DNA of 64,000 nucleotides from Desulfurivibrio alkaliphilus AHT 2 (lineage in GTDB: Bacteria > Desulfobacterota > Desulfobulbia > Desulfobulbales > Desulfurivibrionaceae): NCBI RefSeq assembly GCF_000092205.1, contig NC_014216.1:1679742-1743741 (forward strand). Direction: 5' to 3'. Below, in pieces: positions 1 through 64,000 of this stretch. Under the pieces are notes generated by a model. That model saw nothing but the letters and a program-made list of their open reading frames with translations, had not been told where the DNA came from and made no database searches. Position 1 is the stretch's first letter. Each line of letters begins with the position of its first letter. A program made the position numbers and the translations under genes.

Positions 1-395
1 GGATTGTTGTGCTTGAGAATCACCGCCGCCGGCCGGTCCATCAGGTACTTGATGATATTGAGGCCGTTGTCGATGTCGGTGAGGTTGATCTTACCCGGAT
101 GCTTGCCCACCTGCAGCATGTCGGCGGCCTTGATACCGCTGACCAGGCCATGGCCCGGCTCGATAAAGCGGCAATCGCCCAGGGTCAGGTTACCACCCAC
201 CAACTCATAGAGGGCCGCCTCCTGATCGGGGTTTTCGCCGTAGCGAATGCCGCGCTCTTCCACCGTACCGTCATCCTGGGTCAGCTTCCAGGTGCGTTTG
301 CGGTAAACCATGGTCTGGTCACCGAAGGTGATGGTCATGTCCATGGGGAAGTGATCGCCCAGGATGGTGGTGTACATCTTTTTCAGATCAGCCAT
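1..395 (-). CDS. AICAR transformylase-like protein (PurH-type), N-terminal part, runs off the window
   Basis: The 131 residues visible here belong to the AICAR formyltransferase half of PurH, which formylates AICAR in purine synthesis. The motif GIRYGENPDQEA lies at residues 49-60, and AAVILKHN near residue 123 carries the Lys-His pair expected at the transformylase active site. The protein begins directly in this domain, so the usual N-terminal IMP cyclohydrolase domain is absent and this is a stand-alone form. The ATG at 395 follows a good AAAAGGAGT ribosome site. The C-terminus lies beyond base 1. The gene is downstream of thiH with a 143-base gap. Family assignment is confident; which partner supplies cyclohydrolase activity cannot be seen. 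Confidence 0.8.
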   Translation of the reverse strand, partial: MADLKKMYTTILGDHFPMDMTITFGDQTMVYRKRTWKLTQDDGTVEERGIRYGENPDQEAALYELVGGNLTLGDCRFIEPGHGLVSGIKAADMLQVGKHPGKINLTDIDNGLNIIKYLMDRPAAVILKHNN

Positions 396-538
396 TGCTC
401 GACTCCTTTTTATTTATATGATGAAAGGGGCATAAGCGACAAAGCGAAGTTAAGTTGGAGGCCGCTGTTTTTTGTGCAGCGCCGACAAGTTTTAGCAAAG
501 AATCAAGCGCATGGCAAGCTTATCCGGCCCTGGCCCGG

Positions 539-1681
539 TTACTGCTGAGAGCCGGCTTGCTGGAACACCGCATCCCAGTCTTTGCGGACCGGATCGAAGC
601 CCTTGGCCCGAATGGCGGCGGCCACCTCTTCGATGCTGCGCGAATCGCCAATGGAAAATTGCTCGCCGGTGGCGCCGGTATCGCCGTAGCCGCCGGGAAT
701 GGTGCAGGAGCCAGCGGAATAACGTGTTGGGGCAAGGCCGATCATGCCGTCCCGGAAACGGACCTCCTCGCGGGTGGAGAGCACCAGCCCCACATCCTCG
801 TCAAAAAGGCGCAGGGCAAACAGCAGTTGGCTGAGATTTTTTTCACTGACCGGTACCAACGGGGCGAAGCCGCCGGCGGCCGGGCGCAGGCGAGGAAAGG
901 AAATGGTTACCGCCGTGCGCCAGGCCAGCTTGCGCAGATAAGCCAGGTGTAACCCCAGCGCCAGCCCCTCGGCTCGCCAGTCGGCCAGGCCCAGCAGAGC
1001 CCCCAGGCCGACTTCGCGCATACCGGCCAGGGCCACCCGGGCGGGAATCTCCAGCCGGCGATCGTAGTCGGCTTTAAGGCCGGCGATATGAACCTGGTCG
1101 TAGGTGCGCCGATCGTAGGTTTCCTGGTAAACCGCCACCCCGGTGATCCCGGCGGCAAAGAGCCGGGCGTACTCATCCCTGGTCAGGGGTTGCACTTCAA
1201 TGGCGATGGAGGCAAAGCGGTGGCGTAGGCGAGTGGCCAGTTCGGCCAGATAGTCGACCCCCAGCCGGGCCGGCGCCTCACCGGCTACCAGCAGGATATG
1301 GCTGAACCCTCGGCGGGCCAGGATAAGGGCCTCTTTTTCCGCCTCTTCCAGGGCCAACACCCGTCGCTCAATACGGTTTTCCACCGAAAACCCGCAGTAA
1401 AGGCAGCGGTTGGCACAGAAGCTGGAAAGATAAAGCGGGGCGTAAAGCTGGATCACCCGGCCGAAACGCTGCCGGGTCAAACGTCCGGCCAGGTCTGCCA
1501 TTTCCGCCAGGCGGGGTTCGGCCGCCGCTGAGAGCAGGGCCGCCAGATCTGTGTCACTGCGGCGGGGCCGGCGCAAGGCCCGTTCCACGTCGGCCGGCGT
1601 ACTGGCGGCAATGCGGGCTTGCAGTTGGCTGAACTCGGGAAGGCGGAAAGGCGGCACAGCTTGGCCGGTAACGTTATTCAT
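539..1681 (-). CDS. thiH: 2-iminoacetate synthase ThiH
   Basis: A radical SAM enzyme of about 380 residues that cleaves tyrosine to dehydroglycine (2-iminoacetate) for the thiazole ring of thiamine. The cluster motif CANRCLYC, with cysteines near residues 89, 93 and 96, binds the 4Fe-4S cluster. The following [21 protein letters not shown] segment is typical of the family. I chose the ATG at 1681 (MNNVTG) because it overlaps the thiG stop by a few bases. The longer open frame to 1789 would run through thiG and starts with low-complexity sequence. The anaerobic tyrosine-dependent route, rather than glycine oxidase ThiO, fits a strict anaerobe. Confidence 0.93.
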
Positions 1682-2447
1682 CACGTAAGAAATCAAGCCC
1701 CTGCACAGGGGAAGAGGCCTCGGCCTGTGACCGACGCTCGCCCGGGCCGGCCTCATAGGCCAGGCGTCCGGCATCAACGGCGGCGGCAAAGGCCCGGGCC
1801 ATCATTACCGGGTCGGAGGCCACCGCAATAGCCGTGTTGACCAACACCGCGTCGGCCCCCAGCTCCATGGCCTCGGCGGCGTGGGAAGGCAGCCCCAAGC
1901 CGGCATCCACCACCACCGGTACCCTGGCCTGCTCGATGATAATCTCCACCTGCAACCGGGTTTGCAGTCCCTGGTTGGTGCCGATGGGTGATCCCAGAGG
2001 CATCACCGCCGCCGCCCCAACATCTTGCAGACGCAGGGCCAGGATGGGATCAGCGTTTATGTAGGGCAGCACCACAAAGCCGTCGGCCACCAGTTGCTCG
2101 GTGGCCTTGAGGGTCTCCACCGGATCGGGCAACAGCGTGCGGGGGTCGGGGGTAACTTCCAGTTTCAACCAGTTGGTTCCCCCCACCGCCCGGGCCAGTT
2201 TGGCCAGGCGCACGGCCTCGGCGGCATCACGGGCACCCGAGGTGTTGGGAAGGAAAAAGAAGCGCTCCCGATCGAGTACGCTCATAATATCATCGGCAGG
2301 GTCAGCCAGGTCCACCCGGCGCAGAGCCACGGTTACCATTTCGCTGCCGGAGGCCTCAAGGGCCGCCCTCATCACGGCGGCCGAAGAGAACTTGCCGGTG
2401 CCGGTGAAAAGCCGGGAGCGAAAATTCCGGCCGGCAATGTTCAACAT
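1674..2447 (-). CDS. thiG: thiazole synthase ThiG
   Basis: Thiazole synthase of 257 residues. It condenses deoxyxylulose 5-phosphate, dehydroglycine and sulfur from ThiS thiocarboxylate. The Schiff-base lysine is in NWLKLEV near residue 95. The phosphate-binding end of the TIM barrel is seen in [13 protein letters not shown] and [20 protein letters not shown]. The ATG at 2447 is preceded by GGAGGTTGAG and lies one base after the thiS stop region, so thiS, thiG and thiH are translationally coupled. An upstream in-frame start at 2465 would overlap thiS and lacks a ribosome site. Confidence 0.95.
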
Positions 2448-2448
2448 C

Positions 2449-2670
2449 TCAACCTCCTCCCACAAAACGAATCAGTTCCAACCGCGCTCCGGCCGACAGT
2501 TCGGTTACCGCCAGTTCCTCCGGGTTGAGCACCCGGCCGTCGAGTTCCGCCGCCACTTGCTGCGGCTCCAATGCCAAATCGCGGATCAAGGTAGCCACCG
2601 TGCTGCCGGCGGCTACCTGGCGCGGCTGGCCGTTGCAGGTAATGGTGATGCGGTCGGTAGAATTATCCAT
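2449..2670 (-). CDS. thiS: sulfur carrier protein ThiS
   Basis: A ubiquitin-fold sulfur carrier of 73 residues ending in the required Gly-Gly (RFVGGG), which is adenylated and thiocarboxylated and delivers sulfur to ThiG. The beta-grasp pattern ([12 protein letters not shown], then a helix, then LNPEEL) fits the family. No adenylyltransferase gene (thiF or moeB type) is in the window. The ATG at 2670 has no clear ribosome site and sits only about 23 bases after a hairpin with a T tract, so it may depend on readthrough or on an unseen promoter. Confidence 0.9.
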
Positions 2671-2692
2671 CGGTTAACAGGGTTGATCTCGG

Positions 2693-2724
2693 TAAAAATA
2701 GACCTTCAGCCGGGCTGCTGAAGG
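2693..2724 (-). terminator. second hairpin with T tract downstream of rplQ
   Basis: On the minus strand an 8-base stem (CCTTCAGC / GCTGAAGG) with a 6-base loop is followed by TCTATTTTT. It is the second of two terminator-like hairpins between rplQ and thiS and ends just before the thiS start, so it could end ribosomal transcripts or act as an attenuator for thiSGH. No THI-box-like sequence is evident around it. Confidence 0.6.
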
Positions 2725-2738
2725 GTTAAGCCACAAAC

Positions 2739-2771
2739 AACAAAAGCCGGCAGTCTATGCCGGCTTTTGTT
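2739..2771 (-). terminator. intrinsic terminator after rplQ
   Basis: A perfect 14-base inverted repeat (AACAAAAGCCGGCA and its complement) with a 5-base loop, about 46 bases after the rplQ stop. The A/T edges of the stem give a T-rich end on either strand. It is the natural end of the ribosomal protein supercluster. Confidence 0.8.
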
Positions 2772-2816
2772 GCGATCTGGGGCAAGCTGGCTTGCCCTAT
2801 CCATGGCCGCTGGGGC

Positions 2817-3215
2817 TTATTCTGCCGCGGCGGCTTCTGATGCCTGGTCTTCCTTCTCCTGGTAATTCACCATTTCCAGGATCGCCATGGAAGCAGCATC
2901 GCCCACCCGTTGGCCGGTTCGGATAATCCGGGTGTAACCGCCGGCCCGCTCTTTATACTCCTGGCTCAGGGTATCAAAGAGTTTCGCCACCACTTTCTTG
3001 TCGCGAACCACCGCCAGAGCCTGCCGGCGGGCATGAAGATCGCCGCGCTTGCCCAGCGTGATCATCTTGTCGGCCACCTTGCGCACCTCCTTGGCCTTGG
3101 CAACCGTGGTAACGATCCGCTCATGCTGGAGCAGTGAAGTCACCATGTTGCGTATCATCGCTTGCCGGTGCGGGGTGGTACGAGAAAGGCGATTGCCGCT
3201 TTTTCTATGTCGCAT
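2817..3215 (-). CDS. rplQ: 50S ribosomal protein L17
   Basis: L17 of 132 residues, recognised from its start [20 protein letters not shown] and from [13 protein letters not shown]. It binds 23S rRNA near the exit tunnel. The C-terminus carries a short acidic, alanine-rich tail. It is the last gene of the alpha operon block after rpoA, and a strong terminator follows it. Confidence 0.97.
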
Positions 3216-3341
3216 GATTATATCCTCACAAAGACCGCTTATAAATTCATTCCACTAATTCTTTCAGCAGACCCGTTCATCTGTTGATCCGGCCGGCTCA
3301 GTGTATGCGTTGAACCGTCTCGCGCCCTAACCTCAGAACGT

Positions 3342-4367
3342 TTACTCTTCTTCAGGCTCATCAGCTGGCGGTTCCCAGCCATCGATCTTCATACCCAGGT
3401 AGAGATCCATCTCGGAGAGCAGTTGCTTGATCTCGTTTAAAGACTTACGGCCGAAGTTCTTGGTTTTCAGCATCTCGGCCTCGGTCTTTTGCACCAGCTC
3501 GCCGATATGGCGAATCTCGGCGTTACGCAAACAGTTGGCCGAGCGTACCGAAAGCTCCAGATCCTCTACGCTGCGGTATAGATTCTCGTTGAGCTGGGGC
3601 TGCTCGCCGCTCTCTTTCTCCTTTTTCACCGGTACCACGGCACTCTCATCGAAGTTGATGAAGACCTGCATCTGCTCCTTGAGAATCTTGGCGGCATAGG
3701 CCAAGGCATCCTCGGGCAGGATGCTGCCGTCGGTGGTAATCTCCAGGGTAAGCTTGTCGTAGTCGGTCTGCTGACCGACCCGGGCCTGACTGGTGATTAC
3801 CCTAACGTTGCGGATGGGGGTAAAGACGGAATCCAGGGGAATCACGCCAATGGGCTGATCTTCACGCTTGTTGCGCTCCGCCGGCACATAACCCTTGCCC
3901 CAGTCAACTTCCAGTTCGGCATCAAACTTGCCGTCTCCGGTGATGGTGCAGATATGCTGTTCGGGGTTCATTACCTCAACCTGAGGATCGCCAATAATGT
4001 CGCCGGCGGTTACCACCCCTTTTTTCTTCTTCTCAATCCGAACCGTTTTGGCCTCGCCGGAGTGCAGGCGCAGGCGCACTTCTTTTAGGTTCAGAATAAT
4101 CTCGGTGGCGTCTTCCTTGATCCCCGGGATGGTGGAGAGTTCATGCAGCACCCCCTCAATTTTCACCGAGGTAATGGCCGCCCCACGAATGGACGACAGC
4201 AGAATCCGCCGCAGGGAGTTGCCGATGGTGGTGGCAAAGCCACGCTCCAGCGGCTGACAGATAAATTTTCCGAAGCTTGCAGTATGGGTATCCTGGTCAA
4301 CCTCAAGCTTTTCCGGAAAAATCAGGTCATGCCAGTTGCGATAAAATGTATCGTTCTCTTTCGTCAT
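3342..4367 (-). CDS. rpoA: RNA polymerase alpha subunit
   Basis: Alpha subunit of 341 residues, close to the usual length. The N-terminal dimerisation domain includes [26 protein letters not shown], which makes the assembly contacts. A linker follows, then a C-terminal domain with [23 protein letters not shown] and [11 protein letters not shown] for UP-element and activator contacts. It lies between rpsD and rplQ as in the classic alpha operon, with a 126-base gap to rplQ in which I see no gene. Confidence 0.98.
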
Positions 4368-4419
4368 TTCAGTCCTGCTCTTCCCTGGCTGAGATTAGAA
4401 GGGGTCGGCTGGTCAGCAA

Positions 4420-5049
4420 TTACTTGGAGTAAAGCTCGACAATCAGCTGCTCTTGAATCGGCATGGTCAGTTCCTGACGATCCGGAGCGCTTTTAACCGT
4501 GCCGCTGAAGGCATCCTGGTTGAGTTCCAACCAGGTAGGCACCCCACGCCGGGCCACGGCGGCCAGGCTTTCCTTGATGGCTTCCACCTCTCGGGATTTT
4601 TCCCGCAGGGTGATTACATCGCCAACCTTGACCTGCAGGGAGGGAATATTGACCTTGCGACCGTTGAGCAAAAAGTGATTATGCCGCACCAGATGACGGG
4701 CCTGATTACGGGAGGCAGCAAAGCCCAGCCGGTAGACCACATTATCCAGCCGGGATTCCAGCATCTGCAGCAAAATCTCACCAGTTACCCCACGGCGGCG
4801 CTCAGCCTCATCGAAGTAACGGCGAAACTGATCTTCCAGCATGCCGTAAATCCGTTTTACTTTCTGTTTCTCGCGCAGCTGCAGAGCATAGTCGGACACC
4901 TTCCGCAAACGCGCCTGGCCGTGTTGGCCGGGAGCATAAGACCGGCGTTCAAACGAGCACTTGTCGGAGTAACAGCGGTCTCCTTTCAAAAAGAGCTTCA
5001 ATTTTTCCCGCCGACACTGCCGGCAAACCGCACCTGTATATCTGGCCAC
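4420..5049 (-). CDS. rpsD: 30S ribosomal protein S4
   Basis: S4 of 209 residues, which starts 16S rRNA assembly and in other bacteria represses the alpha operon. The N-terminus carries four cysteines (C9, C12, C26, C31), the zinc-binding form. The S4 RNA-binding domain is seen in [42 protein letters not shown]. The 220-base gap to rpsK holds a palindromic repeat (5161-5270). Confidence 0.97.
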
Positions 5050-5160
5050 TTTGTTTCTCCTAAGCTTACGTCTTAGTAATACTGAATAATCTCAAATCTT
5101 CGACAACGCCAACCCAGCATCCATTGCCAACCCAGTTAGCACCCGGTCGCTCACTGTGGA

Positions 5161-5270
5161 GTAAAAGCTGTTGCAGCAGTGCAAATACGGGCAAGCGGTC
5201 CGGCGCCGCGTACCTCAGGTACGCAAGCCGGGCCGATCGCCCGATGTTGCGCTGCTGCAGCAGCTTTTAC
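5161..5270. repeat. palindromic repeat element, copy A (rpsK-rpsD)
   Basis: A 110-base near-palindrome with perfect 10-base outer arms (GTAAAAGCTG / CAGCTTTTAC), further pairing inside (GCAGCAG-type segments) and a core with GCGTACCTCAGGTACGC. The core matches copies B to E, while the outer arms are unlike theirs but match each other. On the coding strand the element begins at the last base of the rpsK stop codon TAG. Core orientation is the same as copy D and opposite to B, C, E and F. Confidence 0.85.
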
Positions 5271-5662
5271 TAGACGCGACGTCGTTTGGGGGGCTTGCAC
5301 CCGTTATGGGGCAGGGTGGTCATGTCGCGGATATAGTTAACCTCAATCCCCGCCACCTGCAGGGCACGAATCGCCGATTCGCGGCCCGGCCCCGGACCGT
5401 TGACCCGCACTTCAACCTTACGCAACCCGTGCTCCTGGGCCTTTTTCACCGCGGTTTCCACCGCGTTCTGGGCTGCAAAAGGAGTGCTCTTGCGCGATCC
5501 CTTAAAGCCAAGGCAGCCGGAACTGCACCAGGAAATCACGTTACCACGCTGGTCGGCAAAGGTAACGATGGTGTTGTTGAAGGTTGATTTAATAAAGCAG
5601 ATCCCCTCGGGGATATTTTTCTTGTCCCTTTTCTTCGGACGCGCGGTTTTGGGCTTAGCCAT
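5270..5662 (-). CDS. rpsK: 30S ribosomal protein S11
   Basis: S11 of 130 residues. The motifs [34 protein letters not shown] and [17 protein letters not shown] are diagnostic. It binds the 16S platform. The C-terminus [12 protein letters not shown] is standard, so the repeat at the stop codon has not altered the protein. The ATG at 5662 has CAGGAG upstream. Confidence 0.97.
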
Positions 5663-5698
5663 TGCTGCTCCTGATTACGTTCCTTTTGATCTTACCTG

Positions 5699-6067
5699 CT
5701 ACTTCTTGGTCTTGACCGCAGCGCGACGAGGTCCTTTACGGGTCCGCGCGTTGGTACTGGTCCGCTGGCCGCGGCATGGCAGACCTTTACGGTGACGCAA
5801 CCCACGGTAACATCCCAGGTCCATCAACCGCTTGATATCCATCCCGACCTCACGACGACGATCACCTTCAACAACATAATCCTCTTCGATAATCCGCCGT
5901 ACTTCGGCGACCTCGTTATCGGTCAATTCGTCGCTGTTACGATCGTAGGGCAGTTTGGCCAGATCCAGGATCCTGCGGGCGGAAGGACGGCCGATCCCGT
6001 AAATGTAGGTCAGCGCCACTTCCATGTGCTTGTTTTTGGGAATATCAACACCAGCTATACGTGCCAA
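5699..6067 (-). CDS. rpsM: 30S ribosomal protein S13
   Basis: S13 of 122 residues, recognised from [26 protein letters not shown] and the basic tail [24 protein letters not shown]. It contacts the head of 16S rRNA and the P-site tRNA. It heads the rpsM-rpsK-rpsD-rpoA-rplQ block, just after rpmJ. Confidence 0.97.
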
Positions 6068-6090
6068 GGTTTTCCTCCGTTACCAAAAAA

Positions 6091-6204
6091 TTATCCCTGA
6101 CGCTGCTTGTGCTTCTTGATCTTACAAGAAACCCGCAATACGCCTTTGCGTTTGAAGACTCGGCATTCGCTGCATATCTTTTTGACGGAAGCCTGAACTT
6201 TCAT
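6091..6204 (-). CDS. rpmJ: 50S ribosomal protein L36
   Basis: A 37-residue protein starting [20 protein letters not shown] and ending [10 protein letters not shown], which is L36. Cysteines at 11, 14 and 27 with the later histidine form the zinc knot of the C+ type. It lies between infA and rpsM, the standard place. Confidence 0.95.
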
Positions 6205-6230
6205 GACCGCACCTCGTAAAGTTAACCAAC

Positions 6231-6458
6231 CTATCGCTTGTTCTTGGAGCGAAAGGTCACCCGACCGCGGGTCAGATCATAGGGAGAAAGCTCCACCGTG
6301 ACCCGATCACCGGGCAGTATTTTAATGAAATGCATTCGCATTTTACCAGATATATGGGCCAGCACCCGATGACCGTTGTCCAGTTCAACGCGAAACATGG
6401 CGTTGGGCAACGGCTCGATGATGGTCCCTTCGACCGTAATCGGTTCTTCCTTCGACAT
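6231..6458 (-). CDS. infA: translation initiation factor IF-1
   Basis: IF-1 of 75 residues, an OB-fold protein that binds the ribosomal A site during initiation. The motifs [35 protein letters not shown] and [21 protein letters not shown] are diagnostic. The ATG at 6458 ([11 protein letters not shown]) is chosen over an upstream in-frame start at 6500, which adds 14 residues not found in the family. Confidence 0.96.
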
Positions 6459-6571
6459 AACTATCTGTCTACTCCGCAGGCCGACATCAGCGGTCGGCAA
6501 ATTGAAAATTTGGCACTATACTCTAAATAAAAAAAAATGCCGCTTATTTTTTGCAACCTGCCCGCCGGGAC

Positions 6572-7330
6572 TCATAAAGTACTTAGTACCCGCGGGCCAT
6601 TATCGGTCACTGCCACCGAATGTTCAAAGTGGGCCGAGAATTTCCGGTCCGTAGTAATAACCGTCCAGCCATCGGAGAGTATCTTAACGTCCGCAGTGCC
6701 CATGTTAACCATGGGTTCAATGGCCAACACCATGCCCGCCACCAGGCGGGGTGAGCCGTTGCTGCGCACGTAGTTAGGTATTTCCGGCGGTTCGTGCAAC
6801 TGGCTGCCGATCCCGTGGCCGACAAACTGGCGCACCACCGAAAACCCCTGCTCTTCCACGTAGTCCTGGACAGCCCGCGAAATGTCATTGATTCGCTTGC
6901 CTACCTGGACCTGGGCTATGGCACGCTCCAGCGATTCCTGGGTAACCAGCAGCAACTCCCTGACCCGGGAGGATACTTCCCCCACCGGCACGGTGATGGC
7001 GGCATCGCCGTAGAAGCCCTGCCATTTCACGCCAAAGTCGATGCTGACAATGTCCCCCTCCCGCAAAGTAACTTTGGGTGAGGGAATGCCATGCACCACC
7101 TGTTCATTGACCGATACACAGAGGCTACCGGGAAAGCCGCGATAGCCCTTGAATGCCGGCACTCCTCCGCGGCCGCGGGCATATTCTTCGGCCCAGGCGT
7201 CAAGCTGGGCCGTGCTCACCCCAGGCTTAATCCGTTCCCGGAGCATGGCCAGGGCACCGGCCACAATCCGATTGGCCTCCGCCATGATCTCAATTTCCGC
7301 CGCCGACTTCAGGACCGCCGCTTTTGCCAT
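6572..7330 (-). CDS. map: type I methionine aminopeptidase
   Basis: Removes the N-terminal methionine from new proteins. At 252 residues it is the short bacterial type. Metal ligands appear in DFGVKWQGFYGDAA (the two Asp), in GHGIGSQLHEPP (His) and in the two later Glu of GMVLAIEPMV and the C-terminal region. The ATG at 7330 (MAKAAVL) is preferred to the TTG at 7333. It follows secY closely, as in many spc operons. Confidence 0.96.
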   Translation of the reverse strand: MAKAAVLKSAAEIEIMAEANRIVAGALAMLRERIKPGVSTAQLDAWAEEYARGRGGVPAFKGYRGFPGSLCVSVNEQVVHGIPSPKVTLREGDIVSIDFGVKWQGFYGDAAITVPVGEVSSRVRELLLVTQESLERAIAQVQVGKRINDISRAVQDYVEEQGFSVVRQFVGHGIGSQLHEPPEIPNYVRSNGSPRLVAGMVLAIEPMVNMGTADVKILSDGWTVITTDRKFSAHFEHSVAVTDNGPRVLSTL

Positions 7331-7345
7331 CAATCGACCGCCCCG

Positions 7346-8650
7346 TTAACGCCTTCCTTTGAAACGGCCCTGCTTGAGGAAACCATCGTAATTACGCATC
7401 ATGGTATGAGATTCAATCTGCCCGATGGTGTCGATGGAAACCACCACTACAATGAGCAGGGCCGTACCGCCGAAGTAAAAGGGGACGTTGAATTCGTTGA
7501 TCAATACCGTCGGCAATACGCAGATGGCACTCATGTAAGCCGCCCCGACCACGGTCAGGCGGGTAATCACCTTGTCCAGGAAATCAGCGGTCTTCTTGCC
7601 GGGCCTGACCCCGGGGACAAAGCCACCATTACGCTTCAGATTATCCGCCACATCGACGGGATTAAAAGTCACCGCCACATAGAAAAAGCAGAAGAAAATC
7701 AAAAAAACGACAAAAACCACCGTATGCGGCAGGCTCCCCCAGGCCATGAAGGCACTGGCCCGCTGCACCCAGTCGATGTGAATAAAGTTCCCCATGGTTT
7801 CCGGAAACATCATCAGCGAGGAGGCAAAAATTGCCGGAATAACCCCGGCCATGTTCACTTTCAGCGGCAGATGCGACTGCTGGCCGCCGTACATCCGGCG
7901 ACCGACCATACGTTTGGCGTACTGCACCGGAATCCGCCGCTGGGCGGTTTCCACAAAGACTATGAAGCCGGTAACCGCCAGCACCATAACCAGCAGCAGG
8001 GGCAGAAATACCATGGGCAATTCGCCGGTGCCGGCCATCTGGAAGGTGTTGGCGATGGCGGCGGGCATACTGGCCAGAATCCCGGCGTAGATAATCAGCG
8101 AGATGCCGTTGCCGATCCCCCGCTCGGTCATCTGTTCACCCAGCCACATGACAAAGGCGGTGCCACAGGTCAGGGTAATCATGGTCGTCAGCCGAAATCC
8201 CCAGCCCGGCTCAATGACGATGGGAAGTTCGCCCGGAGCGGTCATCCCTTCCAGGCCGATACTGATGATTATCCCCTGGATCATGGCCAGGCCGATGGTG
8301 GCATAACGGGTGTACTGGGTGATCTTCTGCCGGCCGGACTCCCCTTCCTTCTTCAGGGCCTCCAGGTAGGGCACCACCACGGTGAGCAGCTGAAAGATAA
8401 TGGAGGCACTGATATAGGGCATGATCCCCAGGGCAAAGATGGAAAAGTTTTCCAAAGCCCCACCGGAGAACATGTTGAACATATCAAACAGTCCACCGAC
8501 CTGCTCAAAAAAAGCAGTTATCGCCTCGCCGTTGACCCCGGGCGTGGGCACTTGCACCCCGGCCCGATATACCGCGAGCATGGCCAGCGTAAAGAAAATT
8601 CTCCGGCGCAGCTCCGGAATTCCGGCGGCACTACCAACACCTGCCTGCAT
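7346..8650 (-). CDS. secY: preprotein translocase subunit SecY
   Basis: The 434-residue channel of the Sec translocon. Ten hydrophobic segments are visible, from RRRIFFTLAMLAVYRAGV to YMSAICVLPTVLI and FYFGGTALLIVVVV. FNPVDVADNLKRNGGFVPGVRPGKKT is the conserved cytosolic loop. The N-terminus (MQAGVGSAAGIPELRRRIF) is close to the usual form, and GAGGGGTAATTA precedes the ATG. It lies directly after rplO; its partner secE is at 35127. Confidence 0.97.
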   Translation of the reverse strand: MQAGVGSAAGIPELRRRIFFTLAMLAVYRAGVQVPTPGVNGEAITAFFEQVGGLFDMFNMFSGGALENFSIFALGIMPYISASIIFQLLTVVVPYLEALKKEGESGRQKITQYTRYATIGLAMIQGIIISIGLEGMTAPGELPIVIEPGWGFRLTTMITLTCGTAFVMWLGEQMTERGIGNGISLIIYAGILASMPAAIANTFQMAGTGELPMVFLPLLLVMVLAVTGFIVFVETAQRRIPVQYAKRMVGRRMYGGQQSHLPLKVNMAGVIPAIFASSLMMFPETMGNFIHIDWVQRASAFMAWGSLPHTVVFVVFLIFFCFFYVAVTFNPVDVADNLKRNGGFVPGVRPGKKTADFLDKVITRLTVVGAAYMSAICVLPTVLINEFNVPFYFGGTALLIVVVVSIDTIGQIESHTMMRNYDGFLKQGRFKGRR

Positions 8651-8660
8651 TAATTACCCC

Positions 8661-9107
8661 TCAGGCCGCAGCGGTTACCGAACCGCCGGCGGCTTCAATT
8701 TTACTGCGGGCAGAGTCGCTGACTTTGTCCACACTAACCTGCAACGCCACGGTCAACTCACCGTCACCCAGGATCTTGATCCCCTGCTCCTTGGCCGAAA
8801 CCAGCCCGGCAGCCACCAGGGCGGCGCGGTCAACCTGAGCATTGGCTTCAAACCGATTCAGGTCCTGCACGTTGACTACGGCGTAAACCTTGCGAAAGGG
8901 ATTGCGGAAGCCGCGTTTGGGGATTCGCCGCTGCAGGGGCATCTGGCCGCCTTCAAAACCTGGCTTGATGCCGCTGCCGGAACGGGCCTTGTAGCCTTTA
9001 TGACCCCGGCCGGAGGTCTTACCATGGCCGGTGCCGGGTCCGCGACCCACCCGCTTCTTGGGTTTACGAGAGCCGGGATGGGGTGAAAGATTGCTCAAAT
9101 TCAACAT
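8661..9107 (-). CDS. rplO: 50S ribosomal protein L15
   Basis: L15 of 148 residues. The glycine-rich basic N-terminus (RVGRGPGTGHGKTSGRGHKG) and GGQMPLQRRIPKRGFRN are diagnostic. Its ATG at 9107 overlaps the rpmD stop, giving tight coupling. Confidence 0.97.
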   Translation of the reverse strand: MLNLSNLSPHPGSRKPKKRVGRGPGTGHGKTSGRGHKGYKARSGSGIKPGFEGGQMPLQRRIPKRGFRNPFRKVYAVVNVQDLNRFEANAQVDRAALVAAGLVSAKEQGIKILGDGELTVALQVSVDKVSDSARSKIEAAGGSVTAAA

Positions 9108-9292
9108 TATATTTCCTCCACGTCCACCAGATGACGGACCTTGGCGACCATGCCCCGAATCTCCGGAGTATCCTTGCGGATCATGGTCTTGTGGGTTCTG
9201 GTTAAACCGAGACCGGTCAGGGTCTGACGAATTTTGTCGGTGCTGCCGATGGCGCTTTTGCGCAAGGTCAGCTTAAGTTCATTTCCAGCCAT
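9107..9292 (-). CDS. rpmD: 50S ribosomal protein L30
   Basis: L30 of 61 residues, with LKLTLRKSAIGSTDKIRQTL and GLTRTHKTMIRKDTPEIRGMV typical of the short bacterial form. It overlaps rplO downstream by one base and follows rpsE by 25 bases. Confidence 0.95.
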   Translation of the reverse strand: MAGNELKLTLRKSAIGSTDKIRQTLTGLGLTRTHKTMIRKDTPEIRGMVAKVRHLVDVEEI

Positions 9293-9317
9293 GATTTACC
9301 TCGGCCTCGCTCTAATC

Positions 9318-9824
9318 TTAAAAAGTAATTTCTTCTACGCTTTTGCCCCGCATTCTAGCCACTTTGGCCGGATTACGAAGCCGGCGCAAGCCGTCCAGGG
9401 TGGCCTTGACCATGTTGTGGGGGTTGTGGGAGCCAATGCACTTGGTCAGAATATTGTTAATCCCGGCCGCTTCCAGCACCGCTCGCACCGGACCGCCGGC
9501 AATAACGCCAGTACCGGCAGCAGCAGGCTTGAGCATAACCTGACCAGCTCCAAACTTACCCATGATCTCATGGGGGATGCTCACTTCATTGAGGGCCACC
9601 GACTGCATATCCTTGCGGGCCTTTTCCACCCCTTTACGGATCGCTTCCGGCACCTGGTTGGCCTTGCCAAGCCCGTACCCTACCTTGCCGTTGCCGTCTC
9701 CTACCACGACGATGGCGCTGAAGTGAAACCGCCGGCCGCCTTTCACGACCTTGGCCGTTCGGTTGATAAATACGATTTTTTCAATCAGCTGATCATCGCT
9801 GCTGCTGTTTCTCATTTCCGCCAA
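9318..9824 (-). CDS. rpsE: 30S ribosomal protein S5
   Basis: S5 of 168 residues. The double-stranded RNA binding part [36 protein letters not shown] is followed by [19 protein letters not shown] and [13 protein letters not shown]. It acts in decoding fidelity at the entry of the mRNA channel. Order rplR-rpsE-rpmD is standard. Confidence 0.97.
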
Positions 9825-9851
9825 GGTGACACCCCCAAGCTGATAAAATAA

Positions 9852-10217
9852 TTAAAAGTTCAAACCGCCTTCACGGGCGCCATCGGAAAGGGCTTTAACC
9901 CTACCGTGATAAATATATCCGCCACGGTCAAAAACCACCTCTTCCACCCCTTTGGCCTTGGCCAGCTCCGCCAGGCGGAGGCCAACCTGCTTGGCCAGGG
10001 CGATTTTGCCCTTTTCCTCGCTCGGCTGGAAGTCCTTGGACTTGGTGCTCATGGCAGCCAAGGTATGGCCGGCACTGTCATCTATGAGCTGACCATAGAT
10101 ATGGCGGGCACTCTTAAAAACCCGCAAGCGGGGGCGCTGCGCCGTACCGGTGATATTTTTTCTGATCCTTTTGATCCGTTTCTCGCGGGCCGCGGCCCTC
10201 ATGCTTGTCTTTGCCAT
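9852..10217 (-). CDS. rplR: 50S ribosomal protein L18
   Basis: L18 of 121 residues, a 5S rRNA binding protein. It is recognised from the basic start REKRIKRIRKNITGTAQRPRLRVFKSARHIYGQLIDD and from VVFDRGGYIYHGRVKALSDGAREGGLNF. It lies between rplF and rpsE. Confidence 0.97.
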   Translation of the reverse strand: MAKTSMRAAAREKRIKRIRKNITGTAQRPRLRVFKSARHIYGQLIDDSAGHTLAAMSTKSKDFQPSEEKGKIALAKQVGLRLAELAKAKGVEEVVFDRGGYIYHGRVKALSDGAREGGLNF

Positions 10218-10300
10218 TTTTCCTTACCTGTACTACCGGTTTATTCCAGCAGACGACCCGGGCTTGCCCGGTGCCGCCAACGGCAACATTAAGTTAAAGC

Positions 10301-10837
10301 TTATTTGGCCTTGGTCTTGCCGGCCTTCCTGACAATGCGCTCGTCTTCGTAACGAATGCCTTTCCCTTTGTAGGGTTCCGGCTTGCGTACCGCCCGGATC
10401 CTGGCCGCCGTTTCGCCAAGCAGCTCTTTATCCATGGCCTGCAGGGTCAGGGTGTTCTTTTCCACCGCGGCCGAGACACCCTCGGGCAGAGGAAAGTGCA
10501 CCGGGTTGGAATAACCCACGTTGAGGTTGAGGGCATCACCCTTAACCTCCACCCGGTAACCAACACCCTCCACCACCAGCTTTTTCTCAAAGCCCTTTTC
10601 CACCCCGATCACCATATTGTTGATGAGGGTGCGGGTAAGCCCGGTAAAGGCAATGGTCCGCTGACTGCTGTCCTTGGCCTTAACCATGACCCGGCCATCT
10701 TCCTGCTCCAGGGCGATCTCGGGACGCACCTGGCGATCCAGGGAGCCCTTGGGGCCGGTAACCGTCACCTGGCTGCCCTTGATATCCACCTTCACCTTGT
10801 CGGGGACGGTAATTGGTTCTCTGCCTATTCTCGACAT
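10301..10837 (-). CDS. rplF: 50S ribosomal protein L6
   Basis: L6 of 178 residues from the ATG at 10837 (MSRIGREPI). An in-frame start at 10855 would add six residues that the family lacks. The two-domain fold ends in RKPEPYKGKGIRYEDERIVRKAGKTKAK, which binds the sarcin-ricin loop region. Confidence 0.97.
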   Translation of the reverse strand: MSRIGREPITVPDKVKVDIKGSQVTVTGPKGSLDRQVRPEIALEQEDGRVMVKAKDSSQRTIAFTGLTRTLINNMVIGVEKGFEKKLVVEGVGYRVEVKGDALNLNVGYSNPVHFPLPEGVSAAVEKNTLTLQAMDKELLGETAARIRAVRKPEPYKGKGIRYEDERIVRKAGKTKAK

Positions 10838-10914
10838 CTTGTCGCTCCTTATCAAAACCGTAGCGAAGAGCTGGTGCCCCGGCTACCGTACGCGTATCAA
10901 CTCAATTCAACGCC

Positions 10915-11313
10915 TTACCAGACCTGGCACAGCAACTCGCCGCCGATCTTCTGCTCACGGGCCTGCTTATCGGTCATGACCCCTTTGGAAGTCGACAGCA
11001 CCGCTACCCCCAGGCCACTCATAACCTTGGGAATCCGGTCATGTTTGACATAAATCCGGCGGCCGGGGCTACTGCACCGCTTAATGCCGGTGATCGCCTG
11101 TTGGCGGCGGTCATCGTAGCGCAGGGTAATCTTTAAAATACCCTGCTTGTCGTCCTCGCTGACCTGAAAGTCATCGATGTAACCTTCCTGCTTAAGGATC
11201 GCAGCCATCCCGGCCTTGATCTTCGAATGCGGCATTTCAAGGCTTTCGTGCCCTGCCATACCGGCGTTACGAATCCTGGTCAGCATATCAGCCAACGGAT
11301 CACTCATCGCCAT
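10915..11313 (-). CDS. rpsH: 30S ribosomal protein S8
   Basis: S8 of 132 residues, with DPLADMLTRIRNAGMAGHESLEMPHSKIK at the start and the C-terminal RNA-binding part IPKVMSGLGVAVLSTSKGVMTDKQARE. It binds 16S helix 21 and represses the spc operon in E. coli. GGAGT lies nine bases before the ATG. Confidence 0.97.
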   Translation of the reverse strand: MAMSDPLADMLTRIRNAGMAGHESLEMPHSKIKAGMAAILKQEGYIDDFQVSEDDKQGILKITLRYDDRRQQAITGIKRCSSPGRRIYVKHDRIPKVMSGLGVAVLSTSKGVMTDKQAREQKIGGELLCQVW

Positions 11314-11354
11314 CGCTTAAAACTCCTGTTTTAATGTTTGTTCAGCCCCGCCAA

Positions 11355-11540
11355 CTACCAGCTTGACTTGGTAACCCCGGCAATCTCGCCGTTTGAGGCC
11401 AGGTTACGCAGACAGATCCGGCAGACCCCGAATTTACGGTAATAAGCCCGCGGCCGTCCGCACAGGCCACAGCGATTGTACTCACGTACCTTGAACTTCT
11501 GCTTCCGGTTACATTTAGCGATCATCGATTTCTTAGCCAA
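11355..11540 (-). CDS. rpsN: 30S ribosomal protein S14, short zinc-binding type
   Basis: S14 of 61 residues with [22 protein letters not shown], four cysteines in two CxxC pairs (24/27 and 40/43), the zinc-binding form. The tail AGVTKSSW is standard. It lies between rplE and rpsH. Confidence 0.96.
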
Positions 11541-11565
11541 CTCAAGCCTCCCGCCCTTATCAATG

Positions 11566-12105
11566 TTACTTTTTAAAGGGCATGCCCATCGCCTTCAGCA
11601 AGAAACGGCCTTCGGCATCCGTTTTAGCCGAAGTCGTAATGGCAATGTTCAAACCTTTTATCTTGTCAATCTTGTCGTAGTCGATTTCCGGAAAGATGAT
11701 ATGTTCCTTGATCCCCAGGGAGTAGTTTCCCCGGCCATCAAAGGCCTTGGCGGAGATCCCGCGAAAGTCGCGGACCCGGGGCAAAGCCACATGAACCAGC
11801 TTGGCCAGGAAATCGTACATCCTATCGCCCCGCAGGGTTACCCGGCAGCCAATGGGCATCCCTTCGCGGAGTTTGAAGGTGGCTATAGACCGCTTGGCCC
11901 TGGTCACCACCGCCTTCTGCCCGGCAATGAGTGTCAGTTCGCGGCCGGCACTCTCAACGATCTTGGGGTTTTGCACGGCTTCGCCAAGGCCCATGTTAAG
12001 GGTCACCTTTTCCAGCTTCGGAGCCTCCATGATGTTGCTGTAACCAAACTCCTTCATGAGTTGGGGAACACATTCATCGAGGTAATATTGTCTCATTCCT
12101 GCCAT
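11566..12105 (-). CDS. rplE: 50S ribosomal protein L5
   Basis: L5 of 179 residues, with [55 protein letters not shown] and the tail [12 protein letters not shown]-type ending. It binds 5S rRNA. The 220-base gap to rplX upstream is unusual for this operon and holds a diverged palindromic repeat. Confidence 0.97.
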
Positions 12106-12130
12106 ACTTAAAGGCCTCCAGCGCCTTCTT

Positions 12131-12260
12131 GGTAATCATCCAGCCGCGCCGCTTTTCAGGTACCCAGCCAGGCTTGCTGCTTCCTGCGTCGCTTTGGGCT
12201 GTCCTGAGTTTGCGCGGCATGGCGAACAATCACCGCCCGTTCAATTACCGGTATTATCGA
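12131..12260. repeat. diverged palindromic repeat, copy F (rplX-rplE)
   Basis: This gap aligns with copy B at the left arm (GGTAATC, CAGC, CCGC), at an exact 12-base core segment CAGCCAGGCTTG, at the right arm (GAACAATCAC against GAACGATTAC) and into the extension (GCCCGTT, ACCGGTA). The arms still pair imperfectly, GGTAATC against a GATTGTTC-type segment. I read it as an old copy. The alignment was made by eye. Confidence 0.6.
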
Positions 12261-12325
12261 TCCTGGTATGTGGTTGTTGCTTATCGGTTCGTGGACCCGT
12301 GCTGGTTATAAAAACCCAGCCTCTC

Positions 12326-12661
12326 TCAGGCCGGAACCTCTACGGACTCACCACATTTTTTGCAAATTCTCTCCCGGGTGCCGTCTTCCAGAACCCTGCG
12401 GCCCACTCGCGAGGTTTTGGCACACTTGGGGCAGATCAGCATCAGATTGGAAATGGCCAAAGGCGCTTCCTTATCGATGATTCCGCCCTGCTGATTCTGG
12501 GCACTGGGCTTGGTGTGGCGCTTGATCATGTTGATCTTGTCCACCACGGCCCGGCCCCGCTTGCGGTCGATCCGGATTACCTTACCGACCCGGCCTTTGT
12601 CACCACCGGCGATCACTTCGACCCGGTCATTAACCTTGATATGAGTTTTAGCGTTGTGCAT
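12326..12661 (-). CDS. rplX: 50S ribosomal protein L24
   Basis: L24 of 111 residues. The KOW motif is in [31 protein letters not shown]. The C-terminal part has two CxxC pairs ([12 protein letters not shown] and [13 protein letters not shown]), a zinc-ribbon-like feature seen in many delta-proteobacterial L24 proteins. It lies between rplN and rplE. Confidence 0.96.
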
Positions 12662-12675
12662 TTTTTATCCTTGCC

Positions 12676-13044
12676 TTAAAGAACTTCCGGAGCCAGGGAA
12701 ACAATCTTCATAAAGCCCTTGGGCCGCAATTCACGTGCCACGGGACCGAAAATACGGGTTCCCACCGGATCGCCGGCATTGTTTACCAGCACCGCGGAAT
12801 TTTCATCGAAGCGCACTGTTGTGTCATCCTGGCGGCGAATCTCCTTGCTGGTCCGAACCACCACGGCCTTGACCACATCGCCCTTCTTAACCTTGGCGTT
12901 GGGGATCGCCTCTTTAACCGAAACCACCACCACATCACCAATGCCCGCATAGCGCCGGCCGGTGCCGCCCAGAACCCGGATGCACATCACTTTCTTGGCC
13001 CCGGAGTTGTCGGCCACATTAAGTACTGTTTGTGTCTGAATCAT
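12676..13044 (-). CDS. rplN: 50S ribosomal protein L14
   Basis: L14 of 122 residues, with [57 protein letters not shown] and [13 protein letters not shown]. It sits at the subunit interface. It follows rpsQ and precedes rplX. Confidence 0.98.
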
Positions 13045-13133
13045 GATTTCACCTGCTTATCCGGCAGTCATTCAACTCGATACCCGCTGCCGGCGGGAAT
13101 CGCTCTAGGAAGCATTGCTCAATTACTTACTGC

Positions 13134-13397
13134 TCAGACAGCCTTTTCCAGGATGGCCCGCAGGCGCCAGCGCTTGCGCCGGCTCAAGGGACGACACTCC
13201 TCAACCAGCACCCGATCACCGACATTGCAAAGGTTCTCGGGATCATGAGCCATGCATTTGGTCTGGCTACGAATGTATTTGCCGTAGAGCTTATGGGGGG
13301 TCATGGTGGTGGACTGGACCACGATGCTCTTGTCCATTTTGTTACTTACCACCAGCCCGACCCTGGTTTTCTTGCTACCTTGCTGTTCTGCACTCAT
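13134..13397 (-). CDS. rpsQ: 30S ribosomal protein S17
   Basis: S17 of 87 residues, an OB-fold 16S-binding protein. KTRVGLVVSNKMDKSIVVQSTTMTPHKLYGKYIRSQTKCMAHDP and NVGDRVLVEECRPLSRRKRWRL are diagnostic. Confidence 0.97.
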   Translation of the reverse strand: MSAEQQGSKKTRVGLVVSNKMDKSIVVQSTTMTPHKLYGKYIRSQTKCMAHDPENLCNVGDRVLVEECRPLSRRKRWRLRAILEKAV

Positions 13398-13484
13398 TTG
13401 ATCTATCCCAGCTGAAGAAGTCTTGGGCAGCTCTGCCTGCGGCAGCGCCCTGGCTCCCGATTAATAACGCAAACGCGCAATAAT

Positions 13485-13676
13485 TCAGTTCGCGCTGCCT
13501 TCACGCAACAGAGTCTTAACCCGGCTGATGGTCTTACGGGTCTGACGAATCCTGGCGGTGTTCTCCAGGGGCCGAATTCCGTGCCTGAATTTCAACCGGC
13601 ACAACTCCTCGGACAGTTCGCGCAACCGGCTAGCCAGTTCTTCACCGCTTAATTCACGGAGTTCCTTGATTTTCAT
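13485..13676 (-). CDS. rpmC: 50S ribosomal protein L29
   Basis: L29 of 63 residues, an all-helical protein at the exit tunnel. [50 protein letters not shown] fits the family throughout. Its ATG overlaps the rplP stop by four bases. Confidence 0.96.
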
Positions 13677-14089
13677 AACGTCGTATCCAGCTCGATAATT
13701 TTGGTGGGAAACGGCAGCTTATTGGCCGCCAGCCGCAGGGCCTCGCGGGCCAGATCGGCATCTACCCCGGACAGCTCGTAAAGAATCCGCCCCGGCTTGA
13801 TCACAGCCACCCAGCCTTCGGGGCTGCCTTTACCTTTACCCATGCGGGTTTCAGCCGGCTTCTTGGTATAGGATTTGTCCGGAAAAACCCGAATCCACAT
13901 CTTGCCGCCACGCTTAACCTTACGGTTGATGGCAATACGTGCGGCCTCGATCTGCCGGGCTGACATCCAGCCACAACCCACAGCCTTAAGGGCGTACTGG
14001 CCAAAAGCAATGGACGATCCCCGGTGCGCTGCACCGGTCATGCGGCCTTTAAAAACCTTTCTGTGGGTGACTTTCTTTGGACTCAGCAT
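13673..14089 (-). CDS. rplP: 50S ribosomal protein L16
   Basis: L16 of 138 residues, with [79 protein letters not shown] and [26 protein letters not shown]. It is needed for A-site function. It overlaps rpmC. Confidence 0.97.
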
Positions 14090-14204
14090 ATTCTTAACCT
14101 GTGGTCGTTAACGTTGGTTGATTTGCTTTTTGCTGCCGGCCGGCAAGACCTCTCTGCTGTCCCGGCTTTCCGCAGCTTCTCCACTATGTGCCCGGCGGGC
14201 AATC

Positions 14205-14870
14205 TCAGGCCTGCACCTGCTCTTCAACCCCGCGGTAGTCCTCTTCAGCAAGGACCTCGCCTTTGAAAATCCAGACCTTGACGCCGATAATCCCGTAGGT
14301 GGTACGGGCCTCGGCCAAACCGTAATCGATATCAGCCCGCAGGGTGTGCAGGGGTACCCGTCCCTCGCGGTACCATTCCCGGCGGGACATCTCCGCTCCG
14401 CCCAACCGACCGGAACAGGCAACTTTAATCCCTTTGGCACCAAACTTCAAGGCCATATTTACCGACTTTTTCATCGCCCGGCGAAAGGCGATCCGCCGCT
14501 CCAGCTGCTGGGCGATATTTTCCGCCACCAGCTGGGCGTCGGCCTCGGGCCGGCGTACTTCCTGGATATCCACGGCACAGACCCGTCCGGTACGCTTCTC
14601 CAGGTCGGCCTTCAAGGCGTCGATCTCGGAGCCCTTCTTGCCGATCACGATGCCAGGCCGGGCGGTATGCAGCTTAACCCGGATCTTATCTCCGGTCCGC
14701 AGGATCTGAATTTTAGAAACACCAGCATGAAACAGGCGTTTTTTCAGGTATTTCTTGAGATCCTGATCCTCCAGAATATTTCTGGAATAATCTTTATCGG
14801 CGTACCAAATGGAATCCCAGGTCCGTACAATGTTCAGCCGCAAACCGATTGGATTGACTTTCTGGCCCAA
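14205..14870 (-). CDS. rpsC: 30S ribosomal protein S3
   Basis: S3 of 221 residues. The start [20 protein letters not shown], the KH domain [27 protein letters not shown] and the C-terminal [35 protein letters not shown] are diagnostic. The 115-base gap to rplP is longer than usual; I see no gene there, only a short CCGGCCGG palindrome. Confidence 0.97.
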
Positions 14871-14928
14871 AATTATCCTCCATTAACAAAATAGTGGTTC
14901 CAACGCCGGCCTTCGCTGGCGCGAAGGT

Positions 14929-15267
14929 TTATTGTTCGTCCAGCACAACCGTGATATGGCTGGTCCGCTTGAGAATCCGGCCGGCCCGCCCCATGGCCAT
15001 GGGGCGGATCCGCTTCAGCATGGGCCCACCATCGACATGGATGCTTTTAATGTAGAGGTTATCCACATCCGTGGTCTCATTCTGGCTGGCATTGGCCACC
15101 GCCGACTCGATAAGCTTGCGTAGAATTCTGGCACCCTTTTTGGGCATGAATCGCAAGGTGTTCAACGCGGCACCCACCTCGCGGCCCCGTACCAGATCGG
15201 CTACCAACCGCGCTTTCTGCGGTGAGATCCGGATGTTCCGGACCAGCGCTTTAGCTTCCATCGCCAT
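14929..15267 (-). CDS. rplV: 50S ribosomal protein L22
   Basis: L22 of 112 residues, lining the peptide exit tunnel. AKALVRNIRISPQKARLVADLVRGREV and the beta-hairpin region GGPMLKRIRPMAMGRAGRILKRTSHITVVL are diagnostic. It lies between rpsS and rpsC. Confidence 0.97.
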   Translation of the reverse strand: MAMEAKALVRNIRISPQKARLVADLVRGREVGAALNTLRFMPKKGARILRKLIESAVANASQNETTDVDNLYIKSIHVDGGPMLKRIRPMAMGRAGRILKRTSHITVVLDEQ

Positions 15268-15297
15268 TCCACTCCTTATATCAATTAACTCTTACGA

Positions 15298-15570
15298 TTA
15301 TTTCTTCTTCTTGCCGGCGGCATGACCATAGTAGGTCCGGGTGGGCGAAAACTCGCCCAGCTTATGCCCTACCATGTTTTCAGAAACAAACACCGGAATG
15401 AACTTCTTGCCGTTATGGACGGCAAAGGTCAGCCCAATCATCTCCGGGATAATGTCCGAACGCCGCGACCAGGTCTGAATAACCTTGCGGGATCCTTCTT
15501 CTCTGGCCTTGACCACCTTCTTCATCAGGTGATCATCAATAAACGGTCCTTTTTTAATCGAGCGTGCCAC
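15298..15570 (-). CDS. rpsS: 30S ribosomal protein S19
   Basis: S19 of 90 residues, with [19 protein letters not shown] and [39 protein letters not shown]. It pairs with S13 in the head of the small subunit. Confidence 0.97.
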
Positions 15571-15596
15571 TTATGCTCCCCCTTAATTAAGGATGA

Positions 15597-16418
15597 TTAG
15601 GATCTTTTCTTGACAATATCGCGATCGCTGGCTTTCCGCCCACGGGTCTTGAAACCCTTGGTCGGCACACCCCAAGGTGTGCAGGGATGCCGGCCACCGG
15701 AGCTCTTGCCTTCGCCACCGCCCATGGGATGGTCAACCGGGTTCATGGCCACGCCACGGACCTCGGGACGCCGTCCCAACCAGCGGCTGCGACCCGCCTT
15801 GCCCAATTTTCTGCTTTCATGTTCGATGTTGCCGACCTGGCCGATACTGGCCCGGCAACGGCGATGAAGGCGGCGCACCTCACCGGAGGGCAGCTTGACC
15901 AGCACATGATCGCCTTCCTTGGCCATCAACTGGGCCGAGCCGCCGGCGCTGCGCACCAGCTGACCACCCTTGCCGATTTTCATCTCGATATTGTGAATGG
16001 TGCTGCCCAGGGGCATATTACCCATGGGGAGGCAATTGCCGGGCTTAATGTCGACGTTGTCACCAGCCTCGACCACATCACCGACCTTGATCCCGTTGGG
16101 CGAGAGAATATAGCGCTTCTCGCCGTCGACGTACTGCAGCAGAGCGATATTGGCGCTGCGGTTGGGATCGTACTCAATGCTGGCGACCTTGGCGGGGATA
16201 TCGACCTTGCTACGTTTAAAATCGATCACCCGGTACTTGCGCTTATGGCCACCGCCCTGGTGCCGGCAAGTGACCCGGCCGTTGTTGTTGCGGCCGCCGG
16301 TTTTTTTCAGACTGCGCACCAGCCCCTTAACCGGGCGTTCCTTGGCCAGGTTTTCATTTACCACGGTCACCAGGGTCCGGCGGCCGGGAGATGTCGGTTT
16401 ATATGTCTTCAGTGCCAT
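15597..16418 (-). CDS. rplB: 50S ribosomal protein L2
   Basis: L2 of 273 residues, needed for subunit joining and peptidyl transfer. [14 protein letters not shown] at the start and [29 protein letters not shown], which holds the conserved functional histidine, are diagnostic. The ATG at 16418 is preferred to one two codons upstream because L2 normally starts MALK or MGIK. Confidence 0.97.
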
Positions 16419-16514
16419 CTGCAACTCCAGTCAGTTTTTTCCCGGCGGGGCCTCTGGTCCCAAAAAGTTTCGTTGCCAGAGCCTCTGCCGGGGGGAACTA
16501 CCCTATGCGTTCGG

Positions 16515-16805
16515 TTACAGCTCCTCAAGAAAGTCCAGCTTGCTATCAGCGCTCAGGGTAACAAAGGCCTTTTTGTAGTCGGAGGTACGACCGACGTAAC
16601 GGCTCATCCGCCTCCTGCGGCCGGTCATATTGGCGGTCCGAACCTTGTCCACCTTAACACTGAACAGCTCTTCCACCGCTTGCTTGATCTCACTCTTGTT
16701 GGCCCGGCGATCCACCTGCAGCACCACCTGATTAAAACTCTCTTGCAGGCCCATGCTTTTTTCCGTCAGACGGGGACGCTTGAGCACCTCGTAGATATTT
16801 TTCAT
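16515..16805 (-). CDS. rplW: 50S ribosomal protein L23
   Basis: L23 of 96 residues, the docking site for trigger factor and SRP at the exit tunnel. MKNIYEVLKRPRLTEKSMGL, VDRRANKSEIKQAVEELFSVKVDKVRTANM and the RRRRMSRYVGRTSDYKKA-type basic loop fit. It overlaps rplD by four bases. Confidence 0.96.
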   Translation of the reverse strand: MKNIYEVLKRPRLTEKSMGLQESFNQVVLQVDRRANKSEIKQAVEELFSVKVDKVRTANMTGRRRRMSRYVGRTSDYKKAFVTLSADSKLDFLEEL

Positions 16806-17425
16806 GTCAGCAGCCTCTCCCGCAGTTGCTCAATACAGGGCTGCAGCAGCACGATGTGCTTGTGCAGCAGGATGTCATAAACGTTCAGCCCCTCGGTGGG
16901 CATTACTTTGAAGCCGGGAACGTTTCGAGAAGAACGCTCCAGGGTTTCAATGCTCTCCGGCACAACGATAAGGGCGTTATCGATGGAGAAACCGTCCATG
17001 ACCTCAACAAATTTCTTGGTCTTGATTTCATCCAACTGAAAATCATCCAGCACCACCAGCAGATTGTCGGCACAGCGCGAGCTAAGCGCCATACGCAGGC
17101 CAAGCTTACGCGCCTTGCGCGGCATGGAAAAGGCGTAGCTGCGCGGGCGAGGGCCGAAAACAGTGCCACCACCGCGCCACACAGGCGACTTGCGGCTGCC
17201 GGCCCGGGCCCGGCCCGTACCCTTCTGACGCCAGGGTTTTTTTCCGCTGCCACTTACGTCCTTGCGGGTCTTGGTGCAGGCGGTGCCAGCCCGCCGGTTG
17301 GCACGCTGCATCCGCACTATATCGTGCAAAAGATGGGGGTTGACTTCGACCCCGAAAAGGGCGTCGTCCAACTCGACGTCTCCCACCTTTTCCTTTTTAA
17401 TATTGTAAACTTCTGTAACCGCCAT
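16802..17425 (-). CDS. rplD: 50S ribosomal protein L4
   Basis: L4 of 207 residues from the ATG at 17425 (MAVTEVYN), preceded by GGGGGTACC. An upstream in-frame start at 17476 adds 17 residues with no family match. KTRKDVSGSGKKPWRQKGTGRARAGSRKSPVWRGGGTVFGPRPRSYAF is the tunnel loop. In E. coli L4 also represses the S10 operon. Confidence 0.96.
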   Translation of the reverse strand: MAVTEVYNIKKEKVGDVELDDALFGVEVNPHLLHDIVRMQRANRRAGTACTKTRKDVSGSGKKPWRQKGTGRARAGSRKSPVWRGGGTVFGPRPRSYAFSMPRKARKLGLRMALSSRCADNLLVVLDDFQLDEIKTKKFVEVMDGFSIDNALIVVPESIETLERSSRNVPGFKVMPTEGLNVYDILLHKHIVLLQPCIEQLRERLLT

Positions 17426-17515
17426 TTCGGTACCCCCTGTCATCGCAGCAGGCCGGCGCGGGCTCGGACAGCGCACGCCGGAATTTTCGCCGCAGGTTGC
17501 GGCGCTGCTAAATCT

Positions 17516-18148
17516 TTACGATTTCTTATAGATCTGAACCAGGCCCTCTTTGGCGCCGGGAACTCCACCTTTTACGACCAGTACATTCTGCTCGGGTCGG
17601 ATATCGACAATGGTGCAGTTTTTCTTGGTGACAAACTGATCGCCCATCTGTCCGGGCATTTTCTTGCCCTTAATAACCCGGCTCGGCCAGGCGCTGCAGC
17701 CAATGGCACCGGGGCGCCGGTGAAACATGGAACCGTGGGTGGCCCGGCCACCTTTAAATCCATGGCGCTTGACTACACCCTGAAAGCCACGGCCCTTGCT
17801 GCGCGCGCGCACATCAACCAGTTCGCCGACATTGAAAATCTCGGTCATGGAAATCTCCTGACCAAGCTCGTAAGCATCGGGATCGGCCACGCGAAACTCC
17901 TTGATATGATAAAATCCGCCCTTGCCGGCGGCCTTCGCATGTCCCTTCTCCGGTTTGTTGAGCCGCTGCTCCTTCTTTGCGCCGAAGCCGACCTGGATGG
18001 CGTTGTAACCTTCTTTGGCCAGGGTCTTTTTCTGTAGCACCACACAGGGGCCAGCCTCAATCACGGTGACGGGGATGGCAGTACCTGTTTCGGAAAAAAT
18101 CCGGGTCATCCCCATTTTTTTCCCGAGCAAACCCATAAATTTAGACAT
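17516..18148 (-). CDS. rplC: 50S ribosomal protein L3
   Basis: L3 of 210 residues, with GLLGKKMGMTRIFSETGTAIPVTVIEAGPCVV and the loop GFKGGRATHGSMFHRRPGAIGCSAWPSRVIKGKKMPGQMG that reaches toward the peptidyl transferase centre. It lies between rpsJ and rplD. Confidence 0.97.
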   Translation of the reverse strand: MSKFMGLLGKKMGMTRIFSETGTAIPVTVIEAGPCVVLQKKTLAKEGYNAIQVGFGAKKEQRLNKPEKGHAKAAGKGGFYHIKEFRVADPDAYELGQEISMTEIFNVGELVDVRARSKGRGFQGVVKRHGFKGGRATHGSMFHRRPGAIGCSAWPSRVIKGKKMPGQMGDQFVTKKNCTIVDIRPEQNVLVVKGGVPGAKEGLVQIYKKS

Positions 18149-18186
18149 CGTTGCACCTGTCGTTTACTTGCCAAGCCTTTGCGGGC

Positions 18187-18498
18187 TTAGAGTTTGATCT
18201 CAACATCAACACCGGCGGAGAGCTCCAGCTTCATCAAGGCATCGATGGTCTGCTGGGTCGGTTCGAGAATATCCAGCAGCCGCCGGTGGGTCCGCATCTC
18301 GAACTGCTCCCGTGACTTCTTGTCCACATGGGGACCGCGCAGTACACAAAACTTGTTGATCGAGGTCGGCAGCGGGATGGGGCCGGCCACCGCCGCCCCG
18401 GTCCGCTTGGCAGTCTCCACGATCTCACCGGTGGACTGATCAATCAACTTATGGTCATAGCCTTTAAGGCGAATACGGATCTTCTGGGTGTTAATCAT
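18187..18498 (-). CDS. rpsJ: 30S ribosomal protein S10
   Basis: S10 of 103 residues, also the transcription antitermination partner of Nus[31 protein letters not shown] and [38 protein letters not shown] are diagnostic. It starts only 22 bases after tuf, so the str and S10 operons are joined. Confidence 0.97.
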
Positions 18499-18520
18499 GA
18501 TTTTTCCTTACGTCGCCTGC

Positions 18521-19711
18521 TTAAGCGATGATCTTATTAATAACCCCGGCGCCCACGGTACGGCCGCCTTCACGGATGGCAAAGCGCAGGCCCTCATCCA
18601 TGGCGATGGGGGTGATCAGTTCGGCTTCGACGGTGACGTTGTCACCGGGCATTACCATCTCCACGCCCTCGCCCAGGGTCACAACCCCGGTCACGTCGGT
18701 GGTCCGGAAGTAAAACTGCGGCCGGTAACCGTTGAAAAACGGGGTATGGCGGCCACCTTCTTCCTTGCTCAGAATATAGCACTCGGCCTGGAACTTGGTG
18801 TGCGGGGTGATGCTCCCCGGCTTGGCCAGAACCTGTCCGCGCTCAATCTCGTCACGCTTGGTGCCGCGCAGCAGTACGCCCACGTTGTCGCCGGCCTGAC
18901 CCTCATCAAGGATCTTGCGGAACATCTCGACCCCGGTCACCGTGGTCTTCTGGGTCGGGCGGATACCGACAATCTCGATCTCCTCACCCACCTTAACCAC
19001 CCCGCGCTCGATCCGACCGGTGGCCACCGTGCCGCGACCGGAGATGGAGAACACGTCCTCCACCGGCATCAGAAAAGGCAGATCCACGTCACGCTTGGGC
19101 TCGGGAATAAAGCTGTCGCAGGCTGCAACCAGGTCCCAGATCGGCTTGGTGGCCGCTTCGTCCTCGGGGTTCTCCAGGGCCTTCAGGGCACTGCCGTGGA
19201 TGATCGGGGTATCGTCGCCGGGGAAGTCGTACTTGCTCAACAACTCGCGCAGCTCCATCTCCACCAGCTCGATCAGCTCCGGATCATCTACCATGTCGCA
19301 CTTGTTGAGGAATACCACGATGGACGGGACACCTACCTGGCGAGCCAGCAGGATGTGCTCCCGGGTCTGCGGCATGGGGCCGTCGTCGGCGCCCACCACC
19401 AGGATGGCGCCGTCCATCTGCGCCGCACCGGTGATCATGTTTTTAATATAGTCGGCGTGACCCGGGCAGTCCACATGGGCATAGTGGCGAGAATCGGACT
19501 CGTACTCCACATGGGAAGTGGCGATGGTAATACCGCGCTCCTTCTCTTCCGGCGCCTTGTCAATCTGATCAAACGCCGTTGCGTTGGCGTAACCCTTGGT
19601 CGACAGCACCCGGGTAAGAGCCGCCGTCAGCGTCGTCTTTCCGTGGTCGATATGGCCGATGGTGCCGATGTTGACATGCGGCTTCTTGCGTTCAAATTTC
19701 TCTTTTGCCAT
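18521..19711 (-). CDS. tuf: elongation factor Tu, copy 1 (str operon)
   Basis: EF-Tu of 396 residues, the GTPase that brings aminoacyl-tRNA to the ribosome. The P-loop [17 protein letters not shown] and NKCDMVDD are intact. The encoded protein is identical to that of copy 2 at 35787. In the bases I compared, the DNA differs only at 18522, 18524 and 18539 near the 3' end, all silent or in the stop codon (TAA here, TGA in copy 2). It lies between fusA and rpsJ. Confidence 0.98.
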
Positions 19712-19775
19712 GGGTCTTCTCCTCAGCGCACTTTATTTTTTTAGGCAAAATCTCAATTGCTTATCTCTCTGCTTA

Positions 19776-21863
<2,088 letters not shown>

Positions 21864-21969
21864 GACCAACTCTCCTTGACTTCCGGGACTTTCCGTCCCC
21901 GCTCATCGGGTCCGCAAAAAAGGGCGTATTTAACCTGCCCGACCCTCTCTTGTCAAGGAAAAGTAGCGA

Positions 21970-22443
21970 CTACCAGCGGTAGTGGGCGAAGGCCTTGTTG
22001 GCCTCGGCCATCCGATGGGTGTCTTCCTTTTTCTTTACCGCCGCGCCGCGATTCTGATAAGCATCGGACAGTTCCGCCGCCAGCTTTTCCGCCATGGACT
22101 TGCCGGGGCGTTGCCGGGCGAAATTCACCAACCAGCGAAAGGCCAGGGCATTCCGCCGCTCGGGCCGAACCTCCACCGGCACCTGATAGGTGGCACCACC
22201 AACCCGGCGCGACTTTACTTCCACCCGCGGCCGGATGTGATCCACGGCTCCCTCGAAAACCTCGATGGGAGAAGCCTCTTTAACCCGGGACTCCAACAGA
22301 TCCATGGCATCGTAAAAAATGCTCCGGGCGGTATTTTTCTTACCGTTCAGCATGATCCGGTTGATAAACTTGGAAACCATCACGGAGTTAAACCGCGGAT
22401 CAGGATCTACCGGTCTTTTGGGAACTAATCTACGTCTCGGCAT
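21970..22443 (-). CDS. rpsG: 30S ribosomal protein S7
   Basis: S7 of 157 residues, which organises the head of the small subunit. [40 protein letters not shown] and [25 protein letters not shown] are diagnostic. It lies between rpsL and fusA with a 106-base gap to fusA. Confidence 0.97.
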
Positions 22444-22461
22444 CTCTTAACTTCTCCTATC

Positions 22462-22833
22462 TCACTTGGGCCGCTTGGCGCCGTACTTGGAACGACCCTG
22501 CTTGCGGTTGGCAACCCCGAGGGTATCCAGGGTGCCGCGCACAACATGATAGCGAACGCCGGGAAGGTCTTTGACCCGGCCGCCGCGAATCAGCACCACC
22601 GAGTGCTCCTGCAGGTTGTGGCCGATACCGGGAATGTAGGAGGTAACCTCAATCCCGTTGGTCAACCGCACCCTGGCCACTTTACGCAAAGCCGAGTTGG
22701 GCTTTTTGGGAGTGGTGGTATATACCCGCACACAAACCCCACGCTTCTGGGGGCAAGCCTTCATGGCCGGGGTGTTGGTCTTTTTGACCCTTTTCTTCCG
22801 GCCCTGGCGGACCAGCTGATTAATTGTAGGCAT
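22462..22833 (-). CDS. rpsL: 30S ribosomal protein S12
   Basis: S12 of 123 residues from [15 protein letters not shown] possible start three codons upstream is less likely. The streptomycin-site segments [16 protein letters not shown] and [13 protein letters not shown] are wild-type, with lysines at both classic resistance positions. It follows rpoC. Confidence 0.97.
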
Positions 22834-22997
22834 TACATGCAACTCCTGAATTTATTCGTACCGAATTCACTCTGCCCGAATGCGGGAAAACGGAATGTTT
22901 ACCCGAAGCAACCGCCCTTGTCAATCAAATATTACGCTGCCTCAGGGGGGCACCGCCAAAGTCGCTGACTAAAAACCATCAAAACACCTGCCAACTC

Positions 22998-23024
22998 GAG
23001 TAAACGTGCGGCAGCACCGCAGGT

Positions 23025-23030
<6 letters not shown>
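22998..23030 (-). terminator. hairpin overlapping the rpoC stop codon
   Basis: An inverted repeat GAGTAAAC / GTTTACTC enclosing a second stem TGCGG / CCGCA. The minus strand continues with GAGTTGGCAGGTGTTTTG, a weak T tract. The rpoC stop TAA lies inside the first arm. The internal GCAGCACCGCA also occurs in the arms of palindromic repeats B and C, so it might be a deletion derivative; that link is weak. Confidence 0.5.
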
Positions 23031-27080
<4,050 letters not shown>

Positions 27081-27149
27081 GGCAACACCTTTCTCTCTAT
27101 TTAAAGGACCCAAGCTACAGGTCGAAAACATCTCTTAACAGCCGGCTTG

Positions 27150-31271
<4,122 letters not shown>

Positions 31272-31412
31272 TCAGAAATACCCTCGTGTTTTGTTGAGAG
31301 CTGGACATGGCGGCCGCCGGGCGGCGGCACAAAGGCCACTAATTCCGGCGGTTGCCCCATGGGGCCGCATGACAGCCCGCCGGCAAACGGGGTCATGCGA
31401 GGGCAAGAAACG

Positions 31413-31455
31413 AAAAACGCAACAACGCCGCCGGGTTGCACACCCTGCAGCGTTG
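31413..31455 (-). terminator. rplL-rpoB attenuator-like hairpin
   Basis: On the minus strand CAACGC, GC and GGGT pair in order with ACCC, GC and GCGTTG across a 5-base loop, with two mismatches. This is followed by TTGCGTTTTTCG. Its place between rplL and rpoB matches the known E. coli attenuator that sets the ribosomal protein to polymerase ratio. Function here is inferred. Confidence 0.6.
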
Positions 31456-31554
31456 CTGCTGATCGTTGCTGTACCGGGCCTCTCCGGGCAGGCACCAACC
31501 GTATGCGGCCGGTTCCTACCCCGGAGTGGCTCCGGGCAGGCAAGTTTGAGATAC

Positions 31555-31941
31555 TTATTTGATTTCCACCGTGCCGCCGGCTTCCTCGATCTTTTTCTTG
31601 ATCTCTTCGGCTTCTTCCTTGGTTACCCCTTCCTTGATCGGCTTGGGGGCACCTTCAACCAGTTCCTTGGCTTCTTTAAGACCAAGAGAGGTGATGGCGC
31701 GAACTTCCTTGATCACCCCGATCTTTTTGTCACCGGCAGAGGCCAGGATAACGTCAAATTCGGTCTTTTCTTCAGCGGCGGCACCGGCATCACCACCAGC
31801 AGCAGCCGGACCGGCAGCTACCGCCACCGGGGCGGCGGCGGAAACGCCGAACTTCTCTTCCAGTTCCTTGATCAGCTCGGACAGTTCGAGCACGCTCATA
31901 TTGGAGATAAACTCAACAACATCTTCCTTGGTTACAGCCAT
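31555..31941 (-). CDS. rplL: 50S ribosomal protein L7/L12
   Basis: L7/L12 of 128 residues, the stalk protein that recruits translation GTPases. An N-terminal dimerisation domain is followed by an Ala/Gly-rich hinge ([16 protein letters not shown]) and the C-terminal domain [43 protein letters not shown]. It lies directly after rplJ. Confidence 0.98.
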
Positions 31942-31977
31942 GATTCAAATCCTCCTGTTATACTGAGAACCAGTAAA

Positions 31978-32502
31978 TTAATTGGTTTGTTCTTTCTGCT
32001 CTTTGATCGCCTGCAACAGGTAAACCGCCTTCTGCGGCACACCGTTGAGTACCCGGACAAAACCGGTGGGTACAGCCTGCAGCAGACCCAGGAACTGAGC
32101 CCGCAGCTCGTTGATCCCCGGCAGCTTGGACAGAGCGGTCAAATCATCGGGAGTGAGCTCTTTGCCGTCCAGGACGGCGGTCTTGATCACCAGCTTGGGG
32201 TTATCTTTGGCAAACTTGGTCAGCACCTTGGCCGGCGCCACTGGGTCGACTTCACTCAGAGTAAGCGCGGTGTTGCCTTTTAGATGACCGCTCAAGGGCT
32301 CAAAGGGAGTTCCCTGAATTGCCCGGTTCAGCAAGGTGTTTTTGGCCACCTTGAGCTCGGCGGAAATGTCACGCAATTCACGCCTGAGCTGCTGCATCGA
32401 GCTGACGGTCAAGCCCCGGTAGTCGGTGAGCACCGCCAATTTTGCCTTGGCAAAACTGGCGCTCAACTCCTGCACCACCTCAGCTTTTTCCTCTCGCTTC
32501 AA
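31978..32502 (-). CDS. rplJ: 50S ribosomal protein L10
   Basis: L10 of 174 residues, which anchors L7/L12 dimers to the ribosome. LKREEKAEVVQELSASFAKAKLAVLTDYRGLTVSSMQQLRREL is diagnostic. The start is a TTG at 32502, chosen because AAGGAGGT lies about seven bases upstream and because the longer frame to 32619 codes for non-family residues. A TTG start fits tight control through the L10 leader and attenuator upstream. Confidence 0.93.
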   Translation of the reverse strand: MKREEKAEVVQELSASFAKAKLAVLTDYRGLTVSSMQQLRRELRDISAELKVAKNTLLNRAIQGTPFEPLSGHLKGNTALTLSEVDPVAPAKVLTKFAKDNPKLVIKTAVLDGKELTPDDLTALSKLPGINELRAQFLGLLQAVPTGFVRVLNGVPQKAVYLLQAIKEQKEQTN

Positions 32503-32626
32503 ATTCTCAACCTCCTTGTAATGCAATGGGTTTAAGGGCCACAAGCAGTGGAGATCGACAGCAACAGACAGGAGGGGCGGATTACGGTTGCAGCCGGACA
32601 TAATGGCCGCCGGCGCCAACCTAAAT

Positions 32627-32660
32627 AAACAGTCGGTCAGGGTTCAGCCCGACCACTGTT
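32627..32660 (-). terminator. attenuator hairpin between L10 leader and rplJ
   Basis: On the minus strand AACAGT-GGTC-GGG pairs with CCC-T-GACC-G-ACTGTT across the loop CTGAA, followed by TATTT. It lies downstream of the L10-binding leader and upstream of the rplJ ribosome site, the arrangement expected if free L10 promotes termination. Confidence 0.55.
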
Positions 32661-32713
32661 GTTTGTTTTGCCCCGTCGCCACCGGAATTAAACCCGGCAA
32701 CGACGATTTTTGT

Positions 32714-32781
32714 CCATCTCGGCAGGCCGGCACCGCTGGTGCCGCTTAAATCAATTAATGATACCTGCTGTCTTCGATGCC
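32714..32781 (-). ncRNA. L10 leader (ribosomal protein L10 binding site)
   Basis: The minus strand reads CATCGAAGACAGCAGG, then an AT-rich segment and an inner hairpin GGCACC-AGC-GGTGCC, then CCTGCCGAGATGG. The CATC/GATG and GCAGG/CCTGC stems with the GAAGACA opposite CGAGA kink-turn match the L10 leader family that mimics the 23S L10 site. It sits in the 490-base gap between rplA and rplJ. A TTGACA lies upstream near 32871 but I see no convincing -10. Confidence 0.8.
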
Positions 32782-32992
32782 CTAACTGCTCACTCGGGCG
32801 CACCTTCCCCGGATTGACGCCTTGGCGCCCATGCGGACCAGGGGAACACACACCTCACTACGTTTATATGTCAAGCCCTGGCAGCCCTAACAGCCCGTGG
32901 GACAACCAGGGTGTTAAGGTTTAAGAAAGGCAGCTGGTCTGCAAAACTCCCTTGCCGTCCTGCTGCCAGGGCAAAGTTACCGCTTCTGCCGC

Positions 32993-33703
32993 TCAGGCCT
33001 TTTTAGCTTCCGCCCGCACGGCCACCGGGTCGAGCCGAAAACCCGGCCCCATGGTGGTGGAAATACTGGCCCCGCGCAGATAAACGCCTTTGCTGGTGGC
33101 CGGTTTAAGCTGGACAATCTTATCGATAAAGGCCAGAATATTTTCCTTGAGCTTCTCTGGGCCGAATGAAGACTTGCCGACCATGGCGTGCAATACCCCG
33201 GCCTTGTCGACCTTGAAGTCAATTTTACCAGCCTTCATTTCCGCAACCACCCGGGCCACATCAAAGGTGACGGTACCCAGCTTGGCATTGGGCATTAAAT
33301 TGCGCGGCCCCAGCACCCGGCCGATCTTACCCACCGTACCCATCATATCCGGGGTGGCAATGGTTTTATCGAACTCCAACCAGCCTCCCTGGATCTTTTC
33401 CACGTACTCATCGCCGCCGGCATAATCGGCCCCGGCGTCCAGCGCTTCCTGCACCTTGTCGCCTTTGGCGAACACCAGAATACGAGAGGTTTTCCCGGTC
33501 CCGTTGGGCAGTACCATACTGCTGCGCACCATCTGGTCGGCATGACGGGGGTCTACCCCCAGGCGCAAGGCCACATCCACCGATTCGTCAAATTTGGCGT
33601 ATTTGGCCTTAAGCATCTGCTCAAGGGCCTCATCAAGCTCATACAGTTTAAGGTTGTCACGTAGCTGCGAGCTGTTATTATATTTTTTGCCTCTCTGTGC
33701 CAT
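32993..33703 (-). CDS. rplA: 50S ribosomal protein L1
   Basis: L1 of 236 residues, the E-site stalk protein and, in E. coli, repressor of its own operon. KFDESVDVALRLGVDPRHADQMVRSSMVLPNGTGKTSRILVFAKG and KIGRVLGPRNLMPNAKLGTVT are diagnostic. It follows rplK. Confidence 0.98.
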   Translation of the reverse strand: MAQRGKKYNNSSQLRDNLKLYELDEALEQMLKAKYAKFDESVDVALRLGVDPRHADQMVRSSMVLPNGTGKTSRILVFAKGDKVQEALDAGADYAGGDEYVEKIQGGWLEFDKTIATPDMMGTVGKIGRVLGPRNLMPNAKLGTVTFDVARVVAEMKAGKIDFKVDKAGVLHAMVGKSSFGPEKLKENILAFIDKIVQLKPATSKGVYLRGASISTTMGPGFRLDPVAVRAEAKKA

Positions 33704-33751
33704 GACTTATCACTCCATCTTCGGGATTTTTTTTAGCGAATACCGCTGATT

Positions 33752-34177
33752 TTAGTCAACCACCGTAATACCGCAGCTTCTGGCCGTACCTTCAACAATC
33801 TTCATGGCCTGCTCGATATTGTAGCAGTTAAGGTCGGGCATTTTCTTTTCCGCAATTTCCCGAATCTGGTCCCGGCTGACCTTGGCCACCCTCTCTTTTT
33901 TGGGATGGCTGGAGCCCTTCTTGAGGTTGAGAGTCTTGAACAGGAGGGTTGAGGCCGGCGGGGTCTTGGTGACAAAGGTAAAGGACTTGTCAACGAAAAC
34001 CGTGATTACCACCGGGATGATGGTGTCACCTTCCGCCTGGGTCCTGGCATTGAAGGCTTTACAGAATTCCATGATATTGACCCCGTGCTGGCCCAGGGCA
34101 GGGCCTACCGGCGGTGAAGGATTGGCCTTCCCGGCTGGAATCTGCAGTTTGATGTACCCTTGAATCTTTTTCGCCAT
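33752..34177 (-). CDS. rplK: 50S ribosomal protein L11
   Basis: L11 of 141 residues, part of the GTPase centre. [41 protein letters not shown] and [53 protein letters not shown] are diagnostic. Its leader has a hairpin next to the ribosome site (34193-34212). Confidence 0.98.
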
Positions 34178-34192
34178 GATGCTGTACTCCTT

Positions 34193-34212
34193 GGCCAGGT
34201 CATTGACCGGCC
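34193..34212 (-). promoter_or_regulatory. hairpin at the rplK ribosome site, possible L1 operator
   Basis: On the minus strand GGCC-G-GTC-AAT-GAC-CT-GGCC sits directly before AAGGAG and the rplK ATG. In E. coli L1 binds the rplKA leader at a similar place. The asymmetric bulges are suggestive, but the match to the known L1 site was not tested. Confidence 0.3.
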
Positions 34213-34282
34213 ACGTTAATGATGGGTCTTAACACCCGCCAGGCATGATAAAAGGCGGGCTCCCCTGCTGCTAATGGTGATG

Positions 34283-34315
34283 CTCAAACAGCGGCCAAAG
34301 ACAATGGCCACCGCT
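34283..34315 (-). terminator. hairpin directly after nusG
   Basis: An inverted repeat AACAGCGG / CCGCTGTT with inner GGCC pairs, starting next to the nusG stop. The minus strand then has only TTTGAG, so it is at best a partial terminator or a processing and stability structure between nusG and rplK. Confidence 0.35.
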
Positions 34316-34316
34316 G

Positions 34317-34847
34317 TTATATCTTGGAAACCTGAATAAATTCCAGCTCTACCGGGGTCTCGCGGCCGAAAATAGATACCCTCACCCGGACGCGGCCCTT
34401 TTCCGGATTAACCTCGTCAACCACGCCCTGGAAGTTGGCAAAGGGGCCATCCACCACCCGCACCTGATCTCCTTCCTCGAAGGAAACCTTGGGCTTGGGC
34501 TTCAATGCGCCGTCCTGAATCCGGCCGATGATTTTCATGGCATCTTCGTCGGCCAGGGGCTCGGGGTTGAGGTCGTTGCCGATAAACCCGGTCACCTTGG
34601 GGGTACCGCGAACCGTGTGCCAGGTCTCCTCGTTAAGATCGACGTTGACCAGGATATAACCGGGAAAAAATTTGCGGGAAGAGGTTTTTCTTGCCCCCTT
34701 CACCATCTCCACCACCTGCTCGGTGGGCACCAGAATCTCCCCGAACATCTCTTCCTGGCCGGCGTTCTTGATCCGTTCCTGTAAGGCGGTCTTTACCTGC
34801 TCCTCAAATCCTGAGTAGGTATGCAGTATGTACCAGCGTCGTGCCAT
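34317..34847 (-). CDS. nusG: transcription antitermination protein NusG
   Basis: NusG of 176 residues. The NGN domain [25 protein letters not shown] contacts RNA polymerase, and the KOW domain [33 protein letters not shown] contacts S10 or Rho. The start lies 19 bases from palindromic repeat B. Order secE-nusG-rplK is standard. Confidence 0.97.
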
Positions 34848-34866
34848 GAGTTCCCTCTGTTTAACG

Positions 34867-35014
34867 GTAATCGTTCAGCAGCACCGCACCTTCGGGCGAT
34901 CAGCCAGGCTTGAGTACCGCTGTACGCGGCGCCTGGCTGCTTGCCCGAATCTGCGGCACTGCTGAACGATTACGGCCCGTTAGACCGGTAAGTTAGTACC
35001 TGGTGATCGGTTAC
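34867..35014. repeat. palindromic repeat element, copy B with extension (secE-nusG)
   Basis: The core 34867-34973 has perfect 15-base outer arms (GTAATCGTTCAGCAG and its complement), then CGGGC / GCCCG and a centre GAGTACCGCTGTACGC. It continues into about 41 bases, beginning GGCCCGTTAGACCGGTAAG, that also follow copy C. The shared extension ends at a GGTTAC. The next bases form a further hairpin (GGTGA, TTACG, CGTAA, TCACC) to 35030. Nothing else is recognised before secE at 35127. Confidence 0.85.
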
Positions 35015-35126
35015 GTTTAACGTAATCACCCAGGCATGTGCCGCAAGGAGTCACTCAATACCCCAACCGACCCTCTAGCAGCCAGCTCACTCCGGCTCTC
35101 GAGCTTGTTTGCGGTCAACGCCCGGC

Positions 35127-35378
35127 TCAGCGCAAGATTGCGCCGACCAGCTTGCCCAGCACCAGGTCGATGGAGCCCAGGTAGATCGCAACCACGATCA
35201 CCAGGGCAATCACTACAGTGGTGGACATTATCGTTTGTTTCTTGGCCGGCCAAACCACCTTGCCGAACTCCTGGCGCACCTCAGACATAAACTGCCTGAT
35301 CTGAGTCAGCCGCGAGCCGGCACCCGGCTTATGAACCTCGGGCTGCCTGCTTTTGCTTTCTTCTGCTTTGGCCGCCAT
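35127..35378 (-). CDS. secE: preprotein translocase subunit SecE
   Basis: SecE of 83 residues from the ATG at 35378 (MAAKAEES). The family segment QFMSEVRQEFGKVVWPAKKQTIMSTTVVIALVIVVAIYLGSIDLVLGKLV gives the amphipathic helix and the single membrane span that clamps SecY. An in-frame start at 35420 lies upstream but adds unrelated residues. Confidence 0.95.
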   Translation of the reverse strand: MAAKAEESKSRQPEVHKPGAGSRLTQIRQFMSEVRQEFGKVVWPAKKQTIMSTTVVIALVIVVAIYLGSIDLVLGKLVGAILR

Positions 35379-35512
35379 AAACTCGTCGCTCCCATTGCCT
35401 TTATGCAGCCCGCAAAGCAATCCAGGCGGTCATACCTGGGTATGCCGCCGGGCTTGCTTATCCGGGTCTTCAGGCCGCCGGCACTGTTACATGCCAGGCG
35501 GCGGCTTTTTCT

Positions 35513-35589
35513 TGGCAGGCCAGGAGGGATTCGAACCCCCAGCCCTCGGATTTGGAGTCCGATGCTCTACCAATTAGAGCTACTGGCCT
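35513..35589 (-). tRNA. tRNA-Trp (anticodon CCA)
   Basis: A complete cloverleaf: acceptor AGGCCAG / CTGGCCT, D arm with TAGCTCTAATTGGTAGAGC, anticodon stem CGGA and loop with CCA, T arm GGGGGTTCGAATCCC, and an encoded 3' CCA. It lies between rpmG and secE, a common place for this tRNA. Confidence 0.97.
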
Positions 35590-35607
35590 GTACTCACTGC
35601 TTAGCTG

Positions 35608-35757
35608 CTATTTGGTTTCCTTGTGCGGCGTGTGGGACCGGCAGAAGGGACAATATTTCTTGAACTCCAGTTTGTTGGGAGTCCGCCGCTTGTTTTTGGT
35701 GCTGGTGTAATTGCGGCGCTTGCAGGTCCCGCATCCCAGGGTAATGATATCTCTCAT
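35608..35757 (-). CDS. rpmG: 50S ribosomal protein L33
   Basis: L33 of 49 residues, reading [20 protein letters not shown] and [21 protein letters not shown]. Cysteines 9, 12, 36 and 39 make it the zinc-binding C+ form. It is in a different frame from the longer open frame at 35594-35863, which is a shadow. It lies between tuf copy 2 and tRNA-Trp. Confidence 0.95.
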
Positions 35758-35786
35758 GGTCCTGTCTTCCCTTTAACGCTGCCAAA

Positions 35787-36977
35787 TCAGGCGATGATCT
35801 TATTGATAACCCCGGCGCCCACGGTACGGCCGCCTTCACGGATGGCAAAGCGCAGGCCCTCATCCATGGCGATGGGGGTGATCAGTTCGGCTTCGACGGT
35901 GACGTTGTCACCGGGCATTACCATCTCCACGCCCTCGCCCAGGGTCACAACCCCGGTCACGTCGGTGGTCCGGAAGTAAAACTGCGGCCGGTAACCGTTG
36001 AAAAACGGGGTATGGCGGCCACCTTCTTCCTTGCTCAGAATATAGCACTCGGCCTGGAACTTGGTGTGCGGGGTGATGCTCCCCGGCTTGGCCAGAACCT
36101 GTCCGCGCTCAATCTCGTCACGCTTGGTGCCGCGCAGCAGTACGCCCACGTTGTCGCCGGCCTGACCCTCATCAAGGATCTTGCGGAACATCTCGACCCC
36201 GGTCACCGTGGTCTTCTGGGTCGGGCGGATACCGACAATCTCGATCTCCTCACCCACCTTAACCACCCCGCGCTCGATCCGACCGGTGGCCACCGTGCCG
36301 CGACCGGAGATGGAGAACACGTCCTCCACCGGCATCAGAAAAGGCAGATCCACGTCACGCTTGGGCTCGGGAATAAAGCTGTCGCAGGCTGCAACCAGGT
36401 CCCAGATCGGCTTGGTGGCCGCTTCGTCCTCGGGGTTCTCCAGGGCCTTCAGGGCACTGCCGTGGATGATCGGGGTATCGTCGCCGGGGAAGTCGTACTT
36501 GCTCAACAACTCGCGCAGCTCCATCTCCACCAGCTCGATCAGCTCCGGATCATCTACCATGTCGCACTTGTTGAGGAATACCACGATGGACGGGACACCT
36601 ACCTGGCGAGCCAGCAGGATGTGCTCCCGGGTCTGCGGCATGGGGCCGTCGTCGGCGCCCACCACCAGGATGGCGCCGTCCATCTGCGCCGCACCGGTGA
36701 TCATGTTTTTAATATAGTCGGCGTGACCCGGGCAGTCCACATGGGCATAGTGGCGAGAATCGGACTCGTACTCCACATGGGAAGTGGCGATGGTAATACC
36801 GCGCTCCTTCTCTTCCGGCGCCTTGTCAATCTGATCAAACGCCGTTGCGTTGGCGTAACCCTTGGTCGACAGCACCCGGGTAAGAGCCGCCGTCAGCGTC
36901 GTCTTTCCGTGGTCGATATGGCCGATGGTGCCGATGTTGACATGCGGCTTCTTGCGTTCAAATTTCTCTTTTGCCAT
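35787..36977 (-). CDS. tuf: elongation factor Tu, copy 2 (tRNA-linked)
   Basis: EF-Tu of 396 residues, with the same protein sequence as copy 1 at 18521. The DNA match runs from about base 35806 to 36999, including about 22 bases upstream with the ribosome site. The three differences seen are confined to the last 19 bases of the gene. It follows four tRNA genes in the tyrU/tufB-type arrangement known from E. coli and is likely co-transcribed with them. Confidence 0.98.
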
Positions 36978-37041
36978 GGGTCTTCTCCTCAGCGCACTTG
37001 ATCATGGTTTGTTCGCGACCGGAAACGGTCATAAATTCTGA

Positions 37042-37117
<76 letters not shown>

Positions 37118-37177
37118 AACTTATGCGAAACAGCAAAACACCAACGCCGGGACAGTGCCCGGCGGCCAATAACAGGC

Positions 37178-37253
37178 TGGAGCGGGAAACGGGTCTCGAA
37201 CCCGCAACCCTCAGCTTGGAAGGCTGATGCTCTACCAATTGAGCTATTCCCGC
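37178..37253 (-). tRNA. tRNA-Gly (anticodon TCC)
   Basis: Acceptor GCGGGAA / TTCCCGC, D arm GCTCAATTGGTAGAGC, anticodon arm TCAGC-CTTCCAA-GCTGA, T arm GCGGGTTCGAGACCCG, and encoded CCA. Confidence 0.97.
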
Positions 37254-37292
37254 CTCTATCGTTCCCGGCTTTGCCGGGACCGTAACAAAAAA

Positions 37293-37377
37293 TGGTGGAG
37301 GGGGGAGGATTCGAACCTCCGAAGGCTTTGCCGACAGATTTACAGTCTGTTCCCTTTGACCGCTCGGGAACCCCTCC
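37293..37377 (-). tRNA. tRNA-Tyr (anticodon GTA)
   Basis: A class II tRNA of 85 bases with acceptor GGAGGGG / CCCCTCC, anticodon arm CAGACTGTAAATCTG, a long variable arm (TCGGCAAAGCCTTCGG region), a T arm GGAGGTTCGAATCCTCC and encoded CCA. Confidence 0.97.
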
Positions 37378-37442
37378 ACACTACAAATAGTTGCTATACT
37401 ATGGTAATCAAGCAGCTCGCGACGGGCTGCCGGCTTCCAAAC

Positions 37443-37518
37443 TGGAGCTGGCGATGGGACTTGAACCCGCAACCTGCTGATTACAAATCAGCTGCTCTGC
37501 CAGTTGAGCTACGCCAGC
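37443..37518 (-). tRNA. tRNA-Thr (anticodon TGT)
   Basis: Acceptor GCTGGCG / CGCCAGC, D arm GCTCAACTGGCAGAGC, anticodon arm CTGAT-TTGTAAT-CAG type with TGT, T arm GCGGGTTCAAGTCCC, and encoded CCA. It is the first gene of the tRNA-tuf unit. Confidence 0.97.
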
Positions 37519-37533
37519 TGCGCAAGACGCGAC

Positions 37534-37562
37534 ATACTACACATTCAACCGGCAAACATCAA
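37534..37562 (-). promoter_or_regulatory. promoter of the tRNA-tuf unit
   Basis: On the minus strand TTGATG, a 17-base spacer and TAGTAT, followed by the GC-rich GTCGCGTC. The start would fall a few bases before tRNA-Thr(TGT). A GC-rich discriminator is typical of stable-RNA promoters under stringent control; that control is inferred. Confidence 0.65.
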
Positions 37563-37638
37563 CCATTTTTTTTACCCCGGCGCCTCATGTCCCCCTAGGG
37601 GCGGCAAGGTCATCACCGGCAAAAGCCGGGCGGATAAT

Positions 37639-37674
37639 AAAGGGCCCGCAGCCGCCTGTGGGGCGCCTGCGGGC
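37639..37674 (-). terminator. terminator after qmoC
   Basis: An 8-base stem GCCCGCAG / CTGCGGGC, with further GGCG pairing in the loop, followed on the minus strand by CCTTTATTA. It lies 27 bases past the qmoC stop and separates qmo transcripts from the tRNA promoter. Confidence 0.6.
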
Positions 37675-37700
37675 GTGATAAGGTTTTATCTATTGTTTTA

Positions 37701-38894
37701 CTATTCAGTCTTGCCGGCAAAACCGCTGAGGCGATACTTTTCAAAGGCCATGGCAAAGGTCCGGTAAAACATATGGGCCAGCTTGGTGTAAGGGGTGTAA
37801 AGAAACAGCATGAACACCGACACCAGGTGCATGAAGTAAAAGAGATAAGCCATCACCGCCACATCACCCAGACGGAAGATCTGGGCCGCCATACCGGTCA
37901 CGCCAACGGCCATCACGATACCGATGGGGTACCAGTCGTAAAATGTGGGGGTGCTGTTATTTTCCCGCTCGGTTTTGGAACGGTTGACCCAGAGAATCCC
38001 CACCCCGACGATCAGGGCCACCCCGGCCACATTGGCCAGAATTTTGAAGGGATCGGCAAAGGTCAAAGGCACATGCAGGCCATCAATGAAAAGGCCGAAG
38101 ATATCCTTACGGATCATGGCGTACGCGGTTACCGCCAGCAGGGCGATAAAGGCAAAAACCAGCGGCATGTGCCCGGTAACCCGGTTGCGGTTGGTGCCGC
38201 ATTCATTGAATCGCTTGTGCGCCAGGATCTCCTTCACCGAGGGCAGCAGGAACTGGCTGATAAACTGCATCACCGACGGGCGGAAATTGCGCTGAGAGGC
38301 CGGTAGCTGCGCCGCCATCCCCTGCCACATGTTGGAGATGCCACGATAAAAGGCGTAAATGGCAAACAGCAGCGTGGGCACGAAAATCAACTGAATCAGC
38401 AGGGTCGTTTGGGGCAGGACGTAGTAGCCGTCGCCAAAGAAGTAGCCGAAGTTGATTTCTCCCTCCGGCAGCTTCATACCGCCGGAAAGCCACCAAACCA
38501 AACCGATGATAATGGTGGGGATCAGGATCATGATGGGCAGATTTTTGCCCTCGCTGCAGAGCTTGGCCAACCCCTGGGGAAAACCGTAGTGGGTGTAGGC
38601 GTAAGCCCGAATTGCCCCCAGTACGTCGCCCGGCTTGGCGCCCCGCGGGCAATTGGTGGTGCAGTCGCCGCACTGGTGGCAAAGCATGACGTCCGGGTCG
38701 GCCACCAGTTTTTCTTTCAGGCCCCACTGGGACCAGATCATTTCCTTGCGGGGAAACGGCTTGTCATCGCCGGACAGCGGGCATACCACCGAGCAGGTGG
38801 CACACTGGTAACACTTTTTCAGGGTGTCACCGCCGGCGTTTTTTAGATACTTGATAAACTCCAGATCAGGCTGGACTTTCATTCCCTCAGACAT
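37701..38894 (-). CDS. qmoC: quinone-interacting oxidoreductase QmoC, membrane subunit
   Basis: QmoC of 397 residues, the membrane part of the complex that passes electrons between menaquinone and APS reductase. Two 4Fe-4S motifs (CYQCATCSVVCP and CHQCGDCTTNCPRG) resemble HdrC. They are followed by about six membrane spans of the cytochrome b type, with LVFAFIALLAVTAYAMI, VAGVALIVGVGILWV and AVMAYLFYFMHLVSVFMLFL. The ATG at 38894 (MSEGMK) has GGGAGG upstream; the longer frame to 38981 does not. It is last in the order aprB-aprA-qmoA-qmoB-qmoC. Confidence 0.96.
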   Translation of the reverse strand: MSEGMKVQPDLEFIKYLKNAGGDTLKKCYQCATCSVVCPLSGDDKPFPRKEMIWSQWGLKEKLVADPDVMLCHQCGDCTTNCPRGAKPGDVLGAIRAYAYTHYGFPQGLAKLCSEGKNLPIMILIPTIIIGLVWWLSGGMKLPEGEINFGYFFGDGYYVLPQTTLLIQLIFVPTLLFAIYAFYRGISNMWQGMAAQLPASQRNFRPSVMQFISQFLLPSVKEILAHKRFNECGTNRNRVTGHMPLVFAFIALLAVTAYAMIRKDIFGLFIDGLHVPLTFADPFKILANVAGVALIVGVGILWVNRSKTERENNSTPTFYDWYPIGIVMAVGVTGMAAQIFRLGDVAVMAYLFYFMHLVSVFMLFLYTPYTKLAHMFYRTFAMAFEKYRLSGFAGKTE

Positions 38895-39049
38895 ATTGAT
38901 GCCTCCCGTTATCTCCCTTCCATTTCGTGCCGCGGCGGCCAGATGCCGCCCAACCGTCACGACGCGATTTTCCGTTGGCAACTAGATAAAAAATATTGGC
39001 CGGCGGTTCAAGTAAAAAAAACCAAAACCGCCGGCCTTCCCTCCGCCCT

Positions 39050-41308
39050 TTAGAAGCCCTTGAAGGGATTGGGGCCGAGTTCCATGATTTCGTCGATGAA
39101 CTCGTTGATCACATCGGAAACCTTGTCGTAATCTGTGATCGCCACCTGGCGCACGGCGCAGCGCTCCGGCTCGAGCCCAAGAGAACCAAGGGTCTCGCCG
39201 ATGTTGGCCATCCGCTTGTCGGCGATCTCACTGCCTTTGACGAAGTGGCACTGGTAGTCGTCGCCGAACTTGCAGCCCAGCAGCAGGGCACCGTCCATCC
39301 CGGAGGAAAGGGCGTCCTTGATCCAGACCATGTTCACCGACCCCAGACAGCGCACGGGGATGATCCGCACCAGGCTGTTGAGGCTGATGTTGCGCATCGC
39401 CGCCATATCGATACAGGGATAGGCGTCGTTTTCGCAAACAAAGGCGACGATCCGCAGCTTGTCCTCATCATCATCCGGAACTTCCACGGACTTAACCATG
39501 GAGCCGATCATGTCGATGCTGTAGTTCTTAAAGCTGATGATCCGCTCGGGGCAGGCCCCCATACAGGTGCCGCAACGGCGGCAGCGGGTGGGGTTGGGCA
39601 GCGGCGTACCTTTCTCGTCGTCGTCCAGGGCGCCAAAGGGGCACTCCTCGGTGCAGCGCTTGCACTGGGTACAGCGCTGGAAGTAAAACTCCGGATAGGA
39701 GTTGTCACCGGAGCGGGGATGCACCGCCACCCCGCGATCGGCGCTTTCGATACATTGGACTGCCTTAAGAGCTGCACCGCAGGCGTCGTCGATGGTTTCC
39801 ACCATGTCGGTGGCCTTGCGGACACCGCCACAGGTGTAAACACCGGTTCTCCGGGTCTCGTACGGGAAGCAGATGAAGTTGGAGTCGGCATAGCCGTCGA
39901 ACAGCTCCAGATCCAAAAAGCCCGGGCCCTGACGATAGGAGAGATTGATGGTGGAGGCATCGGCGGTGGTAGGCTTCATGCCGGCGCCGAGCACCACCAT
40001 GTCCACCTGTAGATCCAGGTCTTCCTGCAGCAGGGTATTCTTGGCCTTGACCACCAGGGAACCGCCCTCTTCCTCGACCCCGGTAACCGTGGCCTTGGTC
40101 AGGAAGATGCCGTCGTTGTCCTGGGCCCCTTTGTAGAACAGCTCCATGTTGCCCGGAGTCCGCATATGCTGGTAGAGAATGTAGGCCTTGCCGTCGGGGT
40201 TGTCCTCCCGGACGTAACTGGCCTGCTTCAGCGCCACCATGCTGGTCACCGAGTTGGCATAGGGGAAATCCTTGTCGTTGTCCTCGCCACCGGGGCTCTG
40301 GATGAAGGCGACATTGGCGGGCACCTTGCCCTCCTTGGCCAGTTTCTCAAACTCGGCGTTGGTAACCACGTTGTTGAGCTTGCCGTGCCCCAGGTGCTCG
40401 AACTCGGAGACATCGGCGGGTACCCAGCCGGTGGCCAGTACCACCGCCCCCACCACCTCGGCATCGGGGTTGGCCTCGGTGTAGGGCTTAAAGCCCTGGT
40501 TGGGGTCTTCCATTTCACCCTTGTCGATCTTGTCCTGCATGTCAACGGTGACCCGGAAGGGGGCGTCCCATTCGGTGCGGGTGCCGGCGGTTTTAAGGGT
40601 GATCTTGAAATCACCGGGGGCTCCGGCGATTCGGGCTACTTCAGTACCGGTTTTGACCGTGATCCGGGAGTCTGTTTCCACCGCGCTGATCAACTCCTGG
40701 ATGCTGGAATCTTCCAGCCCACTCCAGGGGGCCTTGGTGGGCAACTGCCGCCGCCAGCCGAGGGCCTTGCCACCCAGCTTGTCAGTCTTTTCCACCAGCA
40801 GCACCTCGTGACCGGCTTTGGCCGCTTCCCGAGCCGCAGTGAGGCCGGCGATACCACCACCCATCACCAGGATCCGGCGGTTGGTGGTTTCCTGCTGGTG
40901 GGCCACCGGCAGGTCGATCTTCTTGGCCTGGGTGCAGGCTATGCGCATGTAGTCCTGGGCCAGTTCGTTGGTGAACTCGTTGATCACCTCCTGGTTGCGC
41001 TCCTCGCTGGGTTTCTCCATGGACCAGACCACGCCTTCCCGCAGGTTGGCGCGAACGGTGATGGTTTCATCACCGAAGTTGAACTCATCTTTCCAGACCC
41101 GCGGCGAACAGGCGCAGATCACCGGGGTGTTAACTCCGTCATTGGCCATGTCGTCCTTGATAACCTGGCGACCGGCTTCGCTGCAAACCGCCTCGTGGGT
41201 TTTAACGGGCATGCCGTTTTCTTCGGCAATGCCGCTCAGTCCCTCAACGTCCAGGGCCTCGCCGATGCCGCAGCCCGTGCAGATATATACACCGTACTTC
41301 TTATCCAT
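39050..41308 (-). CDS. qmoB: quinone-interacting oxidoreductase QmoB
   Basis: QmoB of 752 residues, related to HdrA with a C-terminal MvhD-like part. An N-terminal CTGCGIGEALD region is followed by the FAD site RRILVMGGGIAGLTAAREAAKAG near residue 145. Two 4Fe-4S motifs follow, CTQCKRCTEECPF (about residue 546) and CRRCGTCMGACP (about 574). The tail has FVCENDAYPCIDM. I choose the ATG at 41308 because GGAGG lies nine bases upstream; the TTG at 41314 is too close to it. It starts just after the qmoA stop. Confidence 0.96.
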   Translation of the reverse strand: MDKKYGVYICTGCGIGEALDVEGLSGIAEENGMPVKTHEAVCSEAGRQVIKDDMANDGVNTPVICACSPRVWKDEFNFGDETITVRANLREGVVWSMEKPSEERNQEVINEFTNELAQDYMRIACTQAKKIDLPVAHQQETTNRRILVMGGGIAGLTAAREAAKAGHEVLLVEKTDKLGGKALGWRRQLPTKAPWSGLEDSSIQELISAVETDSRITVKTGTEVARIAGAPGDFKITLKTAGTRTEWDAPFRVTVDMQDKIDKGEMEDPNQGFKPYTEANPDAEVVGAVVLATGWVPADVSEFEHLGHGKLNNVVTNAEFEKLAKEGKVPANVAFIQSPGGEDNDKDFPYANSVTSMVALKQASYVREDNPDGKAYILYQHMRTPGNMELFYKGAQDNDGIFLTKATVTGVEEEGGSLVVKAKNTLLQEDLDLQVDMVVLGAGMKPTTADASTINLSYRQGPGFLDLELFDGYADSNFICFPYETRRTGVYTCGGVRKATDMVETIDDACGAALKAVQCIESADRGVAVHPRSGDNSYPEFYFQRCTQCKRCTEECPFGALDDDEKGTPLPNPTRCRRCGTCMGACPERIISFKNYSIDMIGSMVKSVEVPDDDEDKLRIVAFVCENDAYPCIDMAAMRNISLNSLVRIIPVRCLGSVNMVWIKDALSSGMDGALLLGCKFGDDYQCHFVKGSEIADKRMANIGETLGSLGLEPERCAVRQVAITDYDKVSDVINEFIDEIMELGPNPFKGF

Positions 41309-41314
41309 AGTCAA

Positions 41315-42574
41315 TTACCTCCTCGACGCTTGAATCGCTTTCATGGCTGCGGCCGTGGCGCTCTGGGCGCAGGTGACCACGTCTGACGCCTTCTTGGCGC
41401 AACCGGCGGAAATCATGCCCTCTTCCTGGGAGACGATGAAGTTGTTATCGTCCGTGGTCAAGCCAAGCGCCTTGGCCTGCTCGCCGATGGCGGGCTGCAT
41501 GCCGGTGGCCAACACGGCCAGGTCAACCTTGGCCTGAGCCTTGTTGCCGCTCACCGCATCTTCGGCAATGACCGTAACGGAACCGTCATCCTCGGCCACG
41601 ATATCGGCTACCTTGCCCTTGATCCAGGTGATGTTCTCATCGGCCATCAGTTTTTCCCGGAATTTTTCATATTTGCCCGGGGTCCGCAGGTCAATGTAGA
41701 AAACGGTAATGGGCGCCTCGGGGTATTGGGCGCGGATATAGTTGATCTGCTTCATGGAGGCCATGCAGCAGATGTAGGAGCAGTACTCCAGGTGGTTCTC
41801 GTCGCGAGAGCCGGCACACTGGACGAAGGCAAAACTGGCGGGCTCGGCGTTGTCGCCGGGACGCAGGATCTTGCCGCCGGTGGGGCCGCCCACCGAAGCC
41901 AGCCGCTCCATCATCATGTTGCTGATGATGGCCGGGCTGGAGTTGAACTTGAGATTTTCCATGTTGACGGGATCGTAAGGATTCCAGCCGGTGGCCCAAA
42001 CGATGCTGGCCACATCCACGGTGATCTCACGCTCCTGCATGTCCAGCTCAACGGCGTCGTACTTGCAGGCGGCCACAATGGCGTCCAGGCTGGCGCTGCT
42101 GCAGGCATCCTTATCCAGCACGTAGCGGGCCGGAAAGGCGTGCTCATGCGGTTTGCGAATGGCCTTAACCTTGTCCATGCCGAAGTTGAAGGGGTTGTCC
42201 ACTTCATCCTGGCAGGCATCCACGCAGGCGTTGCAGCAGGTGCAGTTGCTGTTGATGTAGCGGGGCTTGACGCTGAGGGTAACCTGGTAGTTGCCCGGCC
42301 CGCCGCTGACGCTCTTGACCTCGGTCATGGTGTGGACCCGGATCTTGCGGTTATTTTTAATCCGCTGGTAGTTGATTTCCAAACCGCAGGACGGCGGGCA
42401 AAGCTTGGGGAAATACTGGTTGAGCTGGGCCACCCGGCCGCCCAGGTAGGGGTTTTTTTCCACCAGGAAAACGTCCTGACCGACTTCGGCGGCCTCGAGA
42501 GCAGCGGTCAAGCCACTGATCCCGCCACCGACGACCAATACAGCACCTGAGGGTGCGCTGCGTTCATCTGTCAT
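41315..42574 (-). CDS. qmoA: quinone-interacting oxidoreductase QmoA
   Basis: QmoA of 419 residues, a soluble HdrA-like flavoprotein. The FAD motif VLVVGGGISGLTAALEAAEVGQDVFLVEK is at the N-terminus. A cysteine cluster CTCCNACVDACQDEV lies near residue 112, and CAGSRDENHLEYCSYICCMASMKQ carries the HdrA-type cysteines near residue 250. With QmoB and QmoC it links the quinone pool to AprAB. It has GGAGAGG before the ATG and follows aprA after a 305-base gap with a terminator. Confidence 0.96.
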   Translation of the reverse strand: MTDERSAPSGAVLVVGGGISGLTAALEAAEVGQDVFLVEKNPYLGGRVAQLNQYFPKLCPPSCGLEINYQRIKNNRKIRVHTMTEVKSVSGGPGNYQVTLSVKPRYINSNCTCCNACVDACQDEVDNPFNFGMDKVKAIRKPHEHAFPARYVLDKDACSSASLDAIVAACKYDAVELDMQEREITVDVASIVWATGWNPYDPVNMENLKFNSSPAIISNMMMERLASVGGPTGGKILRPGDNAEPASFAFVQCAGSRDENHLEYCSYICCMASMKQINYIRAQYPEAPITVFYIDLRTPGKYEKFREKLMADENITWIKGKVADIVAEDDGSVTVIAEDAVSGNKAQAKVDLAVLATGMQPAIGEQAKALGLTTDDNNFIVSQEEGMISAGCAKKASDVVTCAQSATAAAMKAIQASRR

Positions 42575-42793
42575 GCCTCTCCTCCATTCTTTGTGAAAAT
42601 AGATAGATGCTACTTAGCAGGCTTCAAATTTATTTGCCTCAAGCCACCGCTCCAGCCTGATCGCATCAGGCCAAGATAATGGACCGCAGCAAGCGGCCGC
42701 CTCAAGCAAACAAATCCCCTCCCGAGGGGCGACGAAACCTTAGGAAATAAACCAAGAAAGCCCTGCTGGCAAGAATATTTCCGTTGAATCACA
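42575..42793. other. aprA-qmoA gap
   Basis: Past the aprA terminator this gap holds no gene. A small CCCCTC-GGGAGGGG hairpin lies near 42716-42730. On the minus strand two weak promoter-like pairs start with TTGAGG, one with a CATTAT at 18 bases and the other with TGCTAA at 17 bases. Either could give qmoABC its own start, but neither is strong. Confidence 0.35.
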
Positions 42794-42834
42794 GAAAAAA
42801 TCTCCAGGCACCGCGCAATGCGGCACCTGGAGAT
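42794..42834 (-). terminator. terminator after aprA
   Basis: A 15-base stem (ATCTCCAGG-GCCGC against GCGG-GCCTGGAGAT, one or two mismatches) with a 5-base loop ATTGC, followed on the minus strand by TTTTTT. It should end or attenuate most aprBA transcripts before qmoABC. Confidence 0.85.
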
Positions 42835-42879
42835 TTCCCGTTAGCAGTCAAACGTCATCGGTTCAACCTGCAAGTGGAA

Positions 42880-44895
42880 TTAGATCCACGGCTCGGTTTC
42901 AACGATGTTGATGCACTCGACCTTCTCGCACTTCCACTCCCCGGCTTTGGGGTCGTAGGTGGAGTTAACGAAGGCCTTCCAGTTCTCTTCGTCGACATTG
43001 GGGAAGTCGGAACGATAGTAGAAACCGGGGTAGCGGGATTCCTTACGGAACTCGATGTGGCGGATGTGGGTTTCCACACACCAGATCCGGTGGTAGTTTT
43101 CCCAGGCCCGCATCAACTCGTGCAGGTCACCGGCGGCCATCAGCTCGGCATCTTCACGCAGCATGCGCAGCAGATCCAGGCAGATGTTGAGCAGCTTGCC
43201 GGAGGTCATGTAGTAGGTGGCAACACCGCCGCCGTACTCGTCGGTGGCCTTCATCAGGCGCATCATCAGGCCGGCGGGCTTGCAGTAGTTGGGGTTAACG
43301 TTGGACGCGGTGGTGGCGCCAACATGCTCGAGGTAACGCTTAACCGGGGCGTAAATCTCGTCGGCGTACTCCTGGGCGCTCTTGGGCAACTCGGGCTTGA
43401 AGTCGGCATTGTCGCGGCAGAACTTAACCATCTGCTTGGCAACAATCCGGCCTTCGGCGTGGGAGCCGGAGGAGAACTTGTGACCGGAGGCGCCAACGCC
43501 GTCACCGGCGGTGAACAGACCGTCAACGGTGGTCATCCGGTTGTAGCCCCACTTGTACTGGTGGCTACGGGGACCATCCACGGTGGGTACCCAGTCTTCG
43601 TTGGGACCGGAGGTCCAGATACCACAGCAACCGGAGTGGCTGCCCAGCATGTACGGTTCGGTGGGCATGATCTCGCTGCCAACCTTCTCGGGCTCGATGT
43701 TCATACCGGCCCAGAGACCAGCCTGACCAACGGACATATCGAGGAAGTCTTCCCAGGCCTCGCTCTCGAGGTGCTTCCAGAACTTCTTAACATCTTTCTC
43801 GTCCATGCCGGCGGCACGACGCTCTTCGAGGAAGGCGTTCAGGGCAACGTCGGTGGCCATGTAGATGGGGCCGCGACCAGCCTTGAGCTCGTTGAGCAGC
43901 AGGTGGTTACGCAGGCAGGTGGGGGTTACGGCGGAAGCACCGTAAGGCATATACTTGTTGAGCTCTTCCTGAGCGGCGTCGGAGTTGGCGTAGAACTCGC
44001 CCAGACCGTTCTGTACCTTGGCCTTGAACAGGAGGAACCAGGCGCCTACCGGGCCGTAGCCGTCTTTGAAGCGGGCCGGGGTGAAGCGGTTTTCCATCAT
44101 GGTCAGGGTGGCGCCGACCTGGGCGCACATGGTGTAGGTGGAGCCGGCGTTCCATACCGGGTACCAGGCCCGACCCTTACCTTCACCGGTGGACCGGGGA
44201 CGGAAGATGTTTACCGCGCCGCCACAGGCGCAGAGAGCGGTCTTGCAACGGAAAACGTGAACCTTGTTCTCACGGGTGGAGAAACCGGCAGCACCGGCGA
44301 TCTGGTTTTCCTTGTTCTTGTCCAGGATCAGCTTGACGATGAACACGCGCTCCATGATGTTCTCTTCGCCCAGCGCGGTCTTGGCCGGCTCGGCGACGAT
44401 GCACTTGTAGGACTCGCCGTTGATCATGATCTGCCACTTACCGGTACGTACCGGGGTGCCGCCTTCACGCAGGGTGGGAGCGGGCTTGGAGCCGTCCAGG
44501 TTGTCGCCCTTGTCGTCTTTCTTCCAGATGGGCAGACCCCACTCTTCGAAGAGCTTAACGGACTCGTCAACGTGGCGGCCCAGGTCGTAGATCAAGTCTT
44601 CGCGAACCACGCCCATCAGGTCGTTGCGGACCATCTTTACGTAGTTTTCGATCTTGTTCTCACCGATATAGGTGTTGATGGCGGACAGACCCTGGGCCAC
44701 GGCGCCGGAACGCTCCATGGCGGCCTTGTCGACCAGCTTGATCTTCAGATCGGCGGGGGCCCACTTCTTGATTTCAAAAGCGCAACCGCAAGCGGCCATA
44801 CCACCGCCGATGATCAGTACATCGACGTCGTGCTCAACAACTTCGGGATTGGCGACTGCGGGCAGCTCGCCCATGGGCTTATTCGGCAATGCCAT
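42880..44895 (-). CDS. aprA: adenylylsulfate (APS) reductase alpha subunit AprA
   Basis: AprA of 671 residues, the FAD subunit that reduces APS to sulfite and AMP, or runs in reverse. The FAD motif VDVLIIGGGMAACGCAFEIKKW opens the protein. ALCACGGAVNIFRPRSTGEGKGRAWYPVWNAGSTYTM and SHSGCCGIWTSGPNEDWVP are typical of the dissimilatory enzyme, and GVGASGHKFSSGSHAEGRIVAKQMVKF closes the flavin site. GAAGGAG precedes the ATG. It pairs with aprB upstream (74-base gap). Confidence 0.98.
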   Translation of the reverse strand: MALPNKPMGELPAVANPEVVEHDVDVLIIGGGMAACGCAFEIKKWAPADLKIKLVDKAAMERSGAVAQGLSAINTYIGENKIENYVKMVRNDLMGVVREDLIYDLGRHVDESVKLFEEWGLPIWKKDDKGDNLDGSKPAPTLREGGTPVRTGKWQIMINGESYKCIVAEPAKTALGEENIMERVFIVKLILDKNKENQIAGAAGFSTRENKVHVFRCKTALCACGGAVNIFRPRSTGEGKGRAWYPVWNAGSTYTMCAQVGATLTMMENRFTPARFKDGYGPVGAWFLLFKAKVQNGLGEFYANSDAAQEELNKYMPYGASAVTPTCLRNHLLLNELKAGRGPIYMATDVALNAFLEERRAAGMDEKDVKKFWKHLESEAWEDFLDMSVGQAGLWAGMNIEPEKVGSEIMPTEPYMLGSHSGCCGIWTSGPNEDWVPTVDGPRSHQYKWGYNRMTTVDGLFTAGDGVGASGHKFSSGSHAEGRIVAKQMVKFCRDNADFKPELPKSAQEYADEIYAPVKRYLEHVGATTASNVNPNYCKPAGLMMRLMKATDEYGGGVATYYMTSGKLLNICLDLLRMLREDAELMAAGDLHELMRAWENYHRIWCVETHIRHIEFRKESRYPGFYYRSDFPNVDEENWKAFVNSTYDPKAGEWKCEKVECINIVETEPWI

Positions 44896-44969
44896 AATAT
44901 ATTCTCCTTCTTATTAGGATTTTTTTAGGTCTTCTTGTTCCAGTGATTACCTGTTCAGTCTTGGCCGCC

Positions 44970-45398
44970 TTACTTGGCCAGCATGGTCGGTGCCGGCAGA
45001 TCCTGCTCCAGAACCAGCTTCTCGTCATCCAGGTTGTCACCCTTCACGTCGGTGTAGGCATTGGCTGCACCTTCGGCGGTGGTCCGGATGGGGAACTTGA
45101 AACGCTTCATGTTGCCGTTACGGAACTTAACGGTCCACATGATGGAGTCGGAACTCCGCATGGGGTGTACCACCCCGCCCATGGGCACGAAGTCGTCATA
45201 GCCGCGGACGGCGATGGCGCCCTGCGGACAGATTTTCACGCAAGAATAACACTCCCAGCATGCATCGGGCTCCTGGTTGTAAGCCTTCATCTCGTCCTTG
45301 TTCAAGACCATCAGGTCATTGGGACAGATGTACATGCAGGCAGTCTTATCACCGCCCTTGCAACCATCACACTTTGAAGGATCCACATAGCTCGGCAT
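44970..45398 (-). CDS. aprB: adenylylsulfate (APS) reductase beta subunit AprB
   Basis: AprB of 142 residues, the two-cluster ferredoxin subunit. The first 4Fe-4S motif is KCDGCKGGDKTACMYICPNDLMV and the second is CWECYSCVKICPQGAI. The tail, rich in charged residues, wraps around AprA in known structures. GAGGAGGT precedes the ATG. A promoter at 45732-45760 would give it a leader of about 325 bases. Confidence 0.98.
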   Translation of the reverse strand: MPSYVDPSKCDGCKGGDKTACMYICPNDLMVLNKDEMKAYNQEPDACWECYSCVKICPQGAIAVRGYDDFVPMGGVVHPMRSSDSIMWTVKFRNGNMKRFKFPIRTTAEGAANAYTDVKGDNLDDEKLVLEQDLPAPTMLAK

Positions 45399-45731
45399 TC
45401 ACTAACCTCCTCAATAATTGAGTTGAATTTTGTCGATCCGGCCTCTCCCAAACGGCGAAACCGGACCTACGACACCTTTTCCTGACTACGTTTTACATCT
45501 AAAACAACCACCCCGACAACAAGTCGAAAACCCCACAACCGGCACACCGGCCACTGTGCTCAGCAATCCTTGGCCAGGCCATTTACTTGCCGGCTGCCGG
45601 AGCACCAGGCGGGGCACCAGCAGTGGTCTGAAAAGCGGCCAGTTAACGCGATTTTCACCTTGGCCCGAGGCGGAACAAAATCATAATTTTTCGTAAAACT
45701 GAAGGGGCGCTCATATTTTCTAACTCAGGAT
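45399..45731 (-). other. long aprBA 5' leader
   Basis: Between the aprBA promoter and the aprB ATG I see no open reading frame with family features. Several short paired segments occur, such as GGCCTGGCC and GGCCGGTGTGCCGG, but no riboswitch class I recognise and no clear terminator. It is unusually long for an untranslated leader. Confidence 0.4.
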
Positions 45732-45760
45732 TCTATAATTTTTCACCTGTCAAATGTCAA
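45732..45760 (-). promoter_or_regulatory. aprBA promoter
   Basis: On the minus strand a perfect TTGACA, a 17-base spacer and TATAGA. This is the best sigma-70 match in the window and faces aprB, in keeping with the very high expression of APS reductase in sulfate reducers. Confidence 0.75.
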
Positions 45761-45805
45761 GGAAAAAACTCCCGCCGGGCAGCCGGATAAAAGCCGGTTT
45801 AATAA

Positions 45806-45834
45806 TTGACACAAACCGCTCCGGTTAGTAGTGT
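45806..45834 (+). promoter_or_regulatory. promoter of the cysteine-cluster gene
   Basis: A perfect TTGACA, a 17-base spacer and TAGTGT on the plus strand, about 80 bases before the ATG at 45914. It diverges from the aprBA promoter, with the two -35 boxes about 45 bases apart, so a shared regulator is possible. Confidence 0.55.
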
Positions 45835-45913
45835 ATAAAGTTTACATTTTGATTACCAGCAAGCGAACATACGGCCATCCCCGGCCCTACCAGCACAAGA
45901 GGATGTATTCACC

Positions 45914-46864
45914 ATGAGCAAACAGGAATCAGCCCCTGAGCAATCGACTCTTTTCAGCCGCAACCCCAGCAATATCATGCCCCATAAACTGGACCTGGAC
46001 AGCAAACTGAAGTTCCGTTGTCACCCCGGGGTCTCATGCTTTACCGCCTGCTGCGGCAACATCAATATCGTGCTGACCCCTTATGATATTCTCCGCCTTC
46101 GCCGGGCCTTGAACCTGCCGGCCTCCGAGTTTTTGCTGCGCTTCACCACCCCGGTTTACCTGGAAAAAACCGACCTGCCCGGGGTGCGCATCAACCTCGA
46201 CGAAGAGGGACGCTGCCCCTTTGTCACCGAACAGGGCTGTACCATTTATGAACACCGCCCCACCACCTGCCGTTACTATCCGGTAGGGATGTCTTACTTC
46301 CGGGAGTCACCGGAGAAGAAAGACGAGAGTGCGCCGGCCGAGGAATTTTATTTTCTGGTCAAGGAGGAGCACTGCAAGGGCCACGAAGAGGAGCAGGTGC
46401 AGACGATCAGGGAATGGCGGGCCGACCAGGGCATTGATGAATCGGACGTCATGAACAAAGAGTGGATGGAACTGGTCATGCGCCGCAAGTCCTTCGGCCA
46501 CCAGGCCACCCTGAGTGAGCAGGCCAAGCGGATCTTTTTTCTGGCCAGCACCGACCTGGATAAGTTCAGGGAGCTGGTTTTCAGCGACTCTTTCCTCTCC
46601 TCCTACGAACTGGACGAGGAGACCCAGAAAAAGCTGCGGGAAGACGACGTCGAGCTGATGCTCTTTTCCTTTCGCTTCCTGGCCGCCACCATCTTCGGGA
46701 TCCGCGAGTCCAGCCTCAAGGTGCGCGAAGAGCGGCTCAAACAGAAGATGGAACAGATAAAAAAGGATCGGGCCGGAGCGGAAAAGCGGGCCGAAGAAAC
46801 TTACCGGGAACTGCTCAAGGACCACGAAGAGCTGAAGAAGCAACTGGAGAGCAAAAAAAAGTAA
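45914..46864 (+). CDS. YkgJ-type cysteine cluster protein with C-terminal coiled coil
   Basis: A 316-residue protein of the YkgJ (CxxxCC) family, the only convincing plus-strand gene. Cysteines C36, C42, C46 and C47 (CHPGVSCFTACCG) and later C101, C109 and C119 (CPFVTEQGCTIYEHRPTTCRYYP) are the proposed iron or zinc ligands; the family's biochemical role is unknown. From about residue 265 the sequence is charged and helical (KVREERLKQKMEQIKKDR), a likely coiled coil. AGAGGATG precedes the ATG. It diverges from aprB and converges on the histidine kinase gene. Membership is confident, function is not. Confidence 0.85.
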   Translation: MSKQESAPEQSTLFSRNPSNIMPHKLDLDSKLKFRCHPGVSCFTACCGNINIVLTPYDILRLRRALNLPASEFLLRFTTPVYLEKTDLPGVRINLDEEGRCPFVTEQGCTIYEHRPTTCRYYPVGMSYFRESPEKKDESAPAEEFYFLVKEEHCKGHEEEQVQTIREWRADQGIDESDVMNKEWMELVMRRKSFGHQATLSEQAKRIFFLASTDLDKFRELVFSDSFLSSYELDEETQKKLREDDVELMLFSFRFLAATIFGIRESSLKVREERLKQKMEQIKKDRAGAEKRAEETYRELLKDHEELKKQLESKKK

Positions 46865-46870
46865 ACCGCT

Positions 46871-46903
46871 CCGGGCGGCCGACCTCTAACGCCGCCCGGT
46901 TTT
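46871..46903 (+). terminator. terminator of the cysteine-cluster gene, overlapping the kinase stop
   Basis: A perfect 8-base stem CCGGGCGG / CCGCCCGG with a 13-base loop, followed by TTTTG on the plus strand. It overlaps the last codons of the convergent histidine kinase gene. Confidence 0.65.
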
Positions 46904-48340
46904 GCTGAAAATAAGTTGAAAGCAGGCCCCCCCTCCCGGCTCGTCGGCCACCTCGATTTTTCCCCGGTGGGCATCGATGATGTTTTTGACGATGGCCAAC
47001 CCCAACCCGGTGCCCCGATGCCTGCCGGTATGAAAGGGGCTGAAAATCCGCTCCCGCTCCTCCTCCTTGATTCCCGGCCCGGTGTCGGCGATTTCCACCA
47101 GTTGATCCCCCCGGCGACGCCGGCTGCGCAGGGTCAAGGTGCCGCCTCCGGGCATGGCCTGGATGGCGTTGAGCATGATATTGAGCAGGGCCCGGTAGAT
47201 CTGCTCCCGGTCGATGGCCAACGGCGGCAGCCCCTCATCAAGCTCCAGCACCGTCTCAATTCCCCGGCGCTGCAGTTCAGGCGCGAGAAACGTGAAGGCC
47301 TGCCGGATCACCTGATTGATGAACTCCGGTGAACTGTGCAGGGTCTGGGGGCGGGCGAAATCGAGAAACTCCCGCACAATCCCGTCCAACCGCCCGGTTT
47401 CGCTGACAATGATCTCGGCCAGATGCTCATTGCCCGGGGCCTCTTGCTTTACCCTCTTGCCTAAAATCGCCGCCGTACTACGAATAATCCCCAGCGGATT
47501 TTTGATTTCATGGGAAACCGAGGCCACCATGCGCCCCAGGGTGGCCAGTTTTTCACTGTCGTGCAGTTGCTGCTCCAAACGGCGGCGCTCTTCGGCCCGA
47601 GCCTCCATGATTCTCTCGGCCCGGCCCACAATAACCCGCAGAACCAGGAAAAGGGCGGTCATCATCAACATGGAAATCAGAATCACCGCACCCTGAAAAC
47701 GGGCGATGGCCTCCATGTCTTCCGACAGATCCTGCACCACTTCGATCACCCCCATGATGATGTCGGGCTTGTCTTCCATGGGGGTGTACTGGATAAAAGG
47801 AATAAAGGTGTGCAACTGCGAGGTGGCAGGGGTCAACCAGGGCAGCACCCCCCAGGGGCCGCCCTCGGTGACCAGCCGGGAGGAACTCTCTCCGCTCAGG
47901 GCCTGCCGATACTCTCGGCCGCCGGCATCCCGCTGCCCGATCTTCTCACCGTCGGTACTGTAGGAAATAATATTTTCCCGGGAGTCGTAAATGGTTACGG
48001 CTTGAATCCGCATCCCGTAGGTGGTGTTGCGCACCACCGCATCCAGCAACTGGTGCTGCTCCGGGGTGCGCAGGGCAATTTTACCGTAGTGCAGCACGGT
48101 GGGCACCACAAACTGCTGGAACACCTGGTGGCTCAAGTTTTCGGTGACCACCAGGGCATAGGCCTCGCTGCGCTCCAGCAGGGTTCTTTTGGCGTAATCG
48201 GAAATCAGCAGGGAAAGCACCAGGGCAAAGACCAGAAAGACCGCCAGGCTGGTAAAGGAAAAAAATTTAACCAGCCGAAACGGCTTCAACGCCGCCAGTT
48301 CGCTGCCATCGGTCCGACTTGGCTTAACTTCAACCACCAC
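46886..48340 (-). CDS. membrane sensor histidine kinase
   Basis: A kinase of about 484 residues. A membrane span at residues 25-47 (FFSFTSLAVFLVFALVLSLLI) is followed by an extracytoplasmic sensor region of about 165 residues, a second span at 215-238 and a short charged linker. The HisKA helix has H277 in VSHEIKNPLG, and the ATPase domain has NIMLNAIQAMP, DTGPGIKEEE and GTGLGLAIVK. I place the start at a GTG overlapping the stop of the upstream radical SAM gene by 11 bases. The frame to 48658 only reads the other gene out of frame. No response regulator is in the window, so its target is unknown. Confidence 0.85.
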   Translation of the reverse strand: MVVEVKPSRTDGSELAALKPFRLVKFFSFTSLAVFLVFALVLSLLISDYAKRTLLERSEAYALVVTENLSHQVFQQFVVPTVLHYGKIALRTPEQHQLLDAVVRNTTYGMRIQAVTIYDSRENIISYSTDGEKIGQRDAGGREYRQALSGESSSRLVTEGGPWGVLPWLTPATSQLHTFIPFIQYTPMEDKPDIIMGVIEVVQDLSEDMEAIARFQGAVILISMLMMTALFLVLRVIVGRAERIMEARAEERRRLEQQLHDSEKLATLGRMVASVSHEIKNPLGIIRSTAAILGKRVKQEAPGNEHLAEIIVSETGRLDGIVREFLDFARPQTLHSSPEFINQVIRQAFTFLAPELQRRGIETVLELDEGLPPLAIDREQIYRALLNIMLNAIQAMPGGGTLTLRSRRRRGDQLVEIADTGPGIKEEERERIFSPFHTGRHRGTGLGLAIVKNIIDAHRGKIEVADEPGGGACFQLIFSKTGRR

Positions 48341-50114
48341 ACACCCCGCAACGTCGACAGCTTTCCACTCGGCAGGCCTCGGTGACCGCCCCCTTAAGTC
48401 CGCGCTGATACTCCTTGAAAAGGTACTCCGGCTTGATCCCCGGCGCAATAATTTCCCAGGGAAACCGCTCGTCGGCGGTGCGGGCTCGCCCGGCATACCA
48501 GTCGGGATCAATCCCCTGCGCTGCCAGGGCACGACTGGGCCGATTATCGACCCCGGCTGCCGCCAGGGCCAGCAGCGCCTGCCCCAAACGCCGGTCACCC
48601 CGGGCGACAATGGCTTGCCAGTAGGCATGTTCCGGTGATTCGGCGCTGAGCTTGACATTGGCCTGGCTTCGCAACTCCCGCTTTAGAAGCTGCAGCCTTC
48701 GGCGCAACTTGGGCACCCCGGCAAAAGGGGCATACTGGAACGGGGTCCAGGGCTTGGGCACCAGGGAGCTGACACTGAGCTGGATTTCGGTGAGCCAGCC
48801 CCGGCGCCTCCCCTGGGCCAACAGGCGCCGACGCAACCGGCTGACCATGGCCACCAGCTCCAGCAGGTCGGCATCCTCTTCACTGGGCAGGCCGATCATG
48901 CAATAGAGCTTGATGGTCCGCACATCAATGGCGGCCAGGGCCTCGGCGGCCTGCAGGATATCTTCTTCGGCCAGGTTCTTGTTGATCACCCGTCGTAAAC
49001 GCTCCGAGGCGCCATCGGGCGCCAGTACCGCCGTTTTCACCCCGCTTTGCTTGAGCAAACGCAACAGCTCCGGGGTTAGGGCATCGGCCCGCAGCGAGGA
49101 AAAGGAAAGCCGGCAACCGGCGGCTTGAATGGCCTGGCTGATGGCTGCCAGGGTGGCAGGCTCTGCCATCTCCATGCCCAGCAGCCCGACCCGGGTTATC
49201 TCCGGCGGCCGCCGGGCCAGGGCGGCTTCAATGGCCGCCGGCGACCATTGCCGTGGCGGCCGGTAAACAAAACCGGCGGCACAGAAACGGCAACTGCGAC
49301 TGCAGCCCCGCCCCAGTTCCACTAAAAAAAGATCGCTGAATTCGGCCCGGGGGCTGAGCAGTCGCGAATAGCCGGCGACCTCCGGCGCCATCTGCAGGAC
49401 CGGCTTGATCCGCGGCGGCAGCCCCGGCTCCGGAACCATTTGCGCCAAACAGCCGTCGGCCCGGTAATGGGGAGTGTAAAAGCGCGGCACGTAGCAACCG
49501 GGGCAGGAAACGGCCAGCTCCCGGAGCAACCCGTTGCGCCGCAAACTGCCGGCGAAGCCGGTGGCAGAGCCCTGCTCCCGGTGGTGGCGCACCAGCCGTT
49601 GCAGCACCGGCGGCAGCAAAACTTCCGCCTCGCCAATCAAGAAAAGGTCGGTGGCCGGGGCCAGTGGTTCGGGGCTCATCCAGGTCGCCACCCCGCCGCC
49701 AATCACCAGGGGATCACCCTCTCCCCGGCGCTCGGCGGCCAGCTCAACCCCTCCCGTGGCCAGCAGCCGCAGCAAATTCAGGCTGTCACCTTCAAAGGAG
49801 AGGGAATAGCAGAGCAGAGAAAAATCCGTTAAAGGGCGACCCGATTCCAGCGAACGGGGCGGCTCCCCGGCGGGGGGCAGGACAAAACGCTCGGCCAGAA
49901 CCCCGGGGTGTTCATTGAGCAGATCGTAAACCAGTTGCAGGCCGAGATTGGAGGTGGCCACCGGGTAGGTGTTGGGAAAGATCAGGGCCACCGTCAACCG
50001 GTGGCCCCATTTGCGGCGCCAAGTTCCACGTTCACCCTGCAGGAGGTCGGGGGGCGACGACTCCTGCCGGCGACGCGAGCGGGCACCGGGCCGGCGACGG
50101 TGGCCGGAACCCAT
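48330..50114 (-). CDS. B12-binding-type radical SAM protein
   Basis: A protein of up to 594 residues. An N-terminal part resembles a cobalamin-binding domain (VALIFPNTYPVATSNLGLQLVYDLLN, then LVIGGGVATWMSPEPLAPATDLFLIGEAE). It is followed by the radical SAM motif GRGCSRSCRFC (C271, C275, C278) and HemN/YgiQ-like strands (RVGLLGMEM, KLYCMIGLPSEEDAD). The extreme C-terminus has four cysteines, CRVESCRRCGVC (581-592), perhaps a second cluster. It is like the N-terminal half of a family often fused to a DUF2344 domain, which is absent here. It starts next to the ftsZ stop. The substrate is unknown, and the true start may be up to about 40 codons later. Confidence 0.75.
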   Translation of the reverse strand: MGSGHRRRPGARSRRRQESSPPDLLQGERGTWRRKWGHRLTVALIFPNTYPVATSNLGLQLVYDLLNEHPGVLAERFVLPPAGEPPRSLESGRPLTDFSLLCYSLSFEGDSLNLLRLLATGGVELAAERRGEGDPLVIGGGVATWMSPEPLAPATDLFLIGEAEVLLPPVLQRLVRHHREQGSATGFAGSLRRNGLLRELAVSCPGCYVPRFYTPHYRADGCLAQMVPEPGLPPRIKPVLQMAPEVAGYSRLLSPRAEFSDLFLVELGRGCSRSCRFCAAGFVYRPPRQWSPAAIEAALARRPPEITRVGLLGMEMAEPATLAAISQAIQAAGCRLSFSSLRADALTPELLRLLKQSGVKTAVLAPDGASERLRRVINKNLAEEDILQAAEALAAIDVRTIKLYCMIGLPSEEDADLLELVAMVSRLRRRLLAQGRRRGWLTEIQLSVSSLVPKPWTPFQYAPFAGVPKLRRRLQLLKRELRSQANVKLSAESPEHAYWQAIVARGDRRLGQALLALAAAGVDNRPSRALAAQGIDPDWYAGRARTADERFPWEIIAPGIKPEYLFKEYQRGLKGAVTEACRVESCRRCGVCGG

Positions 50115-50117
50115 TAA

Positions 50118-51284
50118 CTAGCTCTCGTTCTTGCGCAGGAAGGTAGGCCGATCAAAGTCTTCATCGGCCATCAGCGAAGGGAAGGCCTTGCGCCCCCCCT
50201 TGGCCACCGCCTCCCGACCACCGCCGCCAGGGCCGCCGGTCATGGGCAGGCTCTGGACCCTGGCCTCACGCTTGCAGGCCCCCGGCAGCGGCCGGATATT
50301 GTCGGACACATCCTCAAAATCCTCCACCGCCCGGATACCGGTGGCGATCACCGTTACCCGCAATTCATCACCCAGGTTGTCGTCGAAAATCACCCCGAGG
50401 ATAATATTAGCATCCTCGTGCACCTCATCATAGATCTTGGTGGTGGCCTGGGTAACTTCGGCCATGGTCAGAGTGTCCTGGCGGGCGGAGATGTTGACCA
50501 GCACCCCTTTGGCGCCATCAATACTGATATCCTGCAGCAGCGGGCTGGCAATGGCCATGTTCACCGCCTCACTGGCCCGGTTTTCCCCGACGCCGTGCCC
50601 GGCGCCCATCAGGGCCGGTCCCATTTCGTTCATCACCGTACGGACATCGGCGAAGTCCGGGTTGATGTAACCGGGCAGATTGATCAGGTCGGTGATCCCC
50701 TTAACCGCCTGCACCAGCACATCATCGGCCATCTTCATGCCGTCGATGAAACGGGTGCCCTTCTGGGCCATGGAGATCAGGCGGTCGTTGGGGATGGTGA
50801 TAATGGTATCCACATGTGCCTTGAGCTCCTTCCAGCCGGCATCGGCGTTTTTCATCCGCTTTTTACCTTCGAAGGCGAAGGGTTTGGTAACCACCCCGAC
50901 GGTCAGCGCTCCCAGCTCCTTGGCCACCTTGGCCACCACCGGGGCGCCGCCGGTGCCGGTGCCACCACCCAGGCCGGCGGTGACAAATACCATGTCGGTA
51001 TCTTCCAGCAGCTTACGAATATCGTCGATGGACTCTTCCGCCGCCTCCTGGCCCACATCGGGCCTGGCGCCGGCCCCCAGGCCTTTTGCCAGATTGGGGC
51101 CAAGCTGCAACCGGATATCGGCCTTGGACTGTTCCAGAGCCTGCATGTCGGTATTGCCGACAATGAACTCCACGCCCACCAGACCGCTTTCGACCATGGT
51201 GTTGACCGCGTTGCCGCCGCCGCCGCCGATCCCGACCACCTTGATCTTGGCCCGGGATTCCGTCTCCGCCAGTTTAAAAGACAT
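50118..51284 (-). CDS. ftsZ: cell division GTPase FtsZ
   Basis: FtsZ of 388 residues, the tubulin-like ring protein. The GTP-binding glycine loop GLGGGTGTGGAPVVAKVAKE, the N-terminal VVGIGGGGGNAVNTMVESGL and the T7 loop with NPDFADVRTVM are intact. The C-terminal peptide DFDRPTFLRKNES is the FtsA/ZipA-type binding tail. It follows ftsA by 86 bases. Confidence 0.98.
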   Translation of the reverse strand: MSFKLAETESRAKIKVVGIGGGGGNAVNTMVESGLVGVEFIVGNTDMQALEQSKADIRLQLGPNLAKGLGAGARPDVGQEAAEESIDDIRKLLEDTDMVFVTAGLGGGTGTGGAPVVAKVAKELGALTVGVVTKPFAFEGKKRMKNADAGWKELKAHVDTIITIPNDRLISMAQKGTRFIDGMKMADDVLVQAVKGITDLINLPGYINPDFADVRTVMNEMGPALMGAGHGVGENRASEAVNMAIASPLLQDISIDGAKGVLVNISARQDTLTMAEVTQATTKIYDEVHEDANIILGVIFDDNLGDELRVTVIATGIRAVEDFEDVSDNIRPLPGACKREARVQSLPMTGGPGGGGREAVAKGGRKAFPSLMADEDFDRPTFLRKNES

Positions 51285-51370
51285 AACCTGCCCCCTTGAT
51301 GCTGGTTGTTACTGTCATCGTTACCATTATCGCCTGTTGCCCGGGCCGCGGCTGGCACCCCGGGCTATCT

Positions 51371-52603
51371 TTAAATCCACTTATTGAACCAATCTCTCAT
51401 CCTGCTGCCCAGGCGGGAAAACATCCGCCCGGAACGGGCTCCGAAGCCGGTGGCCGGATCATGCCGGGAACCGTAAACCAGAAGCCCCACCGCCGTGGCC
51501 CACTGGGGAGAATCAATAATCTCTTCCAGCCCCTCGACATTGGCCGGATAGCCGGTCCGCACCGGCAAGTCAAAGATCTGCTCGGCCAACTCCTCGATAT
51601 GTTCCAGCAGCGCCGTGCCGCCGGTCAGGACCAGGCCGGCATTAACCAATTCCTTGTAACGGGAGTCGACCAGTTCCTGGTTGACCAGGGTCAGCATCTC
51701 CTCCACCCGCGGCTCCAGGATCTCGCCCATCACCCGGCGCGACAGCCGCCGGGATTTGCGGCCGCCCACACTGGGCACCTCGATGATCTGATCCTTGTCG
51801 ATCAGTGAAGCCAGGGCGCAGCCATATTCCTCCTTGAGCCGTTCCGCCTCTTTGAGCGGTGTCCGCAAGCCCACCGACAGGTCGTTGGTCAGGTTATGGC
51901 CGCCCAGCCCCAGGACAAAGGTGTGCTTGATGGTACCACCGGCAAAAACCGCCAGATCCGAGGTGCCGCCGCCGATATCCAGCAGCCCCACCCCCAGCTC
52001 CATCTCTTCCCGGGTCAGCACCGCCTCCGCCGAAGCCAGCGGCTCCAGCACCACGTCGGCCACGTTGAGCCCGGCCCGGTTGCAGCACTTGACGATGTTG
52101 TGTACCGCGGTGACCAGGCCGGTGACGATGTGCACGTCGGCCTCCAGCCGCACCCCGGTCATGCCGATGGGATCCTGAATGTCGGGCTGGCCGTCGACAA
52201 TGAACTCCTGGGGCAGCACATGGATGATCTCCTGGTCCGGCGGCACCGGCACCGCCCGGGCCGCATCCACCACCCGATCGATGTCATCCTGGCGAATTTC
52301 CCCGGAACGGATGGGGATCAAGCCATGGGAATTAAAGCCCTTGATATGGCTGCCGGCAATGCCGACGTAAACCGAACCGATTTCACAATCGGCCATCTGC
52401 TCGGCCTCTTCCACCGCCTTGCGGATGGAGTCCACCGTGGACTCAATATTGACCACCACCCCGCGGCGCAAGCCCACCGAGGGCGCCCGGCCCATGCCGA
52501 TTATCTTGATCTGCCGGCCGATCGCCTCTGCCACCACCGCGCAAATTTTGGTGGTACCGATATCAAGGCCGACCAGCAGCTCTCCCCGTTCCTCACGACT
52601 CAT
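51371..52603 (-). CDS. ftsA: cell division protein FtsA
   Basis: FtsA of 410 residues, the actin-like membrane anchor for FtsZ. LLVGLDIGTTKICAVVAE and VGLLDIGGGTSDLAVFAGG are the phosphate-binding loops, and GLVLTGGTALLEHIEELAEQIF closes the nucleotide site. The last residues RMRDWFNKWI form the amphipathic membrane-targeting helix. A palindromic repeat lies between it and ftsQ. Confidence 0.97.
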   Translation of the reverse strand: MSREERGELLVGLDIGTTKICAVVAEAIGRQIKIIGMGRAPSVGLRRGVVVNIESTVDSIRKAVEEAEQMADCEIGSVYVGIAGSHIKGFNSHGLIPIRSGEIRQDDIDRVVDAARAVPVPPDQEIIHVLPQEFIVDGQPDIQDPIGMTGVRLEADVHIVTGLVTAVHNIVKCCNRAGLNVADVVLEPLASAEAVLTREEMELGVGLLDIGGGTSDLAVFAGGTIKHTFVLGLGGHNLTNDLSVGLRTPLKEAERLKEEYGCALASLIDKDQIIEVPSVGGRKSRRLSRRVMGEILEPRVEEMLTLVNQELVDSRYKELVNAGLVLTGGTALLEHIEELAEQIFDLPVRTGYPANVEGLEEIIDSPQWATAVGLLVYGSRHDPATGFGARSGRMFSRLGSRMRDWFNKWI

Positions 52604-52654
52604 ACCGTTGTTCCTCGTAATCGTTCCCCTGGGGCACGCTTATATTTTTTCCAT

Positions 52655-52804
52655 GTAAGCGTTCAGCAGCACCGCATCTTCGGGCGATCAGCCAGGCTTA
52701 CGTACAAGTGTACGCTGCACCTGGCTGATTGCCCGAAACTGCGGCACTGCTAAACGCTTACGGCCCGTTATACCAGTAGGTTAGTACCCCTGGTGAACGG
52801 TTAC
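52655..52804. repeat. palindromic repeat element, copy C with extension (ftsQ-ftsA)
   Basis: The core 52655-52761 has arms GTAAGCGTTCAGCAG / CTGCTAAACGCTTAC (one mismatch), then CGGGC / GCCCG and a centre CGTACAAGTGTACG. It continues through the same extension as copy B (GGCCCGTTATACCAGTAGG onward) to GGTTAC. On the coding strand the element starts GTAACCG, and these bases include the ftsQ stop codon TAA. Confidence 0.85.
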
Positions 52805-53625
52805 TTTTCCACCAGCACCCTGCCCGGCAGATAATCCATGCGAATGGCGGCGGTCCGGGCAAACTCCCTTTCTTTGTATAACCAGTCCAGCACCCGCACC
52901 AGGCGGTTATAACTCAGCGCCACTTCCGGCTCCCGGCCCAGGTAGACGGGAAAGGGCCGACTAACCAGAAACAGGGTCATGGCCCCATCCTGGCCCAGGT
53001 TAATCTCGGAGATCCCCTGGGCCGGCAAAATCACCCCGCCCCGGGCCGCCAGTCGAATCAACCGCAACGCCCGGCGCAAGGCCTGGCGCTGTTCTTCCGG
53101 CCAGAGTGCAACCTGGCCCAGGCCGGTGATCACCGGGAAATCCAGCTCTTCCGGCGGCACGGCCGGAGCAAATGGCAGCCCCTGGTGATCGGTATAATAG
53201 AGCCCATCGGGCAGGCTCAAGATGGCCAACGGCCGCCGCTCCCTGATGGTGATCTGCAGTCGACTGGGCCACTGCCGCCTTACCTCCGCCGACTCGATCC
53301 AGTCGTGGGCCTCCAGGCGTTGGCGCAAGCCGCCCACCGACAGCGCCAGCAGGTTACTATGGACATCCAGGCCGCTCAAGGCCAGAACCTCTTTTTTCGT
53401 GGTCCGCACCCCGCCGTCGATCTTGATGGCGGTGAGTTGAAAGAAGGCCGACTGGCCCAGTTGCTGCAAAATCAACAGGCCGCCCAGCCAGGCCACCAGC
53501 AGCATGGCCGCCAGGCCCAAACCCAGAACCGCCAGCTTACCGGCAAAGCCCGAGTTCACCGTCGACCGGGCTCCGGCGGGGCGTGTGGGCCATTTTTTTT
53601 GTCTAACCGGCTTCCGCTCTTTCAT
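52801..53625 (-). CDS. ftsQ: cell division protein FtsQ
   Basis: FtsQ/DivIB of 274 residues. A basic N-terminus is followed by one membrane span near residues 31-55 (LAVLGLGLAAMLLVAWLGGLLIL) and the POTRA domain FQLTAIKIDGGVRTTKKEVLALSGLD. It recruits late division proteins. Its ATG overlaps the murB stop by four bases. Confidence 0.93.
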   Translation of the reverse strand: MKERKPVRQKKWPTRPAGARSTVNSGFAGKLAVLGLGLAAMLLVAWLGGLLILQQLGQSAFFQLTAIKIDGGVRTTKKEVLALSGLDVHSNLLALSVGGLRQRLEAHDWIESAEVRRQWPSRLQITIRERRPLAILSLPDGLYYTDHQGLPFAPAVPPEELDFPVITGLGQVALWPEEQRQALRRALRLIRLAARGGVILPAQGISEINLGQDGAMTLFLVSRPFPVYLGREPEVALSYNRLVRVLDWLYKEREFARTAAIRMDYLPGRVLVEK

Positions 53626-54602
53626 GAAAACCCCAAAAAATGGACCTCCGGCTCCAGTTCAACCCCGCTTTGCCGACGCACTGCGGCTTGTACCTGTTCC
53701 GCCAGCGCCAGCACCTCGGCAGCCCGTGCCCCGCCCAGGTTGACCAGAAAGTTGGCGTGCCGCGGTGAAACTTGGGCCTGGCCCACCCGCAACCCTTTCA
53801 AGCCTGCCGCTTCGATCAGGCGCCCGGCGTAGTCACCGGGTGGATTTTTGAAAAACGACCCGGCACTGGCCACCCCTCGGGGTTGCCCGGCCCGGCGCCG
53901 GGCCAGATAATGCCGGGCCGTTTTTTTTATATCTTCAGGCTCCCTCGACGCCAGGGCCAGGATGACCGCGCCGACCACCTCCTCCGGCGCAACCCCCTGC
54001 AGGCGACGGTAGCTGAAGCATAAACGCTCGCCGGGCTCCACCCTGCTAAGGCCGGCAGCGGAAACCAGCTCCAGGGCCACCACCCTTTCACTCAGACACT
54101 GCCCAAAGGCCCCGGCGTTCATCATGGCCGCGCCGCCGACGCTGCCGGGAATCCCCACCAGGAATTCCAGGCCGCCCAAGCCTTGCGCCGCCGTCCAGTT
54201 CAGCAGGGAGGCCAGGCTGCAGCCGGCCTCGACCCGCAGCAGAGATAAAGGCTCACGGGGCCCGGCGGGGAGCAGCTCGACTTTACCCAGGCGCCGCCCC
54301 AGCGCAATCACCACCCCGGCATAGCCACGGTCGGCCACCAGCAGGTTGCTGCCCCGCCCCAGCACCCGCCAGGGGCAACCCCGGCGCTGCAGAATAGCCA
54401 GCAGGGCCGCCAGTTCCGGCAAGCCGGCCGGACGGGCCATGATCGCCGCCGGCCCGCCCACCCGGAAGGTGGTCAGGGGCGCCAGGGGCTCCCGCCGGCT
54501 CAACGCACCGGGCCAGTTTTCAGAGAACAGGGGGCAGTGGTCGGCCCCCTCCAGGCAGCCTCCGGCCAGCTTGCGGGCCAGCTCGCACCCCGCCGGCGCC
54601 AC
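53622..54602 (-). CDS. murB: UDP-N-acetylenolpyruvoylglucosamine reductase MurB
   Basis: MurB of 326 residues, a FAD enzyme making UDP-MurNAc. LTTFRVGGPAAIMARP, VLGRGSNLLVADRGYAGVVIAL and GLEFLVGIPGSVGGAAMMNAGAFG are the FAD and substrate segments; SAGSFFKNP has the catalytic serine and SPRHANFLVN follows. The start is a GTG at 54602, just after the murC stop. Confidence 0.96.
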   Translation of the reverse strand: MAPAGCELARKLAGGCLEGADHCPLFSENWPGALSRREPLAPLTTFRVGGPAAIMARPAGLPELAALLAILQRRGCPWRVLGRGSNLLVADRGYAGVVIALGRRLGKVELLPAGPREPLSLLRVEAGCSLASLLNWTAAQGLGGLEFLVGIPGSVGGAAMMNAGAFGQCLSERVVALELVSAAGLSRVEPGERLCFSYRRLQGVAPEEVVGAVILALASREPEDIKKTARHYLARRRAGQPRGVASAGSFFKNPPGDYAGRLIEAAGLKGLRVGQAQVSPRHANFLVNLGGARAAEVLALAEQVQAAVRRQSGVELEPEVHFLGFS

Positions 54603-54603
54603 C

Positions 54604-56065
<1,462 letters not shown>

Positions 56066-56076
<11 letters not shown>

Positions 56077-57181
56077 TTTTTACTCCCCCCAGAGCCAGGC
56101 CCTGGGCTATGATTTCAGCAGCCGCCTGCGGCCGGGCCAACGCCCTGGCCTGGCGCGCCATTTCTTCCCGCAACGTAGAATCGGCCAGCAGTTCCCTGAT
56201 CTGCCCGGCCAACTCCCGGGGGCTCAGATCCTTTTCCAGCCGCAGCCGGGCCGCCCCCTGCCCCACCATGATCTCGGCGTTGAGGCGTTGGTGGTCATCG
56301 GCGGCATAAGGGTATGGAATCAGCAGCGACGCCTTGCCGAACAAGGCCAGTTCCGCCAGCGTGGTGGCCCCGGCCCGGGACACCACCAGGTCGGCAGCAA
56401 GGTAAGCCGCCGCCATATCATCAACAAAATCCTCCACCTGCGCTTCAATCCCGGCCTGCCGGTAGCGTTCGGCGACCATGGCCCGATCCTGCCGCCCGGT
56501 CTGGTGGCGGATAGCCGGGTGTATGCCCTGGGCGGCCAGCAGAGTGGCCGCCTCAACCATCAGCAAGTTGACCCGGTGGGCCCCCAAGCTGCCGCCCAGC
56601 ACCAGCAAGCGCGGCCGCTGATCTTCCCTGCCGCCGCCGGCATCCCCGGCGCTCTCCGCCGCCGCCAGCAGTTCTCGCCGCAGGGGATTGCCCACCAGGC
56701 TGGCCCTGGCCGCCGGAAAATGTCCCCGCTGATCCGGCAGGGCAAGGAATACCCGGTGTACAAAACGGCCCAGCAGCCGATTGGTCAACCCCGGCACCGA
56801 ATTCTGCTCATGGATGCAGGCCGGCACCCGTAACATCCTGGCCGCCAGCAGCACCGGGCCGGTAACATAGCCACCGACCCCCAGCACCAGGTGGGGCTTA
56901 AACTCCCGCAGCAGCCCCAGCGCCTGCCAGAACCCCACCGGGATACGGGCCAGGGAGGCGAGCCGGCCCGGCCAGGAAATTCCTTTCAAGCCGCTGCCGG
57001 TCAGGGTGGCCTGGCGGTAAGGCTTGCCGGTAAGGGCTCGGCGCTCAATATCGCGGCCTGTACCGATAAAGAGCACTTCGCTGCCGGGGTAACGGGCCAG
57101 CAATTCATCGGCCACGGCAATCCCGGGGAACAGATGGCCGCCGGTACCGCCGCCGGTGATTACCAGCCTGAAAGCCCTCAT
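56066..57181 (-). CDS. murG: lipid II synthase MurG (GlcNAc transferase)
   Basis: MurG of 371 residues, which adds GlcNAc to lipid I at the inner membrane face. The N-terminal glycine loop [52 protein letters not shown] and the UDP-GlcNAc site [34 protein letters not shown] are intact. Its ATG overlaps the murD stop by four bases, leaving no room for ftsW. Confidence 0.97.
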
Positions 57182-58677
57182 GCAAACATCGCCTCCATCG
57201 CCGGGCAGTGGCCCACCGCCCCGCCGCCGAGGGCATTATCCTCCGCCAGTTCCCGGACGGCCCGGCGAAAGACTTCGCCCCGCTGAGCATAACCGGCAAA
57301 CATGTCGAAACTGGCGCAGGCCGGGGAAAGCAGCACCGCCTCGCCGGCCGCCGCCAGTTGAGTGGCGATGCGCACCGCCGACGGCAGATCAGCCGCCTCG
57401 GTGACCGGCACCGCCGGGGCCAGAGCGGCCCGCATTTTCTCCCGAGCCGACCCGATCAACACCACGGCCCGTACCTTTTCTTTAATCGCCGGCAACAGCA
57501 GCCGGTAATCACCGCCTTTGTCCAGCCCCCCGGCAATGAGCACCACCGGGCCGGGCAGACCCTGCAGAGCCGAGATTACCGCCCCGATGTTGGTGGCCTT
57601 GGAGTCGTCATAGTAGCGCACCCCGGCCACCGTTGCCACCAGGGCCAGCCGGTGGGGCAGGGCCTGAAAGGCGGCCAGGGCCGGCCCCACCGCCGCCGGC
57701 GGACAACCGGCCAGGCGGGCCGCCAGCACCGCCGCCAGTGCATTCTGGCGGTTGGGTTCCACCGCCAGCTCATTAGCCGGCAAGGGATATTCCTCGCAGT
57801 GCTCATCCTCTTGGGTCAAGCAAAGCCGGAGACCATCCACCGGCGGCCCCGGCGCCGCCTCACGGCTCTGGTTGGCGGCCAGCGGCCCGGCCATTCCCCG
57901 GCCGCCGAAACCGAAAACCCTGGAGGCCGGCGGCCCGGCCGCCAGCAGGCGGAGAATTTCCGGATCGTCGCGGTTGATCACCGCCCACTGCTCCCTACCC
58001 TGGTTGGCCACTATCCGCCATTTGGAAGCGGCATAGGCGGCATAATCGGGGTAACGGTCGAGATGATCCGGCGAAATATTGAGCAATACCGCGATATCGG
58101 GGCTAAACTTCCCGGCACTGTCCAGCTGGAAGCTGCTGACCTCCAGCACCGCCCAATCCGCCTCCTGGGGTCCGGCCAGGTATTCGCACAACGGGGTACC
58201 CAGGTTACCCCCCACAAACACATTACGCCCCGCGGCCCGCAACAACTCCCCGACCAGGGTGGTAACCGTGCTCTTGCCGTTGGTACCGGTCACGGCGATT
58301 ACCGGGGTGCGCAGATACTCCGGCGCCAGCGCCAGTTCGCCGATAATCGGCACCCCGGCGGCCCGGGCGGCATCAAGGGCGGGAATATCCAGGGGGATGC
58401 CGGGACTCAGCAGAATAACATCGACCCCGGCAAAAAGCTGCGGGGAATGACCGCCCAGTTCGCAATAAACACCCCGTTCCTGCAGCCACTGCACCATCCG
58501 GCTGGCCGGCGCCACTGCCCGCCCCCCTTCCGATACCGAAATCCTGACCCCCTGCTTAACCAGAAAACGCGCCGCCGCACAGCCGGATTTACCCAAGCCC
58601 ACCACCAGCACATGTTTTCCGGTCAAACTACCTGCAAAAGTCATATCATCGCCCGCCATTAGCATTAGCATTAGCAT
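57178..58677 (-). CDS. murD: UDP-N-acetylmuramoylalanine-D-glutamate ligase MurD
   Basis: MurD of up to 499 residues, adding D-Glu. VLVVGLGKSGCAAARFL starts the UDP domain, VTGTNGKSTVTTLVGELL is the ATP loop, EPNRQNALAAVLAARLAG is the central-domain motif and YYDDSKATNIGA is in the C-terminal domain. The start is uncertain: an ATGCTA unit repeated three times gives several in-frame ATGs, none with a clear ribosome site. MTFAGSL at 58644 is the closest to family length. Repeat D ends 11 bases upstream. Confidence 0.95.
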   Translation of the reverse strand: MLMLMLMAGDDMTFAGSLTGKHVLVVGLGKSGCAAARFLVKQGVRISVSEGGRAVAPASRMVQWLQERGVYCELGGHSPQLFAGVDVILLSPGIPLDIPALDAARAAGVPIIGELALAPEYLRTPVIAVTGTNGKSTVTTLVGELLRAAGRNVFVGGNLGTPLCEYLAGPQEADWAVLEVSSFQLDSAGKFSPDIAVLLNISPDHLDRYPDYAAYAASKWRIVANQGREQWAVINRDDPEILRLLAAGPPASRVFGFGGRGMAGPLAANQSREAAPGPPVDGLRLCLTQEDEHCEEYPLPANELAVEPNRQNALAAVLAARLAGCPPAAVGPALAAFQALPHRLALVATVAGVRYYDDSKATNIGAVISALQGLPGPVVLIAGGLDKGGDYRLLLPAIKEKVRAVVLIGSAREKMRAALAPAVPVTEAADLPSAVRIATQLAAAGEAVLLSPACASFDMFAGYAQRGEVFRRAVRELAEDNALGGGAVGHCPAMEAMFA

Positions 58678-58687
58678 ACATCGTTTG

Positions 58688-58796
58688 GTAAGCGGTCACG
58701 GGGTGCCCCAGATTGCGGCAAGCAGACCGGCGCCGCGTACCTCAGTACGCAAGCCGGGCTGATCGCCGCAAGGTGGGGTGCCCCGTGATCGCTTAC
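58688..58796. repeat. palindromic repeat element, copy D (mraY-murD)
   Basis: A 109-base near-palindrome with arms GTAAGCGGTCACGGGGTGCC / GGGTGCCCCGTGATCGCTTAC and a centre GCGTACCTCAGTACGC. The core GGCGCCGCGTAC and CAAGCCGGG matches copies A and E. On the coding strand it begins one base after the mraY stop TGA. It fills the whole mraY-murD gap. Confidence 0.87.
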
Positions 58797-58797
58797 A

Positions 58798-59877
58798 TCA
58801 GCGCAACTTTAGGGTGGCTATGGCCAGCAGCCCCAGGACAATGGAGATAATCCAGAACCGGACCACTATTTTGGGTTCCTGCCAGCCCTTTTTCTCAAAA
58901 TGATGATGGAAAGGGGCCATGAGAAAAATTCTTTTGCCCCCGCTCAATTTATAAAATCCCACCTGGAGGATCACCGACAAGGCCTCCAGGACAAAGATCC
59001 CGCCGACCATGGCCAGCAGAAATTCCTGTTTGGTGATGATCGCCACCATCCCCAAGGCGGCGCCGATGGCCAGGGAACCGGTATCACCCATAAAAACCTG
59101 GGCCGGAAAGGTGTTAAACCAGAGAAAACCCAAACAGGCCCCCACCAGCGCCCCGCTGAACACCGCCACCTCTCCGGCGCCAGGCACATGGGGAATCTGG
59201 AGATAGGACGCCAGCACCGCATGCCCGGCCAGGTAGGAAAACACCAGATAGACGGTGCCGGTAATCACCACCGGCCCGGTAACAAGGCCATCCAAGCCAT
59301 CGGTGAGGTTGACCGCGTTGGAGGCCCCCACCACCACCAGCAAGGCAAACAGGCAGTACCAGGCCCCCAGGTCCGGCCGGAATTCCTTGAAAAAAGGAAA
59401 ACTGAGATGGCCGTCAAAGCCCGGCAACCAGAACAGGCTGGCCACCGCCGCCCCGGCGCCGGCTGCCTGCAGCAAAAGCTTGCCCCGCACTCCCAGGCCC
59501 CGGCTGTTGTTTTTGCGGATCTTGCGCCAGTCGTCATAGGCCCCGATGGCCCCGAACCAGAGCAGTACCGCCAGAATCAGCCAGACAAACAGGTTACCAA
59601 GGTCGACCCAGAGCAGGGTGGTCACCGCCACCGCCACCAGGATCAACATGCCGCCCATGGTGGGCACCCCGCTTTTGGAGTAGTGGCTCTCCGGCCCGTC
59701 TTCGCGGACCACCTGGCCGATCTGGCGCGATTTGAGCCAGGCGATGAAAGGCGGCCCCAGCAGCATTACCATAAAAAACGCGGTCAACGCCGCCCCGATA
59801 CAACGAAAGGTGATATACCGGAAAACGTTGAGTACGCTCAGGTATTCATGCAGAGGATATAACAGATGATAAAGCAT
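58798..59877 (-). CDS. mraY: phospho-MurNAc-pentapeptide transferase MraY
   Basis: MraY of 359 residues, an integral membrane enzyme making lipid I. The aspartate motifs are GAYDDWRKIRKNNSRGLG and NAVNLTDGLDGL; FMGDTGSLAIGAALG and the histidine loop APFHHHFEKKGW complete the active site. About ten membrane spans are visible. Its ATG overlaps the murF stop by one base. Confidence 0.98.
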   Translation of the reverse strand: MLYHLLYPLHEYLSVLNVFRYITFRCIGAALTAFFMVMLLGPPFIAWLKSRQIGQVVREDGPESHYSKSGVPTMGGMLILVAVAVTTLLWVDLGNLFVWLILAVLLWFGAIGAYDDWRKIRKNNSRGLGVRGKLLLQAAGAGAAVASLFWLPGFDGHLSFPFFKEFRPDLGAWYCLFALLVVVGASNAVNLTDGLDGLVTGPVVITGTVYLVFSYLAGHAVLASYLQIPHVPGAGEVAVFSGALVGACLGFLWFNTFPAQVFMGDTGSLAIGAALGMVAIITKQEFLLAMVGGIFVLEALSVILQVGFYKLSGGKRIFLMAPFHHHFEKKGWQEPKIVVRFWIISIVLGLLAIATLKLR

Positions 59878-61529
59878 TATCTCTGTTCCCGCCCGTGGTG
59901 CAAGGCCTCGATGATGGTTTCCATCTGCATGCCGCGGGAGGCCTTGAGCAGCACCAGATCATCGTTTTTAAGCCGGCCTTTGGCGGTTGCCTCCAGCAGC
60001 CAGGCGCCGACTTCCTTCTTGTCCAAGCAGGCCCGTACCTGCCCGGCGTCCATTCCCGCCCGGCGAGCCGCCCGGGCCGTCTCGCCGGCGAATTCACCCA
60101 CGGTCAGCAGATAATCAAATCCCAGCCGGGCCACCTGCTCGCCGATGAAGCGGTGCGCCGCCGGCCCATGACTGCCCAACTCCAGCATGTCCCCCAAAAT
60201 CGCCACCACTTTACGGTTCCGCCGCAGGTTATGCACCGTCTCCAGGGCGGCCAGCATGGAGGATGGATTGGCGTTGTAGGAGTCATCAATCAGCTTCAGG
60301 CCGGCGACAAAAGGCTGAATCCGCAATCGCTTGGCAAAAGGGCGATAACCTTCCAGGCCGGCAACAATTTCCGCTGGACTTACCCCGGCGGCCAGGGCCA
60401 GAGCGGCGGCCGCCAGCGCGTTCTGCACGTTGTGCTCTCCCAGGGCGGCGATATGCACCCTACCTTGCCAACCATCGGCAAGTAAGCGATCACAGGGCAC
60501 CGCATCTTGCGGCGATCGGCCCGGCTTGCGTACTGAGGTACGCGGCGCCGGTCCGCTTGCCACAACCTGCGGCACCCTGTGACCGCTTACCCCATGGCCC
60601 CCGTAATCAGTTACATCGGCAATGGTCAGGGTGAAGCTCATCCCCTCCTCACCGCGGCTGCGCAAGCGGGTGGCCCGCACCGTGGTGCCGGGCTTGCGAC
60701 CGAAGGTTATCCGGCGCTGGGGCAATTTCCCGGCCAGCCGCCAGACCCGGGGGTCGTCCCGGTTGACCACCAGCGTGGTCCAGGGGCGCATGCCGTGGAA
60801 CAGTTCGCCTTTGGCCCGGGCCACCCCGGCAACATCGGTCAAACCGGCCAGGTGGGCCTCCTGGACGTTGGTGATGCAGGCAATATCCGGCTGGGCGATT
60901 TCCGCCATCCGGGCTATTTCACCAAACCGGTTCATCCCCATTTCCAGCACCGCGTACTGGTGGTGCGCATCCACCGCCAACAGGGAAAGGGGTAAGCCAA
61001 TGAGGTTGTTGAGATTGCCGCGGGTTTTCAGCACCCGCTGCCGCCCCCGGCCTTGCTCCATGATGGCGGCGGTCATCTCCTTGACCGTGGTTTTGCCGGA
61101 ACTACCGGTAATGGCCAGCACCTTAAGCCCTTTCATTTGCATCCGGCGGTAATGGGCCAGGTCGCCCAAGGCCTGCAGGGTGTCGGCAACCAGCACCACC
61201 GGAACCGGCAGCGGTTCCTCCGGTGGACTTTCCAGCACCAGGCCGGCGGCCCCTTTGCGCACCACCTCCGCGACAAAGCGGTGACCGTCGAATTTCTCGC
61301 CCCGCAGGGCCACAAAAAGATCCCCGGCCTCAATGGTGCGACTGTCCGAGGAGACCAGGCGAAAAACGGCCTCGGTACGATCACCCCACAGGCGGCCGCC
61401 GGTGGCCAGCAGCACCTGATCAAGGCTCCAGACCGGGTTCTGGGCCAAGGAAAAACCATATCCGAAGGCTGCCCGACGACAGGTTCGCCGCCGGTGCTGT
61501 GTCTCACTCACTGTTCTTGCCGGCTCCAT
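59877..61529 (-). CDS. murF: MurF ligase with an in-frame palindromic repeat insert
   Basis: MurF of 550 residues, against about 450 in E. coli, adding D-Ala-D-Ala to the UDP-MurNAc tripeptide. VLAITGSSGKTTVKEMTAAIM is the ATP loop, VLEMGMNRFGEIARMAEIAQPDIA follows, GEHNVQNALAAAALAL is the central-domain motif and IDDSYNANPSSM lies in the C-terminal domain. Residues 314-349 (VSGHRVPQ onward to VPCDRL) are encoded by repeat copy E and have no counterpart in the family as I know it. An N-terminal extension of about 25 residues is also present. GGGGGGAAG precedes the ATG. The frame stays open through the insert, so the gene looks functional. Confidence 0.95.
   Translation of the reverse strand: MEPARTVSETQHRRRTCRRAAFGYGFSLAQNPVWSLDQVLLATGGRLWGDRTEAVFRLVSSDSRTIEAGDLFVALRGEKFDGHRFVAEVVRKGAAGLVLESPPEEPLPVPVVLVADTLQALGDLAHYRRMQMKGLKVLAITGSSGKTTVKEMTAAIMEQGRGRQRVLKTRGNLNNLIGLPLSLLAVDAHHQYAVLEMGMNRFGEIARMAEIAQPDIACITNVQEAHLAGLTDVAGVARAKGELFHGMRPWTTLVVNRDDPRVWRLAGKLPQRRITFGRKPGTTVRATRLRSRGEEGMSFTLTIADVTDYGGHGVSGHRVPQVVASGPAPRTSVRKPGRSPQDAVPCDRLLADGWQGRVHIAALGEHNVQNALAAAALALAAGVSPAEIVAGLEGYRPFAKRLRIQPFVAGLKLIDDSYNANPSSMLAALETVHNLRRNRKVVAILGDMLELGSHGPAAHRFIGEQVARLGFDYLLTVGEFAGETARAARRAGMDAGQVRACLDKKEVGAWLLEATAKGRLKNDDLVLLKASRGMQMETIIEALHHGREQR
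60482..60590. repeat. palindromic repeat element, copy E, inside murF
   Basis: A full 109-base copy with arms GTAAGCG-TCACAGGG / CCCTGTGA-CGCTTAC and a centre GCGTACTGAGGTACGC; the core GGCGCCG and GGCTTGCG matches copies A and D. It is translated in the murF frame as 36 codons without a stop. The pairing arms remain nearly intact, which suggests a recent arrival or selection on the RNA. Confidence 0.9.
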
Positions 61530-61581
61530 CTTCCCCCCCTTTTGGTTTGCCTTAAATCGGCGAAGCTAAAAATTTTTAATT

Positions 61582-63207
61582 TTAACCCGTTGTCGCCAAT
61601 ACCGCCAGCTGTTCTCTTACCTCCCGCCGATCATCAAAATCCAGGCAGCTACCTGCAATTATCTGACTGGTCTCATGCCCCTTGCCGCAAACCAGCACCA
61701 CATCTCCGGAACGGGCGTGGTAAATGGTGTCCCGGATTGCCTGGCGGCGGGAAACAACCAGGTCATAACCCTGGCATGTTGTCCGCCGGTTCAGCGGGGC
61801 CGCCAGCAGGCTTTCCAGCCTGCCCCGCCGCGCGTCCACTGTTGCCAGGCCTCTTTGGATATCGGCCATAATCGCTGCCGGCGCTTCACTGCGGGGATTA
61901 TCGGAGGTCAGAACCACGATGTCCGCCAGCGCGGCCGCCACTTCTCCCATCAGAGGCCGCTTGGCCCGATCCCGATCACCGCCGCAACCAAAGACGACCA
62001 CCAGCCGGCCCGTCGCCAGGCGGCGCAGGGCCTTCAAGACATGCCCCAAGGCATCGGGGGTATGGGCATAATCAACCAGCACCTCCACCCCCCGCCGCGA
62101 GCGGAAGCGTTCCAGGCGCCCCGGGGGCGGCGCGGCGTCGGCCAGGGCGGCGGCGATGGTTGCCGGGGTCATCCCCAGGGCCAACCCCACCCCGGCCACA
62201 CCCAGGAGATTATCCAGGTTAAAATCGCCCACCAGCGTTGAGGAGAGTCGCCACGCTCCCTCGCTGCTTTGCAGTTCAGCTTCGATGCCGGCCAGGCTCA
62301 GGCGGCGGCGCAGCAGGCGCAGCTCGTTACCGGCAGCCCCGCAACGCCACAGCCGCACCTCGCCGGCCTTGGGCCGACGCCGGCAACCTGGCGGCAACAC
62401 CCGGGGCGACAGCTCGTCAATCAACCGCTGGTTCCAGCAATCCAGGCTCGCATCGTCCTGTTCCGCCCGGCCGCTCAATACCACTGCAGCGGCGCCGGGC
62501 TTGAGATAACGATTGAAAAGCAGTTTTTTACCGGCGAAGTAACTCTCCATATCGCCGTGGTAGTCCAGATGTTCATGGCTAAGATTGGTAAACAGGGCCG
62601 CATCGAAGGCAATTCCCGCCACCCGCTGTTGCTCCAGGGCATGGGAGGAAACCTCCATGATCACGTGACTGACCCCGGCCTCGGCCATCTCCCGCAGCAG
62701 GGGTTGCAGACTTTCCGGATCCGGCGTGGTATGCGTGGCCGGCAAGACCCGGTTGCGATAGCGATAGTTGACCGTACCGATTACCCCGGGCTCACCGCCG
62801 GCCCGTCGGATCAAATCTTCCAGCAGGTAGGAAGCGGTGGTCTTCCCGTTGGTGCCGGTGATCCCGATCATGACCATTTCTTGCGCCGGGAAACCTCGCA
62901 GCGCTGCGCACAGGCGGCCGAAGGCGGCCCGGGTGTCGGCGGTGGCCAGGTGCAGCACCTCCGGCGCCTTTTCCGTCGGCAGGCGGCAACCCGGTTGACA
63001 GAGCACCACCCGGCAGCCCTGCTTTACTGCGGCAGCGAGGAAATCATGACCATCCACCCGGCTGCCCGGCAGGGCGACAAACAGCGAACCGGGCCCGGCG
63101 CGGCGTGAATCGGCGGTAACAGTCGTTACCTCCAACTCGGCGCTCGCCCCTTCGGCCAGCACTGTATAGTCAACCGCCGCCGCCTTGATCAATTGCCGCA
63201 CCTTCAT
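61582..63207 (-). CDS. murE: MurE ligase, meso-diaminopimelate-type
   Basis: MurE of 541 residues, adding the third peptide residue. IGITGTNGKTTASYLLEDLI is the ATP loop, HTTPDPESLQPLLREMAEAGVSHVIMEVSSHALEQQRV follows, and LVGDFNLDNLLGVAGVGLAL is the central-domain motif. TSDNPRSEAP contains the DNPR motif that marks meso-diaminopimelate rather than lysine as substrate. It lies between ftsI and murF. Confidence 0.97.
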   Translation of the reverse strand: MKVRQLIKAAAVDYTVLAEGASAELEVTTVTADSRRAGPGSLFVALPGSRVDGHDFLAAAVKQGCRVVLCQPGCRLPTEKAPEVLHLATADTRAAFGRLCAALRGFPAQEMVMIGITGTNGKTTASYLLEDLIRRAGGEPGVIGTVNYRYRNRVLPATHTTPDPESLQPLLREMAEAGVSHVIMEVSSHALEQQRVAGIAFDAALFTNLSHEHLDYHGDMESYFAGKKLLFNRYLKPGAAAVVLSGRAEQDDASLDCWNQRLIDELSPRVLPPGCRRRPKAGEVRLWRCGAAGNELRLLRRRLSLAGIEAELQSSEGAWRLSSTLVGDFNLDNLLGVAGVGLALGMTPATIAAALADAAPPPGRLERFRSRRGVEVLVDYAHTPDALGHVLKALRRLATGRLVVVFGCGGDRDRAKRPLMGEVAAALADIVVLTSDNPRSEAPAAIMADIQRGLATVDARRGRLESLLAAPLNRRTTCQGYDLVVSRRQAIRDTIYHARSGDVVLVCGKGHETSQIIAGSCLDFDDRREVREQLAVLATTG

Positions 63208-63212
63208 GTTTA

Positions 63213-64000
63213 TTATGAACCGGCAGCCATCATCTCGCCACCCGGTACCCGCAGTTCGAGCACGCCTTCATCAACCTCACGCAACGGAGTTCCTGGCGGC
63301 GGCTCCTGCTTAACCACTCGACCGCTGCCCCTTACCTGGAAACGCAGGCCGGAGGGCTGCAATACCTGCAGCGCCTTGCGCAGGCTCAACCCCGTCACAT
63401 CCGGCATTCTCTCCGGCGCCCGACGAGTGGCGGCATGCACCTGCAGATCTCCGGCTTCCTGTTTGCCCAGCCAGTCATGATACAAAGCCTCTTTGCGGGC
63501 CAGAATCGCCGCTGGCGCCGGAGGGCTGGCGGCCTGCTCAAGCCTGCCGACCCACTGATCCAGATCTCGCACCACGCCCGCCAGCGGTGACGGCAAGGCC
63601 AGATCCAGGCGGGCCCGATCGACAAAAACCAAGGCCGCCAGTTCCGGCTTCTCAATCGGTGCCATACCCAGCATCACCGCCTGGTAGCGCTGCGGGGCGG
63701 CAGCCCGTTCAACTGCTGCGGCTCCCGCCTGCTCTTGGTGCTCAAGGCCCTGGCCGGAGAGCAGGCTTGCATTATCTGCCATCGCAATCTCCAGTTTTTC
63801 GGCGGAGGATCGGGCTTCAACCACCAGACTCTCATAGATGGCTACTTGACCCTGGTTTCCAGCCGTCGTGGCAAGCTCCTGCAGCATTTGACGATTGAAG
63901 CCAGCCGGCATGGCCGCAGCGGTTATCGCCGACTGCCGCGGCCAAAAATCTGCACCATCCCAAAAACCTCGGATCAGATGCGGCTCCACCGGTTGCCCCT
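63213..64000 (-). CDS. ftsI: FtsI/PBP2-type transpeptidase, C-terminal part with PASTA domain
   Basis: The C-terminal 262 residues of a division transpeptidase; the N-terminus lies beyond base 64000. QPVEPHLIRGFWD and the ALVFVDRARLDLALPSPLAGVVRDL segment fit the end of the penicillin-binding fold. The last part, MPDVTGLSLRKALQVLQPSGLRFQVRGSGRVVKQEPPPGTPL, is a PASTA domain. The catalytic motifs are not in the window. It directly precedes murE (5-base gap), the usual dcw order. Confidence 0.75.
   Translation of the reverse strand, partial: GQPVEPHLIRGFWDGADFWPRQSAITAAAMPAGFNRQMLQELATTAGNQGQVAIYESLVVEARSSAEKLEIAMADNASLLSGQGLEHQEQAGAAAVERAAAPQRYQAVMLGMAPIEKPELAALVFVDRARLDLALPSPLAGVVRDLDQWVGRLEQAASPPAPAAILARKEALYHDWLGKQEAGDLQVHAATRRAPERMPDVTGLSLRKALQVLQPSGLRFQVRGSGRVVKQEPPPGTPLREVDEGVLELRVPGGEMMAAGS

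Follow-up and report, generated by a model that had tools for sequence, protein, structure and literature searches.

The murF gene of Desulfurivibrio alkaliphilus AHT 2 is interrupted in frame by a palindromic element of 133 bp, which is bordered by an exact 8-bp target duplication and is absent, together with one copy of that duplication, from murF of two relatives. These observations are very probably explained by the transposition of a non-autonomous palindromic MITE with IS66-type ends into murF, with duplication of 8 bp of the target and a gene that is still read through. The stretch of DNA analysed here (the window, 64,000 nucleotides) corresponds to positions 1679742-1743741 of a genome that consists of a single contig of 3,097,763 bp (3.10 Mb).

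The element in murF and its empty site

The gene belongs to a mur cluster in which all genes lie on the minus strand, and the features concerned are as follows (window positions).

61582-63207, minus strand: murE
59877-61529, minus strand: murF (UDP-N-acetylmuramoyl-tripeptide--D-alanyl-D-alanine ligase), 550 aa
58798-59877, minus strand: mraY
57178-58677, minus strand: murD
60615-60622, minus strand: 8-bp target duplication (TTGCCGAT), first copy in murF sense
60482-60614, minus strand: complete palindromic element, 133 bp, in murF sense GTAACTGATTACGGGGGCCATGGGGTAAGCGG...CGCTTAC, coding for residues 306-349 plus one base
60592-60614, minus strand: end arm outside the palindrome, 23 bp, starting GTAAC in murF sense
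60482-60591, minus strand: palindrome, 110 nt, delimited by its fold, its frame and a covariance-model match of 127.2 bits
60474-60481, minus strand: 8-bp target duplication (TTGCCGAT), second copy in murF sense

MurF has the full set of three Mur ligase domains (Pfam Mur_ligase, Mur_ligase_M and Mur_ligase_C), and TIGR01143 matches the protein at 402.6 bits, against a cut-off of 288.6, in two stretches with the insert between them; the insertion thus sits within the gene of an essential enzyme with MurF sequence on either side, as had been proposed. No second MurF was found in the genome, where the next match to the MurF protein is a copy of the repeat. The 110-nt palindrome has an RNA fold of -82.9 kcal/mol, and the murF frame reads through it as VSGHRVPQVVASGPAPRTSVRKPGRSPQDAVPCDRL without a stop, so that the open frame which the first-pass annotation claimed over this palindrome is borne out.

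An exact 8-bp direct repeat, ATCGGCAA, lies at both borders of the element (60474-60481 and 60615-60622). The net insertion is therefore 133 + 8 = 141 bp, or 47 codons, at codon 305/306; the first-pass annotation was right that the insertion is in frame but too short in allotting it 36 codons, as the element extends to 60614 and the duplication adds to it. When compared as DNA, murF of genome G002 and murF of genome G001, both of the same genus, are each exactly 141 bp shorter at this site. Where the filled site consists of TTGCCGAT, the element (GTAACTGATTACGGGGGCCATGGGGTAAGCGG...CGCTTAC) and TTGCCGAT again, G002 has the single target TCGCCGAT, with the remainder of murF immediately behind it. 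This exact absence from two relatives marks the insert as an in-frame transposition and not a native MurF segment. The genomes are probably those of Desulfurivibrio sp. AMeS2 (G002) and the Desulfobulbaceae MAG CSSed10_361 (G001), and a third one considered below is probably the Deltaproteobacteria MAG RIFOXYD12_FULL_56_24 (G013). In the three same-genus MurF proteins that align (88%, 78% and 73% identity in the N-terminal part), SFTL passes straight into the following strand and the AHT 2 protein has 47 residues more; the segment is thus missing from close relatives, as the insertion reading predicted, and a conserved segment of the same length, which would have contradicted it, was sought in these aligning proteins and not found. 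Elsewhere in the genome there is a second 133-bp element (647571-647703) with its own exact 8-bp repeat, and two other copies are 96% identical to the murF copy over 110 nt.

According to the proposed explanation, the element would have transposed into murF at codon 305/306, duplicating 8 bp of target, and the gene would still be read through because the element and the duplication together come to 141 bp and are free of stops in the given orientation and frame. Ribosomes reading through the hairpin would produce a MurF with 47 extra residues, emerging at the turn between the last strands of the central ATP-binding domain and the conserved GEHN motif. At the insertion site, the relatives and the solved MurF proteins have only a short turn or connection between apparent beta strands; the insert may lie at the surface. 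An AlphaFold2 model of MurF, for which the Mur ligases encoded in the window were aligned, had a mean pLDDT of 47.3 and was unusable at the insert; MurF sequences sought in viral contigs for a deeper alignment were not found there. To judge from the gene sequence, the insert is probably translated and tolerated in an active enzyme, since this is the sole MurF found in a free-living organism and must still work. Tryptic peptides predicted for the insert-bearing protein are VPQVVASGPAPR, SPQDAVPCDR and LLADGWQGR.

The palindrome family and its IS66-type ends

The murF palindrome had been assigned to a repeat family, and this was confirmed with a covariance model built from 25 copies, which gave at least 150 matches in the AHT 2 genome (weakest among the matches listed, E = 4e-10) and five copies in the window, far more than chance would give. 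Some window copies, found by other means, lie outside the covariance matches listed, so that the true number is higher and is estimated at well over 150. The copies examined come from stretches around copies, 588 kb in all, and their counts are lower bounds. Besides the murF copy, the window holds the following.

58687-58796, plus strand: closest neighbouring copy, in the interval between murD and mraY; orientation opposite to that of the murF copy, identity with it 92%
52655-52804 (genome 1732396-1732545), minus strand: 150-bp copy lying at the 3' end of a gene that takes its stop from the element's TAA; target duplication 7/8
34867-35014 (genome 1714608 onward), minus strand: 148-bp copy with an exact 8-bp duplication, CGTTAAAC
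5160-5270, plus strand: further copy, 93 bits

A 300-nt direct repeat in the window (18510-18809 and 35776-36075, 97% identical) does not overlap with the palindrome family.

The arms of the palindrome covary, with 98.4% of cells paired and changes on both sides in 29 of 42 pairs, far above shuffled and slid controls. Where the duplication is clear, copies measure 107-108 bp (pure palindrome), 133-144 bp or 148-154 bp (one side having a longer arm), and one measures 170 bp. Two adjacent wobble pairs (U-G and G-U; columns 18-19 and 131-132 of alignment A3) are kept in about 83% of copies, which leaves the palindrome imperfect as DNA and paired as the RNA of one strand. The exact core pattern is restricted, among 84,980 genomes, to Desulfurivibrio and its relatives, the named genomes with the repeat being Desulfurivibrio sp. 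AMeS2 and two MAGs (one labelled Desulfobulbaceae, the other Deltaproteobacteria), and viral contigs gave no exact core match. At least 101 copies occur in each of G001, G002 and G013, 31 in G003, 36 in G007 and 60 weaker ones in G027; most other relatives have few or none.

The mode of movement is suggested by the borders. Each copy was taken from GTAA to TTAC, and the 8 bases outside were compared for 168 copies: identical flanking 8-mers were seen in 25 of these, and 14 more agreed at 7 of 8 positions (39 at 7/8 or better), where random pairing of left and right flanks leads one to expect 0.08 exact matches and 0.42 at 7/8 or better. No clear sequence motif is shared by the targets, and many pure-palindrome copies lack a target duplication. 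The element ends have the form GTAAnCGnTCA, the element as a whole running GTAA..TTAC. IS66 elements have inverted repeats of 20-30 bp starting GTAAGCG and generate 8-bp direct repeats (PMC11946415), and both the GTAAGCG-like ends and the 8-bp duplication are found in the element. The ends of the IS66 copies of AHT 2 and G002 read GTAAGCGCTCAGCAAACCCC and GTAAGCGCTCAATGAACCCC. When 293 element ends were compared with the IS66 ends of the AHT 2 genome, the median agreement beyond GTAA was 7-8 of 10 positions, compared with about 3 at random GTAA sites. Five element ends are identical to the IS66 end GTAAGCGCTCAGCA over its first 14 bp, the likeness to IS66 being limited to about 14 bp. With a length of 107-170 bp, non-coding sequence, at least 150 copies, terminal inverted repeats and target site duplication, the element has the features of a MITE; the IS66 hallmarks of its borders and the same ends on the genome's own IS66 together identify it as a palindromic MITE of IS66 type.

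It was presumably mobilized by an IS66 transposase (TnpA/B/C). AHT 2 has one IS66 copy, which is damaged inside (locus L082, genome 2119030-2120562): its tnpA continues into the terminal part of tnpB, and the N-terminal part of the transposase is missing from the frame. The IS66 of G002 looks intact, with tnpA, tnpB and a transposase of 527 aa. Caution comes from G013, where no IS66 match was found, yet at least 101 element copies are present; either the source IS66 was lost there, or a different transposase is the mover, or the copies arrived otherwise.

An element of REP/REPIN type, with a RAYT (Y1) transposase as its mover, might be considered instead, given that the repeat is palindromic, of high copy number and mostly extragenic, and that RAYT-type genes occur in genomes that carry it. 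This is very unlikely, however, as the repeat flanks neither of the two RAYT loci of its own genome (at one of them the nearest copy is about 2.6 kb away), and RAYT-type genes are carried by the low-copy relatives G004 and G014 too. Y1 single-strand transposition, as in IS200/IS605, makes no such duplications, and GTAA..TTAC ends with 8-bp duplications are not its products; copies flanking a RAYT gene and an absence of target duplication, which characterize REP/RAYT systems, are not what is seen here.

Copies inside genes and at gene ends

Insertion into the interior of a gene is rare in this family, having been found for 3 of the 168 AHT 2 copies and for 1 of 70 in the relatives' loci. Codon scores on both flanks place the three AHT 2 copies within real genes, murF and the two listed here by genome position, and all three are in frame.

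308235-308385: copy in pepN (M1 aminopeptidase), 151 bp + 8 = 159 bp, duplication 7/8
2747405: copy in an MbhD/MnhB fusion gene (Pfam MbhD, MbhE and MnhB)

The MbhD/MnhB gene of G002 has an apparent shortened remnant of the same insertion. The pepN gene of G001 has an in-frame copy at a different site from that of AHT 2, in the same reading frame as in murF, and ileS of AMeS2 carries an in-frame copy that ileS of AHT 2 and G001 lacks. With element copies in frame at two sites in two relatives (loci L213 of G001 and L111 of AHT 2), and with long inserts of other sequence in pepN of G002 (L216), one of them almost at the AHT 2 site, pepN seems permissive for insertions. The outer palindrome arms of the ileS copy in AMeS2 (L180:4541-4700) repeat the flank of the host gene itself in inverted orientation (GGAAAAGGTTCG / CGAACCTTTTCC), a pattern that looks as though template switching had used one arm to make the other.

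Frame was also assessed free of bias, by removing the element and one duplication from the 39 copies with a clear duplication and checking the empty sites. Only two of these, in murF and pepN, lie inside a gene, and in each case the frame is kept and open. Open frames over the copies are not enriched (2.19 per copy, 2.02 in shuffles), so that no overall coding selection is seen, although 109 of 129 copies have one particular antisense frame open. The lack of enrichment points to the chance survival of harmless insertions rather than to an element built for translation. Long open frames over the copies at 1860029, 1423543 and 2932328 were not taken as genes, having weak coding scores or no demonstrated homologue.

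These frames bear on the idea that the insert remains untranslated, with normal MurF being made by ribosomes that bypass the hairpin or from an RNA that is spliced or otherwise processed. Bypassing of hairpin-bearing inserts is known from phage T4 gene 60 and from yeast mitochondria, and the mRNA hairpin in murF is very stable (-82.9 kcal/mol). Bypass would need neither a kept frame nor a stop-free insert, however, and both are present in murF; both gene-interior copies identified irrespective of frame turned out to be in frame, as are those of ileS, G001 pepN and the MbhD/MnhB gene. No Rfam match reached the gathering score, and the matches below it were mostly miRNA precursors, as is expected for any long hairpin. 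An untranslated insert is accordingly very improbable. A native, lineage-specific expansion of MurF that resembles the repeat by coincidence, for which the differing loop lengths of Mur ligases might be cited, is refuted by the empty site with its single target copy; the stretch belongs fully to the repeat family, its borders carry an exact 8-bp duplication, and relatives lack exactly 141 bp.

In contrast to the interior copies, most of the others lie at gene 3' ends. A copy is faced by 169 gene 3' ends; in 53 the stop codon is the TAA of the element's terminal GTAA, and in a further 52 it starts 2-10 nt before the element. Within 200 nt of an element, 66% of gene ends fall at -10 to +1, whereas random sites in these stretches give 9%. 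In the rebuilt empty sites the native stop is usually no more than about 20 nt away, and for the three copies at 403628, 1329636 and 2582407 it stands at exactly the same codon. The murF insertion, about 600 nt from the native stop, is thus an exception within its family. A few genes cross the element border and end in some 2 to 30 C-terminal residues encoded by the element (for example at genome 1772236-1772386 and 1273072-1273224).

Given that the targets have no clear motif, the preference for gene ends may stem from targeting or from selection. It can be speculated, with considerable doubt, that the element is adapted to gene ends, inserting at or next to stops by preference and bringing its own TAA, and that in frames which avoid this TAA it becomes a source of protein segments, as in MurF, PepN, IleS and the MbhD/MnhB-like protein. 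On this view it is through such insertions that some 50 genes of one genome have come to end in a transposon's stop codon. The gene-end habit may be more surprising than the murF insertion.

Relation to known systems

The likeness to the Rickettsia palindromic elements (RPEs; Ogata et al., described in PMC10969869 and PMC3767692) that was pointed out in the first-pass annotation holds for the way the element works: RPEs are palindromes of 100-150 bp, in frame in housekeeping genes and read as extra residues, and the murF element is likewise a palindrome of about this size read in frame inside a gene. It does not extend to kinship: no relation to RPEs could be detected, and the element belongs among transposable elements of IS66 type. 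Homology by horizontal transfer, which the shared size class, palindromic form and in-frame position in housekeeping genes might suggest, is exceedingly improbable, since none of the 84,980 genomes outside Desulfurivibrio and its relatives has the exact core pattern, and since a comparison of the insert peptides with the protein models of NCBIfam gave no match up to E 10. The two also differ in organism group, in the clear target duplications and IS-like ends of the Desulfurivibrio element, and in distribution: nearly half of the first-reported RPEs were in ORFs, whereas only a small share of the Desulfurivibrio copies (3/168 and 1/70) is inside genes.

With the IS66 family and IS-derived MITEs the element shares GTAA ends, the 8-bp duplication and about 14 bp of end sequence with the IS66 copies of AHT 2 and G002, but it differs in having no coding capacity and in being an almost complete palindrome with covarying arms. 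In the literature searched, on IS66 MITEs and on MITEs at stop codons, no IS66-derived MITE of this kind and no prior account of the palindrome family were found. ERIC and the Anabaena MITEs (PMC10969869) can similarly be non-autonomous elements read as part of a gene; in the present case the host gene murF is essential and single-copy, and empty site and duplication are both visible.

In-frame MITE fusions are known, their high frequency in Rickettsia has been regarded as special, and the same in other prokaryotes as only conceivable (PMC10969869), other bacterial palindromic repeats being mostly non-coding (PMC3767692). Captures of the murF type were previously known mainly from Rickettsia. 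The present case extends protein-coding palindromes beyond Rickettsia and Wolbachia to a free-living anaerobe, and the mechanism is visible, the transposable element having a defined target duplication and its empty sites being preserved in relatives. As the host genes are essential and the organism can be cultured, the tolerance of an enzyme for such a parasitic segment is directly testable.
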